From: Bacteroidota bacterium
Lineage (GTDB): Bacteria; Bacteroidota; Bacteroidia; UKL13-3
DNA length: 64,000 nt
Direction of reading: 5' to 3'
Assembly (NCBI GenBank): GCA_027482225.1
Contig: JAIXWD010000011.1
Coordinates: 22,549 to 86,548 of the forward strand
The translations under genes and the position numbers were made by a program. Below are positions 1 through 64,000 of the stretch, piece after piece. The notes beneath the pieces are model-generated. The model made no database searches. It was not told where the DNA came from and saw only the letters and a list, made by a program, of their open reading frames with translations. The first letter of the stretch is position 1, and each line of letters opens with the position of its first letter.

Positions 1-444
1 CATATTTTAGTTTGACTAAATGTTATGCACAGCATTGTAATTTATTGTGTACATCTTGTTAATAGCACCACACCAAACATCCTAACACATTGATTATAAA
101 ATGTTATTTATACACATGTCGATTATTTGGTAAAGCAAAAAAAAATGCTTAATTATCTCATAATGTGCATTTGGGTTAATGCCTGATTTTACTGCACTTT
201 ATAATTTCTTAACAAACAAATTTCATAAATACAAGTTGACAAAATCCTTAATCATATTAAGCTATACTTTACTAAGTACTATCAGTTGGTTAATTTAACA
301 AGGATTTACAATTAATTAATCTCACTCTAGTGCTTGTTAGTGAGGAGCTTATTTAATAATCAAAATGATAACAAGATAGTTAAAGTGATTATAGCGCACA
401 AAAAGTTTAAAAACTGCATATTTGTAAGTCGGTACGAAAAATTC
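1..444. other. AT-rich non-coding region
   Basis: No gene is supported here. The stretch is very AT-rich and probably holds the promoter of the secreted-protein operon that starts at 445. No clear TTTG/TAnnTTTG promoter pair, hairpin or RNA gene was found. The frame of the next gene stays open back to a TTG at 334, but that extension would put 37 non-signal residues before an obvious signal peptide, so it is treated as untranslated leader. Confidence 0.6.
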
Positions 445-2547
445 ATGCGCATTAAGTTATTATTAATCATATTATTAGGAGCGGCTTCGATGAAGGCGCA
501 GGTTCTGTTTACACAAAAATCAACAGATGCAGGACGTATTAAACTTGCGTTAAGTAATGCAGGCACTGTAGGTCGCCCGGGTGTTAGAAGCAATACCCAA
601 GGTTTACCAAGTATGGCATACCCTCAAAAGGGTAACGAGCATTTGTTTGAATCAGGCATTTGGTTAGGGGCGTTGGTTGATGGTCAGGCTTTGGTATCTA
701 CTAGTGCCGCTGATGCATCAAGTGGATATAGTACGGGCGGATCTGGATTTGAATTTACCCCACTAACTCCAATACAAGAAAGATCTTCTTTAACATCTAG
801 TTCTGTTTTTTCTTCATCTGCTATTTCGCACCAAGATTTTGTAATGCAGTTTAGTGATACCGCCACTATTGTTCCGGGAACATCAACCCCAATTGGCGGA
901 CATACGCAACCTTTACGTGCGCATGTTAAACTAGAAACCTACGCTTGGAATTATTCGTTTGCAGATTTTTTTGTGATTTGTAACTATAAAATTACCAATA
1001 CCAGCAACAAACGTTGGGATAGTGTTTATGTTGGACAATGGAGCGATTTGGTTGTTAGAAACGTAAACATAACACGCCAAACGGGTACCAACTTTTTTAA
1101 CAAAGGACGCAATGGTATTGATACCAAATACAAAACAATTTATGCATGGTTAAGTGATTTAGGCGCTGATGACTTAGAATATATTAACTCTTACGGAGCT
1201 ATACAATTTTTGGGTATAGAATATAGAGGTATGTTTTTTAACCCTGATAAGCCTGATACTTTTTTACAACGTGGTTGGCCTAAGCCCCAAGTAAATTATA
1301 ATTTCTGGAATTTTAATTCGGTTAATGCACCTTGGATTGCACCAGCTAACGAGCAAGAGCGCTATAACCGAATGAAGGTTAGTGTTGATTCGTTGCAACT
1401 TTATCAATCTGCTATTGGCCCATTTAATGGTACACCCAACAACTGGATTCAATTGCTTACTGCAGGTCCACTTATTAGTTTGGAGCCAGGAGAAAGTTTT
1501 AATTATGTAATGGCATTTGTTTGTGCATCAAAAAAAGATGATGGTTCGCCACCCGTAAATAATGGTACGGTATCAACCTTTGAAACCAGATCTGAATTAA
1601 CCTCTTTTTTAGCTCGTACACGTGCTACTTATGTAGGCGAAGATGTGAATGAAGATGGAAAATACCGTGCAGAAAATGATGCCAATGGTGATGGAAAAAT
1701 AAATAGATATGTACTGCCTGAACCGCCAAAAACACCCAAAACAAAAATTATAAGCAGTAATAATAAAGTAGAAATATACTGGGACAATACATCAGAAACA
1801 TCTATTGATCCAATTTCCCGCAAAAAAGATTTTGAAGGATATCGATTGTATAAAACCAACCCAGGAGATGATTTAGTTGGTAATTTAATTGACCAACGGA
1901 ATTTAATTGCACAATGGGATTCTGCTGGAAACAACAACGGTTACAACAATGGTTTTGAAGCGGTATCCTTGTCATCGCCAATTTATTTTGAGGGAGACAG
2001 CACTCCATATACCAACAAATACGAAATTAATAACCTGCAAAATGGTTGGCAATATTTGTTTATCCTCACTGCATTTGATAAAGGTGATGAAGCGATAAAC
2101 TTGGCTTCTTTAGAATCTTCTTTTACTGAAAATGCTTTTAGCGTTTATACAGGAAGTAACGCACAAGCCATAACAGAAAATACAGAAAACCGTGTGGGAG
2201 TTTATCCTAATCCATACCAAACTTCAGCGGCTTGGGATGGCGCAAACTCACGCAGCAAAAAAATATACTTTACCAATTTACCTGCAAAATGTACCATTAG
2301 CATATACACCAGCAGTGGCGATTTGGTTGCAAACCTTGCGCACGATGCAAGCACTTACCAAGGTGAAGACATACAATGGTTTGAACGTTATGGGCAAACC
2401 GGCAAAAAAGTATTTAGTGGCGGGGAACATGCTTGGGATATTTTATCAAATAGCAAAGGCACTATAAGCACAGGCGTTTATTTATTTGCAGTAAAAGACG
2501 AAAAAACTGGGAAATTAGATATTGGAAAATTTGCCATCATTAAATAA
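445..2547 (+). CDS. Secreted multidomain protein with T9SS-like C-terminal domain
   Basis: Predicted 700-residue exported protein of unknown function. The start at 445 is chosen because it opens directly on a signal peptide (MRIKLLLIILLGAASMKAQ) with a likely cut after KAQ. The first 390 residues are not recognised. Around residues 398-418 there is an acidic DxNxDGK...DxNGDGK segment resembling a paired dockerin/EF-hand calcium loop. A fibronectin-III-like segment follows (about 440-560, with EGYRLYKT). The last 110 residues contain VYPNPY, an IYTSSGDLV strand and GVYLFAVKD, typical of type A-like sorting or FlgD-like C-terminal domains read by the type IX secretion system. The next exported protein begins 26 bp downstream on the same strand, so they probably form an operon. 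Export is well supported; the biochemical role is not. Confidence 0.8.
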   Translation: MRIKLLLIILLGAASMKAQVLFTQKSTDAGRIKLALSNAGTVGRPGVRSNTQGLPSMAYPQKGNEHLFESGIWLGALVDGQALVSTSAADASSGYSTGGSGFEFTPLTPIQERSSLTSSSVFSSSAISHQDFVMQFSDTATIVPGTSTPIGGHTQPLRAHVKLETYAWNYSFADFFVICNYKITNTSNKRWDSVYVGQWSDLVVRNVNITRQTGTNFFNKGRNGIDTKYKTIYAWLSDLGADDLEYINSYGAIQFLGIEYRGMFFNPDKPDTFLQRGWPKPQVNYNFWNFNSVNAPWIAPANEQERYNRMKVSVDSLQLYQSAIGPFNGTPNNWIQLLTAGPLISLEPGESFNYVMAFVCASKKDDGSPPVNNGTVSTFETRSELTSFLARTRATYVGEDVNEDGKYRAENDANGDGKINRYVLPEPPKTPKTKIISSNNKVEIYWDNTSETSIDPISRKKDFEGYRLYKTNPGDDLVGNLIDQRNLIAQWDSAGNNNGYNNGFEAVSLSSPIYFEGDSTPYTNKYEINNLQNGWQYLFILTAFDKGDEAINLASLESSFTENAFSVYTGSNAQAITENTENRVGVYPNPYQTSAAWDGANSRSKKIYFTNLPAKCTISIYTSSGDLVANLAHDASTYQGEDIQWFERYGQTGKKVFSGGEHAWDILSNSKGTISTGVYLFAVKDEKTGKLDIGKFAIIK

Positions 2548-2573
2548 AAGAACAATAAAAAATCAATACCATA

Positions 2574-5000
2574 ATGAAAAAACAATTACTCGCGATTATG
2601 CTGCTAATAGCAACAGTTTCGCTTAAAGCACAAAACCCGTATCCAATCATTCCGATTGATTCGGTGCAGTTTGTAAATCAAAGTAAATTAACTGCAACTC
2701 CAATTGTGGATTTGCCAGATTACATCAGTCCTACTTTCGTAAACCCTACTTACAAAGATATCGTACGTTTTGATGGTATCGTGGTATCAAATCCTAAAAC
2801 TTATGGATTGTCAGCAACTAGTAGGAAAGCTGCATATATTCAAAAAGAAGGCGGAGGCCCTTGGAGCGGTGTTTTAGTCATGTGTGATCCATCAACAACG
2901 CCAGCGGCAGGACGTCCTACTTTACCTAACTTTATTACCGAAACTAAGTTTTACGAAAACATGATTCCTGGCTATAAAGTACGCGTTACTGGAAAATTTG
3001 CTAACTTCCAAGGTGAAACACAAATGAATGTTTTAAGGAATGACTCTAACTGGAGTAACGCGGTTGAGCAATTTGATTTAGATATCTACCAACCAGTTTA
3101 TACCGTAATCACAGCAGATTCTTTAATGACAGGTAACCCTACGGCAGGAACATGGCTGCAAAAAAAGGCTATTGGAGAAAAATGGGAAGGTGTATTGGTT
3201 GAAATCAGGGATGTGAGGGTTGTTGGGGTATCACCTTTTGGCACAAGATGGAATTGGGCAATACAAGACAATGCCGGAAACCAATTAGATATACGTGATG
3301 TTTCAGCTTATTTGCGTAATGATGACAACGAAGACACTGTACCTAAAATACCGAATAACTTTTTACCACCAGCCATTGGTACAGGTTTAACCTATATAAG
3401 GGGAATTATAACTGAATACCAAATCGGTGGCGTAAGCCGTTATGGAATTGCACCAATGTCGCCTAGTGATATTGGACCATGTAATGTATGCCCGCCAAGC
3501 ATAGGGCTTCGTAGCCGCATGCCAATTATTGTAACTCCAACAGATTCAGTAACCATTTCTACCCGAATTTTATCTGATACCGCACTTACTTTAACTAAAT
3601 TATACTACGCACACAAAGATTCGTCTGTGTTCAGTAATGTTGATATGGTAAAAGATGCTACGTCTGATAACTGGAGAGGTAAAATACCTCAGTTTAGCGG
3701 AAACACAATTGTTAAATTTTATATCAGAGCAACTGATGGCAGAAATTTATCAACGGTTGTGCCAGATACATTTGCCAATGGATCATTTTATTATGTAACT
3801 GCAGATGGTGTTAAAAACATCAGAGATTTACAATTTGCACCAAACCCTGCAAATGGAGCAACCATTTGGAATGGTGACTCATTAAGTGGAATTAGTGTGA
3901 ATGGAGTTGTTACAGCTACTGGTATATTCACTTCAGGGTCAAACCCAAGAAGCCTCGCTATACAAGATGGACAAGGTATCAATTCAGCTATTTACATCGA
4001 AGGGAATTCAATAACAAACAATTGGAAAATTGGTGATTCTGTTAACATAACTGCTGCGCGTGTTGCAGAAATATTTAATGTAACAACATTATCAAATATC
4101 ACAGCCACTGTTTTAAAAAGAGGAGTTAAACTACCTGATTTTGAAACGAATTTACCAATAGATTCATTCCGCTTAAATAATGTTCGCTTTGCTCGCCCTT
4201 GGGAAGGTGTTTTAGTTAAATGGGATTCTATTTATGCTGTTGAGCTTAATCCAGATTCTACGCTACCAAGCAATTCAGGAGAATTCCTCATAAACAAAGA
4301 TTCTTCTGCTTTAAATGGATTACGTGTTGATGATGCAAGTTCATCACTATTTGGAATCAATAAAGCCTTAGTTAAAGGTCAATTTTTAACCTACGCACAA
4401 GGCCCTATGACTTTCAGTTTCTCTAACTTTAAGTTAATCCCTCGTAATTTAAATGATTTGGGATTATGCAATTTGGATACCCTTAAACCAAACATGATTG
4501 TACCTGCTACAGATACCGTATTTGTTGGATCGGGAGCATACACGCATCCAAACTTAACAGCATCTGATAATAAAGATGGCAACTTAACTTCTTATATCAT
4601 TACAGCTGGTACAGTTAATACAGCAGCATTAGGTTCGTACACGGTAAACTACTCGGTAAGCGATTTTTGTGGTAATATGGCCACAGCAACCCGCACCGTT
4701 ATTGTTAAAGATACTCCTAACACCGGCATAGATCGCAATGATGTGGTTGCAGCACATATTAGCATATACCCTAATCCTGCTAAAGATGTAATTACCATTA
4801 GTGCTACTGATGTTAAAACATTGCCATTAAATATTGCAGTTTACGATATGATTGGAAGAGAAATGTTAACTCGTACTTTCAACGATAAAAACGTAAACGA
4901 AAGCATCAATATCAGCAACTTTAACAATGGAGTATATTTCTTGGTGATGAAAAATGCCCAAGGAACACATAGCGTTAAGTTTGTGGTAACAGGTAAATAA
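2574..5000 (+). CDS. T9SS type A exported protein with OB-fold-like and DUF5011 domains
   Basis: 808-residue secreted protein. A signal peptide (MKKQLLAIMLLIATVSLKAQ) precedes three related beta-rich blocks (about 55-140, 180-290 and 440-600) carrying phrases such as VRFDGIVVSNPKT and WEGVLVEIRDVRVVG. These resemble the OB-fold nucleic-acid-binding-like modules in Bacteroidota surface proteins and YhcR-type nucleases, but no catalytic nuclease domain is visible. Residues about 640-720 match a DUF5011/HYR-type Ig domain (ASDNKDGNLTS, GSYTVNYSVSD). The C-terminus is a clear type A sorting domain (ISIYPNPAKDVITI, VYDMIGREM, NNGVYFLVMK). It is the second gene of the operon with the 445-2547 gene and is followed by a strong terminator. 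Adhesion or surface binding is plausible but inferred. Confidence 0.85.
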   Translation: MKKQLLAIMLLIATVSLKAQNPYPIIPIDSVQFVNQSKLTATPIVDLPDYISPTFVNPTYKDIVRFDGIVVSNPKTYGLSATSRKAAYIQKEGGGPWSGVLVMCDPSTTPAAGRPTLPNFITETKFYENMIPGYKVRVTGKFANFQGETQMNVLRNDSNWSNAVEQFDLDIYQPVYTVITADSLMTGNPTAGTWLQKKAIGEKWEGVLVEIRDVRVVGVSPFGTRWNWAIQDNAGNQLDIRDVSAYLRNDDNEDTVPKIPNNFLPPAIGTGLTYIRGIITEYQIGGVSRYGIAPMSPSDIGPCNVCPPSIGLRSRMPIIVTPTDSVTISTRILSDTALTLTKLYYAHKDSSVFSNVDMVKDATSDNWRGKIPQFSGNTIVKFYIRATDGRNLSTVVPDTFANGSFYYVTADGVKNIRDLQFAPNPANGATIWNGDSLSGISVNGVVTATGIFTSGSNPRSLAIQDGQGINSAIYIEGNSITNNWKIGDSVNITAARVAEIFNVTTLSNITATVLKRGVKLPDFETNLPIDSFRLNNVRFARPWEGVLVKWDSIYAVELNPDSTLPSNSGEFLINKDSSALNGLRVDDASSSLFGINKALVKGQFLTYAQGPMTFSFSNFKLIPRNLNDLGLCNLDTLKPNMIVPATDTVFVGSGAYTHPNLTASDNKDGNLTSYIITAGTVNTAALGSYTVNYSVSDFCGNMATATRTVIVKDTPNTGIDRNDVVAAHISIYPNPAKDVITISATDVKTLPLNIAVYDMIGREMLTRTFNDKNVNESINISNFNNGVYFLVMKNAQGTHSVKFVVTGK

Positions 5001-5020
5001 TAAACTATAAATTATTGCCA

Positions 5021-5060
5021 AAAGCCGCCCAACCGATAAATCGGTTGGGCGGCTTTTTTG
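5021..5060 (+). terminator. Rho-independent terminator
   Basis: GC-rich perfect hairpin (arms AAAGCCGCCCAACCGA and TCGGTTGGGCGGCTTT, short TAAA loop) followed by a T run. It lies 20 bp after the 2574-5000 stop codon and ends the two-gene secreted-protein operon before tex. Confidence 0.92.
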
Positions 5061-5170
5061 TTGTGCCTAAATCAACTCAAAATCTTGTTAATCAGAAAGC
5101 AAAAAACAGACCTTCATTTGTTAAAATATCGTGCATAACCACTCATTACGCATACCTATTATTGTAAGCT

Positions 5171-7303
5171 ATGCACGACTTAAATATTACTATTCCTATA
5201 TTGGCTTCAAAACTAAACATTGGTATCAATCAAGTTAGGGCAACCGTTAATTTATTAGATGATGGAAGTACCATTCCTTTTATTTCAAGATACAGGAAAG
5301 AAGCTACAGGAAACTTAGATGAAGTAGACATTGAACGTATAAAAATTGGAATTGAAAAACTCCGTGATATAGAAACACGTAAATTTTCTATTTTACATAC
5401 TATTGAAGAACAAGGTAAACTTACGGATGAATTGCGCTCACGCATTGAAGATTGTTGGGATGCTAATATCTTAGAAGATATTTACTTACCCTATAAACCT
5501 AAACGTAAAACCCGCGCTACCGTTGCTCGCGAACGTGGTTTGGAGCCTCTAGCACTGTGGCTTTTAAACGAATCCAATGGCGATGTATTTACAGAAGCCG
5601 CAAAGTATCTTACTGATGAAGTTAAGGACGAGGATTTAGCCTTGGAAGGTGCAAGAGATATTATTGCTGAAATTATAAATGAGAACGAAATGGCTCGCGC
5701 TGTTATTCGTAATGAGTATGATAAAAATGCTTTCATCATCTCTACTGTTTATAAAAGTAAAAAAGAGGAAGCAATCAAATTTAGTGATTACTTCGATTTT
5801 GCAGAACCGTTAAAAAAATGTCCTTCTCACCGCGTGCTCGCTGTATTTAGAGGTGAAGATGAAGGTTTCTTAAAAGTAAAAATTGAACCTGAACTTGATT
5901 TAGCTCTAGAGAAATTAGATAAACTTTATATCAAAAAAAATAACCAAGCCAGCGGCCACCTTGCCGAAGCCATTGAAGATTGTTATGAGCGCCTACTAGG
6001 ACCAAGTATGGAAAACGAGTTTCGTAATATTGCCAAACAACGTGCCGATGATGAAGCCATAAGGGTGTTTACAGAAAACTTGCGTCAACTACTGTTATCT
6101 GCTCCATTGGGAAGTAAACGCATTATGGGCATAGATCCTGGATACCGCAGCGGTTGTAAAGTAGTTTGTTTAAACGAAGAAGGTAAGTTATTGGATGATG
6201 ATGTAATCTATCCTCATCAACCTAAAAACGACTTTAGTGGTGCATTTAATACCATACACGCCATGGTAAAAAAACACAACATTCAAGCCATATCTATAGG
6301 TAACGGAACAGCAGGAAGAGAAACAGAAGATTTAGTACGTAGTATTTCATTTTCTAACCCAGTAGAAATTTATGTGGTGAGTGAAAGTGGCGCATCAGTA
6401 TACTCTGCATCCGAAATTGCTAGAGAAGAATTTCCAGATAAGGATGTAACAGTTAGAGGTGCTGTTTCAATTGGAAGAAGATTGAGCGACCCACTTGCCG
6501 AGTTGGTTAAAATTGACCCAAAATCTATTGGTGTAGGTCAATACCAGCATGATGTAGACCAAAATAAATTAAAAAAGAGTTTGGATACTGTTGTTGAAAG
6601 TTGTGTGAACATAGTAGGTGTTAATTTAAATACGGCAAGTAAAAGTTTACTTACTTATGTATCGGGATTAGGACCTCAATTGGCACAAAATATTATTAAT
6701 TACCGAAACGAAAATGGTGCATTTAAATCGCGTAAGGAGTTGAAAAAAGTAGCCCGTTTAGGCGATAAAGCGTTTGAACAATGTGCAGGATTTTTACGCA
6801 TTCCAAACGCTAAAAATATTTTAGATAATAGCGCTGTGCATCCAGAAAGTTATGGCATTGTAGAGGCAATGGCAAAAGATTTGGGCAGTAATGTTGAAGA
6901 TTTAATTAAAGATGCCGAGTTACGTAAAAAAATATCTGCCCAAAAATATGTTACAGAAACTGCAGGTTTATTAACTATTAACGATATCTTAAAAGAGCTT
7001 GCAAAACCAGGCCGCGACCCACGCGAACAACTTAAACAATTTGAATTTGCTGATGTAAAAAAGCCTGAAGACCTAACACCTGGAATGATTTTACCAGGTA
7101 TAGTAACCAACATTACCAACTTTGGTTGCTTTGTAGATGTGGGTGTTAAACAAGATGGATTGGTGCACGTATCTCAATTGGCTGATAAGTTTGTTAGCGA
7201 CCCCAATGAAGTGGTAAAATTACAGCAACATGTAAAAGTAAAAGTGGTAGAAGTAGATATGGCCCGTAAACGCATTAGCTTAACCATGAAATTGGGTTTA
7301 TAA
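5171..7303 (+). CDS. tex: Transcription accessory protein Tex (S1 RNA-binding)
   Basis: 710-residue cytoplasmic RNA-binding protein of the Tex/YhgF family, involved in transcription and RNA handling. Domain order is canonical: helical Tex N-terminus (residues 1-180; IPFISRYRKEATGNLDE is diagnostic), RuvC/YqgF-like RNase-H fold starting at about 317 (MGIDPGYRSGCKVV), helix-hairpin-helix (about 490-560, LNTASKSLLTYVSGLGP) and a C-terminal S1 domain (about 637-706, GIVTNITNFGCFVDVGVKQD). Length is slightly below the roughly 770 residues of E. coli YhgF. The gene stands alone between a strong upstream terminator and a weaker downstream hairpin, facing a convergent gene. The identification is secure. 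Confidence 0.97.
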   Translation: MHDLNITIPILASKLNIGINQVRATVNLLDDGSTIPFISRYRKEATGNLDEVDIERIKIGIEKLRDIETRKFSILHTIEEQGKLTDELRSRIEDCWDANILEDIYLPYKPKRKTRATVARERGLEPLALWLLNESNGDVFTEAAKYLTDEVKDEDLALEGARDIIAEIINENEMARAVIRNEYDKNAFIISTVYKSKKEEAIKFSDYFDFAEPLKKCPSHRVLAVFRGEDEGFLKVKIEPELDLALEKLDKLYIKKNNQASGHLAEAIEDCYERLLGPSMENEFRNIAKQRADDEAIRVFTENLRQLLLSAPLGSKRIMGIDPGYRSGCKVVCLNEEGKLLDDDVIYPHQPKNDFSGAFNTIHAMVKKHNIQAISIGNGTAGRETEDLVRSISFSNPVEIYVVSESGASVYSASEIAREEFPDKDVTVRGAVSIGRRLSDPLAELVKIDPKSIGVGQYQHDVDQNKLKKSLDTVVESCVNIVGVNLNTASKSLLTYVSGLGPQLAQNIINYRNENGAFKSRKELKKVARLGDKAFEQCAGFLRIPNAKNILDNSAVHPESYGIVEAMAKDLGSNVEDLIKDAELRKKISAQKYVTETAGLLTINDILKELAKPGRDPREQLKQFEFADVKKPEDLTPGMILPGIVTNITNFGCFVDVGVKQDGLVHVSQLADKFVSDPNEVVKLQQHVKVKVVEVDMARKRISLTMKLGL

Positions 7304-7312
7304 AACATAAAT

Positions 7313-7346
7313 GGCTGTTTCTATTTTGATGGAGGCAGCCTTTTTC
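7313..7346 (+). terminator. Weak terminator-like hairpin after tex
   Basis: A short GGCTG/CAGCC stem with a long loop is followed by TTTTTC, ten bases after the tex stop and in the space before the convergent gene. The stem is short, so the call is tentative. Confidence 0.45.
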
Positions 7347-7388
7347 ATATCACAATGAACAGGCAAAAGATAATTACACTTGCATTAA

Positions 7389-9764
7389 TTACCTGATGAT
7401 GGTCACATTACCTTTTTCGTTACCAAACTCACCACGCCAACCTGTGTAAGTTAAAACAAAAACATATACATCGCTTGGTGCAGCATTACCTTCTTGATCT
7501 TTGCCATCCCACTGTTTATTTTTATCAAGGGTTTCAAAAACTAACCTACCCCATCTATCATAAACTTTCAATACGTAGTCTTTAACAAAAATATCTTTTA
7601 TCAACCACGAGTCGTTTACTCCATCATTATTGGGTGAAAAAGCATTAGGTACAAACACGTATGGTTTCTGTTCAAGTGAAACTTTATTAGACCTACTTCT
7701 CGCTATTGTTCCAGGCCATCCAATAGGTTGATGCAACACATCTACCTCGTAAGTATAGCGTCCATCATCCATATTAAAATTATCATCCACTGCAATAAGG
7801 GTAGTATCATTATACATACCAACCTGATTTCTTACAGTTGAATTTGGGGCATATCTGCCTAAGTCAAAATTTACAAGATAATCATCAGCAAAAACAAATT
7901 TTTGCCAGCCCAACGTGTTTTCGAAATACTTGGATTTACCGCGTAACAACGTAGTACAAAAAATTTTGCCAGCTGGGCCATAATTGCCACAAGTGTCAAG
8001 CATAATAATGTAGTAGCAATGCGAGGTATCATTAACTTGTACATTTTTATCAAGATAAACAGTATCGGTTTGTTTTAAAAAATCAAGCTCCATTACAAAC
8101 TCTTCAGGCTTTTGGTTGCGATACCCTTTCCATAAAAAGTATCGGGCAAAATCTAATTCTTTGGTTTGATTCCATGTTAAATGTACTTGATCATCTTTAA
8201 CAGTTACGTTATAAAGGTATTGTTTATCTGGTAACATTTTTAATTGATCAAACGTGCCTAAAGTATCTGATGAAAGGCCTTCAAAACCACATTCATTTTC
8301 TACCCTAATAAAATAACGGTAATTGGTTACACCATAATTTGGCGTTGAAAAATCGTTAAATGCGTTAGCATTTCTATCAAATATGGAATCAATAATTTTA
8401 AAATTATTATCACCATCAGCCCGATAAATATTATAACATTTAAAATATGGCTTATACCTTGCCGAATCGCCAAAGTAAACAATACAAGATTGGTTATTTC
8501 GTAACTCGATACACAACACATCGGTTTGTGGGAGTGTTGGCATGGGTAGTGCTTTTATATAAAATACACGTTGGGTAGTTTTGGGTATGGGACAGCCTTT
8601 GTCTTTTACAGTTACGGTAAATTTATGTAATGGTTTATTGTTAAGTCCGCAATGGCTTTGCCACGACCAATTGTAAGTAGCCGAGTTTACTGTTCTGGTG
8701 GTGGTTAATCCAACAGTTGTATACTCTATGCTATCAATGTTATTGGTTACAAAAATTGTATCAATAGAGTCGGCATCAAATACCTCAATACCAAATTTTA
8801 TTTCGTTAGGTATGGTAACAAATAATGTATCTACATTTAGTTGATTACCGTTTTGATAGAGCTTAACATTAGGAAAAGTATTGGATAAACAATTAACCAC
8901 CAAAAATTGCAATTCGAGATGCACCAAACCAATGGCCACTCCATTACGAAACTCCGTAACTTTTAAGCCTACAACAAAAACACCTGCCTGAGATGGTTTG
9001 ATATTGATTTGACCTGAGCGAACATTAATATTTAGTGGAGGATTACCTTGAATTTCTGCATTAGTTGAAAACCCAGGTAACCAAGTTATAGGAATATAAG
9101 GACCAGGATTTAAAATAGGGCGGTTATTAAATTGGTCATCATTGGGATTATTTCTGGTTAACGTTCCGTTTACTGGGGTAATTAATTCGTAACTCAAAGA
9201 ATCTCCATCGGCATCTGTATAGGTAATATTGTATGAGAATAAATTATCTACACACAACACGGTAAATGGATTAACTGCTAACTTAGGTGTAGAATTGATA
9301 AACCTTGCAGGTGAGGGAATCTCGGCATAAAAAGCCATGCTTGCATCACCAGGCGATTGTATGTTTTGTATGATGCCATTTCTACAACAGCGTTCCCAAC
9401 TGATGTAATATCCTGCAGTATTGTTGTATTTGGTTGGCGATAAAGTAATTTTCCTTGTATAAATAGCTTTTTCTGTGCAGCCAGGAACAGCAGTTACACA
9501 TTGAGCAAACGAAGGATTTATTTTAGATACTTGACCTTGCGCAATACCAAAAGAATCTTTACGAATGTTTGTTATTTTATCATAAACACCAATGTACACG
9601 TTTTTATTAAAATCGGTTTCGCTGGTGCAATCTCTGTATACCACTAAGGTAATTTGATAGGTATTACCAGATATCCATTGCACATCAAAACCTCCACCAA
9701 CAATATGTGTGGCTTGGCTAACAAATGAAAAACCAATTGATAATATGAGTAATAAATACCTCAA
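7389..9764 (-). CDS. T9SS type B (gliding-motility C-terminal domain) secreted protein
   Basis: 791-residue large exported protein. It has a signal peptide (MRYLLLILSIGFSFVSQA) followed at once by THIVGGGFDVQWISGN, the start shared by a large family of Bacteroidota surface proteins with Ig/PKD-like repeats. It carries many paired cysteines (for example ERCCRNG and CTEKAIYT). The last 90 residues are a textbook CHU_C/type B sorting domain: VFVPNAFSPNNDGVND, VYDRWGRLVFE, WDGKD, YVFVLTYTG. Type B cargo is usually exported by the T9SS and retained or released with PorP/SprF-type helpers; none is encoded here. No enzymatic domain is seen, so an adhesin or surface-structure role is inferred. Confidence 0.88.
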   Translation of the reverse strand: MRYLLLILSIGFSFVSQATHIVGGGFDVQWISGNTYQITLVVYRDCTSETDFNKNVYIGVYDKITNIRKDSFGIAQGQVSKINPSFAQCVTAVPGCTEKAIYTRKITLSPTKYNNTAGYYISWERCCRNGIIQNIQSPGDASMAFYAEIPSPARFINSTPKLAVNPFTVLCVDNLFSYNITYTDADGDSLSYELITPVNGTLTRNNPNDDQFNNRPILNPGPYIPITWLPGFSTNAEIQGNPPLNINVRSGQINIKPSQAGVFVVGLKVTEFRNGVAIGLVHLELQFLVVNCLSNTFPNVKLYQNGNQLNVDTLFVTIPNEIKFGIEVFDADSIDTIFVTNNIDSIEYTTVGLTTTRTVNSATYNWSWQSHCGLNNKPLHKFTVTVKDKGCPIPKTTQRVFYIKALPMPTLPQTDVLCIELRNNQSCIVYFGDSARYKPYFKCYNIYRADGDNNFKIIDSIFDRNANAFNDFSTPNYGVTNYRYFIRVENECGFEGLSSDTLGTFDQLKMLPDKQYLYNVTVKDDQVHLTWNQTKELDFARYFLWKGYRNQKPEEFVMELDFLKQTDTVYLDKNVQVNDTSHCYYIIMLDTCGNYGPAGKIFCTTLLRGKSKYFENTLGWQKFVFADDYLVNFDLGRYAPNSTVRNQVGMYNDTTLIAVDDNFNMDDGRYTYEVDVLHQPIGWPGTIARSRSNKVSLEQKPYVFVPNAFSPNNDGVNDSWLIKDIFVKDYVLKVYDRWGRLVFETLDKNKQWDGKDQEGNAAPSDVYVFVLTYTGWRGEFGNEKGNVTIIR

Positions 9765-9864
9765 GTAATTTTGGGTTAGGTTATAAGTAAAACCATCTAA
9801 TTAATAAATAGTTGTAATACAATATTAATAAATATTATCTGGTATTTAAAATGATGATAATAGG

Positions 9865-9905
9865 ATACAAAAAAGGTTGCTTCTGTTTCCAAAAGCAACC
9901 TTTTA
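9865..9905 (-). terminator. Terminator of the TM2 gene
   Basis: Hairpin with arms AAAGGTTGCTT and AAGCAACCTTT. On the minus strand it is followed by six Ts and lies 20 bp past the stop of the TM2-domain gene. An opposing T run on the plus strand makes it possibly bidirectional. Confidence 0.85.
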
Positions 9906-9924
9906 TATTGGTCTAATATATCGA

Positions 9925-10302
9925 TTAGAATTTATCTGTTAAGATATTAATTATATCAATTAAAGCCCAAATACCAAAACCACCAAATGTTATAATAAAC
10001 AAAATGTTCATACCTGCTGGTTTACCTTTGTACCATCTGTGCGCTGCTATTGGCCACAAGAACCACCACAACAAAATTGTAATTAACTTTTCATTGTCGC
10101 CCTGAGTTTTTGCAGGCTTAGCTGAAACTTTTTCAACAAATGATTTCTCAACTGATTTTAACTCTGCATTTTGAGTTGACGTACTGTTTGAGATTTGTTC
10201 TGTTTTAACTTCATTTTTAACAGGGAATGATGCATAAACTGAATTTCCAGTAAAGATGATTGTTGCTACAAAAGCAACTAATGCTAATTTAATTTTTTTC
10301 AT
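9925..10302 (-). CDS. TM2-domain membrane protein with signal peptide
   Basis: 125 residues from the chosen start at 10302, which gives a standard signal peptide (MKKIKLALVAFVATIIFTGNSVYA). The frame is open upstream for 18 more residues, but these do not look like a leader. A low-complexity Ser/Thr/Lys/Glu linker (about 25-75) is followed by a TM2 domain: hydrophobic LLWWFLWPIAAHRWYKGK, then ILFIITFGGFGIWALIDII. The AHRWYKGK turn and GGFGIWALID are the family signature. TM2 proteins sit in the inner membrane with two helices; their molecular role is unknown. It is monocistronic with its own terminator and divergent from the gene at 10348. Confidence 0.82.
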   Translation of the reverse strand: MKKIKLALVAFVATIIFTGNSVYASFPVKNEVKTEQISNSTSTQNAELKSVEKSFVEKVSAKPAKTQGDNEKLITILLWWFLWPIAAHRWYKGKPAGMNILFIITFGGFGIWALIDIINILTDKF

Positions 10303-10347
10303 AATTTGATTTTTTAATGTTAATATCGAAAATATAAAAAAAAATGA

Positions 10348-11226
10348 ATGAAACAATACCTGCTACTCTTATTTTCTTTTATTTTACAAAATCACCTTAT
10401 TAGTCAAGAAGTTAAAATTCGAGAATTTATTGGAACACTACAGTTATCCGACAAAACAATCATTACATTTAAACTAAACTTTAAAGAACTACCAGGAGGA
10501 GCTATTCAAGGCACATCATTAAGTGATATATACGGTACAGATAGAACATTATCTAAAATAGAAGGCAGTATAAGTGCGGATAAAAAAACAATTTCATTTA
10601 AAGAATTGGGTAATGTTAGTTCTAAATCTCAGGCCGACTTAAGCACATTTTGTTTTATTGAAGTTAAAAACGCGCGAATAAAAACCGTAAAAGATAAAAG
10701 CATCATACAAGGAGCATTTTCTGGGAAATTTAACTCCGGAAAAAAATGTGCTGATGGCTACATATACTTAATAAGTGCTGACTATTTAAATCAATTATCA
10801 GATGATTTACTTACATCAAAAATAATAAAAAATCCTGACTCGTTAGCCTTAGCCAAGCGTAAAGTGAATGAACTAAAAAACAGAACTTATAATAACCTAC
10901 TTAAAAGTAATGAATCACTGAATTTAACCTGGAAATCTTCAGAAATTATCATTGATGTATGGGATGGTCAAAAGGAAGACAAAGATGAAATAAGTATTCA
11001 AATTAATGGAGAACAGGTACTCGATAAATTCATGATCACCAATCAAAAGAAAACAGTTGTTGTTCCTATTAAAAATAAATTGAGTACAATTATAATTACT
11101 GCTATAAGCGAGGGCAATTCGTCACCTTGCACTGCAAATATTATGTTAAGAGACGGCCAACAAGAGATACCCATTGTTGCAGTGCTTAAGAAAGGCGAGT
11201 ATACAACCGTAAAAATAAACCAATAA
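10348..11226 (+). CDS. Secreted protein of unknown function
   Basis: 292-residue protein with a signal peptide (MKQYLLLLFSFILQNHLISQ). The mature part is mostly beta-strand-like with two cysteines (about residues 93 and 131). No family is recognised and no T9SS sorting tail is present, so it is probably periplasmic. The C-terminal half contains IIIDVWDGQKEDKDEISIQING, which resembles a small beta-sandwich extracellular domain. It starts about 45 bp from the divergent TM2 gene. The reading frame of the DUF2752 gene follows immediately, suggesting co-transcription. Confidence 0.65.
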   Translation: MKQYLLLLFSFILQNHLISQEVKIREFIGTLQLSDKTIITFKLNFKELPGGAIQGTSLSDIYGTDRTLSKIEGSISADKKTISFKELGNVSSKSQADLSTFCFIEVKNARIKTVKDKSIIQGAFSGKFNSGKKCADGYIYLISADYLNQLSDDLLTSKIIKNPDSLALAKRKVNELKNRTYNNLLKSNESLNLTWKSSEIIIDVWDGQKEDKDEISIQINGEQVLDKFMITNQKKTVVVPIKNKLSTIIITAISEGNSSPCTANIMLRDGQQEIPIVAVLKKGEYTTVKINQ

Positions 11227-11231
11227 AATAT

Positions 11232-11534
11232 GCTACAAATGAACAGAAAGAAAAAAGGCTACTTTTAATAGGTATTATTACCATAATAGTTTTAACACTG
11301 CTAATTTTACCTACAAGTTTTTTTGATGAAGGACAATCTATTTGCATTTCCGTTTTATTATTAGATAAACAATGTTATGCTTGCGGAATGACGTGTGCAG
11401 TGCAACACCTCATTCATTTTGATTTTGATGCCGCAGCCAATTATAATAAACTGGTATTTATTGTTGTACCGCTTGGTATTTATACTGTTATAAGCGAAAT
11501 CTATAAAAGATACTTTAAAAATCCTGAACATTAG
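11232..11534 (+). CDS. DUF2752 membrane protein, start codon unclear
   Basis: About 100 codons encode a small inner-membrane protein of the DUF2752 family. It has a basic start (NEQKEKR), a hydrophobic helix (LLLIGIITIIVLTLLILP), then CISVLLLDKQCYACGMTCAVQH, matching the family's C-P-x-K...L-T-G-x-x-C-x-x-C-G-x-T-R-A pattern, and a second helix (LVFIVVPLGIYTVI). No ATG, GTG or TTG exists in this frame after the in-frame stop at 11187. An ATG at 11230 and another nine bases later are in a different frame and would join this one if the A6 tract near 11250 had one more A. So this is either a frameshifted gene (sequence error or real) or one using a non-standard start coupled to the 10348-11226 stop. 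Family recognition is firm; intactness is not. Confidence 0.6.
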   Translation, partial: ATNEQKEKRLLLIGIITIIVLTLLILPTSFFDEGQSICISVLLLDKQCYACGMTCAVQHLIHFDFDAAANYNKLVFIVVPLGIYTVISEIYKRYFKNPEH

Positions 11535-11597
11535 CATTCAAATTTGCTTGTAAAATCTTGGATTAAGTATTAGTTATTAAATAAGAGATAAGAGCAA

Positions 11598-11634
11598 AAA
11601 AAATGCCTCACAATTGTGAGGCATTTTTTTTAAT
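11598..11634. terminator. Bidirectional terminator between DUF2752 gene and rny
   Basis: Perfect hairpin (arms AAATGCCTCACA and TGTGAGGCATTT) with A and T runs on either side. It lies 22 bp beyond the rny stop and 64 bp beyond the DUF2752 stop, so it can end convergent transcription from both sides. Confidence 0.9.
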
Positions 11635-11655
11635 AAACAGTTTAGTTATTAAGTA

Positions 11656-13194
11656 TTATTTAGCGAAGTTAACTGAACGTTTTTCGCGGATAACAGTAAT
11701 TTTAATTTGACCAGGATACGTCATTTCTTTTTGAATACGTTGACTCATTTCAATTGAAATGATATCAGCTTGTTGGTCGCTTACTTTATCAGATTCAACC
11801 ATTACACGTAATTCACGTCCGGCTTGTATAGCATACGCTTTTTCAACACCGTTGTAACTTAATGCAATGTTTTCCAAATCGCGTAAACGTTTCATGTAGT
11901 TTTCACTATCTTCTCTGCGTGCACCAGGACGAGAGCCCGAAATAGCATCACAAGCTTGAATAATAGGAGCCAATATAGAAGTCATCTCAATTTCATCGTG
12001 ATGCGCACCAATTGCATTTACTACTTCAGGATGTTCTTTGTATTTTTCGGCCAATTTCATACCCAACAATGCATGCGGTGTTTCCGCATCATCATCTGGC
12101 ACTTTTCCAATATCATGTAATAAACCTGCACGTTTAGCTAACTTTACGTTTAAGCCTAACTCGGCAGCCATTGTAGCACATAAGTTAGCCACCTCGCGGC
12201 TATGTTGTAATAAGTTTTGACCGTAGCTGCTGCGATAACGCATGCGGCCAACCATACGAATTAATTCAGGATGTAAACCATGTATACCTAAATCAATACA
12301 AGTACGCTCTCCTATTTCAACAATTTCTTCTTCTAATTGCTTGCGTGTTTTAGCAACAACCTCTTCAATACGAGCTGGGTGAATACGTCCATCTTGCACC
12401 AAACGGTGTAAACTTAAACGAGCTATTTCACGTCTAATCGGATCAAAACAAGAAAGAATGATGGCTTCAGGGGTATCATCAACAATAATTTCTACTCCAG
12501 TAGCACTTTCTAATGCACGTATATTGCGGCCTTCACGACCAATAATACGGCCTTTCATTTCATCACTATCAATATTAAATACCGATACAGAATTTTCAAT
12601 GGCATGCTCTGCTGCCGTACGTTGTATGCTATTAAGAATTACCTTTTTGGCTTCTTTACCAGCTGTTAACTTCGCCTCATCTACAATATCCTTGATGTAG
12701 GTCATGGCATCAGTACGGGCTTCATTGGTTAATGTCTCAACCAACTGTTTTTTGGCTTCTTCGGCCGTTAAACCAGCAATTTTTTCTAACTGTTTAACTT
12801 GGCCACCAATTTGTTTTTCTAAATCTTCTTTCTTTTGGTTAAGCACCTCTTGCTGACGCTGCATGGTCTGTTTTACTTGATCCAGTTCTGCATCTTTACG
12901 CTGAGTTTGTTCAATTTTTTGGTTAAGTGTTTGCTCCTTTTGTTTAAGCTTGTTTTCTTGTTGTGCAATTTGTTGATTGCGCTGACTTACTTCTTTTTCA
13001 TGTTCAGTCTTTAGTTGCAAAAACTTTTCTTTAGCTTCTAGTTGACGGTTTTTTAATAGTAGTTCACCTTTTGCTTCAGCATCCTTAAGCATATCTGCCG
13101 ATTTTTTCTTCAGCATATTTTGGTTAACCACATACATTATTCCCGCACCTACAGCCAAAGCAATCATTGCAACAATAATTACTAATGCATCCAT
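11656..13194 (-). CDS. rny: Ribonuclease Y
   Basis: 512-residue membrane-anchored endoribonuclease that initiates mRNA decay. Order of parts: N-terminal transmembrane helix (residues 3-22, [20 protein letters not shown]), a long charged coiled coil (about 25-190), a KH RNA-binding domain ([17 protein letters not shown], about 213-230) and an HD phosphohydrolase domain with the metal-binding [11 protein letters not shown] motif (about 355-365) and downstream AHHDE. Length matches RNase Y of other bacteria (about 520). It is the third gene of a conserved minus-strand cluster after the coiled-coil protein and zapA, an arrangement common in Bacteroidota. Its own terminator follows. Confidence 0.97.
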
Positions 13195-13250
13195 AATTTT
13201 TTAACGTTTAAATGTGATAAAATTGGCGTTAAGGACCAAGCCTGCATGCG

Positions 13251-13547
13251 TTAAATGGAAACATCTTTTAAAAGTGTACGCAATTCTTGTAACTGCGCAT
13301 TAAGGCCATCTTCTTCAATAACATGCTTGCTTTGCAAGGTTATTAACTGAGTGGCTAACTCAAGTATTGTCATACTGAGCATATCCTGCTTGTCTTTAAC
13401 ATCAAACTCTTGCTGTAAAGCTTTTAGTTTGTTGTTAATTAGCTTTGCCGCTTGTCTCACTAACTCTTCCTGCTCAGATGTAACTTTGAGCGGGTAATAG
13501 CGGTCGGCTATATTCACTTTTATGGATAATTCTTTCAACGTAAGCAA
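13251..13547 (-). CDS. zapA: Cell division protein ZapA
   Basis: 98-residue ZapA-family protein that bundles FtsZ filaments at the division ring. The N-terminal globular part has the family's IKVNIADRYYPLKVTSEQEE pattern and the rest is a coiled coil for tetramer formation. The start is ambiguous: TTG at 13547, or a second TTG at 13538 that would give the more usual short start before KELSIKV; no ATG is available. It lies 3 bp after the coiled-coil gene and 56 bp before rny, so one transcript is likely. Confidence 0.88.
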   Translation of the reverse strand: MLTLKELSIKVNIADRYYPLKVTSEQEELVRQAAKLINNKLKALQQEFDVKDKQDMLSMTILELATQLITLQSKHVIEEDGLNAQLQELRTLLKDVSI

Positions 13548-13550
13548 GTT

Positions 13551-13844
13551 TTATTCGCTTAACAACCTAATACACTCATCAATTTGTTTGATATAAACAT
13601 GGAGTTGTTTTTTCAACTCTAGTCTATCAACACCAGTTGAGGGGAGTATTTCAGCAAGTTTAACGATTTTATTTTGTGTTTGTAGCGTTTCAATGGTATT
13701 TTTTTGTTGCTGAATTTCAGATTTAAGCAGATTATTTTCTTCATTTAACAATTCTATCTGCTTTAAAAGCTGCTCTTTTTGCGCTAATAAGTGCAGCACT
13801 TTTAACTTTATTTCTTGTGCAATATATGTTGACTTAACCTCCAT
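13551..13844 (-). CDS. Small coiled-coil protein upstream of zapA
   Basis: 97-residue protein made almost entirely of heptad-rich helix (residues 10-65, with Leu/Ile every 3-4 positions, as in LLKQIELLNEENNLLKSEI), then a short conserved-looking tail with LPSTGVDRLELKKQLHVYI. Such small coiled-coil proteins precede zapA in many Bacteroidota and may act with it at the septum, in the manner of ZapB. That role is inferred from position and shape; it is not recognised as a ZapB orthologue. Its ATG overlaps the previous stop codon by one base (TAATG), indicating translational coupling. Confidence 0.72.
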   Translation of the reverse strand: MEVKSTYIAQEIKLKVLHLLAQKEQLLKQIELLNEENNLLKSEIQQQKNTIETLQTQNKIVKLAEILPSTGVDRLELKKQLHVYIKQIDECIRLLSE

Positions 13845-14734
13845 TATTTCGTTATAAAATCATTAATCGCATTGATGTAGTTGTTGAACCCAAAAACCAT
13901 AGGTAAATCACCATGTTCGGCTCCAGCTATGCGATAGGCCTCCCCTTTTGTTCCACCATAATTCTTAAATAACACCTCTCCGTGGGTTTGTATGCTTAAA
14001 AACGAATCGGCTGTACCATGCATCCACATAAAGGGAATTTTAACTTGCTTAATTTTATCGGCATTGTTTATTTTGGCATTGGTAAAATAACTCCCTGGTA
14101 AGGCTAGTTTGCCTGCATCTTGCACCATTACTTCAGATGAAGCAAAAGGCGCTTCCAATAATAATTTAATGGGCTGTAAACTATAGGTGCTTGAAGCAAT
14201 TTCTGTACTTGGTGCACTGCCCAAACTGTAACCATAAACAATTAAACGACTAGAAGTTAAGCCATTACTTTGGAGCCATTTTAATGCAGCTTCTGCATCA
14301 GCATAGATATTTTTTTCAGATGATTTCCCCTCACTCATGCCATAACCACGGTAATCAAACATCAGCACGCCAAAACGATGTTTTCCGCCAACATGAGCCA
14401 ATAACTTTGCTCTGTTCCAATAGTTATCCATATGTTTTGCATTTCCATGGCAATATAAAATAACCGTATCTGTAGCTATGTGGTTTATATTACCCAAGTA
14501 AACCCCATATAACTTAGCGGCTCCTTCGCTACTATTAGATGTGAAAGTTACCAAGTGACGCATGCTATCCTCAACAGCATAAATTGAAGGCAGCGTTCCA
14601 AGTTCTCTGTTTCCTGTATACGAATCAAACTTGTATTCACTTAACTCCTCGCTATTAAATAATTGGCTATCTAACCTTAAACATGAGGTTAATCCTACCA
14701 TCAATATGAATAAAACAGTAATTTCTTTTTTCAT
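13844..14734 (-). CDS. Alpha/beta hydrolase lipoprotein (Bem46/ABHD17-like)
   Basis: 296-residue lipid-anchored serine hydrolase. A lipoprotein signal ends at Cys18 (lipobox GLTSC). The fold signatures are in order: oxyanion-strand VILYCHGNAKHMDNY (about residue 92), FDYRGYGMSEGK (about 125), nucleophile elbow VYGYSLGSAPS with Ser near 168, acid GTADSFL (about 240) and His in GAEHGDLP (about 270). This resembles Bem46/ABHD13/ABHD17-like hydrolases; substrate unknown. It is preceded four bases away by another lipoprotein gene and coupled to the coiled-coil gene by a one-base overlap, so it belongs to the rny-side operon. Confidence 0.85.
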   Translation of the reverse strand: MKKEITVLFILMVGLTSCLRLDSQLFNSEELSEYKFDSYTGNRELGTLPSIYAVEDSMRHLVTFTSNSSEGAAKLYGVYLGNINHIATDTVILYCHGNAKHMDNYWNRAKLLAHVGGKHRFGVLMFDYRGYGMSEGKSSEKNIYADAEAALKWLQSNGLTSSRLIVYGYSLGSAPSTEIASSTYSLQPIKLLLEAPFASSEVMVQDAGKLALPGSYFTNAKINNADKIKQVKIPFMWMHGTADSFLSIQTHGEVLFKNYGGTKGEAYRIAGAEHGDLPMVFGFNNYINAINDFITK

Positions 14735-14738
14735 GGTA

Positions 14739-15407
14739 TTAAAATTTACGACTCACGCCAAAATACAAACCAAAAGTTCCATTATCGCCCATGCCAATGT
14801 AATCTACTACAATGTTTTTGTTGGATTGATTTGGGGCAATGTATTTGGCTTCTAATTGCCAGTTTAACTTATTACCACACCATTGATGTCCAATGCCAAT
14901 ACTTGGAAGCCAATGTGTAGCTTGGTTTTCGTTGTGGGCCTTAGTATTTCTTAACTCGTACCAATTGTTTACTGTGGTGTAAACAAGATGCTGTTTTTTC
15001 CCATAATTCCAATATGCATTTACATCTAACTGCGGATACATGCTAAAATTTTTATCCCATCTATCAACCAATAAATTAATTATTGGGCTAACACTAACTC
15101 CAGGTATAAATTTTTTTTGCTTGAATAGCTGTTGCGTAATACCAATATCTGATTGCAAAACACCAAACATTAATGCTGTGGTATGTAGAGAGGCAAATAC
15201 TGTGGTTTTATCTTTTAAACCATAAGCACCATAAACGTTGGTTAAAGGAAGTGGCATAGGCACACCAACAAATTTAATTAATGCACCACCCAAGCCTACA
15301 CCCAATTGTTTTTCTCCTGCTGCTAGGGGCTTTACTACCCTTGTTGCATTGCAAGCCAGTAGTGTAAATACAGTAACTATTATGGTAAATATTTTTAGCA
15401 AACGCAT
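14739..15407 (-). CDS. Lipoprotein, outer-membrane beta-barrel-like
   Basis: 222 residues from the start at 15407, which gives a lipoprotein signal with Cys19 (lipobox TLLAC); an upstream start nine codons away would spoil the short n-region. After the cysteine come repeated amphipathic strands such as KQLGVGLGGALIKF, NVYGAYGLKDKTTVFASLH and FGLYFGVSRKF, ending in an aromatic residue as outer-membrane barrel proteins do. No specific family is recognised. It lies four bases upstream of the alpha/beta hydrolase gene, so they are co-transcribed. Confidence 0.7.
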   Translation of the reverse strand: MRLLKIFTIIVTVFTLLACNATRVVKPLAAGEKQLGVGLGGALIKFVGVPMPLPLTNVYGAYGLKDKTTVFASLHTTALMFGVLQSDIGITQQLFKQKKFIPGVSVSPIINLLVDRWDKNFSMYPQLDVNAYWNYGKKQHLVYTTVNNWYELRNTKAHNENQATHWLPSIGIGHQWCGNKLNWQLEAKYIAPNQSNKNIVVDYIGMGDNGTFGLYFGVSRKF

Positions 15408-15467
15408 ATGTAAACCAAATTTAATTTCAAACACAAATGTATATTTTTATACCAATGGTTTGATGCA

Positions 15468-15504
15468 TAAAAAATCCCCACACCAATTTTGATGTGAGGA
15501 TTTA
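15468..15504 (-). terminator. Terminator of icd
   Basis: Imperfect hairpin with arms AAATCCCCACACCA and TGATGTGAGGATTT around a short T-rich loop, 21 bp past the icd stop on the minus strand, followed there by a T run. Confidence 0.82.
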
Positions 15505-15523
15505 GTCTAATAAATAAATGCTT

Positions 15524-16753
15524 CTATTTAGCCAATTTAACTTTTAAATTCACATCTAATGCATCTAAAAATTCTTGGGTATATAAATAATGTTCGCCAT
15601 GGCTTACTTTATTACCATGTATACAAACAGCTAAATCTTTTGTCATTTTACCACTCTCAACCGTTTCAACACATACTTGTTCTAAAGCATGACAGAAATT
15701 AACCAACTCTTGGTTACCATCTAATTTACCACGAAACTCCAGGCCGCGTGTCCATGCAAAGATTGAAGCAATAGGGTTGGTTGAAGTTGGTTTACCAGCT
15801 TGGTGATCTCGAAAATGGCGTGTAACTGTTCCGTGTGCCGCTTCTGCTTCCATTGTTTTTCCATCAGGAGTTACCAAAACAGAGGTCATTAAACCTAATG
15901 AGCCAAAACCTTGTGCAACAGTATCAGATTGTACATCACCATCATAGTTTTTACATGCCCAAACAAAATTACCATGCCATTTTAAAGCACTTGCAACCAT
16001 ATCATCAATTAAACGGTGCTCGTAAACAATACCTGCTTCTACAAATTTAGTTTTGTAATCGGCTTGATAAATCTCTTCAAAAATATCTTTAAACCTACCA
16101 TCATATTTTTTTAGGATGGTGTTTTTAGTTGATAAATATAAAGGCCATTTTTTGGTTAACGCCTGATTGAAACAAGCATGGGCAAAACCACGGATACTCT
16201 CTTCTGTGTTATACATAGCCAGTGCCACGCCATCGCCTTTAAAGTTGTAAACTTCATGCTCAATTACTTGTCCGTCTTCGCCTTCAAACTTAATGGTTAA
16301 CTTACCTTTTCCTTTGGTAACAAAATCTGTTGCACGATATTGGTCTCCAAAAGCATGACGGCCAATGCAAATAGGAGCAGTCCAATTTGGCACCAAACGA
16401 GGTACATTACTACAAACAATTGGTTCACGAAAAACAGTACCATCTAAAATATTACGTATGGTTCCATTTGGCGATTTCCACATTTGTTTTAAGCTAAACT
16501 CTTTTACACGTTGCTCATCAGGGGTTATGGTCGCACACTTAATACCTACATTGTATTTTTTAATAGCTTCAGCTGCATCAATCGTAACTTGATCGTTTGT
16601 TGCATCGCGGTGTTCCATACCTAAATCATAATATTTAATATCTAAATCGAGGTAAGGTAAAATCAATTTATCTTTAATAAATTTCCAGATAATACGGGTC
16701 ATTTCATCGCCATCCAACTCAACAACAGGATTAGCTACTTTTATTTTTGTCAT
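15524..16753 (-). CDS. icd: NADP-dependent isocitrate dehydrogenase (eukaryote-like dimeric type)
   Basis: 409-residue TCA-cycle enzyme converting isocitrate to 2-oxoglutarate with NADP+. It is of the subfamily that includes human IDH1/IDH2, not the E. coli Icd type: start [19 protein letters not shown], substrate loop [19 protein letters not shown] (about 93-111), [13 protein letters not shown] containing the Arg equivalent to IDH1 Arg132, and metal-binding Asp residues in [12 protein letters not shown] (about 250) and YDGDVQSD (about 273). Length is the same as the eukaryotic enzymes. It is monocistronic, with its own terminator and a 278-bp upstream space. Confidence 0.96.
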
Positions 16754-17031
16754 TTACTAATTTGGTTTATTTTTATTCAACAGGCAAATATGGTAATTTG
16801 GCTAACAAAATTACCGATAAATTTTGTTAGTGGGTATCTTGTTTATAGGTGGTATAAGTATTTATAGGGGGTTGTATTTTTATTTTTCAAAATCCACAAT
16901 TTATATTAACACAAAAGTAAGATGAAGGTTTTAGTTCATATTAAGATTTTCTCTCAACCCTTTACCTTTTCTTTACCTTATCAATTAGCAATGCGTGTTT
17001 AATAACATTGGTCTTTTATACTACAATCAAG

Positions 17032-17763
17032 TTAATTCCTATCGTACAAATCTCTTATGGCAACACTAGCCACAGTGCAACCAAACACCGCTGGTAAATA
17101 ACTAATGGTACCTGGAGCCGATTTTTTATTACGTGCACCAACCATGGTAACACCCATATATTGCTGAGCCTCTTCGGCACTAAAAACAACTTTTACTCCT
17201 TTACGAATGCCAAACTTATGTAAATATTTACGAGTATACTTTGCCAATTTACAATTGTAACTTTTTGATATATCATCAACCCTAACCTGTGTTGGATCTA
17301 CTTTGTTACCTGCTCCCATACTGCTAACCAATGGTATTTTTCTATCAATGCATGCTTTAATAAAAAACACCTTAGGGCTTAAGGTATCAATACAATCTAA
17401 TGCATAATCAAAATTACCTTCATCTAAAACCTTATGGGTTAAATCATCCCTAAAATATTCAGCAATAACTGTTAAGTCTAACTCAGGATTTATATCCAAC
17501 AAACGGGCTTTCAATACATCCGTTTTTAAAACACCTTCTGTACTATGCAAAGCCGGAATTTGCCTATTACGGTTTGTGGGGTCTACAGTATCAGCATCAA
17601 CAATAGTCATTTTACCTACACCTGCACGTGCAATCATTTCGGCAGCTATACCACCTACTCCACCTAAACCAACCACCAAAACATTAGCATTTATAAGCTT
17701 AGTTAATTTCTCTTCACCCAGTAACAATTGGGTTCTTCCCATCCAAGGTTTTATTTCTTTCAT
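17032..17763 (-). CDS. tcdA: tRNA threonylcarbamoyladenosine dehydratase
   Basis: 243-residue E1-like (ThiF/MoeB/UBA fold) ATP-dependent enzyme of the TcdA/CsdL (YgdL) family, which cyclises t6A37 in tRNAs to ct6A. Visible: nucleotide loop VLVVGLGGVGGIAAEMIARAG (residues 28-48), adenylation residues VDADTVDPTNRNRQIPALHST (about 55-75), CIDTL (about 121) and the C-terminal TcdA-specific GTISYLPAVFGCTVAS. The family tail after GxGxxG distinguishes it from ThiF and MoeB. The TatD gene starts 16 bp upstream on the same strand, so both RNA/DNA-metabolism genes are likely co-transcribed. Confidence 0.93.
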   Translation of the reverse strand: MKEIKPWMGRTQLLLGEEKLTKLINANVLVVGLGGVGGIAAEMIARAGVGKMTIVDADTVDPTNRNRQIPALHSTEGVLKTDVLKARLLDINPELDLTVIAEYFRDDLTHKVLDEGNFDYALDCIDTLSPKVFFIKACIDRKIPLVSSMGAGNKVDPTQVRVDDISKSYNCKLAKYTRKYLHKFGIRKGVKVVFSAEEAQQYMGVTMVGARNKKSAPGTISYLPAVFGCTVASVAIRDLYDRN

Positions 17764-17779
17764 ACGTAACCGTTACTAC

Positions 17780-18439
17780 TTATTTAGTTATTGCGGCAAA
17801 TGTATTAAATACAAGAGACTTTAGCTCATCCACCTCAATAGCTTTTGCTTTTGCAGCTAAATCATATATTTGATTGATACTTATTTTAGCGCTATCTGTC
17901 TCCATCAAAAATCTATCATTTGGAATTTGCGCCAATACATCTTGGTATTTTTCTTCAAGCAAACTTTTACCAAATGAGAAGTACGCATTGTATTTTAACA
18001 TTTCTTTAGCCTGCTGAATATTGCCAGTAAAGCCATGAAAAATAAAAGGCACTTTCGTTTTCTTTAAAAAGGGCATCAAATCGCTGTAGCTTTTAACAGC
18101 ATGGATAATAACAGGTTTTTGCACTGCACGAGCAATGTTTAATTGCGCTTCAAAATATTGTGTTTGGGTTGATAAAGGAATATCAATTGACCTATCAATA
18201 CCAATTTCGCCAACAGCAAATACATTATTTAAATTTACCACGTCCATTAACAAATCAGTGCAGGTTGATAGGTTATATTTATTGATGTGCCAAGGATGTA
18301 ATCCTACTGAAACCATATAAGGCAGTTCTGATAATTGCGTTGCGCTAAGTTTTAAGTAGCCATTGCGAACTGCCAACACATTTTGACTGGGCTTGAAATG
18401 TGTATGAATATTAATGTATGTGCTTGGGGAAGCTTTCAT
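17780..18439 (-). CDS. TatD family metal-dependent hydrolase (DNase)
   Basis: 219-residue TIM-barrel hydrolase. Metal ligands and motifs in order: INIHTHF (residues 10-16), GLHPWHINKY (about 47), VGEIGIDRS (about 76), KPVIIHAVKSYSD (about 112), FHGFTGN (about 133) and MLMETDSAK-like METDSAKI (about 180). The family includes 3'-5' exonucleases and D-aminoacyl-tRNA deacylase-like members. This one is shorter than the typical 255-265 residues. It is the first gene of a pair with tcdA. Confidence 0.88.
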   Translation of the reverse strand: MKASPSTYINIHTHFKPSQNVLAVRNGYLKLSATQLSELPYMVSVGLHPWHINKYNLSTCTDLLMDVVNLNNVFAVGEIGIDRSIDIPLSTQTQYFEAQLNIARAVQKPVIIHAVKSYSDLMPFLKKTKVPFIFHGFTGNIQQAKEMLKYNAYFSFGKSLLEEKYQDVLAQIPNDRFLMETDSAKISINQIYDLAAKAKAIEVDELKSLVFNTFAAITK

Positions 18440-18466
18440 GCTGCAATATAAGCTGCATTATAAAAA

Positions 18467-18500
18467 ACGGCATCAACTTTTTTAGGTTGATGCCGTTGAT
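18467..18500 (-). terminator. Terminator of the PNGase-like gene
   Basis: Perfect 12-bp stem (AACGGCATCAAC / GTTGATGCCGTT) flanked by A and T runs. On the minus strand it lies about 205 bp after the stop of the 18703-20892 gene and just ahead of the TatD gene. The rest of 18440-18702 shows no gene. Confidence 0.85.
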
Positions 18501-18702
18501 ATTTTTTTCAGCAGAGTTTTCTGAAGTAACGGAAACAGATTGTATTAGAGTTTAATATCTACCACTTCTGAGTAAAAGAGTTTACTTTGGATTTTTTTTG
18601 ATGCTCATATCCAGAAGGCGTGCTCTGTATTTTCTCCAATTTCAATCTAATGCCATCAAATCTTCTAAAGAATTTTCAAGAAACGCTGCGTTATTTTTAA
18701 AA

Positions 18703-20892
18703 TTATTTTATGATACTTAGTTTTTTAATTACAGATTGACTGCCTCTATTCGTAAGTTTAATAAAATATATTCCATTAGGAATATTTGATACATCTATTT
18801 CTGAAATAGGTTTATTATAAGTGCATATCAACTTGCCAGAAGCATCAGTTATATCAGCCCTCATCACATCCATGCCTTCGATAGTTACTATGTTATTTGA
18901 TGGGTTGGGGTATAATTTAACTGCATCACTGTTCAACAATTCTTCATCAATACCAACTGCATGTAGTACACGGAAATTAAGTTGTTGGAATGATCCAAAA
19001 TCAGTAGTGAATGTTCTAAAAATTTGAATAGGGCTTCCTACATTTTGTATACGCAAAGAGCCTGTTCCCTCTGATTGTGCAGCCCACCATCCTAAACCGT
19101 TTCCTTCTGTATCAATAAACTTAAAGGTATAACAACCAAATCCTAAATTAATTGTATCTCGGTGTAACGTGTTAGCCGCTGTATAAGTTTTAGTTGCCAC
19201 TAGGTTGCCATAACCATCTGTAATGGTATAGCTGTTTTGTGAGGGTACATTATTGGTTAATGCTTGAACAACAAATCTACTTGGCAAGGTAACAGGTAAA
19301 TCAAATTTACTGTGCATTACATTGTTATGCATATTATCATCTGTAGTTAAACCATTTACCTTACTTACCCATACTTTAAATGTACGATCTATTAAATTAC
19401 TTGGCCATTGTAAATATGGAATGGTAACAATGGTTTCTTTTTCAAATGGCAATTCTCCTGTCCAATTCAATTTCTGTACTTCGTTGTTACCAATTTGGTA
19501 TGAAATTTCAGTTGAGGTTAATTTTTTACTTCCCCAATTTTTAAGCACAAACTTTGCATTATCGCATATAGGGTTGATGCGGTTGTACAAATAATTTTTA
19601 GATGGAGCAATAATATCTTCAACGGCAGCATCATTCTCTAAGTTTTCGGCTTTATAATGTATCAATTGTAAGCTGATGTTATAGCTAGCCGCACCATTTG
19701 CAGTAAACTGCTCCATGTCTAAATCAATTGTATGGGTACTACCAGGAGTAACATTTAGCATGTAATCGTAGTTCCTTACTTTTTCGCCTGGACACCAATT
19801 TGAGCGGTTATAAACCCAAGTACCCGGTTGTGCCGGAATTGGATTACTACCACAATCATCTTTCCATACCAACTGCTCGGTAATTTGTGTTCCATTATGT
19901 TTTAAATACATTTTTTTAGCACAAAACTCTGCACAACCTTCACTGTTATCGGCACCATGACCCGTAATGATAATGCGTGCTTTTGTTGCTACAGCATCAT
20001 TAGGTACAGTAAATGATTTTTGAGTAAGAACGGATTCTATAGATGTAGCTTGACCATAATTAAATCCGCCATTATATATATTTTCAATTTTTACTACGTC
20101 TCGCGCAGGAGTTCCCTCTACAAAAATCATATCCCACGTAGCAGTAAAACCGTATGAATAACCTTGGTATTCTATTCTAAATTCTGCAGAGTCTTTTAAT
20201 AAGTGGGCATACTCAGTTACATCGTATATATAATCATATTGAAAACTTTTCGGAAACGACTTTGCATATGGCGAAATAAAACGACCCATTTCTAAATTAT
20301 TCACTACTTCAAATACACTGTAGTAGGGAGTGAACTTTTGGCGAATAACATCTCCTCCACCAACAAAAACAGAATCTTTACGAGCACCTGTGGTATCAAA
20401 ATTTACGCGCCAGTAATTTACGGGAAACCCAACAATGGTTTGTGTAACATTTAATGGATTTAAACTATCGCCAAACAAAGTAATGGCAAATGAAGTTGAT
20501 GCTACAGAATCTGTTTGTTTGGTTAGTGCATTATAAACATTTCGCCATGTGGTGTCTAATGAATATACCACAGAATCTCTAGCTGTATTATTAACTTTTA
20601 GGTATGGAGCCTGCTGTAAAGCAGAGTCATTTTTACCTGTACGCTCACGTAAAAATAACTTAATGGTATAATCCCACTCGCACTGGCCATTGCTTAAACA
20701 ACCCAAAGTGTATTTTAACCAAATACGCTGATAGGTTTTATTTGCAGGCATTTTTGCCTTTTGATCAAAGTTGCCATAGCGCGACATGTGAAATTTATTA
20801 AATACATTTACTTGGATAGTATCACCATTAGCAGCAAAAAGTGATGCCGAGCAAGAAAATAAAAACGCAAAAAGGATAAAAAATTTATTCAT
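18703..20892 (-). CDS. PNGase F-like N-glycosidase/glycoamidase, T9SS type A cargo
   Basis: 729-residue exported protein. A signal peptide (MNKFFILFAFLFSCSASLFA) is followed by two jelly-roll domains of the peptide-N4-(N-acetyl-beta-glucosaminyl)asparagine amidase F family: N-domain about 25-190 (IWLKYTLGCLSNGQCEWDYT) and C-domain about 215-410 (GHGADNSEGCAEFCAKKMYL, LVWKDDCGSNPI, NWCPGEKVRNYDY). These match the PNGase F landmarks where the active-site Asp/Glu and disulfide pairs occur. The middle (about 420-640) is beta-rich and not assigned. The last 75 residues are a type A sorting domain (LYPNPSNNIVTIEG, DASGKLI, NGIYFIKLTN). It would release N-linked glycans from glycoproteins outside the cell. 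Whether the catalytic acids are all conserved needs alignment. Monocistronic. Confidence 0.85.
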   Translation of the reverse strand: MNKFFILFAFLFSCSASLFAANGDTIQVNVFNKFHMSRYGNFDQKAKMPANKTYQRIWLKYTLGCLSNGQCEWDYTIKLFLRERTGKNDSALQQAPYLKVNNTARDSVVYSLDTTWRNVYNALTKQTDSVASTSFAITLFGDSLNPLNVTQTIVGFPVNYWRVNFDTTGARKDSVFVGGGDVIRQKFTPYYSVFEVVNNLEMGRFISPYAKSFPKSFQYDYIYDVTEYAHLLKDSAEFRIEYQGYSYGFTATWDMIFVEGTPARDVVKIENIYNGGFNYGQATSIESVLTQKSFTVPNDAVATKARIIITGHGADNSEGCAEFCAKKMYLKHNGTQITEQLVWKDDCGSNPIPAQPGTWVYNRSNWCPGEKVRNYDYMLNVTPGSTHTIDLDMEQFTANGAASYNISLQLIHYKAENLENDAAVEDIIAPSKNYLYNRINPICDNAKFVLKNWGSKKLTSTEISYQIGNNEVQKLNWTGELPFEKETIVTIPYLQWPSNLIDRTFKVWVSKVNGLTTDDNMHNNVMHSKFDLPVTLPSRFVVQALTNNVPSQNSYTITDGYGNLVATKTYTAANTLHRDTINLGFGCYTFKFIDTEGNGLGWWAAQSEGTGSLRIQNVGSPIQIFRTFTTDFGSFQQLNFRVLHAVGIDEELLNSDAVKLYPNPSNNIVTIEGMDVMRADITDASGKLICTYNKPISEIDVSNIPNGIYFIKLTNRGSQSVIKKLSIIK

Positions 20893-21152
20893 AATGGATA
20901 ATTGTATAACACAAGGTTAATTGATATTAAGGCAATTTGCAAATATTCAAATTGTGGATTTGCCCCCTTCATATTAGCAAGCGAAAATCGATTAAATAAG
21001 TAAATTAAAAGATTGCCCTATTTATAGGATGGCTGTATCTGAAGATTATAAATAACTTGGTATAAATGCATTTTAATAAAAATACAGAATCAATTTGGTG
21101 AATCTTTACACCTTAAGTACATATTTAAATGATTGCAAAAATTAAAAGTTAA
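20893..21152. other. Non-coding spacer
   Basis: AT-rich 260-bp gap between two minus-strand genes. It probably contains the promoter of the PNGase-like gene (an ATATTTGC-type hexamer occurs on the minus strand near 20970). No RNA gene or terminator is evident. Confidence 0.4.
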
Positions 21153-21776
21153 CTAATAAAGACCATTCCTTACTGCCCAAACAACCAACTCAATCTCGTT
21201 TTTTAATCCAAGTTTTTGAATAATCCTACTTCTACGCCCTTCAATAGTTCTATGACTTAAGTTAAATTTATTTGCTATTTCTTTACTTGTAAGTCCCTTT
21301 GCAATTTCTATGATCAGGCTTATCTCACTTGCATCTAACTGATTTAGGTTATCATTGTATTCATCTTTTTTGATGGGCAAGTCGTTAAACTCAGTAAAAT
21401 AATTATTGTTATTCAAAATCTCCTTTACACATATCAAAATGTCTTCAATTTTTTTTGAACAGTAGCCAACTGCACCTGACATTTTTAGTGATTTACTAAT
21501 ATCATCAGAGTAAAATGAGCTTACACCAATATACTTTACTAATGGTGCATACTTTTTGCCAAATGCTATTGTTTCAATACCATTGGTAATAGGCATATAA
21601 ATATCAACTAAGGCAATTTTAAAATTAACATCGGGATTAGCCGTAACAAATTCTAAAAAACTTCTACATCCAGAAAATACATGAATACTACAAGTACTCA
21701 AATTTTGATTTAAGAAATTTACCAATACATTTCTATAAATAGGATCATCGTCAATAATTGCAATAAATGGTTTCAT
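21153..21776 (-). CDS. NarL/LuxR-type response regulator
   Basis: 207-residue two-component response regulator. Receiver domain 1-125: acidic pocket IIDDDPIYRN (Asp9-11), phospho-acceptor Asp in LVDIYMPITNG near residue 58, and the switch Ser/Lys in GVSSF and GYCSKK. LuxR/GerE helix-turn-helix about 145-205: LTSKEIANKFNLSHRTIEGRRSRI. No histidine kinase gene is adjacent, so it is an orphan whose partner must lie elsewhere. It is divergent from the interrupted lipoprotein gene at 21891, which could be a target, though nothing in the sequence proves this. Confidence 0.92.
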   Translation of the reverse strand: MKPFIAIIDDDPIYRNVLVNFLNQNLSTCSIHVFSGCRSFLEFVTANPDVNFKIALVDIYMPITNGIETIAFGKKYAPLVKYIGVSSFYSDDISKSLKMSGAVGYCSKKIEDILICVKEILNNNNYFTEFNDLPIKKDEYNDNLNQLDASEISLIIEIAKGLTSKEIANKFNLSHRTIEGRRSRIIQKLGLKNEIELVVWAVRNGLY

Positions 21777-21890
21777 AGTTATACAAAAACAAGTATAGGT
21801 GTTTTATCATATAAAAACTAAGCGTAGTTCTACTCATTATTTTATTTGTTCAAGGTGTTATGTTTGATTAACTAATCTTTGAAAACTACT

Positions 21891-23129
21891 ATGAAAACAA
21901 AAAACTATTTTCTAATTCTTGCTATTATAGCTATGCTGATTTTGGGCTGTAAAAAACAAATTCAAGAGCCAACATTAACGCCCTAATCAAATCAAAACTC
22001 CCTGAAAACGACAAGTCAATCTATTGAGTACTTACCCAATGATTTCATTGTCAAATCAGAATATCTCCGTGCCAATTTCAATAGCGAAACAAACATAGGA
22101 ACTGAGGTTTTCGGATTAGACTCTGCTATTATATATTTAAGAGCTGCTGTAAATATTCAAATGGGAGACGCCAACGTTTTTGCTGTTGAACATGAACGAT
22201 TTGTTCACAGAATTAATTTAGCAGAAACAAGTTCATTAACAGAACAAAACCTTAAAACTTATTTTAGCATGGTAAAAACATTTGCCAACACTTCACTTGA
22301 AAGGGTTAGTTACACTGACAAAGCGATTAAATATATTATGATTGATGTTGTTGAGGAGGAGTTTGATCTTAATAAATATTTAAACATCACGATTATTGTA
22401 GGTCGTAAAAACTACAACCCAATATGGATTACAGGTGCCATGGGTGAAAATGATTACCAATATTTCAATCCTAACATCAGTTACAGGTTTAACTACAACG
22501 GAGGCGCATGTGGTGAGCAACCATATTTTGCCCCTCTAGATTATGGCGGAACAAGGGCTAGTGTGCATAGAGACATGCATGGCGTTTGGCGAGGATTTCA
22601 TTACGGTGGTGCCAAAGAACTTGAAAAAGCAATCAACTCTTCATACAGTGCCTTGACATTAAAAAATGCGAATGGTGACAATAGAATTACATGCCCAACA
22701 GGTAAGAAAATTGTTTATTTAACTTACTACACACACGTTCAAGTTCTTCCTGAAAATGCAATCAATCCGAACAACAGTATCAACTCGAACCATAATCCTA
22801 CCAACATATTTAGTTTTAAAGATTGGAACCAAAACCTTCATGATTATTTCCCTTGTTTATCAGGTCATGAATTGAACTACTATTTAGGTAAAGCAATGAC
22901 TATTATTGATGATAACTTGGTTAACATGCTTCCTGGATATACTTTTTCAGACTGCCGTGTTCATTCAAGATATAAAGTTTATCAAGGAGGCACAACACCA
23001 ATTCCACTTGCAGCGGTTAGACTTGGCTCCTTTGTAGTAAATGGAATTAACAGAGATGAGTATTTTAGCCATAGATACAACTTAATATCCTCAATACCAA
23101 CGGTTGTTACAGATCCTGCAACACATTAA
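21891..23129 (+). pseudogene. Lipoprotein gene of unknown function interrupted by an in-frame TAA
   Basis: A clear lipoprotein signal starts at 21891 (MKTKNYFLILAIIAMLILGC, lipobox Cys20). The frame runs 31 codons, meets TAA at 21984-21986, then continues open in the same frame for 380 codons to 23129. The part after the stop has no stop codons and normal amino-acid composition. The first internal ATG is at 22161, which would give a 322-residue protein without any export signal. Conserved-looking segments include ITGAMGENDYQYFNPN, GGTRASVHRDMHGVWRGF and CPTGKKIVYLTYYTH. The family is not recognised. The sequence around the stop (CCC TAA TCA) is one base from CCC CAA TCA (Gln). It is either a recent nonsense mutation, a sequencing error or read-through. 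A T9SS protein gene follows 63 bp later. Confidence 0.7.
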
Positions 23130-23192
23130 TATTCAATATTATTAATTCATAATTTTTTAGATTTTTGTTAAATAGTATTAAATATCCATTTT

Positions 23193-24734
23193 ATGTTTAG
23201 GCTTTTATTATCATTACTTTTTACAATTGCTTTATTAAGCAAAGTAAAAGGTCAAAAAAATTACTTAAACAGTATAGAGCAAAATAAACTATCCTCATCG
23301 ATATTTACACGTAGTGGTAACAACTTAGTTGTAGCCACTACTTACTTGCTTGATTCAGTAAAGGATATAAATGGAAGGTGCGTGCCGATGTTATTTTTTG
23401 TTAATACAGAAACAGGAAATATTATCTACAAAACAATTGGTGACACAACAAAGATTAATGATGAAATTTGTTTCACACGAATAGTTGAAACCATTAATGA
23501 CAGTCTAATTGAAATAATTGGTTATGGTATATCCAATTACAACACATATCCAAACGATTACTTTATTTTTAAAAGAACCTATAACCAATACACCGAATCT
23601 TGGAATTTGTTTAAATACCCATTATTGACTAATGTAAACTTTTTAACTAAATCTTTGAAAGTTAGGAAGTTTTATTTTAATGATAGAAATATCTATTATG
23701 GCAACATTAGTTTTGAATTTCAAGCAATGAAGTTAAGTTCATATTTTGTACTAACTAATAACCATGATAGTCTTATATACAAAAAAGTTGAATATGGATC
23801 AAATGATGCTGTATACGGATACCCAGTCGGCACTTTAATTAACCGAAATGATTCATTGATTGCATTTAATAGTGCTACTAATTATTACGGAGAAATAAAT
23901 GTGTTAAGCTCTGATAGCTTTAAGATATTATCTCAATTTAATTTTTGGAGGGGGTTTTCTGAAGGGTTAGGTGATAATCATTTATATTCCACAAATCGTC
24001 ATAATATAACTACGATTAATCGAAATAACAATGTTTATCAACTAATAGTTTGTGACACTTTTAATAAAACAGATGGCCTCTTTGAAAGGTATTCCATCAG
24101 AAAACTTAATGTAAATAATTATAACATAAAAAGAGGAACTATTTTACCTGTAAACTTTGACTATCCTCATGATTTCTACTATAGCATGTATTGGAGCATG
24201 AATAATGCACTTTTGGTGAATGAACCTCGAAATACTGTTTTTGCCTATTTAAATAGCATTAATACCAAACAACAATTTTTACTTTATAAATTTGATACTG
24301 CGCTAAATATTGTATGGTATAAAGACTTTGTTTTCGATCAGAATAACCTTTATAATAGATATTCGGTTGAAGACATGTTACAAACTAATGAAGGTGTTTA
24401 CCTAATCGGGAAAATTACCGACCGCAGTGTAAACCCATTCATACAAAAAAACTTTTTATACTTTATAAGTAATGATGGCCAAGTAACCGGAATTAACAAT
24501 AAAGAACTTGTTGCACATACCTCGTATATTTATCCAAACCCGGCACAAACACACTTTAATGTACCATTAGGTACTCAAAAAGTTAATGTGATAAATAATT
24601 TGGGCCAGTTGGTGCTTAATACAGATAACCCTCACAACAAAACTATTGATGTAAGCATGCTAAAACCCGGCATTTATATTGTACAGCTTTTTATCAATAA
24701 CCAATGGGTAAGTAATAAATTGGTTAAGCCATAA
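23193..24734 (+). CDS. T9SS type A sorting-domain protein, function unknown
   Basis: 513-residue exported protein. Signal peptide MFRLLLSLLFTIALLSKVKG. The body is rich in Asn, Tyr, Asp and beta-strands, with repeated phrases like TETGNIIYK and YKFDTALNIVWYKDF that suggest a beta-propeller. The C-terminus is a type A sorting domain (SYIYPNPAQTHFNV, VINNLGQLVLN, KPGIYIVQLF). No catalytic motif is recognised. It lies 63 bp after the interrupted lipoprotein gene and has its own terminator, so the two may be co-transcribed. Confidence 0.82.
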   Translation: MFRLLLSLLFTIALLSKVKGQKNYLNSIEQNKLSSSIFTRSGNNLVVATTYLLDSVKDINGRCVPMLFFVNTETGNIIYKTIGDTTKINDEICFTRIVETINDSLIEIIGYGISNYNTYPNDYFIFKRTYNQYTESWNLFKYPLLTNVNFLTKSLKVRKFYFNDRNIYYGNISFEFQAMKLSSYFVLTNNHDSLIYKKVEYGSNDAVYGYPVGTLINRNDSLIAFNSATNYYGEINVLSSDSFKILSQFNFWRGFSEGLGDNHLYSTNRHNITTINRNNNVYQLIVCDTFNKTDGLFERYSIRKLNVNNYNIKRGTILPVNFDYPHDFYYSMYWSMNNALLVNEPRNTVFAYLNSINTKQQFLLYKFDTALNIVWYKDFVFDQNNLYNRYSVEDMLQTNEGVYLIGKITDRSVNPFIQKNFLYFISNDGQVTGINNKELVAHTSYIYPNPAQTHFNVPLGTQKVNVINNLGQLVLNTDNPHNKTIDVSMLKPGIYIVQLFINNQWVSNKLVKP

Positions 24735-24737
24735 AAA

Positions 24738-24771
24738 AACGGGAGTACTAAGTTTAAGTGCTCTCGTTTTA
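24738..24771 (+). terminator. Rho-independent terminator
   Basis: Stem CGGGAGTACT / AGTGCTCTCG (one wobble and one mismatch) followed by TTTTATTTT, starting six bases after the stop of the 23193-24734 gene. Confidence 0.85.
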
Positions 24772-24928
24772 TTTTATGAATTATCATTACAAAACTTTAT
24801 ATCCGTAGGGTGAACACTATTGAGTAAATAAGAGTATCGGAGCTGTTTTCAAATCGTTTGATTATTAAAAATTCCGAAGGAATTAACTCTGCTACCTCCC
24901 GTTTTAGCGACCAACTCATCTATCTTTT

Positions 24929-24947
24929 CTCTGCGTTCCTCTGCGTT
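24929..24947. repeat. Solo CTCTGCG-type repeat
   Basis: CTCTGCGTTCCTCTGCGTT matches, apart from a two-base insertion, the CTCTGCGCCTCTGCGTT inverted repeats that flank the GxxExxY gene near 46.7-47.2 kb. Here it stands without a nuclease gene, in the convergent space between a T9SS gene and purD. The remainder of 24772-24980 shows no gene. Confidence 0.65.
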
Positions 24948-24980
24948 AAAAATTTTACTGGTAAACAAACTAAGATACAT

Positions 24981-26258
24981 TTACAAAAACTCGTACCCAA
25001 TATCCTTACGATAATACTTGCCATCGTATTGTATTTTTTCGGCATTGGTTAACGATTTTGTTACCGCTTCTTTTACATTGTTACCAAATGATGTAATGGC
25101 CAATAATCGTCCACCATTGCTTACCAAATCTCCGTTATCATTCTTTTTGGTTCCGGCATGAAACAACAACGAATCGTTCACCTCATCAAAACCAGTCATT
25201 ATTTTACCTTTTGCATAATCGCCCGGATAACCTTCGGCAACCAACATCACCGTTACCGCAGTTTGAGTTGATACTTTTAAATCGTATTCATTTAAAGTAC
25301 CTTTTCCGGTAGCCAACATCAACTCCACAAAATCACTTTCAATGCGTGTCAAAACCACTTCTGTTTCAGGGTCGCCCATGCGGCTGTTGTATTCAATTAC
25401 ATAAGGTTCGCCATCCATGCTCATCAACCCTATAAAAATAAAACCAACGTAGTTTATACCATCCTTTACCAAACCGTTAATGGTTGGTTTAATAATACGC
25501 TCTTCTACTTTTTGCATAAAAACATCATCGGCAAATGGCACCGGACTTACAGCTCCCATACCTCCAGTATTTAAACCGGTATCACCTTCGCCAATGCGTT
25601 TGTAATCTTTGGCACTTGGTAATACTTTGTAATTTTTACCATCAGTTATTACAAATACCGATAACTCAATGCCTTTTAAAAATTGCTCCACCACAACCTT
25701 GGCACTTGCCGCACCAAACTTTTGCTCTTTAATCATGGCTTGAATTTCAGTAATTGCTTCTTCATTGCTTTCACAAATTAAAACGCCTTTACCGGCTGCA
25801 AGTCCATCCGCTTTTAAAACAACTGGCAAACTGTGGTTCTTCACATAATCAACACCAGCATGGATGGTTTCAAACGTAAAAGTTTCGTAAGCAGCAGTGG
25901 GTATATGGTGGCGTTTCATAAACGCTTTGCTCCAATCTTTACTGCCTTCCATTTGTGCTCCAGTTTCATCAGGACCAACAAACAGGATGGTTTTTAAATG
26001 ATTATCTGCCATAAAGTGGTTACGTATCCCTTTAACCAAGGGCTCTTCAGGACCTACTATCACCAATCCAATTTCATTATCAACACAAAACTTACCTACA
26101 ATGGCAAAATCAAGCGGATTAATTGGAACATTAAATCCCAATTGGGCAGTTCCTGCATTTCCAGGCATAATAAACAACTTGGTACATAAAGCGCTTTGAG
26201 TTAGTTTATAGGCAAATGCATGTTCACGTCCACCCGAGCCAATTAACAAAATATTCAT
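24981..26258 (-). CDS. purD: Phosphoribosylamine-glycine ligase
   Basis: 425-residue cytoplasmic enzyme (GAR synthetase) joining glycine to 5-phosphoribosylamine with ATP, the second step of de novo purine synthesis. The N-domain starts with MNILLIGSGGREHAFAY, the family signature. The ATP-grasp domain shows PVVLKADGLAAGKGVLIC (about 138-155) and the PurD signature VIEYNSRMGDPETEV (about 285-299). Length is normal. It is monocistronic, divergent from the RNA methyltransferase gene, with a TATATTCG promoter element 25 bp upstream. No purine riboswitch is seen. Confidence 0.97.
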   Translation of the reverse strand: MNILLIGSGGREHAFAYKLTQSALCTKLFIMPGNAGTAQLGFNVPINPLDFAIVGKFCVDNEIGLVIVGPEEPLVKGIRNHFMADNHLKTILFVGPDETGAQMEGSKDWSKAFMKRHHIPTAAYETFTFETIHAGVDYVKNHSLPVVLKADGLAAGKGVLICESNEEAITEIQAMIKEQKFGAASAKVVVEQFLKGIELSVFVITDGKNYKVLPSAKDYKRIGEGDTGLNTGGMGAVSPVPFADDVFMQKVEERIIKPTINGLVKDGINYVGFIFIGLMSMDGEPYVIEYNSRMGDPETEVVLTRIESDFVELMLATGKGTLNEYDLKVSTQTAVTVMLVAEGYPGDYAKGKIMTGFDEVNDSLLFHAGTKKNDNGDLVSNGGRLLAITSFGNNVKEAVTKSLTNAEKIQYDGKYYRKDIGYEFL

Positions 26259-26282
26259 AATCTAAAGTGTAAATAAGTGGTG

Positions 26283-26290
26283 CGAATATA
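26283..26290 (-). promoter_or_regulatory. Candidate -7 element for purD (TATATTCG)
   Basis: On the minus strand TATATTCGCAC lies 25 bases upstream of the purD ATG. It fits the Bacteroidota -7 consensus TAnnTTTG with one change, and the same octamer precedes the genes at 35002 and 53115. No clear TTTG at -33 was found. Confidence 0.4.
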
Positions 26291-26310
26291 ATACCTAACT
26301 AGATTTAGGT

Positions 26311-26318
26311 TACATTTG
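26311..26318 (+). promoter_or_regulatory. Candidate -7 element (TACATTTG) for the THUMP methyltransferase
   Basis: Perfect match to TAnnTTTG, 15 bases upstream of the ATG at 26333 in the 74-bp divergent gap with purD. No TTTG is seen at the expected -33 distance. Confidence 0.45.
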
Positions 26319-26332
26319 CCACCTATATATTT

Positions 26333-27514
26333 ATGTATTCTTTTACACAACAAACATTTAACATGGTGGCTACCACACAGCAATATCTTGAACCTGTGTT
26401 GGTAAACGAGCTTCTTAACCTAGGAGCCACCGATGTTGAAAAACACAACAGAGCCGTTAGTTTTACGGGAGATTTAAGCGTAATGTACCGTGCAAACCTT
26501 TGCACACGTACTGCTTTAAAAATATTGGTGCCTTTTATCAAATTTAAGGCGCGCAACGACCGTGATTTATATGAAGAAATAAGACGCATTAGTTGGGAAG
26601 ATTACCTTGATGTAGACGGTACACTAGCCGTACACACCAGTTTAAGCACCGATTACTTTAACCATTCTCAGTTTGTATCACAAAAAACAAAGGATGCGAT
26701 TGTAGATAGATTCAGAGATAAGTTTGGAAGAAGACCTAGCGTTGATATCAACAATCCTCACTTAAGTATTGCAGTGCACATAGTGCGCGATGAGGTGAGC
26801 ATTTCATTTGATAGTTCTGCAGAGAGTTTACACCGTAGAGGATACAGAACAGAACAAACACTTGCTCCTATTAATGAAGTTACTGCAGCTGGCATGATTA
26901 TGTTAACTGGTTGGGATGGTAAAGGTGCTTTTATTGACCCCATGTGTGGTAGCGGAACCATTCTAATTGAAGCCGCCTTATATGCCAAAAACATTGCGCC
27001 AGGATTGTTTAAAAAACATTTTGGATTTATGCATTGGAAAAATTTCGAACGAAAGTTATGGCAAACTTTGGTTGATGAAGCAAAAGCCAACATAAAAGAA
27101 ACGGATACCATTTTTATGGGTAGCGATAAAACATTTAAGGCCATAGAAATAGCGCGTGCCAATGCAACACGTGCCGGTTTAGATGAAGACATTAGGTTAA
27201 GCAACAAACGTTTTGAAGAAGTAAAACCACCTCAGGGTATAGCTGGTATAGTGGTGATGAATCCTCCGTATGGCGAACGTTTACCTATAGAAGAAATTGG
27301 TCCGTTTTACAAACAAATTGGCGATAAACTAAAACAAGACTTTGATGGTTATATTGCATGGATTATTTCTTCAAATGTGGGTGCGTTAAAAAAAGTAGGA
27401 TTGGCTGCTAGTCAGCGGTTAACTTTGTTTAACGGACCATTGGAGTGTAAATACTACAAGTTTGAATTATATAAAGGATCTAAAAGAGCACCGAAAATTG
27501 ACAACAACATCTAA
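26333..27514 (+). CDS. THUMP-domain class I RNA methyltransferase (RlmL/TrmN-like)
   Basis: 393-residue SAM-dependent N2-guanine-type RNA methyltransferase (UPF0020 family). Residues about 45-150 form a THUMP/ferredoxin-like RNA-binding part (ISFDSSAESLHRRGYR marks its end). The Rossmann-fold catalytic domain has the SAM motif FIDPMCGSGTILIEAAL (about 200-216) and the catalytic NPPYGERLP (about 309-317). This is the size of the N-terminal half of E. coli RlmL, without the fused RlmK part; the substrate could be 23S rRNA or tRNA. Start could also be the internal Met at residue 11. The START-domain gene follows within 30 bp and is probably co-transcribed. Confidence 0.92.
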   Translation: MYSFTQQTFNMVATTQQYLEPVLVNELLNLGATDVEKHNRAVSFTGDLSVMYRANLCTRTALKILVPFIKFKARNDRDLYEEIRRISWEDYLDVDGTLAVHTSLSTDYFNHSQFVSQKTKDAIVDRFRDKFGRRPSVDINNPHLSIAVHIVRDEVSISFDSSAESLHRRGYRTEQTLAPINEVTAAGMIMLTGWDGKGAFIDPMCGSGTILIEAALYAKNIAPGLFKKHFGFMHWKNFERKLWQTLVDEAKANIKETDTIFMGSDKTFKAIEIARANATRAGLDEDIRLSNKRFEEVKPPQGIAGIVVMNPPYGERLPIEEIGPFYKQIGDKLKQDFDGYIAWIISSNVGALKKVGLAASQRLTLFNGPLECKYYKFELYKGSKRAPKIDNNI

Positions 27515-27539
27515 ACAAGCAAACAAAAATCGTTTCAGC

Positions 27540-28142
27540 ATGCTCTTGCTTTTTGTGTTGATGCATGCATTTACAGAGGCACACTCACCAGTGTCGTGGC
27601 ACATGGTAAAATCGGCTAATAACATCAAAGTTTATACTTCAAATGTTCCAGAATATCCGGTTAAAGGTATAAGGGCTGAGGTCATTTTTGATGCACCCAT
27701 AGATCGGGTATTAAAAATTGCTATGGATGTAAACCATTATCCCAATTGGATATATAAATGTAAAACGAGTGTATTGGCCAAACAAGTCTCTAAACAAGAA
27801 TTAATTTATTACCAGGTAACTGATGCCCCATGGCCTGTGGATGACAGAGACCAATATTCTGTAACCAAACTAAGTAAACATGCTGACGGAAGCTATTGGA
27901 TGCACTCGCATACTTTACCAAATTACGGAGCTGAAGTGGAAGGAAATGTGCGCGTAAAAAATGGTAAAGCCACCTGGAATTTTGTAACATTACCAAATGG
28001 AAAAACCAAAGGGGAATACGAATTATTTTTCGACCCTGAAGGAAACATTCCGAGCTGGATTATTAATTTGTTTATAACCGAAGGACCATACGTAACGATG
28101 CTGAACATGCAACGTGAAGTGAAAGCTGTTTCAAGTAAGTAA
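27540..28142 (+). CDS. Periplasmic START-domain protein
   Basis: 200 residues from the ATG at 27540, chosen because it opens with a hydrophobic leader (MLLLFVLMHAFTEA); earlier starts would overlap the methyltransferase gene and put a charged tail before the leader. The body matches a START/SRPBCC lipid-binding domain: GIRAEVIFDAPIDRVLKIAM, YYQVTDAPWPVDDRDQ, WNFVTLPNGKTKGEYELFFD and IPSWIINLF. The alternating DAPWPVxDRD motif is typical of bacterial START proteins related to StAR. It probably binds a hydrophobic ligand in the periplasm; ligand unknown. Confidence 0.8.
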   Translation: MLLLFVLMHAFTEAHSPVSWHMVKSANNIKVYTSNVPEYPVKGIRAEVIFDAPIDRVLKIAMDVNHYPNWIYKCKTSVLAKQVSKQELIYYQVTDAPWPVDDRDQYSVTKLSKHADGSYWMHSHTLPNYGAEVEGNVRVKNGKATWNFVTLPNGKTKGEYELFFDPEGNIPSWIINLFITEGPYVTMLNMQREVKAVSSK

Positions 28143-28228
28143 TCATAGTAAATATTTGCCATTAGCTGTTGGAGATTAGATGTTGGATTGAATACATCGG
28201 CAACTCTATGTGAGAACTTCCTGAAATA

Positions 28229-28636
28229 CTAAAGTACCTTCTTTCGCATCAACTTAATTTCTGCGTCACGTTTTTTTGAAGTTAGTCTTTCCTCTACCGA
28301 TAATTTAGAAGGTTTAGTTGCCTTACGTTTTTTACGCACCACAAAACATTTATTGAGCAGTTGGTACATTTTCTTAAATGCAATTTCTTTATTAGCCAAC
28401 TGGCTTCTTTCGGTTTGAGCCACAATTTGAACTGTACCTTCCGATGTAAGTTTATCAGCTAATTTTTCTATTAAAACAGTACGTTCATACTCCGTTAATA
28501 ACTGCGAATATTGCACATTAAACTCAAGTAACACTTTAGTAGCAACCTTATTTACATTTTGTCCGCCTGCACCACCACTTCTACTGGTCTTTATAGTAAA
28601 TTCTTTATTCAATAATGGCGAGACAAAATGCTGCAT
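28229..28636 (-). CDS. arfB: Alternative ribosome-rescue factor ArfB (YaeJ-like peptidyl-tRNA hydrolase)
   Basis: 135-residue release-factor-like protein that frees ribosomes stalled on non-stop mRNA by hydrolysing peptidyl-tRNA. The GGQ catalytic loop is in SRSGGAGGQNVNKVATKV (residues 19-36). The basic C-terminal tail (KKRKATKPSKLSVEERL...KKRDAEIKLMRKK) is the part that enters the empty mRNA channel in known ArfB. No codon-recognition domain is present, which separates it from RF1/RF2. Its ATG overlaps the stop of the upstream cyclophilin gene by one base (TAATG), so translation is coupled. Confidence 0.93.
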   Translation of the reverse strand: MQHFVSPLLNKEFTIKTSRSGGAGGQNVNKVATKVLLEFNVQYSQLLTEYERTVLIEKLADKLTSEGTVQIVAQTERSQLANKEIAFKKMYQLLNKCFVVRKKRKATKPSKLSVEERLTSKKRDAEIKLMRKKVL

Positions 28637-29292
28637 TAGTTGGCTTCAAAATTAAATTCGGTTCGCAATTGTTGGCGTGTTTTTTCTTGTACATTTACAT
28701 CCATTTTTATATCTGTTAACGGACGATTAGTTGATGCATTTTTAGGTTGTTTAACAATAGAATCAACCACCTGAATACCGCTAATAATTTTTCCAAAAAC
28801 CGTGTACTCATTATCTAAATGTTTAGTACCCGATGTAGAATGGCAAATATAAAACTGCGAACCGCTAGATGCTTTTAAAGGATTTTGTGCATTGCCCAAA
28901 CGTGCTGCAGCTACTTCACCTCGCTTATGTCGAAACTTAGCTGTATCAATTTCTGCCGGAATGGTATAACCCGGCCCACCTTGTCCATCGTTATTCTGGT
29001 CGTTATCTTTTGAGTTAGGATCTCCACCCTGTATCATAAAATTTGTAATGATGCGATGAAAGGTTGTATTATCAAAAAAATTAGAATCAGCCAAGCCTAA
29101 AAAGTTAGCACGGTGTAGTGGTGTTTCTTTATATAACCACATATACATGGTACCATACGATGTATTAATTTGAATAACTTTTTCTAACGTATCGTTATCG
29201 TTGGCTGAATTTTTTGGGTATAGGTCTTCTTCTTTGGTACAAGATGCAAATAAAAACAGCACCGCAATAATTAAGTATATGTTTTTCATCAA
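28636..29292 (-). CDS. Cyclophilin-type peptidyl-prolyl isomerase lipoprotein
   Basis: 218-residue lipid-anchored PPIase. The lipobox FASC places the lipidated cysteine at residue 18. The cyclophilin domain covers about 40-205 with YGTMYMWLYKETPLHRANFL, TTFHRIITNFMIQGGDP (catalytic Arg and binding Phe/Met/Gln), SGSQFYICHS and NEYTVFGKIISG. It likely helps envelope protein folding. The start can be either of two adjacent Met codons. It is the first gene of a pair with arfB. Confidence 0.93.
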   Translation of the reverse strand: MMKNIYLIIAVLFLFASCTKEEDLYPKNSANDNDTLEKVIQINTSYGTMYMWLYKETPLHRANFLGLADSNFFDNTTFHRIITNFMIQGGDPNSKDNDQNNDGQGGPGYTIPAEIDTAKFRHKRGEVAAARLGNAQNPLKASSGSQFYICHSTSGTKHLDNEYTVFGKIISGIQVVDSIVKQPKNASTNRPLTDIKMDVNVQEKTRQQLRTEFNFEAN

Positions 29293-29367
29293 TAATTGTG
29301 TTTACTCAAACATAAGAATTTATGGGAGAAAAGAAAATAGATAATAAGAAAGGAAGTATTTTACGTT

Positions 29368-29516
29368 AAAGCCACTTCGAGTATCCCGATATGCTTCAGG
29401 ATGTATCAAGAAATAGATTGATTTATTAATCACCTCTCAATAGACGCTCCCACCACACTAACCTATGCAAATCCTCATTCAGACGCTATGTTCTGCACCT
29501 TCGGCTCGAGGTGGCT
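29368..29516. repeat. AGCCACTTCGAG repeat family, copy A
   Basis: About 150 bp with imperfect inverted ends: left AGCCACTTCGAGT, right end CTCGAGGTGGCT. It shares with copy B the start GTTAAAGCC, an inner ATCACCTCTC segment and the right part TTCTGCACCTTCGGCTCGAGG. Non-coding. Confidence 0.7.
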
Positions 29517-29568
29517 GTATCAATAATCCTACACAGTTTTTATACTACGGAGGATTAATTTTTATTTA

Positions 29569-29728
29569 GTTAAAGCCTCTTCGAGTGAAAAACGAATGAG
29601 GCACGAATGAGTTTTTTGTATCGAGAAGTGGATTGCTATAAAAATCACCTCTCGATACTTGCGCCATCGCATTATCTCGAAAAAAGCCAAATGCAGACGC
29701 GTTGTTCTGCACCTTCGGCTCGAGGCGC
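29569..29728. repeat. AGCCACTTCGAG repeat family, copy B, abutting clpB stop
   Basis: Second copy, beginning GTTAAAGCCTCTTCGAG and ending TTCTGCACCTTCGGCTCGAGG directly before the clpB stop codon. It contains an inner inverted pair (TATCGAGAAGTGG / CACCTCTCGATA) that would fold into a hairpin and could act as the clpB transcript end. No separate terminator is seen. Confidence 0.7.
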
Positions 29729-32329
29729 CTATTGATTCACAAACTCGAATTGATTTTTATCGTTGAGTTTAATTAATACGCTGCTGTCTTTTTTAATGTT
29801 GCCCATTAAAATCTCTTTAGAGAGTTCGTTTAAAATGCGTTTTTGCAACACACGTTTTAGTGGGCGGGCACCAAACTGTGGGTCGTAACCCAACTGCGAT
29901 AACCAATCCAATGCTTCATCGGTGGCGCTAATTTCCATACCTTGTTCGGCCATGGTTTGTTGCAACGATTTAAATTGAATGTTTACAATTTCGCGTACGT
30001 TTTCGCGGCTTAATGGAGTAAACATCATCACATCATCAATACGATTTAAAAACTCAGGCCTTATGGTATGTTTTAACAAATCCATCACTCCTGCTTTGGC
30101 TTCCGCAATTTTATCTTCTTTGTTAAACTCGTTGTAATCTTCCAGTTTTTCTTGAATGATGTGGGAGCCAATGTTAGAAGTCATGATGATGATGGTGTTT
30201 TTAAAATTGGCCATACGACCTTTGTTATCGGTTAATCTACCATCATCCAACACTTGCAATAAAATGTTAAATACATCGGGGTGTGCTTTTTCAATTTCAT
30301 CTAACAACACCACCGAGTAAGGACGTCTGCGCACGGCTTCGGTTAACTGTCCGCCTTCTTCGTAACCAACGTATCCCGGAGGCGCGCCAATTAAACGACT
30401 AACGGTATGTTTCTCTTGGTACTCACTCATATCAATACGAATCATGGCGTTGTCTTGGTTAAATAAAAACTCGGCCAAGGCTTTAGCCAACTCTGTTTTA
30501 CCTACACCCGTTGTACCTAAAAATATAAACGAGCCAATTGGTTTTTTAGGGTCACTCAATCCTGCACGGTTTCTGCGAATGGCATCGGCAATAGCTTCTA
30601 TGGCCTCTTCCTGACCTACAACACGCTTGTGTAATTCATCTTCTAAATGCAATAGTTTTTCTCTTTCGCTTTGCAGCATACGGGTAACTGGTAAACCTGT
30701 CCATCGACTTACTACACCAGCTATATCTTCGCTATCCACTTCCTCTTTCACCATGGCACTATCACCTTGCTGTAGCGTAAGTTTTTCTTGATAATCTTGC
30801 AAGCGTGCTTCAGCCTCTTTCGATTTGCCATAACGTATCTCGGCTACTTTAGCAAAGTCACCATTACGTTCAGCTATCTCCGCTTCGTGTTTAAGGTTTT
30901 CAATTTCTTGTTTGCTTTGTTGAATACCATCAACCACTTGTTTTTCGCTTTGCCACTTTGCTTTTAACGAATTGCGTTCAGCTTGAAGGTTTGAAATTTC
31001 TTCACTCAATAGTTTAATTTTATCTTCATCACCTTCACGTTTAATGGCTTCGCGTTCAATTTCCAATTGCATAATTCTGCGGTCCAATTGATCTATTTCT
31101 TCAGGAACAGAATCAATTTCTAAACGTAATTTTGATCCAGCTTCATCCATTAAATCAATGGCTTTATCTGGCAAAAACCGATCGCTAATGTATCGTTGCG
31201 ACAACTCTACGGCAGCTATAATCGCTTCATCTTTTATACGTACTTTGTGGTGCACTTCGTAACGTTCTTTTAGTCCACGTAAAATGGAAATAGCACTTTC
31301 GGTATCTGGTTCATCCACATAAACTTTTTGAAAACGCCTTTCTAATGCTTTATCCTTTTCAATGTATCGTTGGTACTCGGCTAAGGTAGTTGCACCGATG
31401 GAGCGCAATTCGCCACGGGCCAATGCAGGTTTTAAAATATTTGCCGCATCCATTGCCCCCTCGCCACCTCCACCTGCACCAACTAAAGTATGTATCTCGT
31501 CAATAAATAATATAATTTCACCATCACTCTCCATCACTTCTTTCACTACAGATTTTAAGCGCTCTTCAAACTCGCCTTTATATTTTGCACCGGCAATTAA
31601 AGCGCCCATGTCTAATGAAAAAATACGTTTTGATTTTAAGTTTTCAGGCACATCACCACTTACAATACGATGCGCTAAACCTTCAGCTATGGCTGTTTTA
31701 CCCACACCAGGCTCGCCAATAAGTACAGGATTATTTTTGGTTCTGCGCGATAAAATTTGAAGCACACGCCTAATCTCTTCATCACGGCCAATAACAGGAT
31801 CTAACTTACCTGCCTGTGCTAAATCATTTAAATTTTTTGCAAACTTATTTAAAGAATTGTATTGTGCCTCGGCACTTTGAGAGGTTACTTTACTTCCTCC
31901 ACGTAATTCCTTAATAGCTAATTTTAAATCCTTTTCATTGATGCCTGCATCTTTTAATAGCGTTGATGTGTTGTCGCCTGCCGATAGTAATCCCAATAAC
32001 AGGTGTTCAACAGAAACAAACTCATCACCAAACTCTTTTAAAAACGATTGTGCTTTGTTTAAAGCTTGATTTGCAGAATTGCTTAAATATTGTCCGCCAT
32101 CACCAGAAACTTTGGGATAACCTTTTATCATGGCATCCAAAGTTTGCTCAATACGAGAAGGGTTGGCGTTTAGTTTTTTTAGTAAGAATGAAATTACATT
32201 CTCGTCTGTTTCGATCAAACCTTTTAATAGGTGACCAGTTTCAATAGATTGATTACCGGTTGAAGTAGCAATTTGCTGGGCTTGCTGAACAGCCTCCTGC
32301 GATTTGATGGTAAAATTATTAAGGTTCAT
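29729..32329 (-). CDS. clpB: ATP-dependent chaperone ClpB
   Basis: 866-residue hexameric AAA+ disaggregase that resolubilises aggregated proteins with DnaK. It has Clp N-domain repeats (1-145), NBD1 with Walker [16 protein letters not shown] (about 203-217) and Walker B LFIDEIH, the coiled-coil middle domain (about 405-525, the feature separating ClpB from ClpA/C), NBD2 with Walker [15 protein letters not shown] (about 603-616), and the C-terminal D2-small domain. Length equals typical ClpB. The upstream 60-130 bp contain nested inverted repeats that may mediate heat-shock control. It is monocistronic. Confidence 0.97.
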
Positions 32330-32400
32330 ATGGGTTATTGCTTAATTAAATCCTCTTATTATGTGAGTGTACTACTAACCCTCAACATCAATTCCAATCT

Positions 32401-32461
32401 TGTTTTTCAAGCAATTATGGCGCATAAGAATGTTAACACATGAAATGTTGACTTGAAAACA
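32401..32461 (-). promoter_or_regulatory. Nested inverted repeats upstream of clpB
   Basis: Outer arms TGTTTTTCAAG and CTTGAAAACA enclose inner arms GTTAACA and TGTTGAC, at 72-132 bases before the clpB ATG. The DNA or its RNA could form a two-tier hairpin. It is not the CIRCE element. An operator or structured leader for a heat-shock gene is an inference. Confidence 0.4.
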
Positions 32462-32522
32462 ACAAAATTTATAATGAATAGAAAAAATTATTTAAGCCAA
32501 CTTGTCAAACAGAACAAATTAA

Positions 32523-32555
32523 AAACGGAAACCTATTAGTAAGTTTCCGTTTAAT
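32523..32555 (-). terminator. Terminator of the 32701-33810 gene
   Basis: Stem AAACGGAAAC / GTTTCCGTTT with a ten-base loop and T run on the minus strand, about 150 bp past the stop. The rest of the 32330-32700 gap shows no gene. Confidence 0.75.
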
Positions 32556-32700
32556 TTAGTAAACATTTCTTTCGGGATAATATATTTTGTTTTTAATTCT
32601 TGCTTTGGCTGGGTGAGCACCAATACATCCCAAAATTGTAAAATTTACTACTGTTGAATAGTGAAATTACAATATGTAATTTCACACAGATATACCTTAC

Positions 32701-33810
32701 TTATTTTTTTGAGTTATAACCAATAGAAACTCCTAACCTAAATCCATCTTTTGAAGGAACTGAAGCCCATATATTAAGTGGAATGTTCATCTTACCAGAC
32801 TTAAACGTTTTACCCAAAGCAATAACCAAAGCAGATGTAAATTCACTCTGTCCCCTGCTATCTACCGTTTTGTTCAAATCATATTTGGTTATACCAGCCT
32901 TTTTCAATTCATCTTCGGTATAGTATTTCCCATTTATTAATGCCAAGTCTTTATATGAAGCCAAACTAATAGATGGACCAATTGCTACTTCCCAGCCATG
33001 TTTATTATTTCTGAAACCATTTAAAATGGTAATACTCGGAATAACGAGTTGTTGATCTACACCTGTAATCATTGGTATAAACTCGAACAAAGCTTGGTAA
33101 TTACCTTCATTTAGATATTGTTTCTCAAACTGATATCCAAACTGAAACATAGCTGGATAGGCTTCAAAGCCACCTTCATCTCTTGAATCACCTAACCTTT
33201 TGGCTTGATCGCCTAAAATAAAGGTATAACCAAAACGTGGACCCGATAAATTAAGTCTTGTTTTATCAGGGTTATTGATGGAATTTTCGTAATCAAACTT
33301 TTGGGTTAACCTTGTAACCAACTCGGGGTTATTGTATAGGCCAAACATTTTACGAATGCTAATGCTAGCCATCTGTTGAAGCTCCAGCGGGAAGTTCAAA
33401 TATTCGTCAACAGAAGTGCGTTCAACCGTTCCGTTTTTTACATTTATTAACCTAAAGGTTGATATAATTGTTTGGCCATACAACTCAACACTTCCAGTAA
33501 ACATGTAATCGGTTTTTATGGTAGTACCTACTTCCAACAAACATAATTTACCATAACAATTGGTAATGTTCAGTTTATTTTTGTCAACCAAATAGGCCAC
33601 ATCATACCGATCTGTAACATCAAATGTATCGAGTTTTTCTAATTCTATTCTAACCAAATTTCCCATTTGTTGTGGGTCAAGTGATAACCCTTTGGTATCA
33701 ATATTTAAAACCGTAATAGTTGGGCGAACATTTTGTGCAACGGTTGATATTACTGATGCAATTACAAGTAGCACTGTAACTACAATTTGACAACTTATTT
33801 TTTTCATCAT
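32701..33810 (-). CDS. Envelope protein with CsgG/TolB-like N-domain and beta-barrel-like C-part
   Basis: 369 residues from the Met pair at 33810, giving a signal peptide (MMKKISCQIVVTVLLVIASVISTVAQ); a further nine-codon extension is possible but unlikely. Residues about 30-150 (ITVLNIDTKGLSLDPQQMGN, VRIELEKLDTFDVTDR, YMFTGSVELYGQTIIST) resemble the nucleotide-binding-like fold of CsgG/TolB-N proteins. The rest alternates short beta strands (GPRFGYTFILGD, GWEVAIGPSISLASY, FRLGVSIGYNSKK), suggesting an outer-membrane barrel. The exact family is not recognised. Monocistronic. Confidence 0.65.
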   Translation of the reverse strand: MMKKISCQIVVTVLLVIASVISTVAQNVRPTITVLNIDTKGLSLDPQQMGNLVRIELEKLDTFDVTDRYDVAYLVDKNKLNITNCYGKLCLLEVGTTIKTDYMFTGSVELYGQTIISTFRLINVKNGTVERTSVDEYLNFPLELQQMASISIRKMFGLYNNPELVTRLTQKFDYENSINNPDKTRLNLSGPRFGYTFILGDQAKRLGDSRDEGGFEAYPAMFQFGYQFEKQYLNEGNYQALFEFIPMITGVDQQLVIPSITILNGFRNNKHGWEVAIGPSISLASYKDLALINGKYYTEDELKKAGITKYDLNKTVDSRGQSEFTSALVIALGKTFKSGKMNIPLNIWASVPSKDGFRLGVSIGYNSKK

Positions 33811-33935
33811 GTTAAAATTTATGGTACAAATCTGCACTCATAATCAAGTCTAAACCAATTGCATTATGCCAATACCGGAAAGGATTTTATTAAAAATTGC
33901 AACAAATTGTATAACACAGAGGCTAATTTGCATTA

Positions 33936-33968
33936 TTTGCATATGATACGTAAGAATCGATATCTTGC
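33936..33968 (+). promoter_or_regulatory. Candidate Bacteroidota promoter
   Basis: TTTG at 33936-33939 and TATCTTGC at 33961-33968, separated by 21 bases, match the TTTG-N19-21-TAnnTTTG pattern. The predicted start of transcription is about 13 bases before the ATG of the HTH gene at 33988. Confidence 0.5.
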
Positions 33969-33987
33969 ATACTACATGTAACCAAAA

Positions 33988-34971
33988 ATGACTAAAGCAA
34001 AAGAAATTCAAAAAGCCTTTTTAGCACGAGTTAAATCCGTTTTACCAAATAATGTTTCGTTTGTTGACGAACTAGCCGAATTGCTTAATACAAGTAATGA
34101 TAGCGCTTATCGCAGACTGAGGGCTGAAACCTTATTAAGTATTGACGAAATTGCACTGATATGTGCACATTTTAAAGTTCCACTCGAAACTCAAACCCAA
34201 ACCAATGCTAATAATGTTAGTTTTAATTATTTTAAATTGGATGGTAAAGAAGAAAACTTTAAGCATTGGCTGGTAACCATGCGCGACAATGTTAAAGTTA
34301 TTAGTGAAATACCAGAAAGCACCATATTATATGCTGCAGACGACATTCCAATATGGCACCACTTTTTTGATGATGAATTAACATCATTTAAAATATTTTA
34401 TTGGCTTAAGAACATTGTAAATGTTGAATCGTATAATGGCAAAAAATTCCATGCTTCTTTGGTTGATAAAAATTTAATAGATATAGCCAAAGAATTACTT
34501 CACTACTACAATCAATGCCAATCAACTGAAGTTTGGAATGAAGACACACTCAACAGCACGGTTAAACAAGTTGAATATTTCTGGGAATCGGGTTATTTTG
34601 AGAACAAAGAACAAGCGCTTAAAATTTGTGATTGTTTAATTGCTAGTATTAAGAACCTAGAGATGAAAGCTGAAACAGAAAGTAAAGAAGGTAATGGCGT
34701 TAAAAATTTCAGGTTATTTCAAAGCGAAATCATGATAGGCAACAACAGTATTATTGTAAATTTAAAGGGAAATAAGATCGCCTACTTAAGTAATAACACT
34801 TTTAATATGATGAGCACAACTTCTCCTGATTTTGTAAAAGAAAACGAGGAATGGGTAAATAACTTGTTACGCAAATCAATACAAATAAGCGCAGTATCTG
34901 AGAAGCAAAGAAATCGCTTTTTTAAAGGCATGTTTGATAAATTAGAACAACTTAAATCTCGAATACAATAA
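33988..34971 (+). CDS. HTH-containing cytoplasmic protein (BetR/XRE-like N-terminus)
   Basis: 327-residue soluble protein without signal peptide. Residues about 22-65 (VSFVDELAELLNTSNDSAYRRL, LLSIDEIALICAHFKV) look like the helix-turn-helix of BetR/XRE-type regulators, in which SNDSAYRR would be the recognition helix. The remaining 260 residues are helical and unassigned, probably a sensor or oligomerisation part. It lies 30 bp before an aminotransferase gene, but the latter has its own promoter-like element. A transcription-regulator role is inferred from the HTH only. Confidence 0.6.
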   Translation: MTKAKEIQKAFLARVKSVLPNNVSFVDELAELLNTSNDSAYRRLRAETLLSIDEIALICAHFKVPLETQTQTNANNVSFNYFKLDGKEENFKHWLVTMRDNVKVISEIPESTILYAADDIPIWHHFFDDELTSFKIFYWLKNIVNVESYNGKKFHASLVDKNLIDIAKELLHYYNQCQSTEVWNEDTLNSTVKQVEYFWESGYFENKEQALKICDCLIASIKNLEMKAETESKEGNGVKNFRLFQSEIMIGNNSIIVNLKGNKIAYLSNNTFNMMSTTSPDFVKENEEWVNNLLRKSIQISAVSEKQRNRFFKGMFDKLEQLKSRIQ

Positions 34972-34975
34972 ATAC

Positions 34976-34983
34976 TATATTCG
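34976..34983 (+). promoter_or_regulatory. Candidate -7 element (TATATTCG) for the aminotransferase
   Basis: TATATTCGCAC lies 18 bases before the ATG at 35002. It is the same octamer seen before purD and before the polysaccharide operon. Confidence 0.35.
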
Positions 34984-35001
34984 CACTTTAACTGTATACA
35001 T

Positions 35002-36192
35002 ATGAGTTTAGCGCTTCGCGTTGATTATATTAATGAGCCACAAACTATAGCTATGGCCAAATTGGGTAGAGAATTATCAGCCCAAGGTTTTGATGTGATT
35101 AGTTTAAGTTTAGGTGAACCTGATTTTACCACACCGCAACATATTAAAGATGCCGCTAAAGATGCTATTGAAAACAACTTTAGTTATTACACCCCAGTTG
35201 CTGGTATTCCTGAATTACGCGAAGCCATAGTAAAAAAGTTTAAGCGTGATAACAACTTACACTTTACACCTGAACAAATTCTGGTTTCAACAGGTGCAAA
35301 ACATTGCATCATGAATGCCATGATGGCTTTAGTAAATAGTGGTGATGAGGTAATTATACCTACTCCTTATTGGGTGAGTTATTCGGAAATGGCAAAGTTG
35401 ATTGAAGGAGTTCCTGTATTTATTCATGCAACAATTGAACAACAATACAAAATAAACGCACAGCAATTAGAGGCTGCTATCAGCCCCAAAAGTAAGATGT
35501 TTATTTTTTCATCGCCATGTAACCCAACAGGCAGTGTTTACAGCAAAGAAGAACTGGCTGCGTTGGTAAGTGTGTTTGAAAAACATCCAAATATTTACAT
35601 CATTTCTGACGAGATTTATGAGTTTATCAACTTTGTTGGCACACATGAAAGTATCGGTTGTTTTGATAGCATTAAAGACCGTGTAATTACCATAAATGGC
35701 TTATCTAAAGGTTATGCAATGACTGGATGGAGGTTAGGATACATGGCCGCACATCCCTCCATTACAAAAGCTTGCGAAAAAATTCAAAGTCAGTTTACTT
35801 CTGCTACTAGCAGCATTACACAAAAGGCAGCTGTGGCAGCACTTAATGGTGATATGAAACCAAGTGAAGAAATGGTGAAAGCATTTAAACGCAGACGTGA
35901 TTTGATATTAAACGAGGTTAAACAAATACCAAATTGGGTGTGTAATAATCCTGAAGGTGCATTTTATTTGTTTCCTGATGTGAGTTATTACTTCGGTAAA
36001 TCATTTAACGGAAAAACCATAAATACAGCTACTGATTTATGTATGTATTTGCTACATAATGCTCATGTAAGCATGGTAACCGGTGAGGCATTTGGTGCAC
36101 CAAAATGCATTCGTATTAGTTATGCCACCAGCGATGATAAAATTGTGGAGGCTATGCACAGAATAAAAAAAGCATTAGATGTGCTTACTTAA
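35002..36192 (+). CDS. PLP-dependent class I aminotransferase (aspartate aminotransferase type)
   Basis: 396-residue cytoplasmic fold-type I transaminase, closest in motifs to class Ib aspartate/prephenate aminotransferases. Visible: SLSLGEPDFTTPQHIK (about 33-48), SSPCNPTGSVYSKEEL (about 170-185), ISDEIYEF (about 202) and the Schiff-base lysine in TINGLSKGYAMTGWRLGY (about 230-247, Lys near 237), plus the C-terminal Arg in IRISYATS binding the alpha-carboxylate. It likely interconverts aspartate and oxaloacetate with 2-oxoglutarate; exact substrate range is not readable. The PfkB kinase gene follows 22 bp downstream. Confidence 0.92.
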   Translation: MSLALRVDYINEPQTIAMAKLGRELSAQGFDVISLSLGEPDFTTPQHIKDAAKDAIENNFSYYTPVAGIPELREAIVKKFKRDNNLHFTPEQILVSTGAKHCIMNAMMALVNSGDEVIIPTPYWVSYSEMAKLIEGVPVFIHATIEQQYKINAQQLEAAISPKSKMFIFSSPCNPTGSVYSKEELAALVSVFEKHPNIYIISDEIYEFINFVGTHESIGCFDSIKDRVITINGLSKGYAMTGWRLGYMAAHPSITKACEKIQSQFTSATSSITQKAAVAALNGDMKPSEEMVKAFKRRRDLILNEVKQIPNWVCNNPEGAFYLFPDVSYYFGKSFNGKTINTATDLCMYLLHNAHVSMVTGEAFGAPKCIRISYATSDDKIVEAMHRIKKALDVLT

Positions 36193-36214
36193 TTACTTTT
36201 AGCTAATCAACACA

Positions 36215-37189
36215 ATGAAAAATATACTTGAGCAATTTAAAGGTTTAAAAGTTTTGATAGTGGGCGATGTGATGATTGATGCCTACTATTTTGGAAAAGT
36301 AGATAGAATTTCACCGGAAGCTCCTGTTCCTGTTGTTGCAGTGGAAAAAAAAGAAAATCGACTAGGTGGCGCAGCTAATGTGGCTATGAATTTAGTTGCT
36401 CTTGGTGCTAAACCAATTGTATGCTCAGTTGTGGGTAATGATAAAGATGGTGATGATTTAATTGATTTGTTTCATCAACAAGGTGTGGGTACCACAGGTA
36501 TTGTCAAATCTAAAGATAGAGCAACTACTGTGAAGCTACGTGTAATCTCACAAGCTACACAAATGCTACGTATTGATACAGAAAATACAGAACCTATATC
36601 TGCCGTAGAAAGTTATGAATTAGTTGAACGCATACACCAATTATTAATTGATGCAGATGTCCTCATATTTGAAGACTATGACAAGGGTGTTTTAACTACA
36701 GATAACATTGCTAAAATTACTGAGGAAGCCCACAAAAGAGGAATTCCGGTTGTGGTTGACCCCAAAAAACGCAACTTCAATGCTTACAAAAATGCCGATT
36801 TATTTAAACCCAATTTAAAAGAATTGCGTGAAGGTTTACACAAGGATATTGACGTGAGTGATAAACTGGCATTTGAAGCTGCAGTAAAATCAATGATGCA
36901 AACCATGCAACTTAAACATGCCATGATTACCTTGAGCGAAAAAGGTGTAATGATTACAGATGGAATTACGTTTGAATACATTCCTGCACACATCAGAAAA
37001 ATTGCAGATGTAAGTGGTGCAGGCGATACTGTAATTAGTGTTACAGCATTGTGTTTTGCATTAAAATTAAATATGAAACAAACTGCTGCCATGGCTAACT
37101 TAGCTGGAGGTTTGGTGTGTGAAGAAATTGGTGTTGTTCCAATCAATAAAGCAAAATTAGAATCCGAACTAAATACCCTTTTATTTTAA
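36215..37189 (+). CDS. PfkB-family kinase, D-glycero-beta-D-manno-heptose-7-phosphate kinase type
   Basis: 324-residue sugar kinase similar to domain I of HldE/RfaE, which makes heptose-1,7-bisphosphate in the ADP-heptose branch of LPS core synthesis. Motifs: VGDVMIDAYYFGKVDRISPEAPVPVV (residues about 16-41), ENRLGGAANVAMNLVALGA (about 46-64) and the C-terminal catalytic ADVSGAGDTVISV (about 266-278, Asp as base). There is no fused nucleotidyltransferase domain, so HldC would be separate. It follows the aminotransferase closely. The pathway role is from family knowledge. Confidence 0.88.
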   Translation: MKNILEQFKGLKVLIVGDVMIDAYYFGKVDRISPEAPVPVVAVEKKENRLGGAANVAMNLVALGAKPIVCSVVGNDKDGDDLIDLFHQQGVGTTGIVKSKDRATTVKLRVISQATQMLRIDTENTEPISAVESYELVERIHQLLIDADVLIFEDYDKGVLTTDNIAKITEEAHKRGIPVVVDPKKRNFNAYKNADLFKPNLKELREGLHKDIDVSDKLAFEAAVKSMMQTMQLKHAMITLSEKGVMITDGITFEYIPAHIRKIADVSGAGDTVISVTALCFALKLNMKQTAAMANLAGGLVCEEIGVVPINKAKLESELNTLLF

Positions 37190-37253
37190 TAAAATGTTTT
37201 AAGGCCATAATGGCCAAAAAAATTAAGTAAACACAACTAAACTAATATAATAT

Positions 37254-37577
37254 ATGTTACTAACAACAACCAACAATATTGAAGGCCGAAAAGTAAAACA
37301 ATACATAGGTATTGTAACAGGTGAGGTAATTTTAGGCGCTAATTTATTTAAAGACTTTTTTGCTTCCATTCGCGATATTATTGGTGGTCGATCAGGCTCA
37401 TACGAAAAAGTATTGAAAGAAGCCAAAGATAGTGCCTTGCAAGAGTTAACCGATAAAGCCCGCGCTGTTGGTGCAAATGCCATTATTGGTATTGATTTAG
37501 ACTATGAAACATTAGGAGCAAATGGAAGTATGCTTATGGTAAGTGCCAGCGGTACTGCTGTAATTTTAGAAGATTAA
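37254..37577 (+). CDS. YbjQ/UPF0145 family protein
   Basis: 107-residue small cytoplasmic protein of the YbjQ family (sometimes called heavy-metal-binding domain). It has the characteristic start [27 protein letters not shown], the [18 protein letters not shown] middle and [13 protein letters not shown]. Members form pentameric rings; physiological role is unknown. It starts 64 bp after the kinase gene and ends 12 bp before the gldN-like gene, so co-transcription with either is possible. Confidence 0.88.
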
Positions 37578-37589
37578 TTTCCATAAGCC

Positions 37590-38390
37590 GTGCGATATTA
37601 CGCAGTTTTATTTTTTGTATTAATTTGGTGTGAAGTATTGTTGGCCCAACGCCAAGCTATACCCCCAAAACAAATGCGAGAAGCTGATGCGTTATACGCC
37701 AAACGTATTTGGCGCATAATTGATTTGCGCGAACGCCAGAATAAAGTTGCCGCTTGGCCGCGTAATCCATTAACTAAGGTATTGTATGATGCTACCTTGG
37801 TTGGTAAACTCAGGCCTTACCATAACGATTCGCTTAAATAATTTTATGATGTTGAACAATTTTTAAAACTTGGAACGGATACTTTCCTTTTAAAGAAATT
37901 AATTAATCCAAATGGTGATGACGACAACTACACCATGGATACCGTAATAGAACGTTTTAACCCAACTGAGCGCATTAAACAATTATTGGTGTTGGAAGAA
38001 TGGTATTTTGATAAACGCACCTCGCAACAACGTGCACAAATAATTGCATTGGCACCTTTGTACCAGCGAAAAATTGCGGGCTTCGACTTAGGATTTGTGC
38101 CTTTATGTTGGTACAAATTTTACGATAGATTTGATAAAGAAAGTGATTGTAGAGATGTTTTGGTAAACTCTTTGATGTATAACTCGGGAAACCCTTACCA
38201 AAAATTTAGTTATGATGATTGGTTTGAACAACGCAATTTCAGCAGCTTCATCATAAAAGAAAGTAACCCATATGATATATTTATTATGGACGACCCTGAA
38301 ATAAAACGTAAGGGTTTAGATGCTTTAATTGAGGCAGGAAAACTAAAACAACAAACTTTGGAACAAGAACATGACCTATACGAAAACTAG
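37590..38390 (+). pseudogene. GldN/PorN homologue interrupted by an in-frame TAA
   Basis: From the GTG at 37590 the frame gives a signal peptide (MRYYAVLFFVLIWCEVLLAQ) and a GldN-like start (ALYAKRIWRIIDLRERQN). It stops at TAA 37839-37841 (codon 84) and continues open in the same frame to 38390, giving 265 residues if read through. After the stop come the family landmarks: FYDVEQFLKLG, RIKQLLVLEEWYFDK, IIALAPLYQRKIAGFDLG, WFEQRNFSSFIIKESNPYD and the ending LEQEHDLYEN. GldN is the periplasmic ring partner of GldK in the type IX secretion machine. Here gldKLM are absent, so this is a stray paralogue. A Gln (CAA) to TAA change would explain the stop. It may be a decaying copy, with the functional gldN elsewhere. 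Confidence 0.78.
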
Positions 38391-38441
38391 TGGCTCATTT
38401 TTTGGCACGAAATTTAAGTACAACTTGAAAACTTTACCGTT

Positions 38442-38993
38442 ATGAAAAAATACTTATTAGCAGCTTTAGTAATCTCATCAATTTTTATAGCATGTAAAAC
38501 AAAAATGGAGGGTATGAGCGAAGTTAAAACTCCCTTTAGCGGAAATAAATACGAAGGCAATAAACGTTGGTTTAAGGCTGTGGCCAGTGGCGAAAGCATG
38601 AATTTAGAAACTAGCAAAGATAAGGCCATGCTAAGTGCTAAACAACGCTTGGCAGCATCTGTTCAAACCCAGCTTAAAAACGTAAGCGAAAACTACAAAG
38701 GCGAACGTGTAGTTGGTGATAACATGGGCGATTTTAATGAGCGTTTCCAACAACTTACACGTGAAGTAACCAACCAAACTTTGGTAGAAGTACAATTGAT
38801 TGAGCAAAAAGTATTTCAGAACGATAAAAACAGAAACTTTGTAACTTGGGTTGCCATTGAGGCGCGCAAACGTATCGTGTATAAAAAACTTAAAGAGATT
38901 GCCAATACACGCACTTCGTTAAGCGATAAAGATAAAGCCTACATTAACCAAATGTTAGATGATGCTATTAAAGAATTAGATGACAACGAATAA
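38442..38993 (+). CDS. LPP20-like lipoprotein
   Basis: 183-residue lipoprotein: signal MKKYLLAALVISSIFIAC with the lipidated Cys18. The mature part is mostly helical; it matches the LPP20 family pattern RWFKAVASGESMNLETSKDKAMLSAKQRLAASVQ, followed by QQLTREVTNQTLVEVQLIEQKV and FVTWVAIEARKR. LPP20 proteins are envelope lipoproteins of unclear function. It lies 51 bp after the broken gldN-like gene and has a strong terminator. Whether it belongs to that operon is uncertain. Confidence 0.82.
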   Translation: MKKYLLAALVISSIFIACKTKMEGMSEVKTPFSGNKYEGNKRWFKAVASGESMNLETSKDKAMLSAKQRLAASVQTQLKNVSENYKGERVVGDNMGDFNERFQQLTREVTNQTLVEVQLIEQKVFQNDKNRNFVTWVAIEARKRIVYKKLKEIANTRTSLSDKDKAYINQMLDDAIKELDDNE

Positions 38994-39005
38994 TAAGTAA
39001 CAAAA

Positions 39006-39040
39006 ACGCCCCGAACAATATGTTCGGGGCGTTTTTTTAT
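39006..39040. terminator. Bidirectional terminator between LPP20-like gene and trxA
   Basis: Perfect stem ACGCCCCGAACA / TGTTCGGGGCGT with A and T runs on both sides, between convergent genes: 12 bp after the lipoprotein stop and 17 bp after the trxA stop. Confidence 0.93.
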
Positions 39041-39056
39041 TTTAATAACCGATGAA

Positions 39057-39377
39057 TTAAGCCATTTGGCCTTCTAATTTATTTACTAAAACATGTTTTG
39101 GTACTGCACCAACTTGTTTGTCTACCACTTGTCCGTTTTTAAAGAACAACAAAGCAGGAATGCTCATGATACCAAAATCAGTTGCTACTTTAGGGTTGTG
39201 ATCAACGTTTAATTTACCAACTATTGCTTTGCCTTCGTATTCTTTAGCAATTTCTTCTACAACCGGACCAACCATGCGGCACGGGCCACACCATTCTGCC
39301 CAAAAATCTACCAATACAGGTTTGTCGCTTTTTAATACCAACTCTTCAAAGTTGCTGTCTGTTATTTCTAATGCCAT
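39057..39377 (-). CDS. trxA: Thioredoxin
   Basis: 106-residue cytoplasmic thiol-disulfide oxidoreductase. The active site [13 protein letters not shown] lies at residues 26-38 and the cis-Pro is in [14 protein letters not shown] (about 72-85). Length and fold match canonical TrxA. No signal peptide is present, which separates it from envelope thioredoxin-like proteins. It lies after dnaE on the same strand, 118 bp away, so it may have its own promoter. Confidence 0.96.
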
Positions 39378-39494
39378 AATTTTATGTGTTTATGTTGTTT
39401 TATTTTCTAATGCAATATTCAATAATAATTCCAAAGTTTAAAGCATTTACATTTTGGCAGTTAATCTGCACATAAGTTTTTATTATTTGGTAGG

Positions 39495-42400
39495 CTAAGC
39501 ATTAATTTTATAATCCAATTCCAACTCATCAAAACGTTTCATGGTATCATTATCAAAATTAATTTTAAATCTGCGCGAGGCTGCCAATACCACAATCTTT
39601 TGTTTTTCATCTATAATATTCAACTTAAGCAGGGCATTACCTTTGCTGTGGTCTAGCAATTGAAAAAACTCTTGCACAAAATGTTGTTGCACCTTTTCCG
39701 TTTTAATATTAACCAAAACAGAAGTCAACATTTTTTCGCGTACATCAGCCAATAAGGTCATGCTGTTTACTTTAAATTCAAATTGGTCTTCACTGTTAAA
39801 CCGTGGTTTCATCATGCCTTTTAAAAACAACATTTGCCCCATGCTAATTAAGTGTTTGTACTTTAGGTAATCCTCACTCCACATCATTATTTTAGTAGAC
39901 CCACTATAATCTTCAATGGTAAAACCACCGTATGGTTTGTTATTCTTCTGACTTGTTTTTTCGTAACAATCAATCACTACCCCTGCAATACTAATCTCCA
40001 CTCCTTTTTTATCTTCAAGGTCGGCCATATTAGTATTTACAAAGTTTTTAAATTCTATTTTATAATCATCCAGAGGATGACCACTTAAATACATACCTAC
40101 CACTTCTTTTTCTTTATGCAATTTTTTCATCAAACCCCAATGTTCACATGCTGGAATAGCAGGCTCAGCCAACGTAACAGTTGTGGATCCACCAAACAGA
40201 GATTGTTGGTTTGCATTTTCGTTGGCAGCAGCATTATTGGCATAGCGTATTGCCTTTTCAAGTAAGTTTGGCTCATCGCCTTCTTCAGGATGGAAATATT
40301 GAGCACGATGTACATTAGGGAATCCATCAAATGCACCCGCAAATGCTAAACCTTCTAATGTTTTTTTACTTACCAAACGGGAACTTACACGTTTAGTTAA
40401 ATCGAATATAGAAGTAAAAGGTCCATTGGCATCACGCTCGGCAATCAATTCAATAACAGCAGCTTCACCCACTCCTTTTATCGCACCTAATCCAAAGCGT
40501 ATTTCACCTTTTTTATTAACTGCAAAATTCACTTGCGATTCATTTACATCAGGCCCAAGTACGTTTGTGCCCATGCGTTTACACTCCTCCATAAAAAAAG
40601 TAACCTTATCTATATTACTTTGGTTATTGGTAAGCAGTGCACTCATGTATTCACCTGGGTAGTGGGCTTTTAAATAACCCGTTTGAAATGCAACAAAAGC
40701 ATAACAGGTAGAGTGCGATTTATTAAACGCGTAGGAAGCAAATGCTTCCCAATCTGTCCAAATTTTTTCTAATACTTTTGGATCATGACCTTTTGCTGAT
40801 GCCCCTTCAATAAATTGGGGCTTTAATTTGTCAAGCGTTTTACGATCTTTCTTACCCATGGCTTTACGCAGCACATCGGCATCACCTTTGGTAAAGTTAG
40901 CCAACTTTTGCGATAGCAACATCACCTGCTCTTGATATACCGTAATACCATAGGTATCTTTAAGGTGCTCTTCCATATCGGCCAAATCATAAACTACTTC
41001 CTCTTTACCATGTTTACGGTTAATAAAGTTAGGAATGTATGCTAATGGGCCCGGGCGATACAAGGCATTCATGGCAATCAAGTCTTCGAATCGATCTGGT
41101 TTTAATTCTTTAAGGTACTTTTGCATACCAGCACTTTCAAACTGAAAAGTACCATTGGTTTCACCTCTTGCAAATAAATCTAATGTTGCTTTGTCATCAA
41201 GCGGTATGGTATCAATATCCAAATCAATGCCATGATTTTGTTTGATTAATTGCAAAGTGTCACGAATGATGGTTAAGTTTTTTAAACCCAAGAAATCCAT
41301 CTTAATTACACCTGCATCTTCAATTACTTTACCATCATATTGGGTAAGCAATAAATCAGAATCTTTAGCTACCGCAACTGGAATTAAATCGGTAAGATCA
41401 TGCGGTGCAATGATGATACCAGCTGCATGCACTCCTGTGCCGCGAACTGACCCTTCCAAAATTAAAGCTTCACGTAAAACAGTAGCTTTTAAATCGCTAC
41501 CTTGATGATAGTCACGAAGTTTTTTTACATTTTCTATATCCTCACTTTGAAGGCCTTCTTTATCTTTTAAACTTTTATCACCATCAATGGGTGCATGAAT
41601 AACACGATCGAGTGATATACCAGGTTTATCAGGTACTAATTTAGCAAGCATGTTACTTTCTTGTAGGGGCAAATCAAGCACACGAGCTACATCTTTTATA
41701 CTCATTTTAGCAGCCATACTGCCATAAGTAACAATTTGAGCTACCTGATTTTTTCCATATTTATTAACCACATAATCTATAACACGTTGCCTGCCTTCAT
41801 CATCAAAATCGGTATCAATATCGGGCATTGATTTACGATCTGGATTTAAAAAACGTTCGAAAAGGAGCTGATACTTTATCGGGTCTATATTGGTTATACC
41901 TATACAGTATGCCACCACACTGCCCGCTGCTGAACCACGTCCGGGGCCAATAAAAACCCCCATATCTCTTCCTGCCTTTATAAAATCGGATACAATTAAA
42001 AAGTAACCGGCAAAACCCATTGTTCTAATGGTATGTAATTCAAACTTTAAACGTTCCTCAATTTCAGGAGTGATTTCCTTGTAGCGTTCTTTAGCACCTA
42101 GCCAGGTTGTATGTTCCAAATAATCCATTTGGTTATCAAAACCAGGAGGAATAGGAAAATTGGGCAACAAGATATCGCGTTTTAAATCCAACAACTCTAC
42201 CTTGTCAACAATCATATTGGTATTATCAATGGCCTGCGGAATATCACTAAAAAGCATCGCCATTTCCTCCGTTTTTTTGAAGTAAAACTGATCATTAGCG
42301 AAGGCAAAACGTTTTCCTTTTGCAAACGATTCGTCTTCGTTAAACTCTTTCATGGTAGGTGTACTTTGCTTTTCACCAGTATTTATACAAAGTAAAATAT

Positions 42401-43079
42401 CATGTGCATTTGCATCAGCTTGGTCTACGTAATGAGAATCGTTGGATGCAATGACATGAACATTATGTTTTTCCGCAAATCTCAAGAGTACTTCATTTAC
42501 TTTATTTTGCTCAGGTATATCATGTCGTTGAAGCTCTACATAATAATCATCACCAAATAAATCAAGCCACCATTTAAATTCTTTTTCACCTTCATCTTCA
42601 CCATTACGTAGAATCGCTTTTGGAACCATTGCACCTATACAACAGGTAGTAGCAATCAACCCTTTGTGGTATTTTAAAATAAGTTCTTTATCAATGCGAG
42701 GGTATTTGCTGTACATACCCTCCATATAACCTAGTGAGCATAACTTAATCAGGTTGCGGTAACCTTCTTCGTTTTTAGCCAGCAATAATTGATGAAAACG
42801 TTTGTCTTTATCTTCTTTGGTAAATGATTTTTTATGGCGATCGGCAACAACATAAAACTCGCAACCCACAATAGGTTTTACCAATGGTTTGCCATCTGCA
42901 CCTTTATGTTTATATGCCTCGGCCACAAACTTAAACGCACCAAACATATTTCCATGGTCGGTAATAGCCAATCCCGGCATTTTATCATCAATGGCCTTTT
43001 TATATAGTTTACCTATATCGGCAGCACCATCAAGCAATGAAAATTGGGTATGAACGTGTAAATGAGAAAACTGAGACAT
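39495..43079 (-). CDS. dnaE: DNA polymerase III subunit alpha
   Basis: 1194-residue replicative polymerase subunit (C-family). Parts in order: PHP domain (residues 1-290, FSHLHVHTQFSLLDGAADI, IVGCEFYV), polymerase core with GFAGYFLIVSDFIKAG and GPGRGSAAGSVVAYC (about 360-395), catalytic MPDIDTDFDDEGR (about 418-430), fingers with YQEQVMLLSQKLANFTKGDAD (about 735-755) and YAFNKSHSTCYAFVA, a helix-hairpin-helix near 860, then an OB domain around 1000-1080 (VEISIAGVVIDCY). It is slightly longer than E. coli DnaE (1160). No intein or frameshift is seen. Confidence 0.98.
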   Translation of the reverse strand: MSQFSHLHVHTQFSLLDGAADIGKLYKKAIDDKMPGLAITDHGNMFGAFKFVAEAYKHKGADGKPLVKPIVGCEFYVVADRHKKSFTKEDKDKRFHQLLLAKNEEGYRNLIKLCSLGYMEGMYSKYPRIDKELILKYHKGLIATTCCIGAMVPKAILRNGEDEGEKEFKWWLDLFGDDYYVELQRHDIPEQNKVNEVLLRFAEKHNVHVIASNDSHYVDQADANAHDILLCINTGEKQSTPTMKEFNEDESFAKGKRFAFANDQFYFKKTEEMAMLFSDIPQAIDNTNMIVDKVELLDLKRDILLPNFPIPPGFDNQMDYLEHTTWLGAKERYKEITPEIEERLKFELHTIRTMGFAGYFLIVSDFIKAGRDMGVFIGPGRGSAAGSVVAYCIGITNIDPIKYQLLFERFLNPDRKSMPDIDTDFDDEGRQRVIDYVVNKYGKNQVAQIVTYGSMAAKMSIKDVARVLDLPLQESNMLAKLVPDKPGISLDRVIHAPIDGDKSLKDKEGLQSEDIENVKKLRDYHQGSDLKATVLREALILEGSVRGTGVHAAGIIIAPHDLTDLIPVAVAKDSDLLLTQYDGKVIEDAGVIKMDFLGLKNLTIIRDTLQLIKQNHGIDLDIDTIPLDDKATLDLFARGETNGTFQFESAGMQKYLKELKPDRFEDLIAMNALYRPGPLAYIPNFINRKHGKEEVVYDLADMEEHLKDTYGITVYQEQVMLLSQKLANFTKGDADVLRKAMGKKDRKTLDKLKPQFIEGASAKGHDPKVLEKIWTDWEAFASYAFNKSHSTCYAFVAFQTGYLKAHYPGEYMSALLTNNQSNIDKVTFFMEECKRMGTNVLGPDVNESQVNFAVNKKGEIRFGLGAIKGVGEAAVIELIAERDANGPFTSIFDLTKRVSSRLVSKKTLEGLAFAGAFDGFPNVHRAQYFHPEEGDEPNLLEKAIRYANNAAANENANQQSLFGGSTTVTLAEPAIPACEHWGLMKKLHKEKEVVGMYLSGHPLDDYKIEFKNFVNTNMADLEDKKGVEISIAGVVIDCYEKTSQKNNKPYGGFTIEDYSGSTKIMMWSEDYLKYKHLISMGQMLFLKGMMKPRFNSEDQFEFKVNSMTLLADVREKMLTSVLVNIKTEKVQQHFVQEFFQLLDHSKGNALLKLNIIDEKQKIVVLAASRRFKINFDNDTMKRFDELELDYKINA

Positions 43080-43267
43080 TTTAAATTTAGCTGAAATTGG
43101 AGGGCTAATTTACTGAATAAGTGAAAACTTTCAGATACATGTTGAAAACTAAGTAACAATAGTAAAATGCATATTTAGATTAGATTCATTTAAAACCTAT
43201 TAACTAGTTTTTTTTGTCAAATTCTTAAGTTGTTAACTTTTTCTTTACACATTAATAAAAACTTTTA

Positions 43268-43275
43268 TACATTTG
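43268..43275 (+). promoter_or_regulatory. Candidate -7 element (TACATTTG)
   Basis: Perfect TAnnTTTG octamer 43 bases before the ATG at 43319, in the 239-bp gap after divergent dnaE. The rest of the gap is AT-rich with no gene. A -33 TTTG at the exact distance is lacking. Confidence 0.4.
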
Positions 43276-43318
43276 ATTTTTAAGAAAAATTTAAACTTAA
43301 ATAAACATAAATACATCA

Positions 43319-45208
43319 ATGAAAAAAATCTACTTACTAGGATTATTAGCTGCAAGTTTTGCAGTTAATGCTCAGGCGCCTCAAACGGGCGACTTGGGAA
43401 ATCAAGCCAAAACAACCAGTAAGCAAATGGGTGATTACACACCTGCTTCTCCGGTTGTTAACCGTCAAGCTAATAATAAAATTGGCTTAACTGGCAAAGG
43501 TTATGGTAAAAACTCAACTTGGGTTGTTGTTGGTCAAACAGAATTCGACCGTCCAACCAATGCATCTAATTACAGACGAATTATTACTTATCCTAACGGT
43601 AAAATATCTGTAATTTGGACTGCCTCAACTGACGGGCCAGCAACAGGTTACCGAGCACGTGGAACTGGCTACAACCATTTTAATGGTTCTGCATGGGGCA
43701 CTGTTTCAAAAAACAGAATAGAAAACAGAAGAACTGGATACCCTAACTTCGATTATGACCCAATCAGTGGTACAGAAATTATTTTATCACACAAAGTTGA
43801 TTCTAGTGGGTTTTCAGGTGGTATGCTCTATAACACCAATGGTTCAATTGGGTCAAACACTTGGACAGGAGTGAGTGCTTTAGATACAACAAAAACTTTA
43901 CCTGGTGTACTTTGGCCACGTACTGCTGTGTCTGGCGACTACATGATTGTTATTGCATCATTCACTGATTCTTCAAGCCAACAACCTGGTCGTGTAGTAC
44001 TTAATGGTGTGCGCGCACCTCAGGTATATTCACGTTTAAACCTACGTACCAATGTTTGGGATGTAGTTAACCAAACCTTACCTGGCTATGATAGCTCACG
44101 TTATTATGCAGGTGGTGGTGATAATTATGCCATTGATGCAAAAGGAAACAATGTTGCCATTTTATTGGGTGGTTTAACAGATGATATCTCTTTATGGAAA
44201 TCTGCTGATAATGGTGGAACATGGACTAAAACAATCATCGATTCATTCCCTGTTGCTGCGTTTAACTTCCGCCAATTGGTATTGGATACTCCTTATAGCA
44301 CAGATGGTGCATTATCAGTAACACTAGACGCTAGTGGAAAAGCACATTGTTTTTGGTCATACGGACGTATGTTTGACAACGACACAACCAATGGTAATAC
44401 AACATATAGCTACTTCCCTGGTCAAAATACCATTGCACATTGGTACGAAGGCCGCCCTGATTCATTAAAGTTAGCTGGATTCTCTCCTGAAGATCCAACA
44501 GATGCTGACGAAACATTAACTATTGGTGAAGTAATTAACGACAGAACTAGATATGGTAATTTAAGTAAATTAGCTACTGCACCATCTTCAGTAACTAGCG
44601 GGGATACATTGTATGTTGTTTACCAAGGTTTAACAGATAATGACTTAGATCAACAAGGTCAAGCATTTTACGATATCTATGTTGCAGCCTCAATAAATAA
44701 CGGTTTAACTTGGTTACCACCTGTAAATATTACTGCAACAATGGGTTTAAATGAAGAACAAGTATTTGCTAGCGTTGCAGCAGATTGTAGGACTAACCTT
44801 CATTTAACTTTTATGAACACTAAGTTACAAGGATTTTATGATGCAACAAATAATGCAGATAAAGTAGGTCCTTACGATATTGTTTACTACCAAATCCCTG
44901 TTGAAGATATTTTCGATAGAAATGTTGTAGGTTTAAATGAGACTAATGACCTGTTTTCATTAGATCAAAACTTCCCAAATCCATTTGACGTAAACACTTC
45001 TGTGCCTGTTAAATTAAACCGTAGCTCAGATGTTAAAATTAGTGTTGTAAACATGATTGGACAAACTGTATACAGCAATACATTTGCTAACAGTCCTGCA
45101 GGTGTAAACAACTTTGATGTAAACATGGCAAGCGCGAAAGCAGGTATATACTTCTATACTGTTGAAGCAGGTGAATTTAAAGTTACTCGCAAATTCATTG
45201 TTGAATAA
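43319..45208 (+). CDS. T9SS type A exported protein with Asp-box (sialidase-like) repeats
   Basis: 629-residue secreted protein with signal peptide MKKIYLLGLLAASFAVNAQ. The body has features of a BNR/Asp-box beta-propeller: KSADNGGTWTKT (about 300) and ASINNGLTWLPP (about 460), both fitting S-x-[DN]-x-G-x-T-W, plus ISVIWTAST and IVIASFTDSS strands. The catalytic Arg triad and Tyr/Glu of sialidases could not be assigned, so an enzyme activity is not claimed. The C-terminus is a type A sorting domain (LDQNFPNPFDVNTSV, VVNMIGQTVYSN, AGIYFYTVEAG). It is monocistronic with its own terminator. Confidence 0.85.
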   Translation: MKKIYLLGLLAASFAVNAQAPQTGDLGNQAKTTSKQMGDYTPASPVVNRQANNKIGLTGKGYGKNSTWVVVGQTEFDRPTNASNYRRIITYPNGKISVIWTASTDGPATGYRARGTGYNHFNGSAWGTVSKNRIENRRTGYPNFDYDPISGTEIILSHKVDSSGFSGGMLYNTNGSIGSNTWTGVSALDTTKTLPGVLWPRTAVSGDYMIVIASFTDSSSQQPGRVVLNGVRAPQVYSRLNLRTNVWDVVNQTLPGYDSSRYYAGGGDNYAIDAKGNNVAILLGGLTDDISLWKSADNGGTWTKTIIDSFPVAAFNFRQLVLDTPYSTDGALSVTLDASGKAHCFWSYGRMFDNDTTNGNTTYSYFPGQNTIAHWYEGRPDSLKLAGFSPEDPTDADETLTIGEVINDRTRYGNLSKLATAPSSVTSGDTLYVVYQGLTDNDLDQQGQAFYDIYVAASINNGLTWLPPVNITATMGLNEEQVFASVAADCRTNLHLTFMNTKLQGFYDATNNADKVGPYDIVYYQIPVEDIFDRNVVGLNETNDLFSLDQNFPNPFDVNTSVPVKLNRSSDVKISVVNMIGQTVYSNTFANSPAGVNNFDVNMASAKAGIYFYTVEAGEFKVTRKFIVE

Positions 45209-45230
45209 TATCAACTTAACCTAATAAAAG

Positions 45231-45264
45231 AAAAGGCATTCGTTAAATACGAATGCCTTTTTTA
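45231..45264. terminator. Bidirectional terminator
   Basis: Stem AAAAGGCATTCG / CGAATGCCTTTT with a T run, 22 bp after the 43319-45208 stop and 31 bp from the convergent GlcD-type gene's stop. Confidence 0.92.
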
Positions 45265-45294
45265 TTGTCTTTATGTTTGGTTGAACTTTACTTG

Positions 45295-46692
45295 TTAAAA
45301 TAATTTTCCGGGATTTAATAATCCTTTTGGATCAAATGCTAGTTTAATTTTACGCATTAATTCCAATTGAACATCAGGCATCACAACGCTCATATAAGGC
45401 TTTTGAACAAGGCCTATTCCATGCTCGCCACTAATTGTTCCATTTAATTTTTTACATAAAGAAAAAATTTCAATCACAGCATCGTGCAATGTTACATTCC
45501 AAAATTCGTCTGATAATTGATCTCTTAAAATGTTCACATGCAAATTGCCATCACCTGCATGTCCATAACAAATAGTTCTAAAACCATATCGATTACCAAT
45601 TTCTTTTACACCTCGATACAAAGCCGGCAATTCAGCACGAGGCACCACTGTATCTTCTTCTTTATAGGTGTTGTTGTGTTTTGTAGCCTCTCCTATACTT
45701 CTGCGAAGTTTCCAAAAATATTCTTTCTCATCAGCGGTTTGTGCAAAAAGCACTTCACCACTTTCATGAGCATATAGCACATCACTTATAAGCTCACATT
45801 CGGCTAACATGGCATCCATATTATTTCCATCAACCTCAATCAACAAATACGCTTCTACTCCTTCATCAATGGTAAAATTAATATTCAGCATATCAGCGGA
45901 AAGTCTAAATCCTTGTGGCTCTACAAACTCACAAGCACTTGGATTGCCTCCAGCTAAAAATATCCCATTTACTGCTTCGCAAGCTTTTTCTGGTGATGAG
46001 AAAGGTGCTAACATTAACAATGTTTGTTGCGGGTGTGGAATAAGTTTTAACACCATTTTGGTAACTATACCCAAGGTACCTTCACTACCAATAAATAAAT
46101 GTGTAAGGTTATATCCCGTTGAGTACTTAAGTGTATTTGCTCCTGTCCAAATAACTTCTCCAGTTGGCAAAACAACTTCTAAGTTTAACACATAATCACG
46201 GGTAGTACCATACTTTAATGCGCGAGGACCACCACTTGCATGCGCAATATTCCCACCTAAAAAACAACTGCCTTTACTGGCAGGATCTGGGGGGTAAAAC
46301 AAACCCTTTTCTTTAACGGCTTGTTGTAAATTTTCGTTAATCACACCAGGTTCAACCGTTACTTGAAAATTGCGTTCATCAATTTCAATAATTTGGTTCA
46401 TTCGACCCATTGCAATTACTACACCACCATAAATGGGCAACGCACCACCACTCAATCCCGTGCCTGCACCTCTTGGTGTGATGGGAAGATTATGTTCGTA
46501 ACAAACTTTCACAATAGCCGCAACCTCATCAGTGGTTTTCGGTTTAACAACAACCTCAGGCATATAATGCAAATCTTCAGTATAATCTTGCGCAAATTCG
46601 GCCTTATCCTCATCTAGAATAATTACAAACGGTAGACCAACTATTTGCTGAAAGGTTTTTATTTGCGTTTCGGTTACTTTGTTATATTGCAT
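45295..46692 (-). CDS. FAD-linked oxidase, glycolate oxidase GlcD type
   Basis: 465-residue cytoplasmic flavoprotein of the GlcD/D-lactate dehydrogenase family. The FAD-binding PCMH domain shows PITPRGAGTGLSGGALPIYGG (about 75-95), the PDPASKGSCFLGGNIAHASGG loop (about 135-155) and FIGSEGTLGIVTKM (about 195-208). The C-terminal substrate/FAD-oxidase domain has CYGHAGDGNLHVNI (about 370) and SGEHGIGLVQKPYM (about 418), and ends FDPKGLLNPGKLF, the classic family finish. The substrate (glycolate, D-lactate or 2-hydroxyglutarate) cannot be read. Its 5' end is only 12 bp from the left repeat of the GxxExxY element, so the element sits in its promoter region. Confidence 0.92.
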   Translation of the reverse strand: MQYNKVTETQIKTFQQIVGLPFVIILDEDKAEFAQDYTEDLHYMPEVVVKPKTTDEVAAIVKVCYEHNLPITPRGAGTGLSGGALPIYGGVVIAMGRMNQIIEIDERNFQVTVEPGVINENLQQAVKEKGLFYPPDPASKGSCFLGGNIAHASGGPRALKYGTTRDYVLNLEVVLPTGEVIWTGANTLKYSTGYNLTHLFIGSEGTLGIVTKMVLKLIPHPQQTLLMLAPFSSPEKACEAVNGIFLAGGNPSACEFVEPQGFRLSADMLNINFTIDEGVEAYLLIEVDGNNMDAMLAECELISDVLYAHESGEVLFAQTADEKEYFWKLRRSIGEATKHNNTYKEEDTVVPRAELPALYRGVKEIGNRYGFRTICYGHAGDGNLHVNILRDQLSDEFWNVTLHDAVIEIFSLCKKLNGTISGEHGIGLVQKPYMSVVMPDVQLELMRKIKLAFDPKGLLNPGKLF

Positions 46693-46704
46693 GATTCAAA
46701 TATA

Positions 46705-46730
46705 AACGCAGAGGCGCAGAGTACACAGAG
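46705..46730. repeat. Left inverted repeat of the GxxExxY unit
   Basis: Starts AACGCAGAGGCGCAGAG and continues TACACAGAG. It is built from GCAGAG-like hexamers. It lies 12 bp from the ATG of the divergent GlcD-type gene. Confidence 0.8.
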
Positions 46731-46750
46731 TTTTATTAACAAATAACAAC

Positions 46751-47140
46751 TTGGATATTAAAGAATATAACAAACTTAGTCAGCATATTATTGGATGCTG
46801 CATATCCGTTCATAAGGAACTAGGACCCGGTTTGCTAGAAAGCGTTTATGAGGAATGCTTAGCCATTGAATTAAAAAATGCAGGCTTAAATTTCAAAAGA
46901 CAAGTACATCTTCCTTTATTATATAAAGGAGAGCCAACAAATCAAAACTTCAGACTAGACTATTTAATTGAAGATGAAATAGTTCTTGAACTCAAAGCTA
47001 TTGAAGCTGTGCTTCCTATTCACGAAGTCATCCTAGTTACCTATTTAAAAATTGCAGATAAAAAACTAGGTCTGTTGGTGAACTTTCATGAAGAAATTTT
47101 AGCCAAAGGAATAAAACGAAAAGTAAATAATTTAAAATGA
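46751..47140 (+). CDS. GxxExxY protein (PDDEXK-type small nuclease fold)
   Basis: 129-residue protein of the GxxExxY family. The naming motif is visible in LGPGLLESVYEECLAIEL (residues about 26-43: G-L-L-E-S-V-Y). The PDDEXK-like core is FRLDYLIEDEIVLELKAIEAV (Asp near 69, E-L-K near 79-81), followed by the family's LPIHEVILVTYLKIADKKLGLLVNF. Members are predicted nucleases of unknown role, found in scattered, repeat-rich contexts. The only possible start is TTG at 46751; no ATG/GTG precedes it before the in-frame TAA at 46703. The stop overlaps the next ATG by four bases (ATGA), so DPP-IV translation is coupled to it. Confidence 0.85.
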   Translation: MDIKEYNKLSQHIIGCCISVHKELGPGLLESVYEECLAIELKNAGLNFKRQVHLPLLYKGEPTNQNFRLDYLIEDEIVLELKAIEAVLPIHEVILVTYLKIADKKLGLLVNFHEEILAKGIKRKVNNLK

Positions 47141-49281
47141 AAAAAATACTTATACTCTGCGCTCTCTGCGCCTCTGCGTTTAACAACTTAATCGCACAAG
47201 AAATTACATTAGAAGACATTTGGACCAAAGGAACATTTAATGCAAAAGGTGTTGCTGGTTTTAATTCAATGAATGATGGCAGATATTATACTGCACAAGA
47301 TAAGTTTGAGAATATAATTAGGTATGCTTTTAAAGATGGAAATATAGTGGATACCATCTTGCGTAAAGCAGATATAAACCTAAATGGATTTTCTTATTCG
47401 TTTAGTAGCAACGAACAAAAAATATTGCTTCAAACTAATTTCAAACAAATATATAGACACTCGTTTGCCGCTAATATTTATGTGTATGATGTAAACACTA
47501 AAAAAATAACTCAACCCATAACAGAGTTAGTTATGTTAGCCGATTTTTCTCCTGATGGAAGTAAGTTGGCTTATGTGAGAAATAACAATTTATTTGTGTT
47601 TGATTTTGCATCAAAAAAAGAAATACAAGTTACTACAGATGGCCAAACCAATAGCATTATTAATGGTGCTACCGATTGGGTTTACGAAGAAGAGTTCGCA
47701 CTTAGTAAGGGCTTTTACTGGAACAGTAACAGTACCCAGTTAGCTTATTACAGGTTTGATGAAAGTGCAGTTCGAGAATTTAACATGCCTATGTATGGTA
47801 AACTTTATCCTGAAGATAATAAATTCAAATACCCCAAAGCTGGTGAAGCAAATTCAATAATAGAAATTTATGCATACAACTTAAATTCGGGCATTAAAAC
47901 TAAAATGGATATTGGACAGGAAACCGATATTTATATTCCGCGTATACATTGGACAAAAGATGCTGGTTTACTTTGTATTCAGAGCATGAACAGGCTTCAA
48001 AATAAGTTGGAATTACTATTAGCAAACACCAACAATGGTTTAACCCAAACCATATACACCGAAGAAAACAAATCGTATATTGATGTGCCCGAAATTACCT
48101 TTTTAGCAGATGGAAAATCATTCATCATAAACAGTGAAAAAAGTGGTTGGAATCATTTGTATCACTACAACCTCAATGGAAAATTAATTAAACAAATTAC
48201 CGAAGGCAATTGGGACGTAGATCAGTTCTACGGCATCAACCCCAAAACAAAAACTATTTACATCAGTACTTCAGAATTAAATACTACAGAAAGGTATGTA
48301 TATGTTGTTGGCATTGACGGCAAAAACAAAAAACAACTCACTAAACTTAAAGGCTGGAACAGCGCAACTTTTAATGCAGATTATAGCTATTTCATGTTAA
48401 GTAACTCCAGTATAAATAAACCAAGCTATTATGCATTGTGTAATGCTTCGGGTAATGAAGTAAGGGTATTAGAAGATAATAAATTACTAATAAATAAAAT
48501 GCAACAATACCCTTTAGCTGATGCCGAAATGGTTAATTATACCAATGCTTATGGAGAAAATTTAAATGCATTTATAATTAAACCAAAGCAATTTGATGCA
48601 ACAAAAAAATATCCAGTATTGATGTATGTATATGGCGGACCTGGTCATCAATTGGCCGTTAATCGCTGGATGGGGAGTAACTACTTTTGGTATCAACTAT
48701 TGGCTGCTAAGGGTTACATCATAGTTTGTGTTGATGGAAGAGGAACAGGATTTAAAGGTGAAGCGTTTAAAAAAGTAACCTATTTACAATTGGGTAAATA
48801 CGAAATTGAAGACCAAATTTTTGTAGCCAAACAATTAGGCACACTACCTTATGTTGATGCTACTCGGATTGGTATTTGGGGTTGGAGTTTTGGCGGATAC
48901 ATGTCGAGTTTAGGTATAAGCAAAGGGGCTGAAGTATTTAAAACCGCTATTGCTGTTGCTCCTGTAACTAACTGGAGGTATTACGATAATATTTACACCG
49001 AACGTTTCATGCGCACACCGAAAGAAAACGGAACCAATTATGATGACAATTCACCGATTAACCACGTTGAAAAAATAAAAGGTAATTATTTAATCATTCA
49101 TGGTACAGCCGATGACAATGTACATTTTCAAAATGCAGTAGAAATGGTAAATGCCATGATTAACAAAGGCGTGAAATTCGACAGTGAATTTTACCCCAAC
49201 AAGAACCACGGTATTGGAGGTGCCAAAACCCGTTTACATTTATACGAGCGTATGACACGTTACATTTTAGAGAAACTATAA
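47137..49281 (+). CDS. Dipeptidyl-peptidase IV (S9 family)
   Basis: 714-residue exported serine peptidase that removes X-Pro/X-Ala dipeptides. The signal peptide is MKKILILCALCASAFNNLIA; its core LCALCASAF is encoded by the right inverted repeat of the GxxExxY unit. The N-terminal eight-bladed propeller (about 40-460) has the conserved EEEFALSKGFYWNSN segment with the Glu pair that holds the substrate N-terminus. The hydrolase domain has YVYGGPGHQ (about 500), the nucleophile in GIWGWSFGGYMSS (Ser near 590), catalytic Asp in HGTADDNVH (about 660) and His in PNKNHGIGG (about 697). It probably supplies peptides for the two POT transporters that follow. Confidence 0.95.
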   Translation: MKKILILCALCASAFNNLIAQEITLEDIWTKGTFNAKGVAGFNSMNDGRYYTAQDKFENIIRYAFKDGNIVDTILRKADINLNGFSYSFSSNEQKILLQTNFKQIYRHSFAANIYVYDVNTKKITQPITELVMLADFSPDGSKLAYVRNNNLFVFDFASKKEIQVTTDGQTNSIINGATDWVYEEEFALSKGFYWNSNSTQLAYYRFDESAVREFNMPMYGKLYPEDNKFKYPKAGEANSIIEIYAYNLNSGIKTKMDIGQETDIYIPRIHWTKDAGLLCIQSMNRLQNKLELLLANTNNGLTQTIYTEENKSYIDVPEITFLADGKSFIINSEKSGWNHLYHYNLNGKLIKQITEGNWDVDQFYGINPKTKTIYISTSELNTTERYVYVVGIDGKNKKQLTKLKGWNSATFNADYSYFMLSNSSINKPSYYALCNASGNEVRVLEDNKLLINKMQQYPLADAEMVNYTNAYGENLNAFIIKPKQFDATKKYPVLMYVYGGPGHQLAVNRWMGSNYFWYQLLAAKGYIIVCVDGRGTGFKGEAFKKVTYLQLGKYEIEDQIFVAKQLGTLPYVDATRIGIWGWSFGGYMSSLGISKGAEVFKTAIAVAPVTNWRYYDNIYTERFMRTPKENGTNYDDNSPINHVEKIKGNYLIIHGTADDNVHFQNAVEMVNAMINKGVKFDSEFYPNKNHGIGGAKTRLHLYERMTRYILEKL
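47155..47180. repeat. Right inverted repeat of the GxxExxY unit, inside DPP-IV signal peptide
   Basis: Reads CTCTGCGCTCTCTGCGCCTCTGCGTT, that is the left repeat reversed (26 bases; 17 of them exact). It covers DPP-IV codons 7-15. Confidence 0.8.
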
Positions 49282-49391
49282 TGAACCCCAAGCTTAAACC
49301 ATACTTAGATTTTTTATTTGTGATAGCCACACTTTTTGGTACCATCATACTATTATATTTTATCATGCTTGGGTTAACACTATTAAACTGA
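49281..49391 (+). CDS. Small single-helix membrane protein coupled to DPP-IV gene
   Basis: A 36-residue open frame whose ATG overlaps the DPP-IV stop by one base (TAATG). The start MNPKLKPYLDF is followed by one hydrophobic segment (LFVIATLFGTIILLYFIMLG), as in small bitopic inner-membrane proteins. No homologue is recognised. The tight coupling and clean N-terminal basic/C-terminal hydrophobic layout support a real gene, but the size makes it uncertain. Confidence 0.5.
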   Translation: MNPKLKPYLDFLFVIATLFGTIILLYFIMLGLTLLN

Positions 49392-49443
49392 GTTTGCATA
49401 AATCAACCATAATTTTATATTGCATCTTTATAATACTTAAAAA

Positions 49444-50823
49444 ATGAGTCAATCAAATACAGGACATCCAAAAGGTTTATACCTTTTATTTGCTACAGAA
49501 ATGTGGGAACGTTTCAGCTATTACGGTATGCGTGGTTTGCTTACCCTATACCTAACAAAAGCTACAATTGAAGGTGGTTTAGGTTTTGATGATGCCAATG
49601 CAGGTTTATTGTACGGTATATACACCGGTTTAGTATACTTAACACCAATTTTTGGTGGATGGTTAGCAGATAACTATATGGGTCAGAGAAAATCTATTAC
49701 CATTGGTGGTATTATGATGGCTTTAGGACAGTTCAGTTTGTTCTTCTCTTCAGCCAATGCACTTATGCCATTTTATTTAGGTTTGATTTTATTAATTATT
49801 GGCAATGGTTTCTTTAAGCCCAATATTTCTACCATAGTTGGTCAGTTGTACCCAGCTGGCGATAACCGCAAAGATTCTGCATTTACCATTTTTTATATGG
49901 GTATAAATTTGGGAGCATTTTTAGCCCCATTGGTTTGCGGATTTTTAGCTGAAGACTTTTTTGCAGTAAAAGATACAGCAGGTAACGTTACCTCCTATGG
50001 GTTTAACTATGGTTTCTTAGCTGCCGGTATCGGTATGGTTTTGGGTCAATTAATGTTTAACTTAATGGGTCAAAAATATTTGGGTGATTTAGGGAAAGAA
50101 CCTGGAGCCAAAGTATTGAAAGCGAAAGCTGCTGCAGAAGGAACTGTTGACCCTCCAATGACCAAAGAAGAAAAGGATCGGTTACGTGTAATCGTAATAA
50201 TGATGTTGTTTAATATTTTCTTTTGGGCAGGTTTTGAGCAGGCTGGTAGTTCAATTTCGTTGTATACCGATAGATTTATCGATCGTGGAATTGGAGACTG
50301 GACTGTTCCTACATCATGGTTCCAATCGGTTAATCCATTGTTTATTGTATTGTTAGGTCCTGTTTTCACAATTCTTTGGACATGGTTAGGTAAGCGTGGT
50401 AAAGAGCCAAATACCATTATTAAAATGGCTTTAGGTATGATATTATTGGGTGTTGGTTTCTTTTTAATGATTGGTGCAGCATTAGAGCGTGGTGGCGATG
50501 TGGCAGATACCGCTGTTAAAGCAAATATCATGTGGTTAATTGGAACATACTTAATTCATACTATGGGCGAACTTTGTTTATCACCTGTTGGTTTATCAAT
50601 GGTTACTAAATTAGCCCCAATTCGTTTGGGTTCGTTAATGATGGGTGTTTGGTTCTTAAGTAGTTTTATTGCCAACTTCCTTTCGGGTTATTTGGTACAA
50701 TTCTTTGCTACAATGGGCGCATTAACCATTTTTGCCATCATTTCGGCTGTTGTAATTGGCCTGGGTATGATTGTGTTGATTATTTCAAACCAACTGAAAA
50801 AAATGATGCACGGTGTACAATAA
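49444..50823 (+). CDS. Proton-dependent oligopeptide transporter (POT/PTR2 family)
   Basis: 459-residue multi-pass inner-membrane symporter of the MFS POT family, importing di-/tripeptides with protons. The signature E-x-x-E-R-F-x-Y-Y is in TEMWERFSYYGMRGLL (residues about 18-33); PTR2 loop GGWLADNYMGQRKSI (about 76-90), GNGFFKPNISTIVGQLY (about 120-136) and the C-terminal GELCLSPVGLSMVTKLAP (about 378-395) are present. A charged cytoplasmic loop around 230-250 divides two sets of helices. It follows DPP-IV on the same strand, which fits peptide uptake after extracellular hydrolysis. Confidence 0.95.
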   Translation: MSQSNTGHPKGLYLLFATEMWERFSYYGMRGLLTLYLTKATIEGGLGFDDANAGLLYGIYTGLVYLTPIFGGWLADNYMGQRKSITIGGIMMALGQFSLFFSSANALMPFYLGLILLIIGNGFFKPNISTIVGQLYPAGDNRKDSAFTIFYMGINLGAFLAPLVCGFLAEDFFAVKDTAGNVTSYGFNYGFLAAGIGMVLGQLMFNLMGQKYLGDLGKEPGAKVLKAKAAAEGTVDPPMTKEEKDRLRVIVIMMLFNIFFWAGFEQAGSSISLYTDRFIDRGIGDWTVPTSWFQSVNPLFIVLLGPVFTILWTWLGKRGKEPNTIIKMALGMILLGVGFFLMIGAALERGGDVADTAVKANIMWLIGTYLIHTMGELCLSPVGLSMVTKLAPIRLGSLMMGVWFLSSFIANFLSGYLVQFFATMGALTIFAIISAVVIGLGMIVLIISNQLKKMMHGVQ

Positions 50824-50845
50824 CTAAACGTTTTTTTATATGGTG

Positions 50846-50879
50846 GAGAGGCTGTCTCAAAAAGACAGCCTCTTTTTTT
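50846..50879 (+). terminator. Rho-independent terminator
   Basis: Stem GAGAGGCTGTCT / AGACAGCCTC with a small loop and seven Ts, 23 bp after the first POT gene. The remaining 50880-51052 is an AT-rich promoter region for the second. Confidence 0.92.
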
Positions 50880-51052
50880 GTGCCAAAGCGAAATTCAAAT
50901 GACCTGTATTTAGTAATCCAAATATTGCTATTCTATATAATACATTTCCTTAATTGTCATTTAATTTATGAGTATTTTATATTTACTCGAAAATATTCTG
51001 GATGAACATGCTTTCATATTTGATATTCGAAATTTCCATTATATTAGCACCC

Positions 51053-52699
51053 ATGTCAGCAACAAATACAAGCAAACATCCAAAGGGATTACCTTTTTTG
51101 TTCTTTACAGAAATGTGGGAACGCTTCGGGTATTATTTAATGTTAGGTATCTTCTTTTTATACATGACTGACATTGACAAAGGTGGTTTGGCACTTGAGA
51201 AAAAAGAAGCCTCAGATATTTTTGGAACATACATTGCATTGGTTTTTATTACTCCGTTTGTTGGTGGTTTATTAGCTGATCGGGTATTGGGGTATCGACT
51301 ATCCATTTCGCTTGGAGGTATACTTATGGGATTAGGCTACATGTGCTTGGCTATTCCAGGCGAAACTACATTCTACATAGCTTTAGGATTAATGATTATT
51401 GGTAATGGTTTTTTTAAACCCAATATCTCTACCCTACTAGGTAATTTATACAACGAACCTCAGTACAAATCAAATAAAGATGCTGGGTACAATATCTTTT
51501 ACATGGGTATTAACATTGGTGCATTTATTTGTAACTTTTTTGCTGCTTACTTGCGCAATAATTTTGGTTGGGGTTATGCATTTTTTGCCGCAGGAGTTGG
51601 TATGTTCATAGGTATTATAATTTTTTGGTCGGGTAATAAACATTACAAACATGTAGATGTTATGAAACCAACCCAACCGGAGGATATGAGTGTTGGAAAA
51701 ATATTAGGAGTGGTATTGTTACCTGCAATTATTGCGGGTATTTTAGGCTGGTTTATTCCTGGGAATATTTTTGGAAGTGATAGTACTGATGCATTTATTT
51801 TCGGTGCAATTCCTATCGTGTTATTCTACATTTCATTGTTGGTTAGAAGCAGTGAAGAAGACCGTAGACCAATTTCTGCTTTGCTGGCCATCATGGGTGT
51901 GGTTATCATTTTTTGGGCTATTTTCAAACAAAACGGAACTGCGCTTACCACTTGGGCTGAGAGTTATACCAACCGCGAACTACCCGCACAAGTAGTTCCA
52001 ACGGCAAAGGCATTAGGAATGGTTCAAACCGTGCCTTACAGCAAAGATTCGGTAGTAAAAATCGATAACCAATTCAGACCCATGAAAGATGCAAATGGAA
52101 AGTCGATTAAAGTGATTGACTATCCGCATTATTATAAAAATTTACAAACCGAAAAGTTTCCTGAAGAAGGAGAAAGTACACAACTTATTTCAACCGAACT
52201 GTTTCAATCCATCAACCCATTTTTTGTTGTATTATTAACACCTGTAGTGGTTGGATTTTTTGCATGGAGTAGAAGAAAAGGTATTGAACCAAGCACCCCT
52301 GGCAAAATTTTTTGGGGACTTATCATAACCGCATTATCTACAACAGTGATGATTGCTGCTGTAACAGTTGGTATGAATGGTGCCGAAAAAGTATCTGCTT
52401 GGTGGTTAATTGGAACCTATGGTGTTATTACAGTTGGCGAATTATGTTTAAGTCCAATGGGGCTTTCATTGGTTTCCAAATTGGCTCCCCCACGTTTAAC
52501 TGCTTTAATGATGGGTGGTTGGATGTTGAGCACTTCCATAGGCAATAAATTAAGTGGTGTATTGGCATCCTTGTGGGACACCTACGAAGACAAATCATAC
52601 TTCTTTGTTGTAAATTGTTTAATAGTGATGGTAGCGGCTTTAGGTATTTTTATGATGCTAAAGTGGTTGAGCAAAATAATTGAAGAGCATGGTGGTTAA
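51053..52699 (+). CDS. Second POT family peptide transporter
   Basis: 548 residues from the ATG at 51053, chosen because SATNTSKHPKGLPFLFFTEMWERFGYY lines up with the start of the first transporter; a further 17 codons upstream are open but unlike a POT N-terminus. ExxERFxYY, GGLLADRVLGYRLS, GNGFFKPNISTLLGNLY and GELCLSPMGLSLVSKLAP are all present. It has a longer central loop (about 310-380), with SVVKIDNQFRPMKDANGKS, absent from its neighbour, which is typical of the larger POT subtype in Bacteroidota. It is a paralogue of the preceding gene and has a separate promoter, so probably different peptide preference or expression. Confidence 0.94.
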   Translation: MSATNTSKHPKGLPFLFFTEMWERFGYYLMLGIFFLYMTDIDKGGLALEKKEASDIFGTYIALVFITPFVGGLLADRVLGYRLSISLGGILMGLGYMCLAIPGETTFYIALGLMIIGNGFFKPNISTLLGNLYNEPQYKSNKDAGYNIFYMGINIGAFICNFFAAYLRNNFGWGYAFFAAGVGMFIGIIIFWSGNKHYKHVDVMKPTQPEDMSVGKILGVVLLPAIIAGILGWFIPGNIFGSDSTDAFIFGAIPIVLFYISLLVRSSEEDRRPISALLAIMGVVIIFWAIFKQNGTALTTWAESYTNRELPAQVVPTAKALGMVQTVPYSKDSVVKIDNQFRPMKDANGKSIKVIDYPHYYKNLQTEKFPEEGESTQLISTELFQSINPFFVVLLTPVVVGFFAWSRRKGIEPSTPGKIFWGLIITALSTTVMIAAVTVGMNGAEKVSAWWLIGTYGVITVGELCLSPMGLSLVSKLAPPRLTALMMGGWMLSTSIGNKLSGVLASLWDTYEDKSYFFVVNCLIVMVAALGIFMMLKWLSKIIEEHGG

Positions 52700-52940
52700 A
52701 ATTTAGGGGCTTTAAAATACTGCTTAAATTTATCACTTAACGTTTTTACCTTTTTGCTTGTTACGGTTTTCATTAGGCATACCCGTTTAACTTTAAATGG
52801 GTTCATACAGCACACTGAATTTTGTTTGTTACCTACCGAGTAAAATATACTTTCAAGTTAACTTTTGAAATTTCGAACATGGTTGTTTTAAGATAAGCTG
52901 GCCCCTTTTTGCTAAAGCGCCTTGGTAGTTTCCATGGGTC

Positions 52941-53069
52941 TGACACTTGTTGAGCGTACTGACCCATTAGAGACCCTTGAATCTTACGCTTGTTAAGCGT
53001 GCTGACTTGTATGATATTCAAGGGCATGACACTTGAAAAGCCTGCTAACCCGTTTGATATTTACTTCCT
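52941..53069. repeat. Three 43-bp tandem modules with hairpins
   Basis: Related cores start at 52941 (TGACACTTGTTGAGCGTACT), 52984 (TTACGCTTGTTAAGCGTGCT) and 53027 (TGACACTTGAAAAGCCTGCT), exactly 43 bp apart, each followed by GAC/AAC and pyrimidines. Module one is enclosed by ATGGGTC / GACCCAT, and module two contains ACGCTT-GTT-AAGCGT and is enclosed by CCCTTGAAT / ATTCAAGGG. Spacing and symmetry suggest protein-binding sites or a folded RNA ahead of the operon. Confidence 0.65.
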
Positions 53070-53089
53070 TTTTTAACAAAAAAAGGCCG

Positions 53090-53097
53090 TATATTCG
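53090..53097 (+). promoter_or_regulatory. Candidate -7 element (TATATTCG) of the polysaccharide operon
   Basis: TATATTCGCAC lies 17 bases before the GTG start of the export-protein gene. If it is the -7 box, the tandem 43-bp modules lie upstream of the transcript and would be operator sites. Confidence 0.45.
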
Positions 53098-53114
53098 CAC
53101 AAATTTGAATCATT

Positions 53115-53927
53115 GTGCTAAAACCAATTAAGACCTATACCAACCAAATCGTATTCATGCTTGCTATACTTGTTTTAGCAAGTTGCTCTTATAAACGTAA
53201 AAACGTATTATTTAAAACACCAAAAAAAATAAAAACCAAGGAGGTCGTATACATATACAGCCCAGATAGCAACAAAGCGAAAAATTACGATAACTACCGC
53301 CACCGCATTAAACCGGGAGACCGCATACTAGTTAACTTTTTAAATAATTATGACATTGGTAGCGCAGCAGGACAAAGTGCTACTTCTACCGCCAACATGC
53401 AGGGTAGTGCAGAGCGTGGCTATTTGGTTAATTACGACAGCACCATCACCTTACCTTTAATTGGACGCACCAATATTGTGGGCCTTACCCGATTAGAAGC
53501 AGCCAAACGCCTAGAACAAGAATATGGTAAATTTGTAATTAATCCCATCATTGAGGTGAATATAGCCAGCTTATCAGTTACAGTGTTGGGAGAGGTTGGT
53601 ACTCCGGGTAAAATTTTGTTAGATAAAGAAAATACCACATTAGTAGATGTGATTGCATTAAGTGGTGGAATAGGAGATGTAGGTAGAAAAAATAAAATAA
53701 AAATTATACGAGGGAAGGAAGTTATTATGGTGGATTTAAGGGACATTACAGCGCTTAATAGCAATGCCATTAAAATACAAGACGGAGATATTATATATGT
53801 TCAACCTTATGGATTTAAAGCACAAACGGAGGCATTAACGTCAATTCAGTCAGCCACTTTTGTTATCCTTACCATAAGTCAGCTTACCATTTTAACCATA
53901 CAGATTATCAACTTTGCCAACCAGTAA
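53115..53927 (+). CDS. Polysaccharide export outer-membrane lipoprotein (Wza type)
   Basis: 270-residue lipoprotein forming the periplasmic/outer-membrane exit for exopolysaccharide. GTG start at 53115 gives a complete lipoprotein signal with Cys24 (lipobox VLASC); the later ATG at 53157 would remove the positive n-region. Poly_export domain about 60-155 (HRIKPGDRILVNFLNN, YLVNYDSTITLPLIGR, VEVNIASLSVTVLGEV-like ending) and SLBB domain about 155-235 (GEVGTPGKILLDKENTTLVDVIALSGG, VDLRDI). A C-terminal hydrophobic helix (ATFVILTISQLTILTIQII, about 248-266) may span the outer membrane. It is the first gene of the operon, two bases from wzc. Confidence 0.93.
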   Translation: MLKPIKTYTNQIVFMLAILVLASCSYKRKNVLFKTPKKIKTKEVVYIYSPDSNKAKNYDNYRHRIKPGDRILVNFLNNYDIGSAAGQSATSTANMQGSAERGYLVNYDSTITLPLIGRTNIVGLTRLEAAKRLEQEYGKFVINPIIEVNIASLSVTVLGEVGTPGKILLDKENTTLVDVIALSGGIGDVGRKNKIKIIRGKEVIMVDLRDITALNSNAIKIQDGDIIYVQPYGFKAQTEALTSIQSATFVILTISQLTILTIQIINFANQ

Positions 53928-53929
53928 AC

Positions 53930-56419
53930 ATGACCGAACAAGACCAAATTAAACTGTATAAAGACCAAATAGAACGCACCATAGATATCAATCGGGTGGT
54001 TTCTGTGGTGCTAAAAAGGTGGTATGTGATACTTATATGTATAGCTGTTGCGCTAACCGTGGCCTATATTCAACTGCGTTATACCAAGCCTTTATATACA
54101 GCCTCTTTACAAATAAAAGTAGAAGACGATAAAGGCAACCAAGTGGGCGATTTATTCCGTTATGGTCGTATCAGTGGACGAATTGAAAATCAGCTTAAAA
54201 CAGAATCCAAAATATTTAAATCAACCTCCTTAGGTCTTCAAACCTTTAAAAGATTAGGGTACAACATTTCCTATTTTCAAAAAGGACAATTTGTTACCTC
54301 CGAATTATACCCTTTCCCTTATTTTAAAATTATCCCTTTGTACCTAGATTCTGTAGATTATGGAACTTCCTACACCATTAAATTTACCAATGAACGAACA
54401 TTTGTAATAAATAGGGGTAGCCAACAACTGGTCAAATCCCTAAATCCCAAAGACAGCATTGTATTGGGTTCAAGTATTTTTAAACTGGAAACCAATCCCA
54501 ACCGCATACAAGGGATGCTCAACAATGAAATCACCTTCCGTATTAACCACCCATATTACGAAGCCATGGCCATTGGTAACAGTGTGGACGTTGAATTAGA
54601 AAAAGGAGCCAGTATTTTACAATTGTCTTATGTATCTGACATTCCTGCCAAAGCCGCTGATTTCATTAATGCCACAGCCAAAACATACATTCAAGAAAGT
54701 ATCAATTCCCGTTCTCAAGCGGCCGATCAAACCATTTCGTTTATTGATGGTTTGATTACAGATTTAGCCAGTCAAGTGAATAATGCACAACAAAACATTA
54801 CCGATTTTCAAACCGCAAACTCAGGGGTTGAATTAAGCGAGATTGGTAAAGCAGAATTCAATAAACTTACCGACTTAGAAACTCAAAAAAACATGTTGTT
54901 GCTCAAGAAAAAAATCATGAGCAAGCTGGGAGATCAAATTAACACAGCCAAAGATAGGGCCCTCGAATTGGTGCTGCTTGACCCGGAAGATGCCCAAGAC
55001 CTCCCTGGCATGTTACAATTGCTAAATGGACTGATTTTAGATCGAATGTCTTTAAACTTAAAAAACCTACCTACAAGCCCGGTAATGTTAGAAAATGAGA
55101 AAAAAATAAAAGAGGTAAAACAAGCTTTAATACGGGCCTTATTATCAGCACAACAAAAGATAGATGATAGAATTGCATACAATGAAAAACTCATACTGCA
55201 AGCCTCATCCAAATTATCGACATTACCCCAAAAACAACAAGCTTTATTAAACTTAGAACGTAACTTTAAAGTAAACGAAAAAATATACGGCTACCTGATG
55301 GAAAAAAAACTCGAGACACGTATCAGTAAATCATCCATTTTAGCCAACGCAATCATCATAGATGAAGCCATTGCACCGTCCTCACCATTTTATCCAGTTG
55401 CTAATAGAATTTATGCCATAGCCTTTATGATTGGCCTATCAGTTAGCATGGCAATCATCTTCTTATCCCGTTTAATATACAACCGTATACCCGACAAAGA
55501 AACCATAGAATCATTAAGTCAAACGCCTGTTATTGGTGTAATTAAAAAGTTAGAAAATGAAGAAATGGACGAAAATTATGAGTTGTATGTCATGAAAAGT
55601 CCTAAATCTATTTTTAGCGAATCCATCAGGGGTATACGTACCAATGTTAATTTTATCCTCAAAGGAGATAACCATAAAGTGGTTTGCGTAACCTCTTCGG
55701 TAAGTGGAGAAGGTAAAACTTTTTCTACCGTTAATTTAGCTGCATCCTTAACCTTATTAGGACATAAAGTATTGATAGTTGGTTGCGATTTACGCAGGCC
55801 TAAAATTCACCTCACCTTCCGCAACATGACCAACGACATTGGGTTAACTACCTACTTAATTGGCAAACACGAACTGAATGACATCATTCAAGAATCGGAA
55901 TTTGAAAATTTAGATGTAATCACGGCAGGGCCTACACCTCCCAATCCTTCTGAATTGTTGCATTCAACAAAAATGGATGAGTTGGTAGGTATACTGAAAA
56001 AGAAATACGACTATGTATTTTTCGATACGGCACCTGTTGGTTTGGTTTCTGATTCCTTTGCGTTATTGAGTAAAGCAGATATTAATTTATTTATTATCCG
56101 CGCTCAATATTCTAGACGTGATTTTGCCATGATACCAGATAGATTGCAACAAGACAACCAAATTCCTAATATGTATATTGTTCTAAATTCTTACGACAGC
56201 AATTCTGCATTTTATGGCTCTATATATAAATCGGCTTACGGTGGGTATTACGGTGGTGGAGGCTATTATTATTATGGTGGCTACTATAACAACAACAGTT
56301 ACTATAACCGCAAGTACTATAGCCAATATTACAACGGGTATTATAGTGATGAGGCTTCACCAAGAAATTGGTGGCAGAAATTAACTGGAACCAATAAGCG
56401 TAAAAAGAAAAAAGCATAA
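53930..56419 (+). CDS. Polysaccharide co-polymerase / tyrosine autokinase (Wzc type)
   Basis: 829-residue inner-membrane protein controlling polysaccharide chain length and export. Wzz domain with TM helix ([17 protein letters not shown], about 31-47), periplasmic coiled coils (about 260-470), GNVR-like segment, second TM ([19 protein letters not shown], about 490-510), then a BY-kinase domain: Walker [20 protein letters not shown] (about 588-606), Walker A' [11 protein letters not shown] (about 616-626) and Walker [11 protein letters not shown] (about 694-703). Residues about 762-805 contain 19 tyrosines in 44 positions with Gly and Asn, the autophosphorylation cluster, followed by a basic tail (KRKKKKA). 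No separate phosphatase gene (Wzb) is in the window. Confidence 0.95.
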
Positions 56420-56424
56420 GCCCT

Positions 56425-57684
56425 ATGACAGATAAAAACATTGCCATTATAGGATTAGGTTACGTAGGACTTCCTTTAGCTGTAGAGTTTGGTAAAAAAT
56501 TTGAGACCATTGGATTTGATATTAATATAGATAGAATTGAGGAATTAAAAACAGGATATGACCGAACATTGGAAGTTGATTCAGATCATTTAAAATCTGC
56601 ATCAAAACTAAATTATACAGCCGACATAGCCGATTTAAAAAAGGCGAATTTTTTTATCGTTACAGTACCAACTCCAATTGATAAAAATAACAGACCCAAT
56701 TTAACACCACTAATTAAAGCCAGCGAAACAGTGGGCAAGGTTTTAAAAAAGGGCGATATCGTGGTGTATGAATCAACCGTTTATCCGGGATGCACAGAAG
56801 ATGATTGTGTACCAGTTTTAGAAAAAATAAGTGGGCTAAAATTTAACACCGACTTTTATTGTGGTTACTCTCCAGAGCGCATTAATCCGGGCGATAAGGT
56901 GCATACTGTAACTAAAATCAAAAAAATAACAGCAGGCTCTACACCTGAAATTGCCAAAACTGTTGATGCAATTTATGCATCAATTATAACTGCAGGTACT
57001 TATCAAGCACCCAGTATAAAAGTAGCCGAGGCCGCTAAAGTAATTGAGAATTGCCAACGTGATATTAATATTGCTTTTGTAAATGAATTGGCTTTAATAT
57101 TCGATAAAATGAATATTGATACATTAGAAGTACTGGAAGCAGCTGGAACTAAATGGAATTTCCTTCCGTTTAGACCTGGCCTTGTTGGTGGCCATTGCAT
57201 TGGTGTTGACCCCTACTACCTTACACACAAAGCCGAAGAAATTGGTTACCATAGCCAAGTAATATTAGCTGGCCGAAAAATCAATGACAACATGGGAGCT
57301 TTTGTGGCCAACAAAGTGGTGAAATTGATGATTAAAAAAGGCATCCATGTTAATTCAGCTAAGGCATTGGTAATGGGAATTACTTTCAAAGAAAATTGCC
57401 CAGATATACGTAATTCTAAAGTAATTGATATCATTACCGAATTAAACGACTTTGGTATACAGGTTGATGTATTCGACCCCATGGCTGATGCGCATGAGGT
57501 AAATGAGGAATATGGAATTAGTTTAATAGGTTCGCTACCAAATGGCACATACGATACCATTATTATGGCGGTAAATCATGTACAATTTGCTGATTTAGAC
57601 ATTACCTCAATTGGTAAACCAAACATGGTGTTATATGACGTGAAATCAACCTTGCCCAAAACTGCAACTGACGGAAGATTATAA
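56425..57684 (+). CDS. Nucleotide-sugar dehydrogenase (UDP-N-acetylglucosamine/galactosamine type)
   Basis: 419-residue cytoplasmic NAD-dependent enzyme oxidising C6 of a UDP-HexNAc to the uronic acid, closest in style to WbpO/TviB. NAD motif [18 protein letters not shown] (residues 6-23), [20 protein letters not shown] (about 85-105), substrate/catalytic [15 protein letters not shown] (about 149-163), catalytic Cys in [21 protein letters not shown] (about 250-270) and [18 protein letters not shown] (about 315-332) are present. The ERINPGD motif favours N-acetyl sugars over UDP-glucose. It lies six bases after wzc and eight before the epimerase gene. Confidence 0.9.
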
Positions 57685-57691
57685 AACAACT

Positions 57692-58657
57692 ATGCGTATA
57701 TTGGTAACCGGAGGAGCCGGCTTTATTGGAAGTAATTTGGTTGAGGCTTTATTGCATGATGAGCGGGTTATGTTAGTGAGGATACTCGATAACCTTTCAA
57801 CTGGATTACTTAAAAATATTGAACCATTTTTATCTCATCCTAAATTAGATTGGGTTTTGGGTGATATACGCGATTGGAATACGTGCGTAAAGGCATGCCA
57901 AGGAATTGATGGCATATCGCACCAAGCAGCTTTGGGATCAGTTCCACGCTCCATCAACGATCCTGTAACCACCAATGCTGTTAATATTGGGGGCACTTTA
58001 AATATATTTACTGCAGCCCAACAAGCGGGGATTCAAAAAATAGTGTATGCCGCATCTTCTTCCACCTATGGCGACAGCCCAATTTTACCAAAACAAGAGG
58101 ACCATATTGGTAAACCTCTTTCTCCATACGCAGTTACCAAATTGGTGAATGAAATGTATGCTGATGTGTTTAACAAAACCTATGGAACAAACTTTATTGG
58201 ATTGAGGTATTTTAATATTTTTGGCCCCAAGCAAAATCCAAATGGGGCATACGCAGCAGTTATTCCATTGTTTGCAATAGCAATGCTAAATAACAAGCAG
58301 CCTTTTATTAATGGAGATGGTGATCAAAGCAGGGATTTTACCTTTGTTAGTAATGCCGTTGAAGCCAATCTGAAAGCCTTATTTAATGAAAACATGGAAG
58401 CTTGGAACCAAGTATACAATATTGCTTGTGGCGAGCAGCATACGGTTAACCAATTGTTTGAAACCTTAAAATCATACACACCAAATTTAGAACTTACTCC
58501 TCTTTATCGCGAGAGTCGTATGGGAGATGTACGCGATAGCCTAGCTGACATTAACAAAGCAAAAAAATTGCTAAATTACCAACCAACCATTACCTTAGCC
58601 AACGGGTTAAAAATTGCATTAGATTGGTACAAGCAAAACCCTGATTACTTTTTATAA
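57692..58657 (+). CDS. NAD-dependent UDP-sugar 4-epimerase (WbpP/TviC type)
   Basis: 321-residue short-chain dehydrogenase. GxxGxxG in VTGGAGFIGSNLVEALL (residues 5-21), DNLSTG (about 33), catalytic Ser/Tyr/Lys in AASSSTYGDSP and SPYAVTKLVNEMYA (about 123-160). The acceptor part has NIFGPKQNPNGAYAAVIP, resembling UDP-GlcNAc/GalNAc epimerases such as WbpP. With the previous gene it would make UDP-GalNAc and then UDP-GalNAcA, although the order and the sugar are inferred. It lies two bases before the cupin gene. Confidence 0.9.
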   Translation: MRILVTGGAGFIGSNLVEALLHDERVMLVRILDNLSTGLLKNIEPFLSHPKLDWVLGDIRDWNTCVKACQGIDGISHQAALGSVPRSINDPVTTNAVNIGGTLNIFTAAQQAGIQKIVYAASSSTYGDSPILPKQEDHIGKPLSPYAVTKLVNEMYADVFNKTYGTNFIGLRYFNIFGPKQNPNGAYAAVIPLFAIAMLNNKQPFINGDGDQSRDFTFVSNAVEANLKALFNENMEAWNQVYNIACGEQHTVNQLFETLKSYTPNLELTPLYRESRMGDVRDSLADINKAKKLLNYQPTITLANGLKIALDWYKQNPDYFL

Positions 58658-58659
58658 AT

Positions 58660-59067
58660 ATGGATTACAAACCACCACATATTATCGATTTTGGCAAATT
58701 GGGTGATCCAGGAGTTGGTTATTTATCAATTGCTGAAAACACCAAAATGCCTTTTAAAATTGAGCGCGTATTTTGGACCTATTACACCCCCGAAAGTATT
58801 GTAAGAGGAAGGCATGCACACCATAAAACCGAACAAATTTTGATGGCTGTTACAGGGCGTATCATTGTAACTACGGATGATGGAAAAGGTAACATCCAAA
58901 CCTTTGTGTTGGATGAACCCAATAAAGGCGTGTACTTACCACCTAATGTGTGGCACACCATGCAATACAGTCATACGGCCATACAATTGGTATTTGCTTC
59001 TATGACTTATGATGGTGAAGATTACATTCGCGATTACGAACAATTTAAACAAGTGTGGAGTAAATAA
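58660..59067 (+). CDS. WxcM-like cupin, sugar 3,4-ketoisomerase (FdtA/QdtA type)
   Basis: 135-residue single-domain cupin. FKIERVFWTYYTPESIVRGRHAHHKTEQILMAV contains the RGxHAH catalytic motif (residues about 46-55), and PPNVWHTMQYSHTAI is the second cupin motif (about 88-102). Known relatives convert dTDP-4-keto-6-deoxyglucose to the 3-keto isomer. The position right before an acetyltransferase and an aminotransferase copies the FdtA-FdtC-FdtB (or QdtA-C-B) arrangement. Its stop overlaps the next ATG by one base. Confidence 0.9.
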   Translation: MDYKPPHIIDFGKLGDPGVGYLSIAENTKMPFKIERVFWTYYTPESIVRGRHAHHKTEQILMAVTGRIIVTTDDGKGNIQTFVLDEPNKGVYLPPNVWHTMQYSHTAIQLVFASMTYDGEDYIRDYEQFKQVWSK

Positions 59068-59630
59068 TGGGAGCGCCTAAAATTCATCCGCATGCTATTG
59101 TAGAAACCAGTGATATTGGTGATGACACACGCATATGGGCTTTTGTTCATATTTTAGAGGGTGCTAAAATTGGTTCTGGTTGTAATATCTGCGATCACTG
59201 TTATGTTGAATATGATGTGACCATTGGCAATAATGTAACAGTAAAATGTGGCATCTATATTTGGGAAAATACCGTGATTGAAGATGATGTATTTTTAGGA
59301 CCGAATGTGGTGTTTACCAACAACCCTCGTCCACGAAGTAAACAATACATAAACCACCTAAAAACACATATTAAAGAAGGCGCATCTGTTGGAGCAAATT
59401 CGACCATACTAGGTGGAGTTACCATTGGCAGATATGCCATGGCTGGAATGGGCAGTATAATCACTCGGGATGTTCCTGATTATGCTTTAGTATATGGCAA
59501 CCCTGCTAAACAAAAAGGTTGGGTTGATGAAGAAGGTAACGGTTTAACTGCCCAGCCAGATGGAACTTGGATAAGCCCTAACGGAAATATATATATTGAA
59601 ACAAGCAACGGATTAACTCCTAAATCCTAA
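59067..59630 (+). CDS. Left-handed beta-helix N-acetyltransferase (FdtC/WbpD type)
   Basis: 187-residue hexapeptide-repeat enzyme. Repeats from HPHAIVETSDIGDDTRIWAFVHI through VTIGNNVTVKCGIYIWENTVIEDDVFLGPNVVFTNN, then GASVGANSTILGGVTIGRYAMAGMGSIITRDVPDYALVYGNPAKQKGW, the usual family ending. It likely acetylates a 3-amino sugar made by the neighbouring aminotransferase, with acetyl-CoA. The tail (about 155-187) has a short extra strand pair. Translation is coupled to the cupin gene by a one-base overlap. Confidence 0.9.
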   Translation: MGAPKIHPHAIVETSDIGDDTRIWAFVHILEGAKIGSGCNICDHCYVEYDVTIGNNVTVKCGIYIWENTVIEDDVFLGPNVVFTNNPRPRSKQYINHLKTHIKEGASVGANSTILGGVTIGRYAMAGMGSIITRDVPDYALVYGNPAKQKGWVDEEGNGLTAQPDGTWISPNGNIYIETSNGLTPKS

Positions 59631-59639
59631 TGAATTTTT

Positions 59640-60743
59640 ATGATTCCATTTTTAAGTTTTAAGTACATGAATGAAGAAATAAAAGCGGAGCTTTTACCTT
59701 CATTCGAACATTTTATTGATAAGGGTTGGTACGTGTTAGGCGACCAAGTAAAACAATTTGAAAAAGATTATGCAGATTTCTGCACCACCAAACACACAGT
59801 TGGTGTGGCCAATGGTTTAGATGCATTAATTATTGCGCTTAAAACATTAAATATTGGCCCGGGTGATGAAGTGATTGTTCCTTCAAACACGTATATCGCA
59901 AGTTGGTTGGCAGTAAGTTATGTAGGTGCCACTCCTATTCCGGTTGAGCCACGAATAGATACCTACAACATCAATCCCAATTTGATTGAAGCAGCCATCA
60001 CATCTAAAACTAAAGCCATCATGCCGGTACACCTATACGGTCAATGTTGTGAGATGGAAGCAATCATGAACATTGCACTAAAACATCATTTATTTGTTGT
60101 AGAAGATAATGCACAATCGCAGGGCGCAACTTATAATGGACAAATTACTGGTAGTTTTGGTCACATCAATGGCACCAGTTTTTATCCAGGTAAAAACTTA
60201 GGCGCTTATGGTGATGCAGGAGCCATTACCACCAACGATGAACAGTTATATCACCGTGCAAATGTGATTCGTAATTACGGTTCACAAAAAAAATATTACA
60301 ACGAAATTAAAGGTATTAATAGCCGTTTGGATGAATTGCAAGCGGGATTTTTATCCATTAAATTAAACCACTTAAACAAGTGGAGCAAACAACGCAACCA
60401 CATTGCATCTTTATACAACCAAATGTTACATGGTGTAGGAGATGTTGTTACACCTGAGTTGGCTAATGGTGCAACTTCCGTATATCATTTGTATGTAATT
60501 AGAACCAATAAACGTGATGAATTACAACAATATTTAAACACCCATGAATTAGGTACTTTAATTCATTACCCTTTACCACCGCATTTACAAGAAGCATATC
60601 AAGAATTGGGCTACCAAAAAGGTGATTTTCCTTTGGCAGAAACCATAGCTGATACCTGTTTAAGTTTACCGTTATTCCCAGGATTAACGGATGGGCAAGT
60701 GGAACAAGTTTGCAACACCATCAAACAATTTTACCATGGCTAA
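59640..60743 (+). CDS. DegT/DnrJ/EryC1/StrS sugar aminotransferase (FdtB type)
   Basis: 367-residue PLP enzyme transferring an amino group to a nucleotide-linked keto-sugar. Motifs: GVANGLDALIIALKTLNIGPGDEVIVPSNTY (about 56-86), HLYGQCCEMEAI (about 128), VVEDNAQSQGATYNG (about 158-172, Asp for PLP N1) and the Schiff-base lysine in SFYPGKNLGAYGDAGAI (about 181-197, Lys near 186). With the cupin and acetyltransferase it forms a three-step module for an N-acetylated 3-amino-deoxyhexose. The following glycosyltransferase overlaps it by eight bases. Confidence 0.92.
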   Translation: MIPFLSFKYMNEEIKAELLPSFEHFIDKGWYVLGDQVKQFEKDYADFCTTKHTVGVANGLDALIIALKTLNIGPGDEVIVPSNTYIASWLAVSYVGATPIPVEPRIDTYNINPNLIEAAITSKTKAIMPVHLYGQCCEMEAIMNIALKHHLFVVEDNAQSQGATYNGQITGSFGHINGTSFYPGKNLGAYGDAGAITTNDEQLYHRANVIRNYGSQKKYYNEIKGINSRLDELQAGFLSIKLNHLNKWSKQRNHIASLYNQMLHGVGDVVTPELANGATSVYHLYVIRTNKRDELQQYLNTHELGTLIHYPLPPHLQEAYQELGYQKGDFPLAETIADTCLSLPLFPGLTDGQVEQVCNTIKQFYHG

Positions 60744-61662
60744 ACTGTCTGTTATCATTCCTTGCTATTACAACGAGCATAATATTCCAGTTACCACGCA
60801 AGAACTTATTGCTAACGAAGCTTTGTTTCCTGCGGAGGTAACTTTTGAATACGTAATGGTGGATGATGGTAGTAAAGATGGTACTTTAAATGAACTTAAA
60901 AAGTTTAAAAACAGATATCCTGATAAGGTAAAAGTAGTAAAACTAAGCGGAAATTTTGGCTCATATAATGCCATACAAGCTGGAATGAAACATGCTACAG
61001 GCGATTGTAATGTAGTAATTGCTGCCGACCTTCAAGATCCACCAGAATTGATGGTGAAGATGTTTGAATATTGGGAAAAAGGAGTAAAGTTAGTTGTAGC
61101 TAACCGTGACGAACGTGAAGACAAATGGACCAGTAGATTATTTGCAGAATATTACCAAAAGTTAATCCGTAAACATGCTTTACCCAATTTACCCAAAGGT
61201 GGTTTCGATTATTGTTTATTTGATAAACAGTTGCGCGAACAAGTAATAAACCTCAACGAAACCAATACCAATTCTTTGTATTTATTAATGTGGTTGAAGT
61301 ACGATTACGTAGCCATTCCGTATACACGTAAAGAAAGAAAAATTGGTCAATCGAGGTGGACATTAAAGAAAAAAGTCAAGTTGTTTATTGATTCCTTTGT
61401 GTCGTTTTCATATGCACCACTTCGTTTAATCACCACCACCGGATTATTACTTGGCGGTTCATCCTTTTTGTATGCCATGTACGTAATTACAGCACGCTTA
61501 AGTGGTTGGATTGATATACAAGGATGGAGTACCATGATGGTAGTTTTTCTATTGGTATCTTCATTCCAAATGATGGCTTTAGGAATTATTGGCGAGTACC
61601 TTTGGCGTAATCTCGAAGCCGGCAGAAAACGCCCTCCATTTATTGTGGAAGAAGTGATTTAA
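60736..61662 (+). CDS. GT2 glycosyltransferase with C-terminal membrane helices (GtrB/ArnC/DPM1-like)
   Basis: 308 residues from the ATG at 60736, chosen because MAKLSVIIPCYYNEHN is the standard GT2 start; an earlier start would place 15 unrelated residues inside the previous gene. The catalytic Asp motifs are VMVDDGSKDGT (about 36-46) and AADLQDPPELM (about 95-105). The two C-terminal TM helices (TTTGLLLGGSSFLYAMYVITA and MMVVFLLVSSFQMMALGIIGE) and the basic amphipathic linker KERKIGQSRWTLKKK mark the group that loads sugars onto undecaprenyl or dolichyl phosphate. It is the last recognisable gene of the operon. Confidence 0.92.
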   Translation: MAKLSVIIPCYYNEHNIPVTTQELIANEALFPAEVTFEYVMVDDGSKDGTLNELKKFKNRYPDKVKVVKLSGNFGSYNAIQAGMKHATGDCNVVIAADLQDPPELMVKMFEYWEKGVKLVVANRDEREDKWTSRLFAEYYQKLIRKHALPNLPKGGFDYCLFDKQLREQVINLNETNTNSLYLLMWLKYDYVAIPYTRKERKIGQSRWTLKKKVKLFIDSFVSFSYAPLRLITTTGLLLGGSSFLYAMYVITARLSGWIDIQGWSTMMVVFLLVSSFQMMALGIIGEYLWRNLEAGRKRPPFIVEEVI

Positions 61663-61701
61663 AAATTGTAATTAAAATTGGTTTAGGTTATTAGTAGCAG
61701 C

Positions 61702-61742
61702 CTGTTCAAGCAGACACAGGCCATAGTGTCTGTTGTGAACAG
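61702..61742. repeat. Imperfect hairpin at end of the polysaccharide operon
   Basis: Arms CTGTTCA-AG-CAGACAC and GTGTCTG-TTG-TGAACAG around an eight-base loop, 40 bases past the GT2 stop. No T run follows, so it is a weak terminator candidate or part of a repeat. Confidence 0.45.
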
Positions 61743-61823
61743 CATATTCGGGTTCTATCGAAACGTAGTTCAGCGAAGCTAAAATGACTTAGTTGTTTAT
61801 AGTTTTAAAGTACATGACAGTTC

Positions 61824-61903
61824 AGCCACTTCGAGCAGGCACAGACCGTAGCGTCAAGTGTTTGCCTCGGGCTGACATGGGCGTTGGAGCAAGTATCGAG
61901 AAG
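61824..61903. repeat. AGCCACTTCGAG repeat family, diverged copy C
   Basis: Begins AGCCACTTCGAG like copies A and B near clpB and contains TATCGAGAAG near its end. Its right edge runs into GAGGAGTTGGAGGAGAT, resembling the end of the MITE-like family around upxY. Confidence 0.5.
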
Positions 61904-61960
61904 AGGAGTTGGAGGAGATGTGATGATTTGTATTACCTCAATAACTTCCAACATAAAAGT

Positions 61961-62050
61961 TAAACTAACATTGGGAAGTGCTCCCCTCCTTTTAGGAGGT
62001 ACCGAAGCAAGTTCGGCATTTGCAAGGTGACGCAGGCCGGGGTGGTACTG
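61961..62050. repeat. GC-rich nuclease-associated repeat, copy 1
   Basis: Begins AACTAACATTGGGAAGTGCT and ends GCAGGCCGGGGTGGT. It shares the inner AAGTTCGGCATTTGCAAGGT segment with copy 3. Confidence 0.7.
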
Positions 62051-62107
62051 ATTATCTTTTTATAAAACATCCTCTAATAACCTAAATTACCAAACAACGG
62101 GTAACTT

Positions 62108-62210
62108 CAATATTTTATTTATTAATAAAAGTTTCATATTTACTGTTAAACTAACATTGGGAAGTGCTCCCCGCCTTTTAGGAGGGGTGGCCGCAGGCCG
62201 GGGTGGTTTT
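62108..62210. repeat. GC-rich nuclease-associated repeat, copy 2 (left of DUF559)
   Basis: Starts CAATATTTTATTTATTAA, contains AAGTTTCAT...AACTAACATTGGGAAG, and ends GCCGCAGGCCGGGGTGGTT. It lies 124 bp before the DUF559 start and matches copy 3 along its whole length. Confidence 0.75.
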
Positions 62211-62334
62211 TATCTTCAATTAAATTTATTTAGTTATACCTCACTCTTACTAAAAAATACCGCTTTTAAAAAATCTTATCTCTCCTACATTTTAATTTAT
62301 ATTTAAGTAATAACTTCGTTTTAAACGTATAACA

Positions 62335-62712
62335 ATGAAACCCATCCACAACAAATCATATTTAAAACCATACAGAACTTCCCTTCGAAATAGAGCAACA
62401 CCAGCGGAAGCCTTTTTATGGAACTACTTGAAAAAATCACAATTAGAGGGGAGAAAATTCAGAAGACAACACAGCATTGATAATTACATAGTAGACTTCT
62501 TTTGTTATGAAGAATCATTAGCAATTGAATTAGATGGTGAAATTCATAACATGCAAATAGAAAAGGACAAAATACGTGAAGCATATTTATTATCAAAAGG
62601 GATTAAGGTCATTCGTTTTGAAAATCGTTTTGTATTTGAACACCTTGAACAAGTATTGGATGATATCATAAAGTGCTTTACCCCTCACCCTGGTTACAGG
62701 GAGCTCCCCTAA
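62335..62712 (+). CDS. DUF559 (Vsr/MTES-like) endonuclease-domain protein
   Basis: 125-residue protein of the DUF559 family, a restriction-endonuclease-like fold related to Vsr mismatch nucleases. Diagnostic parts: LKPYRTSLRNRATPAEAFLWNYLKKSQLEGRKFRRQHSIDNYIVDFFCYEESLAIELDGEIH (catalytic Asp in YIVDFFC, E-L-D-G in LAIELDG) and GIKVIRFENRFVF near the end. Such genes are scattered in Bacteroidota; biological role unknown. It sits alone between direct copies of a GC-rich repeat and is not part of the polysaccharide operon. Confidence 0.88.
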   Translation: MKPIHNKSYLKPYRTSLRNRATPAEAFLWNYLKKSQLEGRKFRRQHSIDNYIVDFFCYEESLAIELDGEIHNMQIEKDKIREAYLLSKGIKVIRFENRFVFEHLEQVLDDIIKCFTPHPGYRELP

Positions 62713-62732
62713 CATGGGAGCAGCGCTTACCA

Positions 62733-62860
62733 TCAATATTTTTTTTATTAAACTAAGTTTCATCTTTAACGTAAAACCAAAATACGGGCACGCTCCCCAC
62801 CTACCAGGCGCTACCAATTTAAGTTCGGCATTTGCAAGGTGGCCGTAAGCCGAGGTGGTT
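62733..62860. repeat. GC-rich nuclease-associated repeat, copy 3 (right of DUF559)
   Basis: Starts CAATATTTTTTTTATTAA, passes AAGTTTCATCTTTAACGT and ends GGCCGTAAGCCGAGGTGGTT. Same orientation as copy 2, so the DUF559 gene is enclosed by direct repeats. Confidence 0.72.
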
Positions 62861-62889
62861 AATCATTTAGCTGACATGCTTCTTTTAAT

Positions 62890-63047
62890 CAACATCCTCC
62901 TCTTATCCTCCTTCGAAGGAGGACGGTTAATAAACTTCAAAGTGCCTATTTCCATTTAATAAAAGTGTATGGAACAACTCCAAATGAAAAATATACATGG
63001 TAATACGATTAACTAACGCTCCTCTTCGAAGAGGAGTTGGTGGAGAT
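62890..63047. repeat. MITE-like unit 1 upstream of upxY
   Basis: Left end AACATCCTCCTCTTATCCTC with inner palindrome CCTCCTTCGAAGGAGG; right end CCTCTTCGAAGAGGAGTTGG then TGGAGAT. The ends are imperfect inverted repeats of one another (AACATC...CCTC). The middle differs from units 2 and 3. Confidence 0.7.
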
Positions 63048-63101
63048 TTTTCTTAATGATGTTAATTTTAATTTTCAAATTTTAACCATTTAATTTCCCG
63101 C

Positions 63102-63123
63102 AAAAAAAAAAAAAAAAAAAAAA
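63102..63123. repeat. 22-A homopolymer at upxY start
   Basis: Twenty-two adenines run directly into the first codons of the upxY-like gene. No other run in the window is close to this length. It either hides a mutated start or is an assembly artefact. Confidence 0.8.
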
Positions 63124-63609
63124 TGGTATGCCATTTACACCAATCCAAGAGCTGAAAAAAAAACAGCAGAGAAACTAATAGAAAAAGGAATTGAGGTATA
63201 CCTGCCCCTACAAACTACCATCAAACAATGGAGTGATCGTAAAAAAAAGGTGGAAGAGCCCTTGTTTAAATCATACTTATTTGTTTTTGTAAATGTTGAA
63301 GCAGAAAGGATTTCTGTTTTAGAAACACAAGGTGTAGTTAAATTTGTTCGAATAGGAGGAGAAATTCCTCCTATAAGAAAAGTCATTATAGATACCATAA
63401 AACTAAGTCTAGCAAATTTTTCAAATATTGAAATCACTAATCAAGATTTGCAAATCAACCAATCAGTGCAAGTTATTGCAGGACCATTGAGAGGTTATAC
63501 CGGCAAAATTATGGAGCAACACGGGAATCAATATTTTGCAGTGCACATAGAAGAACTTGGTGCACACATGTTGTTAAAAATACCTGCATCACACTTACTA
63601 GTTTTATAA
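63121..63609 (+). CDS. UpxY-type NusG-like transcription antiterminator, start codon missing
   Basis: About 162 residues of the NusG/RfaH-like UpxY family, which control read-through in Bacteroidota polysaccharide loci. The N-terminal NGN domain is complete from KWYAIYTNPRAEKKTAEKLI (63121 on), with VYLPLQTTIKQWSDRKKKVEEPLFKSYLFVFV. The KOW domain is IAGPLRGYTGKIMEQHGNQYF (about 114-134), and it ends LKIPASHLLVL. The expected start is M-K-K just before KWYAI, but that place is filled by the 22-A tract; the in-frame stop TAA is at 63091 and no ATG/GTG/TTG lies between. An ATG formed at the end of the A run (63123) is out of frame. An internal GTG at 63250 would lose half the NGN domain. Confidence 0.78.
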   Translation, partial: KWYAIYTNPRAEKKTAEKLIEKGIEVYLPLQTTIKQWSDRKKKVEEPLFKSYLFVFVNVEAERISVLETQGVVKFVRIGGEIPPIRKVIIDTIKLSLANFSNIEITNQDLQINQSVQVIAGPLRGYTGKIMEQHGNQYFAVHIEELGAHMLLKIPASHLLVL

Positions 63610-63671
63610 AGAACTATAAAATACCTTTCAGTATAAGTATTTTCGTAATTCGTTATTTATCTTATTCAAAA

Positions 63672-63845
63672 AACATCCACCTCTTATCCTCCTTCAAAGG
63701 AGGACGATCACTTTTCGTATAACCACAACCTTCAATTCCAAAATAATTCGACCTAAAACCATAGGATAATCATTTATTGGAATTCTATTTGTAATGGAAA
63801 GTTAAACAAGCCCTCCTCTTTGAAGAGGAGTTGGTGGAGATGTTG
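63672..63845. repeat. MITE-like unit 2 downstream of upxY
   Basis: About 174 bp with the same ends as unit 1 (AACATCCACCTCTTATCCTC ... GAGGAGTTGGTGGAGATGTT). Its interior, including CGATCACTTTTCGTATAACC, is nearly identical to unit 3. Confidence 0.75.
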
Positions 63846-63855
63846 TACACGAGTT

Positions 63856-64000
63856 AACATCCTCCTCTTATCCTCCTTCGAAGGAGGTCGATCACTTTTC
63901 GTATAACCACAAACTTCAATTCCAAAATAATTCGACCTAAAACCATAGGATAATCATTTATTGGAAATCTAATCGCTATAGAAAGTTAAACAAGCGCTCC
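63856..64000. repeat. MITE-like unit 3, cut by the window edge
   Basis: Starts AACATCCTCCTCTTATCCTC exactly 184 bp after unit 2 and follows it closely to the end of the window. The right end lies outside. Confidence 0.75.

Follow-up and report, generated by a model that had tools for sequence, protein, structure and literature searches.

Repetitive DNA has been found in the reading frame of a predicted signal peptide before. YPO1552 of Yersinia, a putative exported protein of 144 aa, has the palindromic repeat RU-2, a gene-less MITE-like unit, in its predicted signal peptide (Delihas 2007, PMC2759123, PMC2229807). Given this precedent, a repeat-made signal peptide is not new as such. The locus described here differs from RU-2 and YPO1552 in that the repeat belongs to an element carrying a nuclease gene, that the host gene codes for a conserved enzyme, that empty sites can be seen and the element is apparently exchanged in place, and that similar candidate repeat leaders are found in several protein families. 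The element also resembles free-standing homing endonuclease genes, since a small gene for a nuclease occupies one fixed site in some close relatives and is missing from others, and, like them, it appears to be replaced in place, here with the flanking repeats included. Unlike homing endonuclease genes, it is bounded by inverted repeats, which also occur alone, and the modelled fold of its nuclease is nearest, though weakly, to SSO0001 and lambda exonuclease. With MITE-like palindromic repeats it shares gene-free copies in its own genome as well as a two-armed, nuclease-free copy at a GH10 gene (L227), whereas the copy at the locus studied here carries a nuclease gene. In the open-licence literature we found neither a described function for GxxExxY (PDDEXK_3) proteins nor a report of flanking repeats coding for signal peptides, nor did we find there a nuclease-bearing element of this kind that has a conserved host enzyme and empty sites, is exchanged in place and recurs in several protein families.

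In the window, that is, the whole stretch of 64,000 nucleotides which was analysed, the genes for an FAD-linked oxidase and for dipeptidyl-peptidase IV (DPP-IV) are divergent and 444 bases apart, and a 480-base element (46703-47182) made up of a left arm, a GxxExxY gene and a right arm lies in between (Table 1). As originally noted, the ATG of DPP-IV (47137) overlaps the TGA (47138-47140) of the 129-aa nuclease ORF (46751-47140), forming an ATGA at 47137-47140. The expectation that the repeat reads as hydrophobic and small residues was likewise borne out: mean hydropathy of the right arm is 2.22 in the DPP-IV frame, the highest of the six, compared with 0.81 and 1.04 in the other two forward frames and negative values in the three reverse frames. 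Codons 7-15 (LCALCASAF) had been described as exactly the right repeat. They do lie inside the right arm, but "exactly" is slightly too strong because the arms are only 83% complementary. It is the right inverted repeat of the GxxExxY element that forms the core of the predicted DPP-IV signal peptide.

Table 1. Features of the locus, in positions of the window.
Feature	Position	Strand	Basis or remark
GlcD-like FAD-linked oxidase	45295..46692	minus	PF01565 and PF02913
Left arm of the element's inverted repeat	46703..46738	n/a	type matches right arm across 12 loci
GxxExxY nuclease gene, PD-(D/E)XK type, start TTG	46751..47140	plus	TIGR04256 and PF13366
ATGA, DPP-IV start overlapping nuclease stop	47137..47140	plus	
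Right arm of the inverted repeat, within the DPP-IV reading frame	47147..47182	plus	
Codons 7-15, LCALCASAF, predicted signal peptide core	47155..47181	plus	mean hydropathy 2.22
Codons 16-21, NNLIAQ, predicted cleavage region, outside the repeat	47182..47199	plus	
Dipeptidyl-peptidase IV (DPP-IV), host gene	47137..49281	plus	PF00930 322.3 bits, PF00326 189.6 bits

The arms of the inverted repeat are 36 nt long and 408 nt apart, and their ungapped score of 24 lies above that of all 2000 dinucleotide shuffles, the best of which reached 15. Allowing up to one mismatch, CTCTGCGNCTCTGCG occurs at six places in the genome (reversed control: 0), two of which are the arms of the element, while four are lone copies elsewhere (L003-L006). 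These lone copies lie between larger frames and outside nearby ATG-started reading frames of at least 100 aa. The genome therefore holds four dispersed copies of the repeat without a gene, as in MITE-like families, and a check for other signal peptides coded by the repeat gave nothing in this genome, as none of the four further copies falls in the leader of a large ORF. The reverse origin, a repeat derived from the leader, was rejected because copies exist outside genes and the left arm is not in the DPP-IV gene. An Rfam search of positions 46600-47300 gave no match at E 0.1. Next to the lone copy L004, more repeats of the CACAGAG kind adjoin.

The nuclease is a full-length family member that scores above the curated cut-offs of both TIGR04256 (GxxExxY; 140.6 bits, cut-off 35) and PF13366 (PDDEXK_3; 134.8 bits, cut-off 22). 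It is the one GxxExxY match over the cut-off in its own genome, which has one more, weak match below it. The active-site residues of the PD-(D/E)XK type are retained: E30, D70 and K82 do not vary among 49 sequences, in which E80 is conserved to at least 90%. For a structure model with a pLDDT of 95.6, the nearest PDB folds were all weak matches, none of them at E <=0.001, and included SSO0001 (E 5.6e-3, TMq 0.51), which we take to be a Cas4 protein, and lambda exonuclease. The nuclease profile did not match any solved structure by sequence.

Our comparison of related genomes allowed us to follow the leader and the element together. The family comprises 64 genomes, 58 of which have a match to the DPP-IV N-terminus, and the 5' DNA of the gene was read in 56 of these, leaving out G459, which is split over contigs, and G011. 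Start codons were assigned by script for part of this survey and are unsure in some rows, for example G038. A repeat-coded leader is present in 13 of the 56 genomes and absent from the remaining 43. Six leaders are of type A (CTCTGCG; G000, G002, G004, G006, G008, G026), three of type B (CTCTGTG; G005, G016, G027) and one B-like (G015), and three are of type C (CTTTGCG; G001, G018, G028). Scored without gaps against repeat strings cut from four of the 13 loci, the leaders reached 18-27 in the 13 genomes and 4-10 in the 43. Directly upstream of DPP-IV, all 13 have a nuclease match, which is full-length in ten, shortened in G006, a remnant in G008 and limited to the last 69 bases in G026, where the contig ends. 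None of the other 43 has a nuclease upstream of DPP-IV, with at least 596 bases covered in each. Hence, as the original prediction required, leader DNA matches the repeat only where GxxExxY is present (13 of 13 with a nuclease or its remnant, 0 of 43 others). A repeat leader without an adjacent GxxExxY gene was sought in the 56 genomes as a counter-example and not found; no orthologue there combines such a leader with zero trace of the nuclease, G008 being the closest. As for the repeat-derived signal peptide of Delihas (2007), the repeat is thus in frame in the leader of 13 genomes and missing from the orthologues of 43 repeat-free ones. A contig ends inside the element in G026 (L020) and just past it in G001 (L017), which would fit strains in the sample that differ at the element.

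Since elementless relatives retain the same neighbour gene, empty sites are visible. A search of 31 loci matched the FAD oxidase gene ahead of DPP-IV in 23, and 11 of these 23 are elementless (G003, G007, G009, G017, G022, G042, G047, G052, G054, G056, G057); in G017 the two genes are 30 bases apart. As for homing genes, the same site, recognised by the shared neighbour, is filled in some relatives and vacant in others. Elementless leaders are ordinary and unrelated to the repeat, for example MIKRLFLFFIIGALVTVRSYAQ in G003. The central claim of the original prediction, that the element landed on the 5' end of DPP-IV and that its repeat was kept as the leader, is supported both by these empty sites and by the 13 of 13 versus 0 of 43 split.

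In the tree of mature DPP-IV sequences, the 13 genomes form one clade with G003 and G007 (support 100), and 16 other rows are elementless; G003 and G007 lack the element, perhaps through loss, although they lie inside the clade. This suggests that the element arrived on one or a few occasions, close to the base of the clade, since the element genomes form one clade and the 16 other rows are without it. The nucleases of the locus fall into two lineages with supports of 99 and 98, and as these join weakly (51), there may have been one or several first insertions. When the 11 nuclease rows are analysed alone, the split is supported by 100/100. Leader type tracks nuclease lineage in 13 of 13 genomes (A with lineage I, B and C with lineage II), where G008 and G026, of which C-terminal remnants are left, were assigned to lineage I by eye. 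In the larger tree, the B nucleases of lineage II stand apart from its C nucleases, and G005 is placed nowhere firmly in the 11-row tree. Furthermore, left and right arms agree in type at 12 loci, with a mean score of 21 within and 12 between types, and random pairings of left and right arms never did as well as the observed ones (0 of 10000).

The clearest exchange is seen in G005, whose leader is of type B and whose mature DPP-IV groups among type A congeners; one clade for the three B-type mature DPP-IVs was rejected (p-AU 1.2e-5). Compared with G000, G006 and G004, G005 has DNA identities of 91-92% in the FAD oxidase and 89-92% in mature DPP-IV, and of 63-64% in the interval between them. 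Against G027 and G016, the corresponding values are 72-73%, 71-72% and 77%. On either side, the exchanged tract reaches no more than about 30 bases past the element; next to the tract, 30 of 30 bases towards the FAD oxidase and 27 of 30 towards DPP-IV match G006. Grouping of the G005 nuclease with the type A (lineage I) nucleases was not rejected (p-AU 0.0925). Because the element differs far more than the flanks and the leader changed along with it, the nuclease, both repeats and the signal peptide of G005 appear to have been swapped as one unit. The leader is made of repeat DNA and accompanies the element, and at this one pair of loci both have been replaced together. Beyond what was originally predicted, other element lineages seem to replace the element in place, with the leader following.

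These observations suggest the following course of events. The element likely inserted at the 5' end of DPP-IV in an ancestor, and its right repeat, one frame of which codes for residues that are small and hydrophobic, was probably retained as an export signal that would still export the enzyme. The element also provides the start codon of DPP-IV, and since this start overlaps the nuclease end, translation of nuclease and DPP-IV is likely coupled. Of the old leader, probably just the part near the cleavage site survives, as the AQ before ITLEDIW; AQ or SQ recurs ahead of the conserved stretch in DPP-IV orthologues. Lineages with other repeats have since displaced the resident element at its site; this has happened at least once by the DNA evidence (G005) and likely many times. 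How this happens is about evenly balanced for us: the nuclease may cut the resident or empty site, with repair from a donor copy to follow. On the whole, we consider it quite probable that the repeat of the element became the core of the predicted DPP-IV leader and that element lineages have been swapped in place, and about as likely as not that the nuclease drives the swaps.

A serious alternative, which we hold to be slightly less than evenly probable, accepts that the repeat became the leader and explains the swaps by ordinary homologous recombination among co-resident strains, with the nuclease as a passenger. The 30 FAD oxidase bases beside the element are near-identical across genera (28 of 30 between G005 and G016) and could for this reason act as short homology. 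Recombination over long tracts would, however, often bring the flanks along, whereas the tract of G005 stops about 30 bases from the element on either side and its flanks stay like those of its own relatives; the concordance of nuclease lineage, repeat type and leader type in all 13 genomes, two of which were assigned by eye, also points away from a mere passenger. Swaps between near-identical enzymes could moreover be assembly errors, in which one strain's element was joined to another strain's gene. Such joins could arise at the identical stretches of about 20-30 bases that lie beside the element, and the contig ends, inside the element in G026 and shortly past it in G001, would fit such errors. 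We nevertheless regard this as improbable, as types are consistent across whole groups, for example type B in 23 of 23 rows of one clade, and as they vary across several distinct groups and sources. Assembly errors would in any case leave the origin of the leader untouched, which rests on genomes with coherent contigs.

Two further readings concern the leader itself. The repeat-coded stretch might not be a working signal peptide, either because translation starts elsewhere or because export does not proceed through the repeat. This appears very improbable to us, since the frame is open and hydrophobic in 13 of 13 loci across four repeat types and, in G000, no ATG follows the repeat before the conserved ITLEDIW stretch is reached. 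In G008 (L012), the nuclease is a remnant with stops, yet the repeat-coded leader is still open, as expected if the repeat is kept for export. The leader is also open in G006 (L008), whose nuclease stops early near its end. That an ordinary leader resembles the repeat by chance deserves mention because a composition rich in L, A, C and S is common among leaders, and some ordinary ones (L118, L123, L130) do contain 13-base matches to the repeat. Chance likeness was rejected, and we give it next to no credence, in view of a 36-nt inverted repeat that exceeds all 2000 shuffles, left and right arms of the same type and the clean split of leader scores.

If the favoured reading of a captured repeat holds, dispersed repeats linked to a nuclease gene furnish ready-made hydrophobic leaders and are thus a concrete source of export signals. 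One locus, where empty sites are visible and exchange has recurred, would show this supply, as would other proteins of exported type in at least three phyla. It would also explain why the element persists beside host genes, as its removal would take away start codon and leader, and it would offer a first handle on the role of GxxExxY proteins. A probably selfish DNA repeat has thus likely become, and likely keeps being swapped as, a predicted protein export tag. More tentatively, and we lean towards doubt here, GxxExxY elements may be export-signal cassettes whose loss is costly because the host gene owes them its start codon and signal-peptide core, and whose nucleases oust rivals in place, so that competing selfish elements repeatedly switch the export signal of the enzyme.

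Leader types vary in a wider set of DPP-IV proteins as well. We took the best 120 of 7998 matches, dropped P0059 and P0083, and built a tree of the remaining 118 proteins and 31 genome rows. Sequences in this survey come mostly from metagenome assemblies, and types were set by regular expressions on the protein leaders. Among these 149 rows, 67 leaders were assigned to none of the types, 46 to B, 26 to A, 9 to C and one to all three. With this mixed row excluded, the tree demands at least 33 changes of leader type, and strongly supported branches force 14 changes for A and 15 for B. One clade is entirely of type B (23 of 23 rows). The mature proteins are at least 99% identical in 181 pairs; the leader type is the same in 168 of these and different in 13. 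The discordant pairs come down to two groups, P0106 and P0108 versus G026-like proteins and P0012 versus G008; P0012 was classed as "none" by regular expression, yet resembles a decayed B leader. The leader of P0043 (MKQLKKTLCLCTSVVTRFCAFAVILLCASAF...) strings all three repeat types together, as if successive elements had landed in turn.

Repeats of this kind may have been captured by other genes too. A wide scan of named genomes for ATGAA followed by three repeat units within 33 bases returned at least 118 stretches. Those listed contain at least 123 matches, and at least 15 ORFs of at least 90 aa run through the repeat. The matches listed fall into frames 0/1/2 as 39/36/48 and the ORFs of at least 90 aa as 9/3/3, so the counts among the matches listed lean to the hydrophobic frame, with two DPP-IV copies (L161, L222) included among these ORFs. 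L141 was left out of the Pfam search and not counted as support, and of the 12 other ORFs listed, three have a Pfam family, namely sulfatase (L149), TonB-dependent receptor (L169) and GH10 (L227), and nine have none. Proteins of these three families are typically exported. The genome of L149 belongs to Verrucomicrobiia and that of L169 to Brocadiia. In L227 (4944 and upstream), the start codon of the GH10 gene lies between a left and a right arm, with no nuclease in between. L155 and L198 look leader-like by eye and have no Pfam family; further long ORFs listed without a family (L193, L186, L251, L225, L218, L250, L228, L206) were not counted. Among the best 120 homologues of the sulfatase, four have an LCALCA(S/T) leader, three found by regular expression and P0123 by eye, and P0122, at 88% identity, has the leader MKHTTTLTLAAAIFIGALHATAA.

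A scan of the class with a looser pattern gave 46 matches in 39 of 395 genomes (reversed control: 8). Six of its ten ORFs of at least 60 aa (L110, L118, L120, L122, L123, L130) were dropped because they had short-end pattern matches only or ordinary-looking frames. Besides DPP-IV, we judged four genes to have repeat-built leaders: a 248-aa protein without Pfam family in G136, a GH92 protein in G375, a lipoprotein-like protein without Pfam family in G233 and an Exo_endo_phos protein in G106. For the G136 gene, the repeat leader is absent from 19 of 19 congeneric orthologues. Taken with the wide scan, this makes it likely that other exported-type proteins, in other phyla, have also acquired leaders from similar repeats. 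A palindrome-like stretch, CCCCCCAACCCCCCAAAGGGGGGG, stands directly before the start codon of the G136 gene (L255) and was not seen in the orthologues read. At six further loci (L074, L075, L083, L085, L091, L100), GxxExxY genes with differing flanking repeats precede one and the same gene, which starts like ...IRxQFPILHQ... and presumably encodes a cysteine desulfurase. In L091 and L100, the probable start codon of this gene is a GTG within the repeat.
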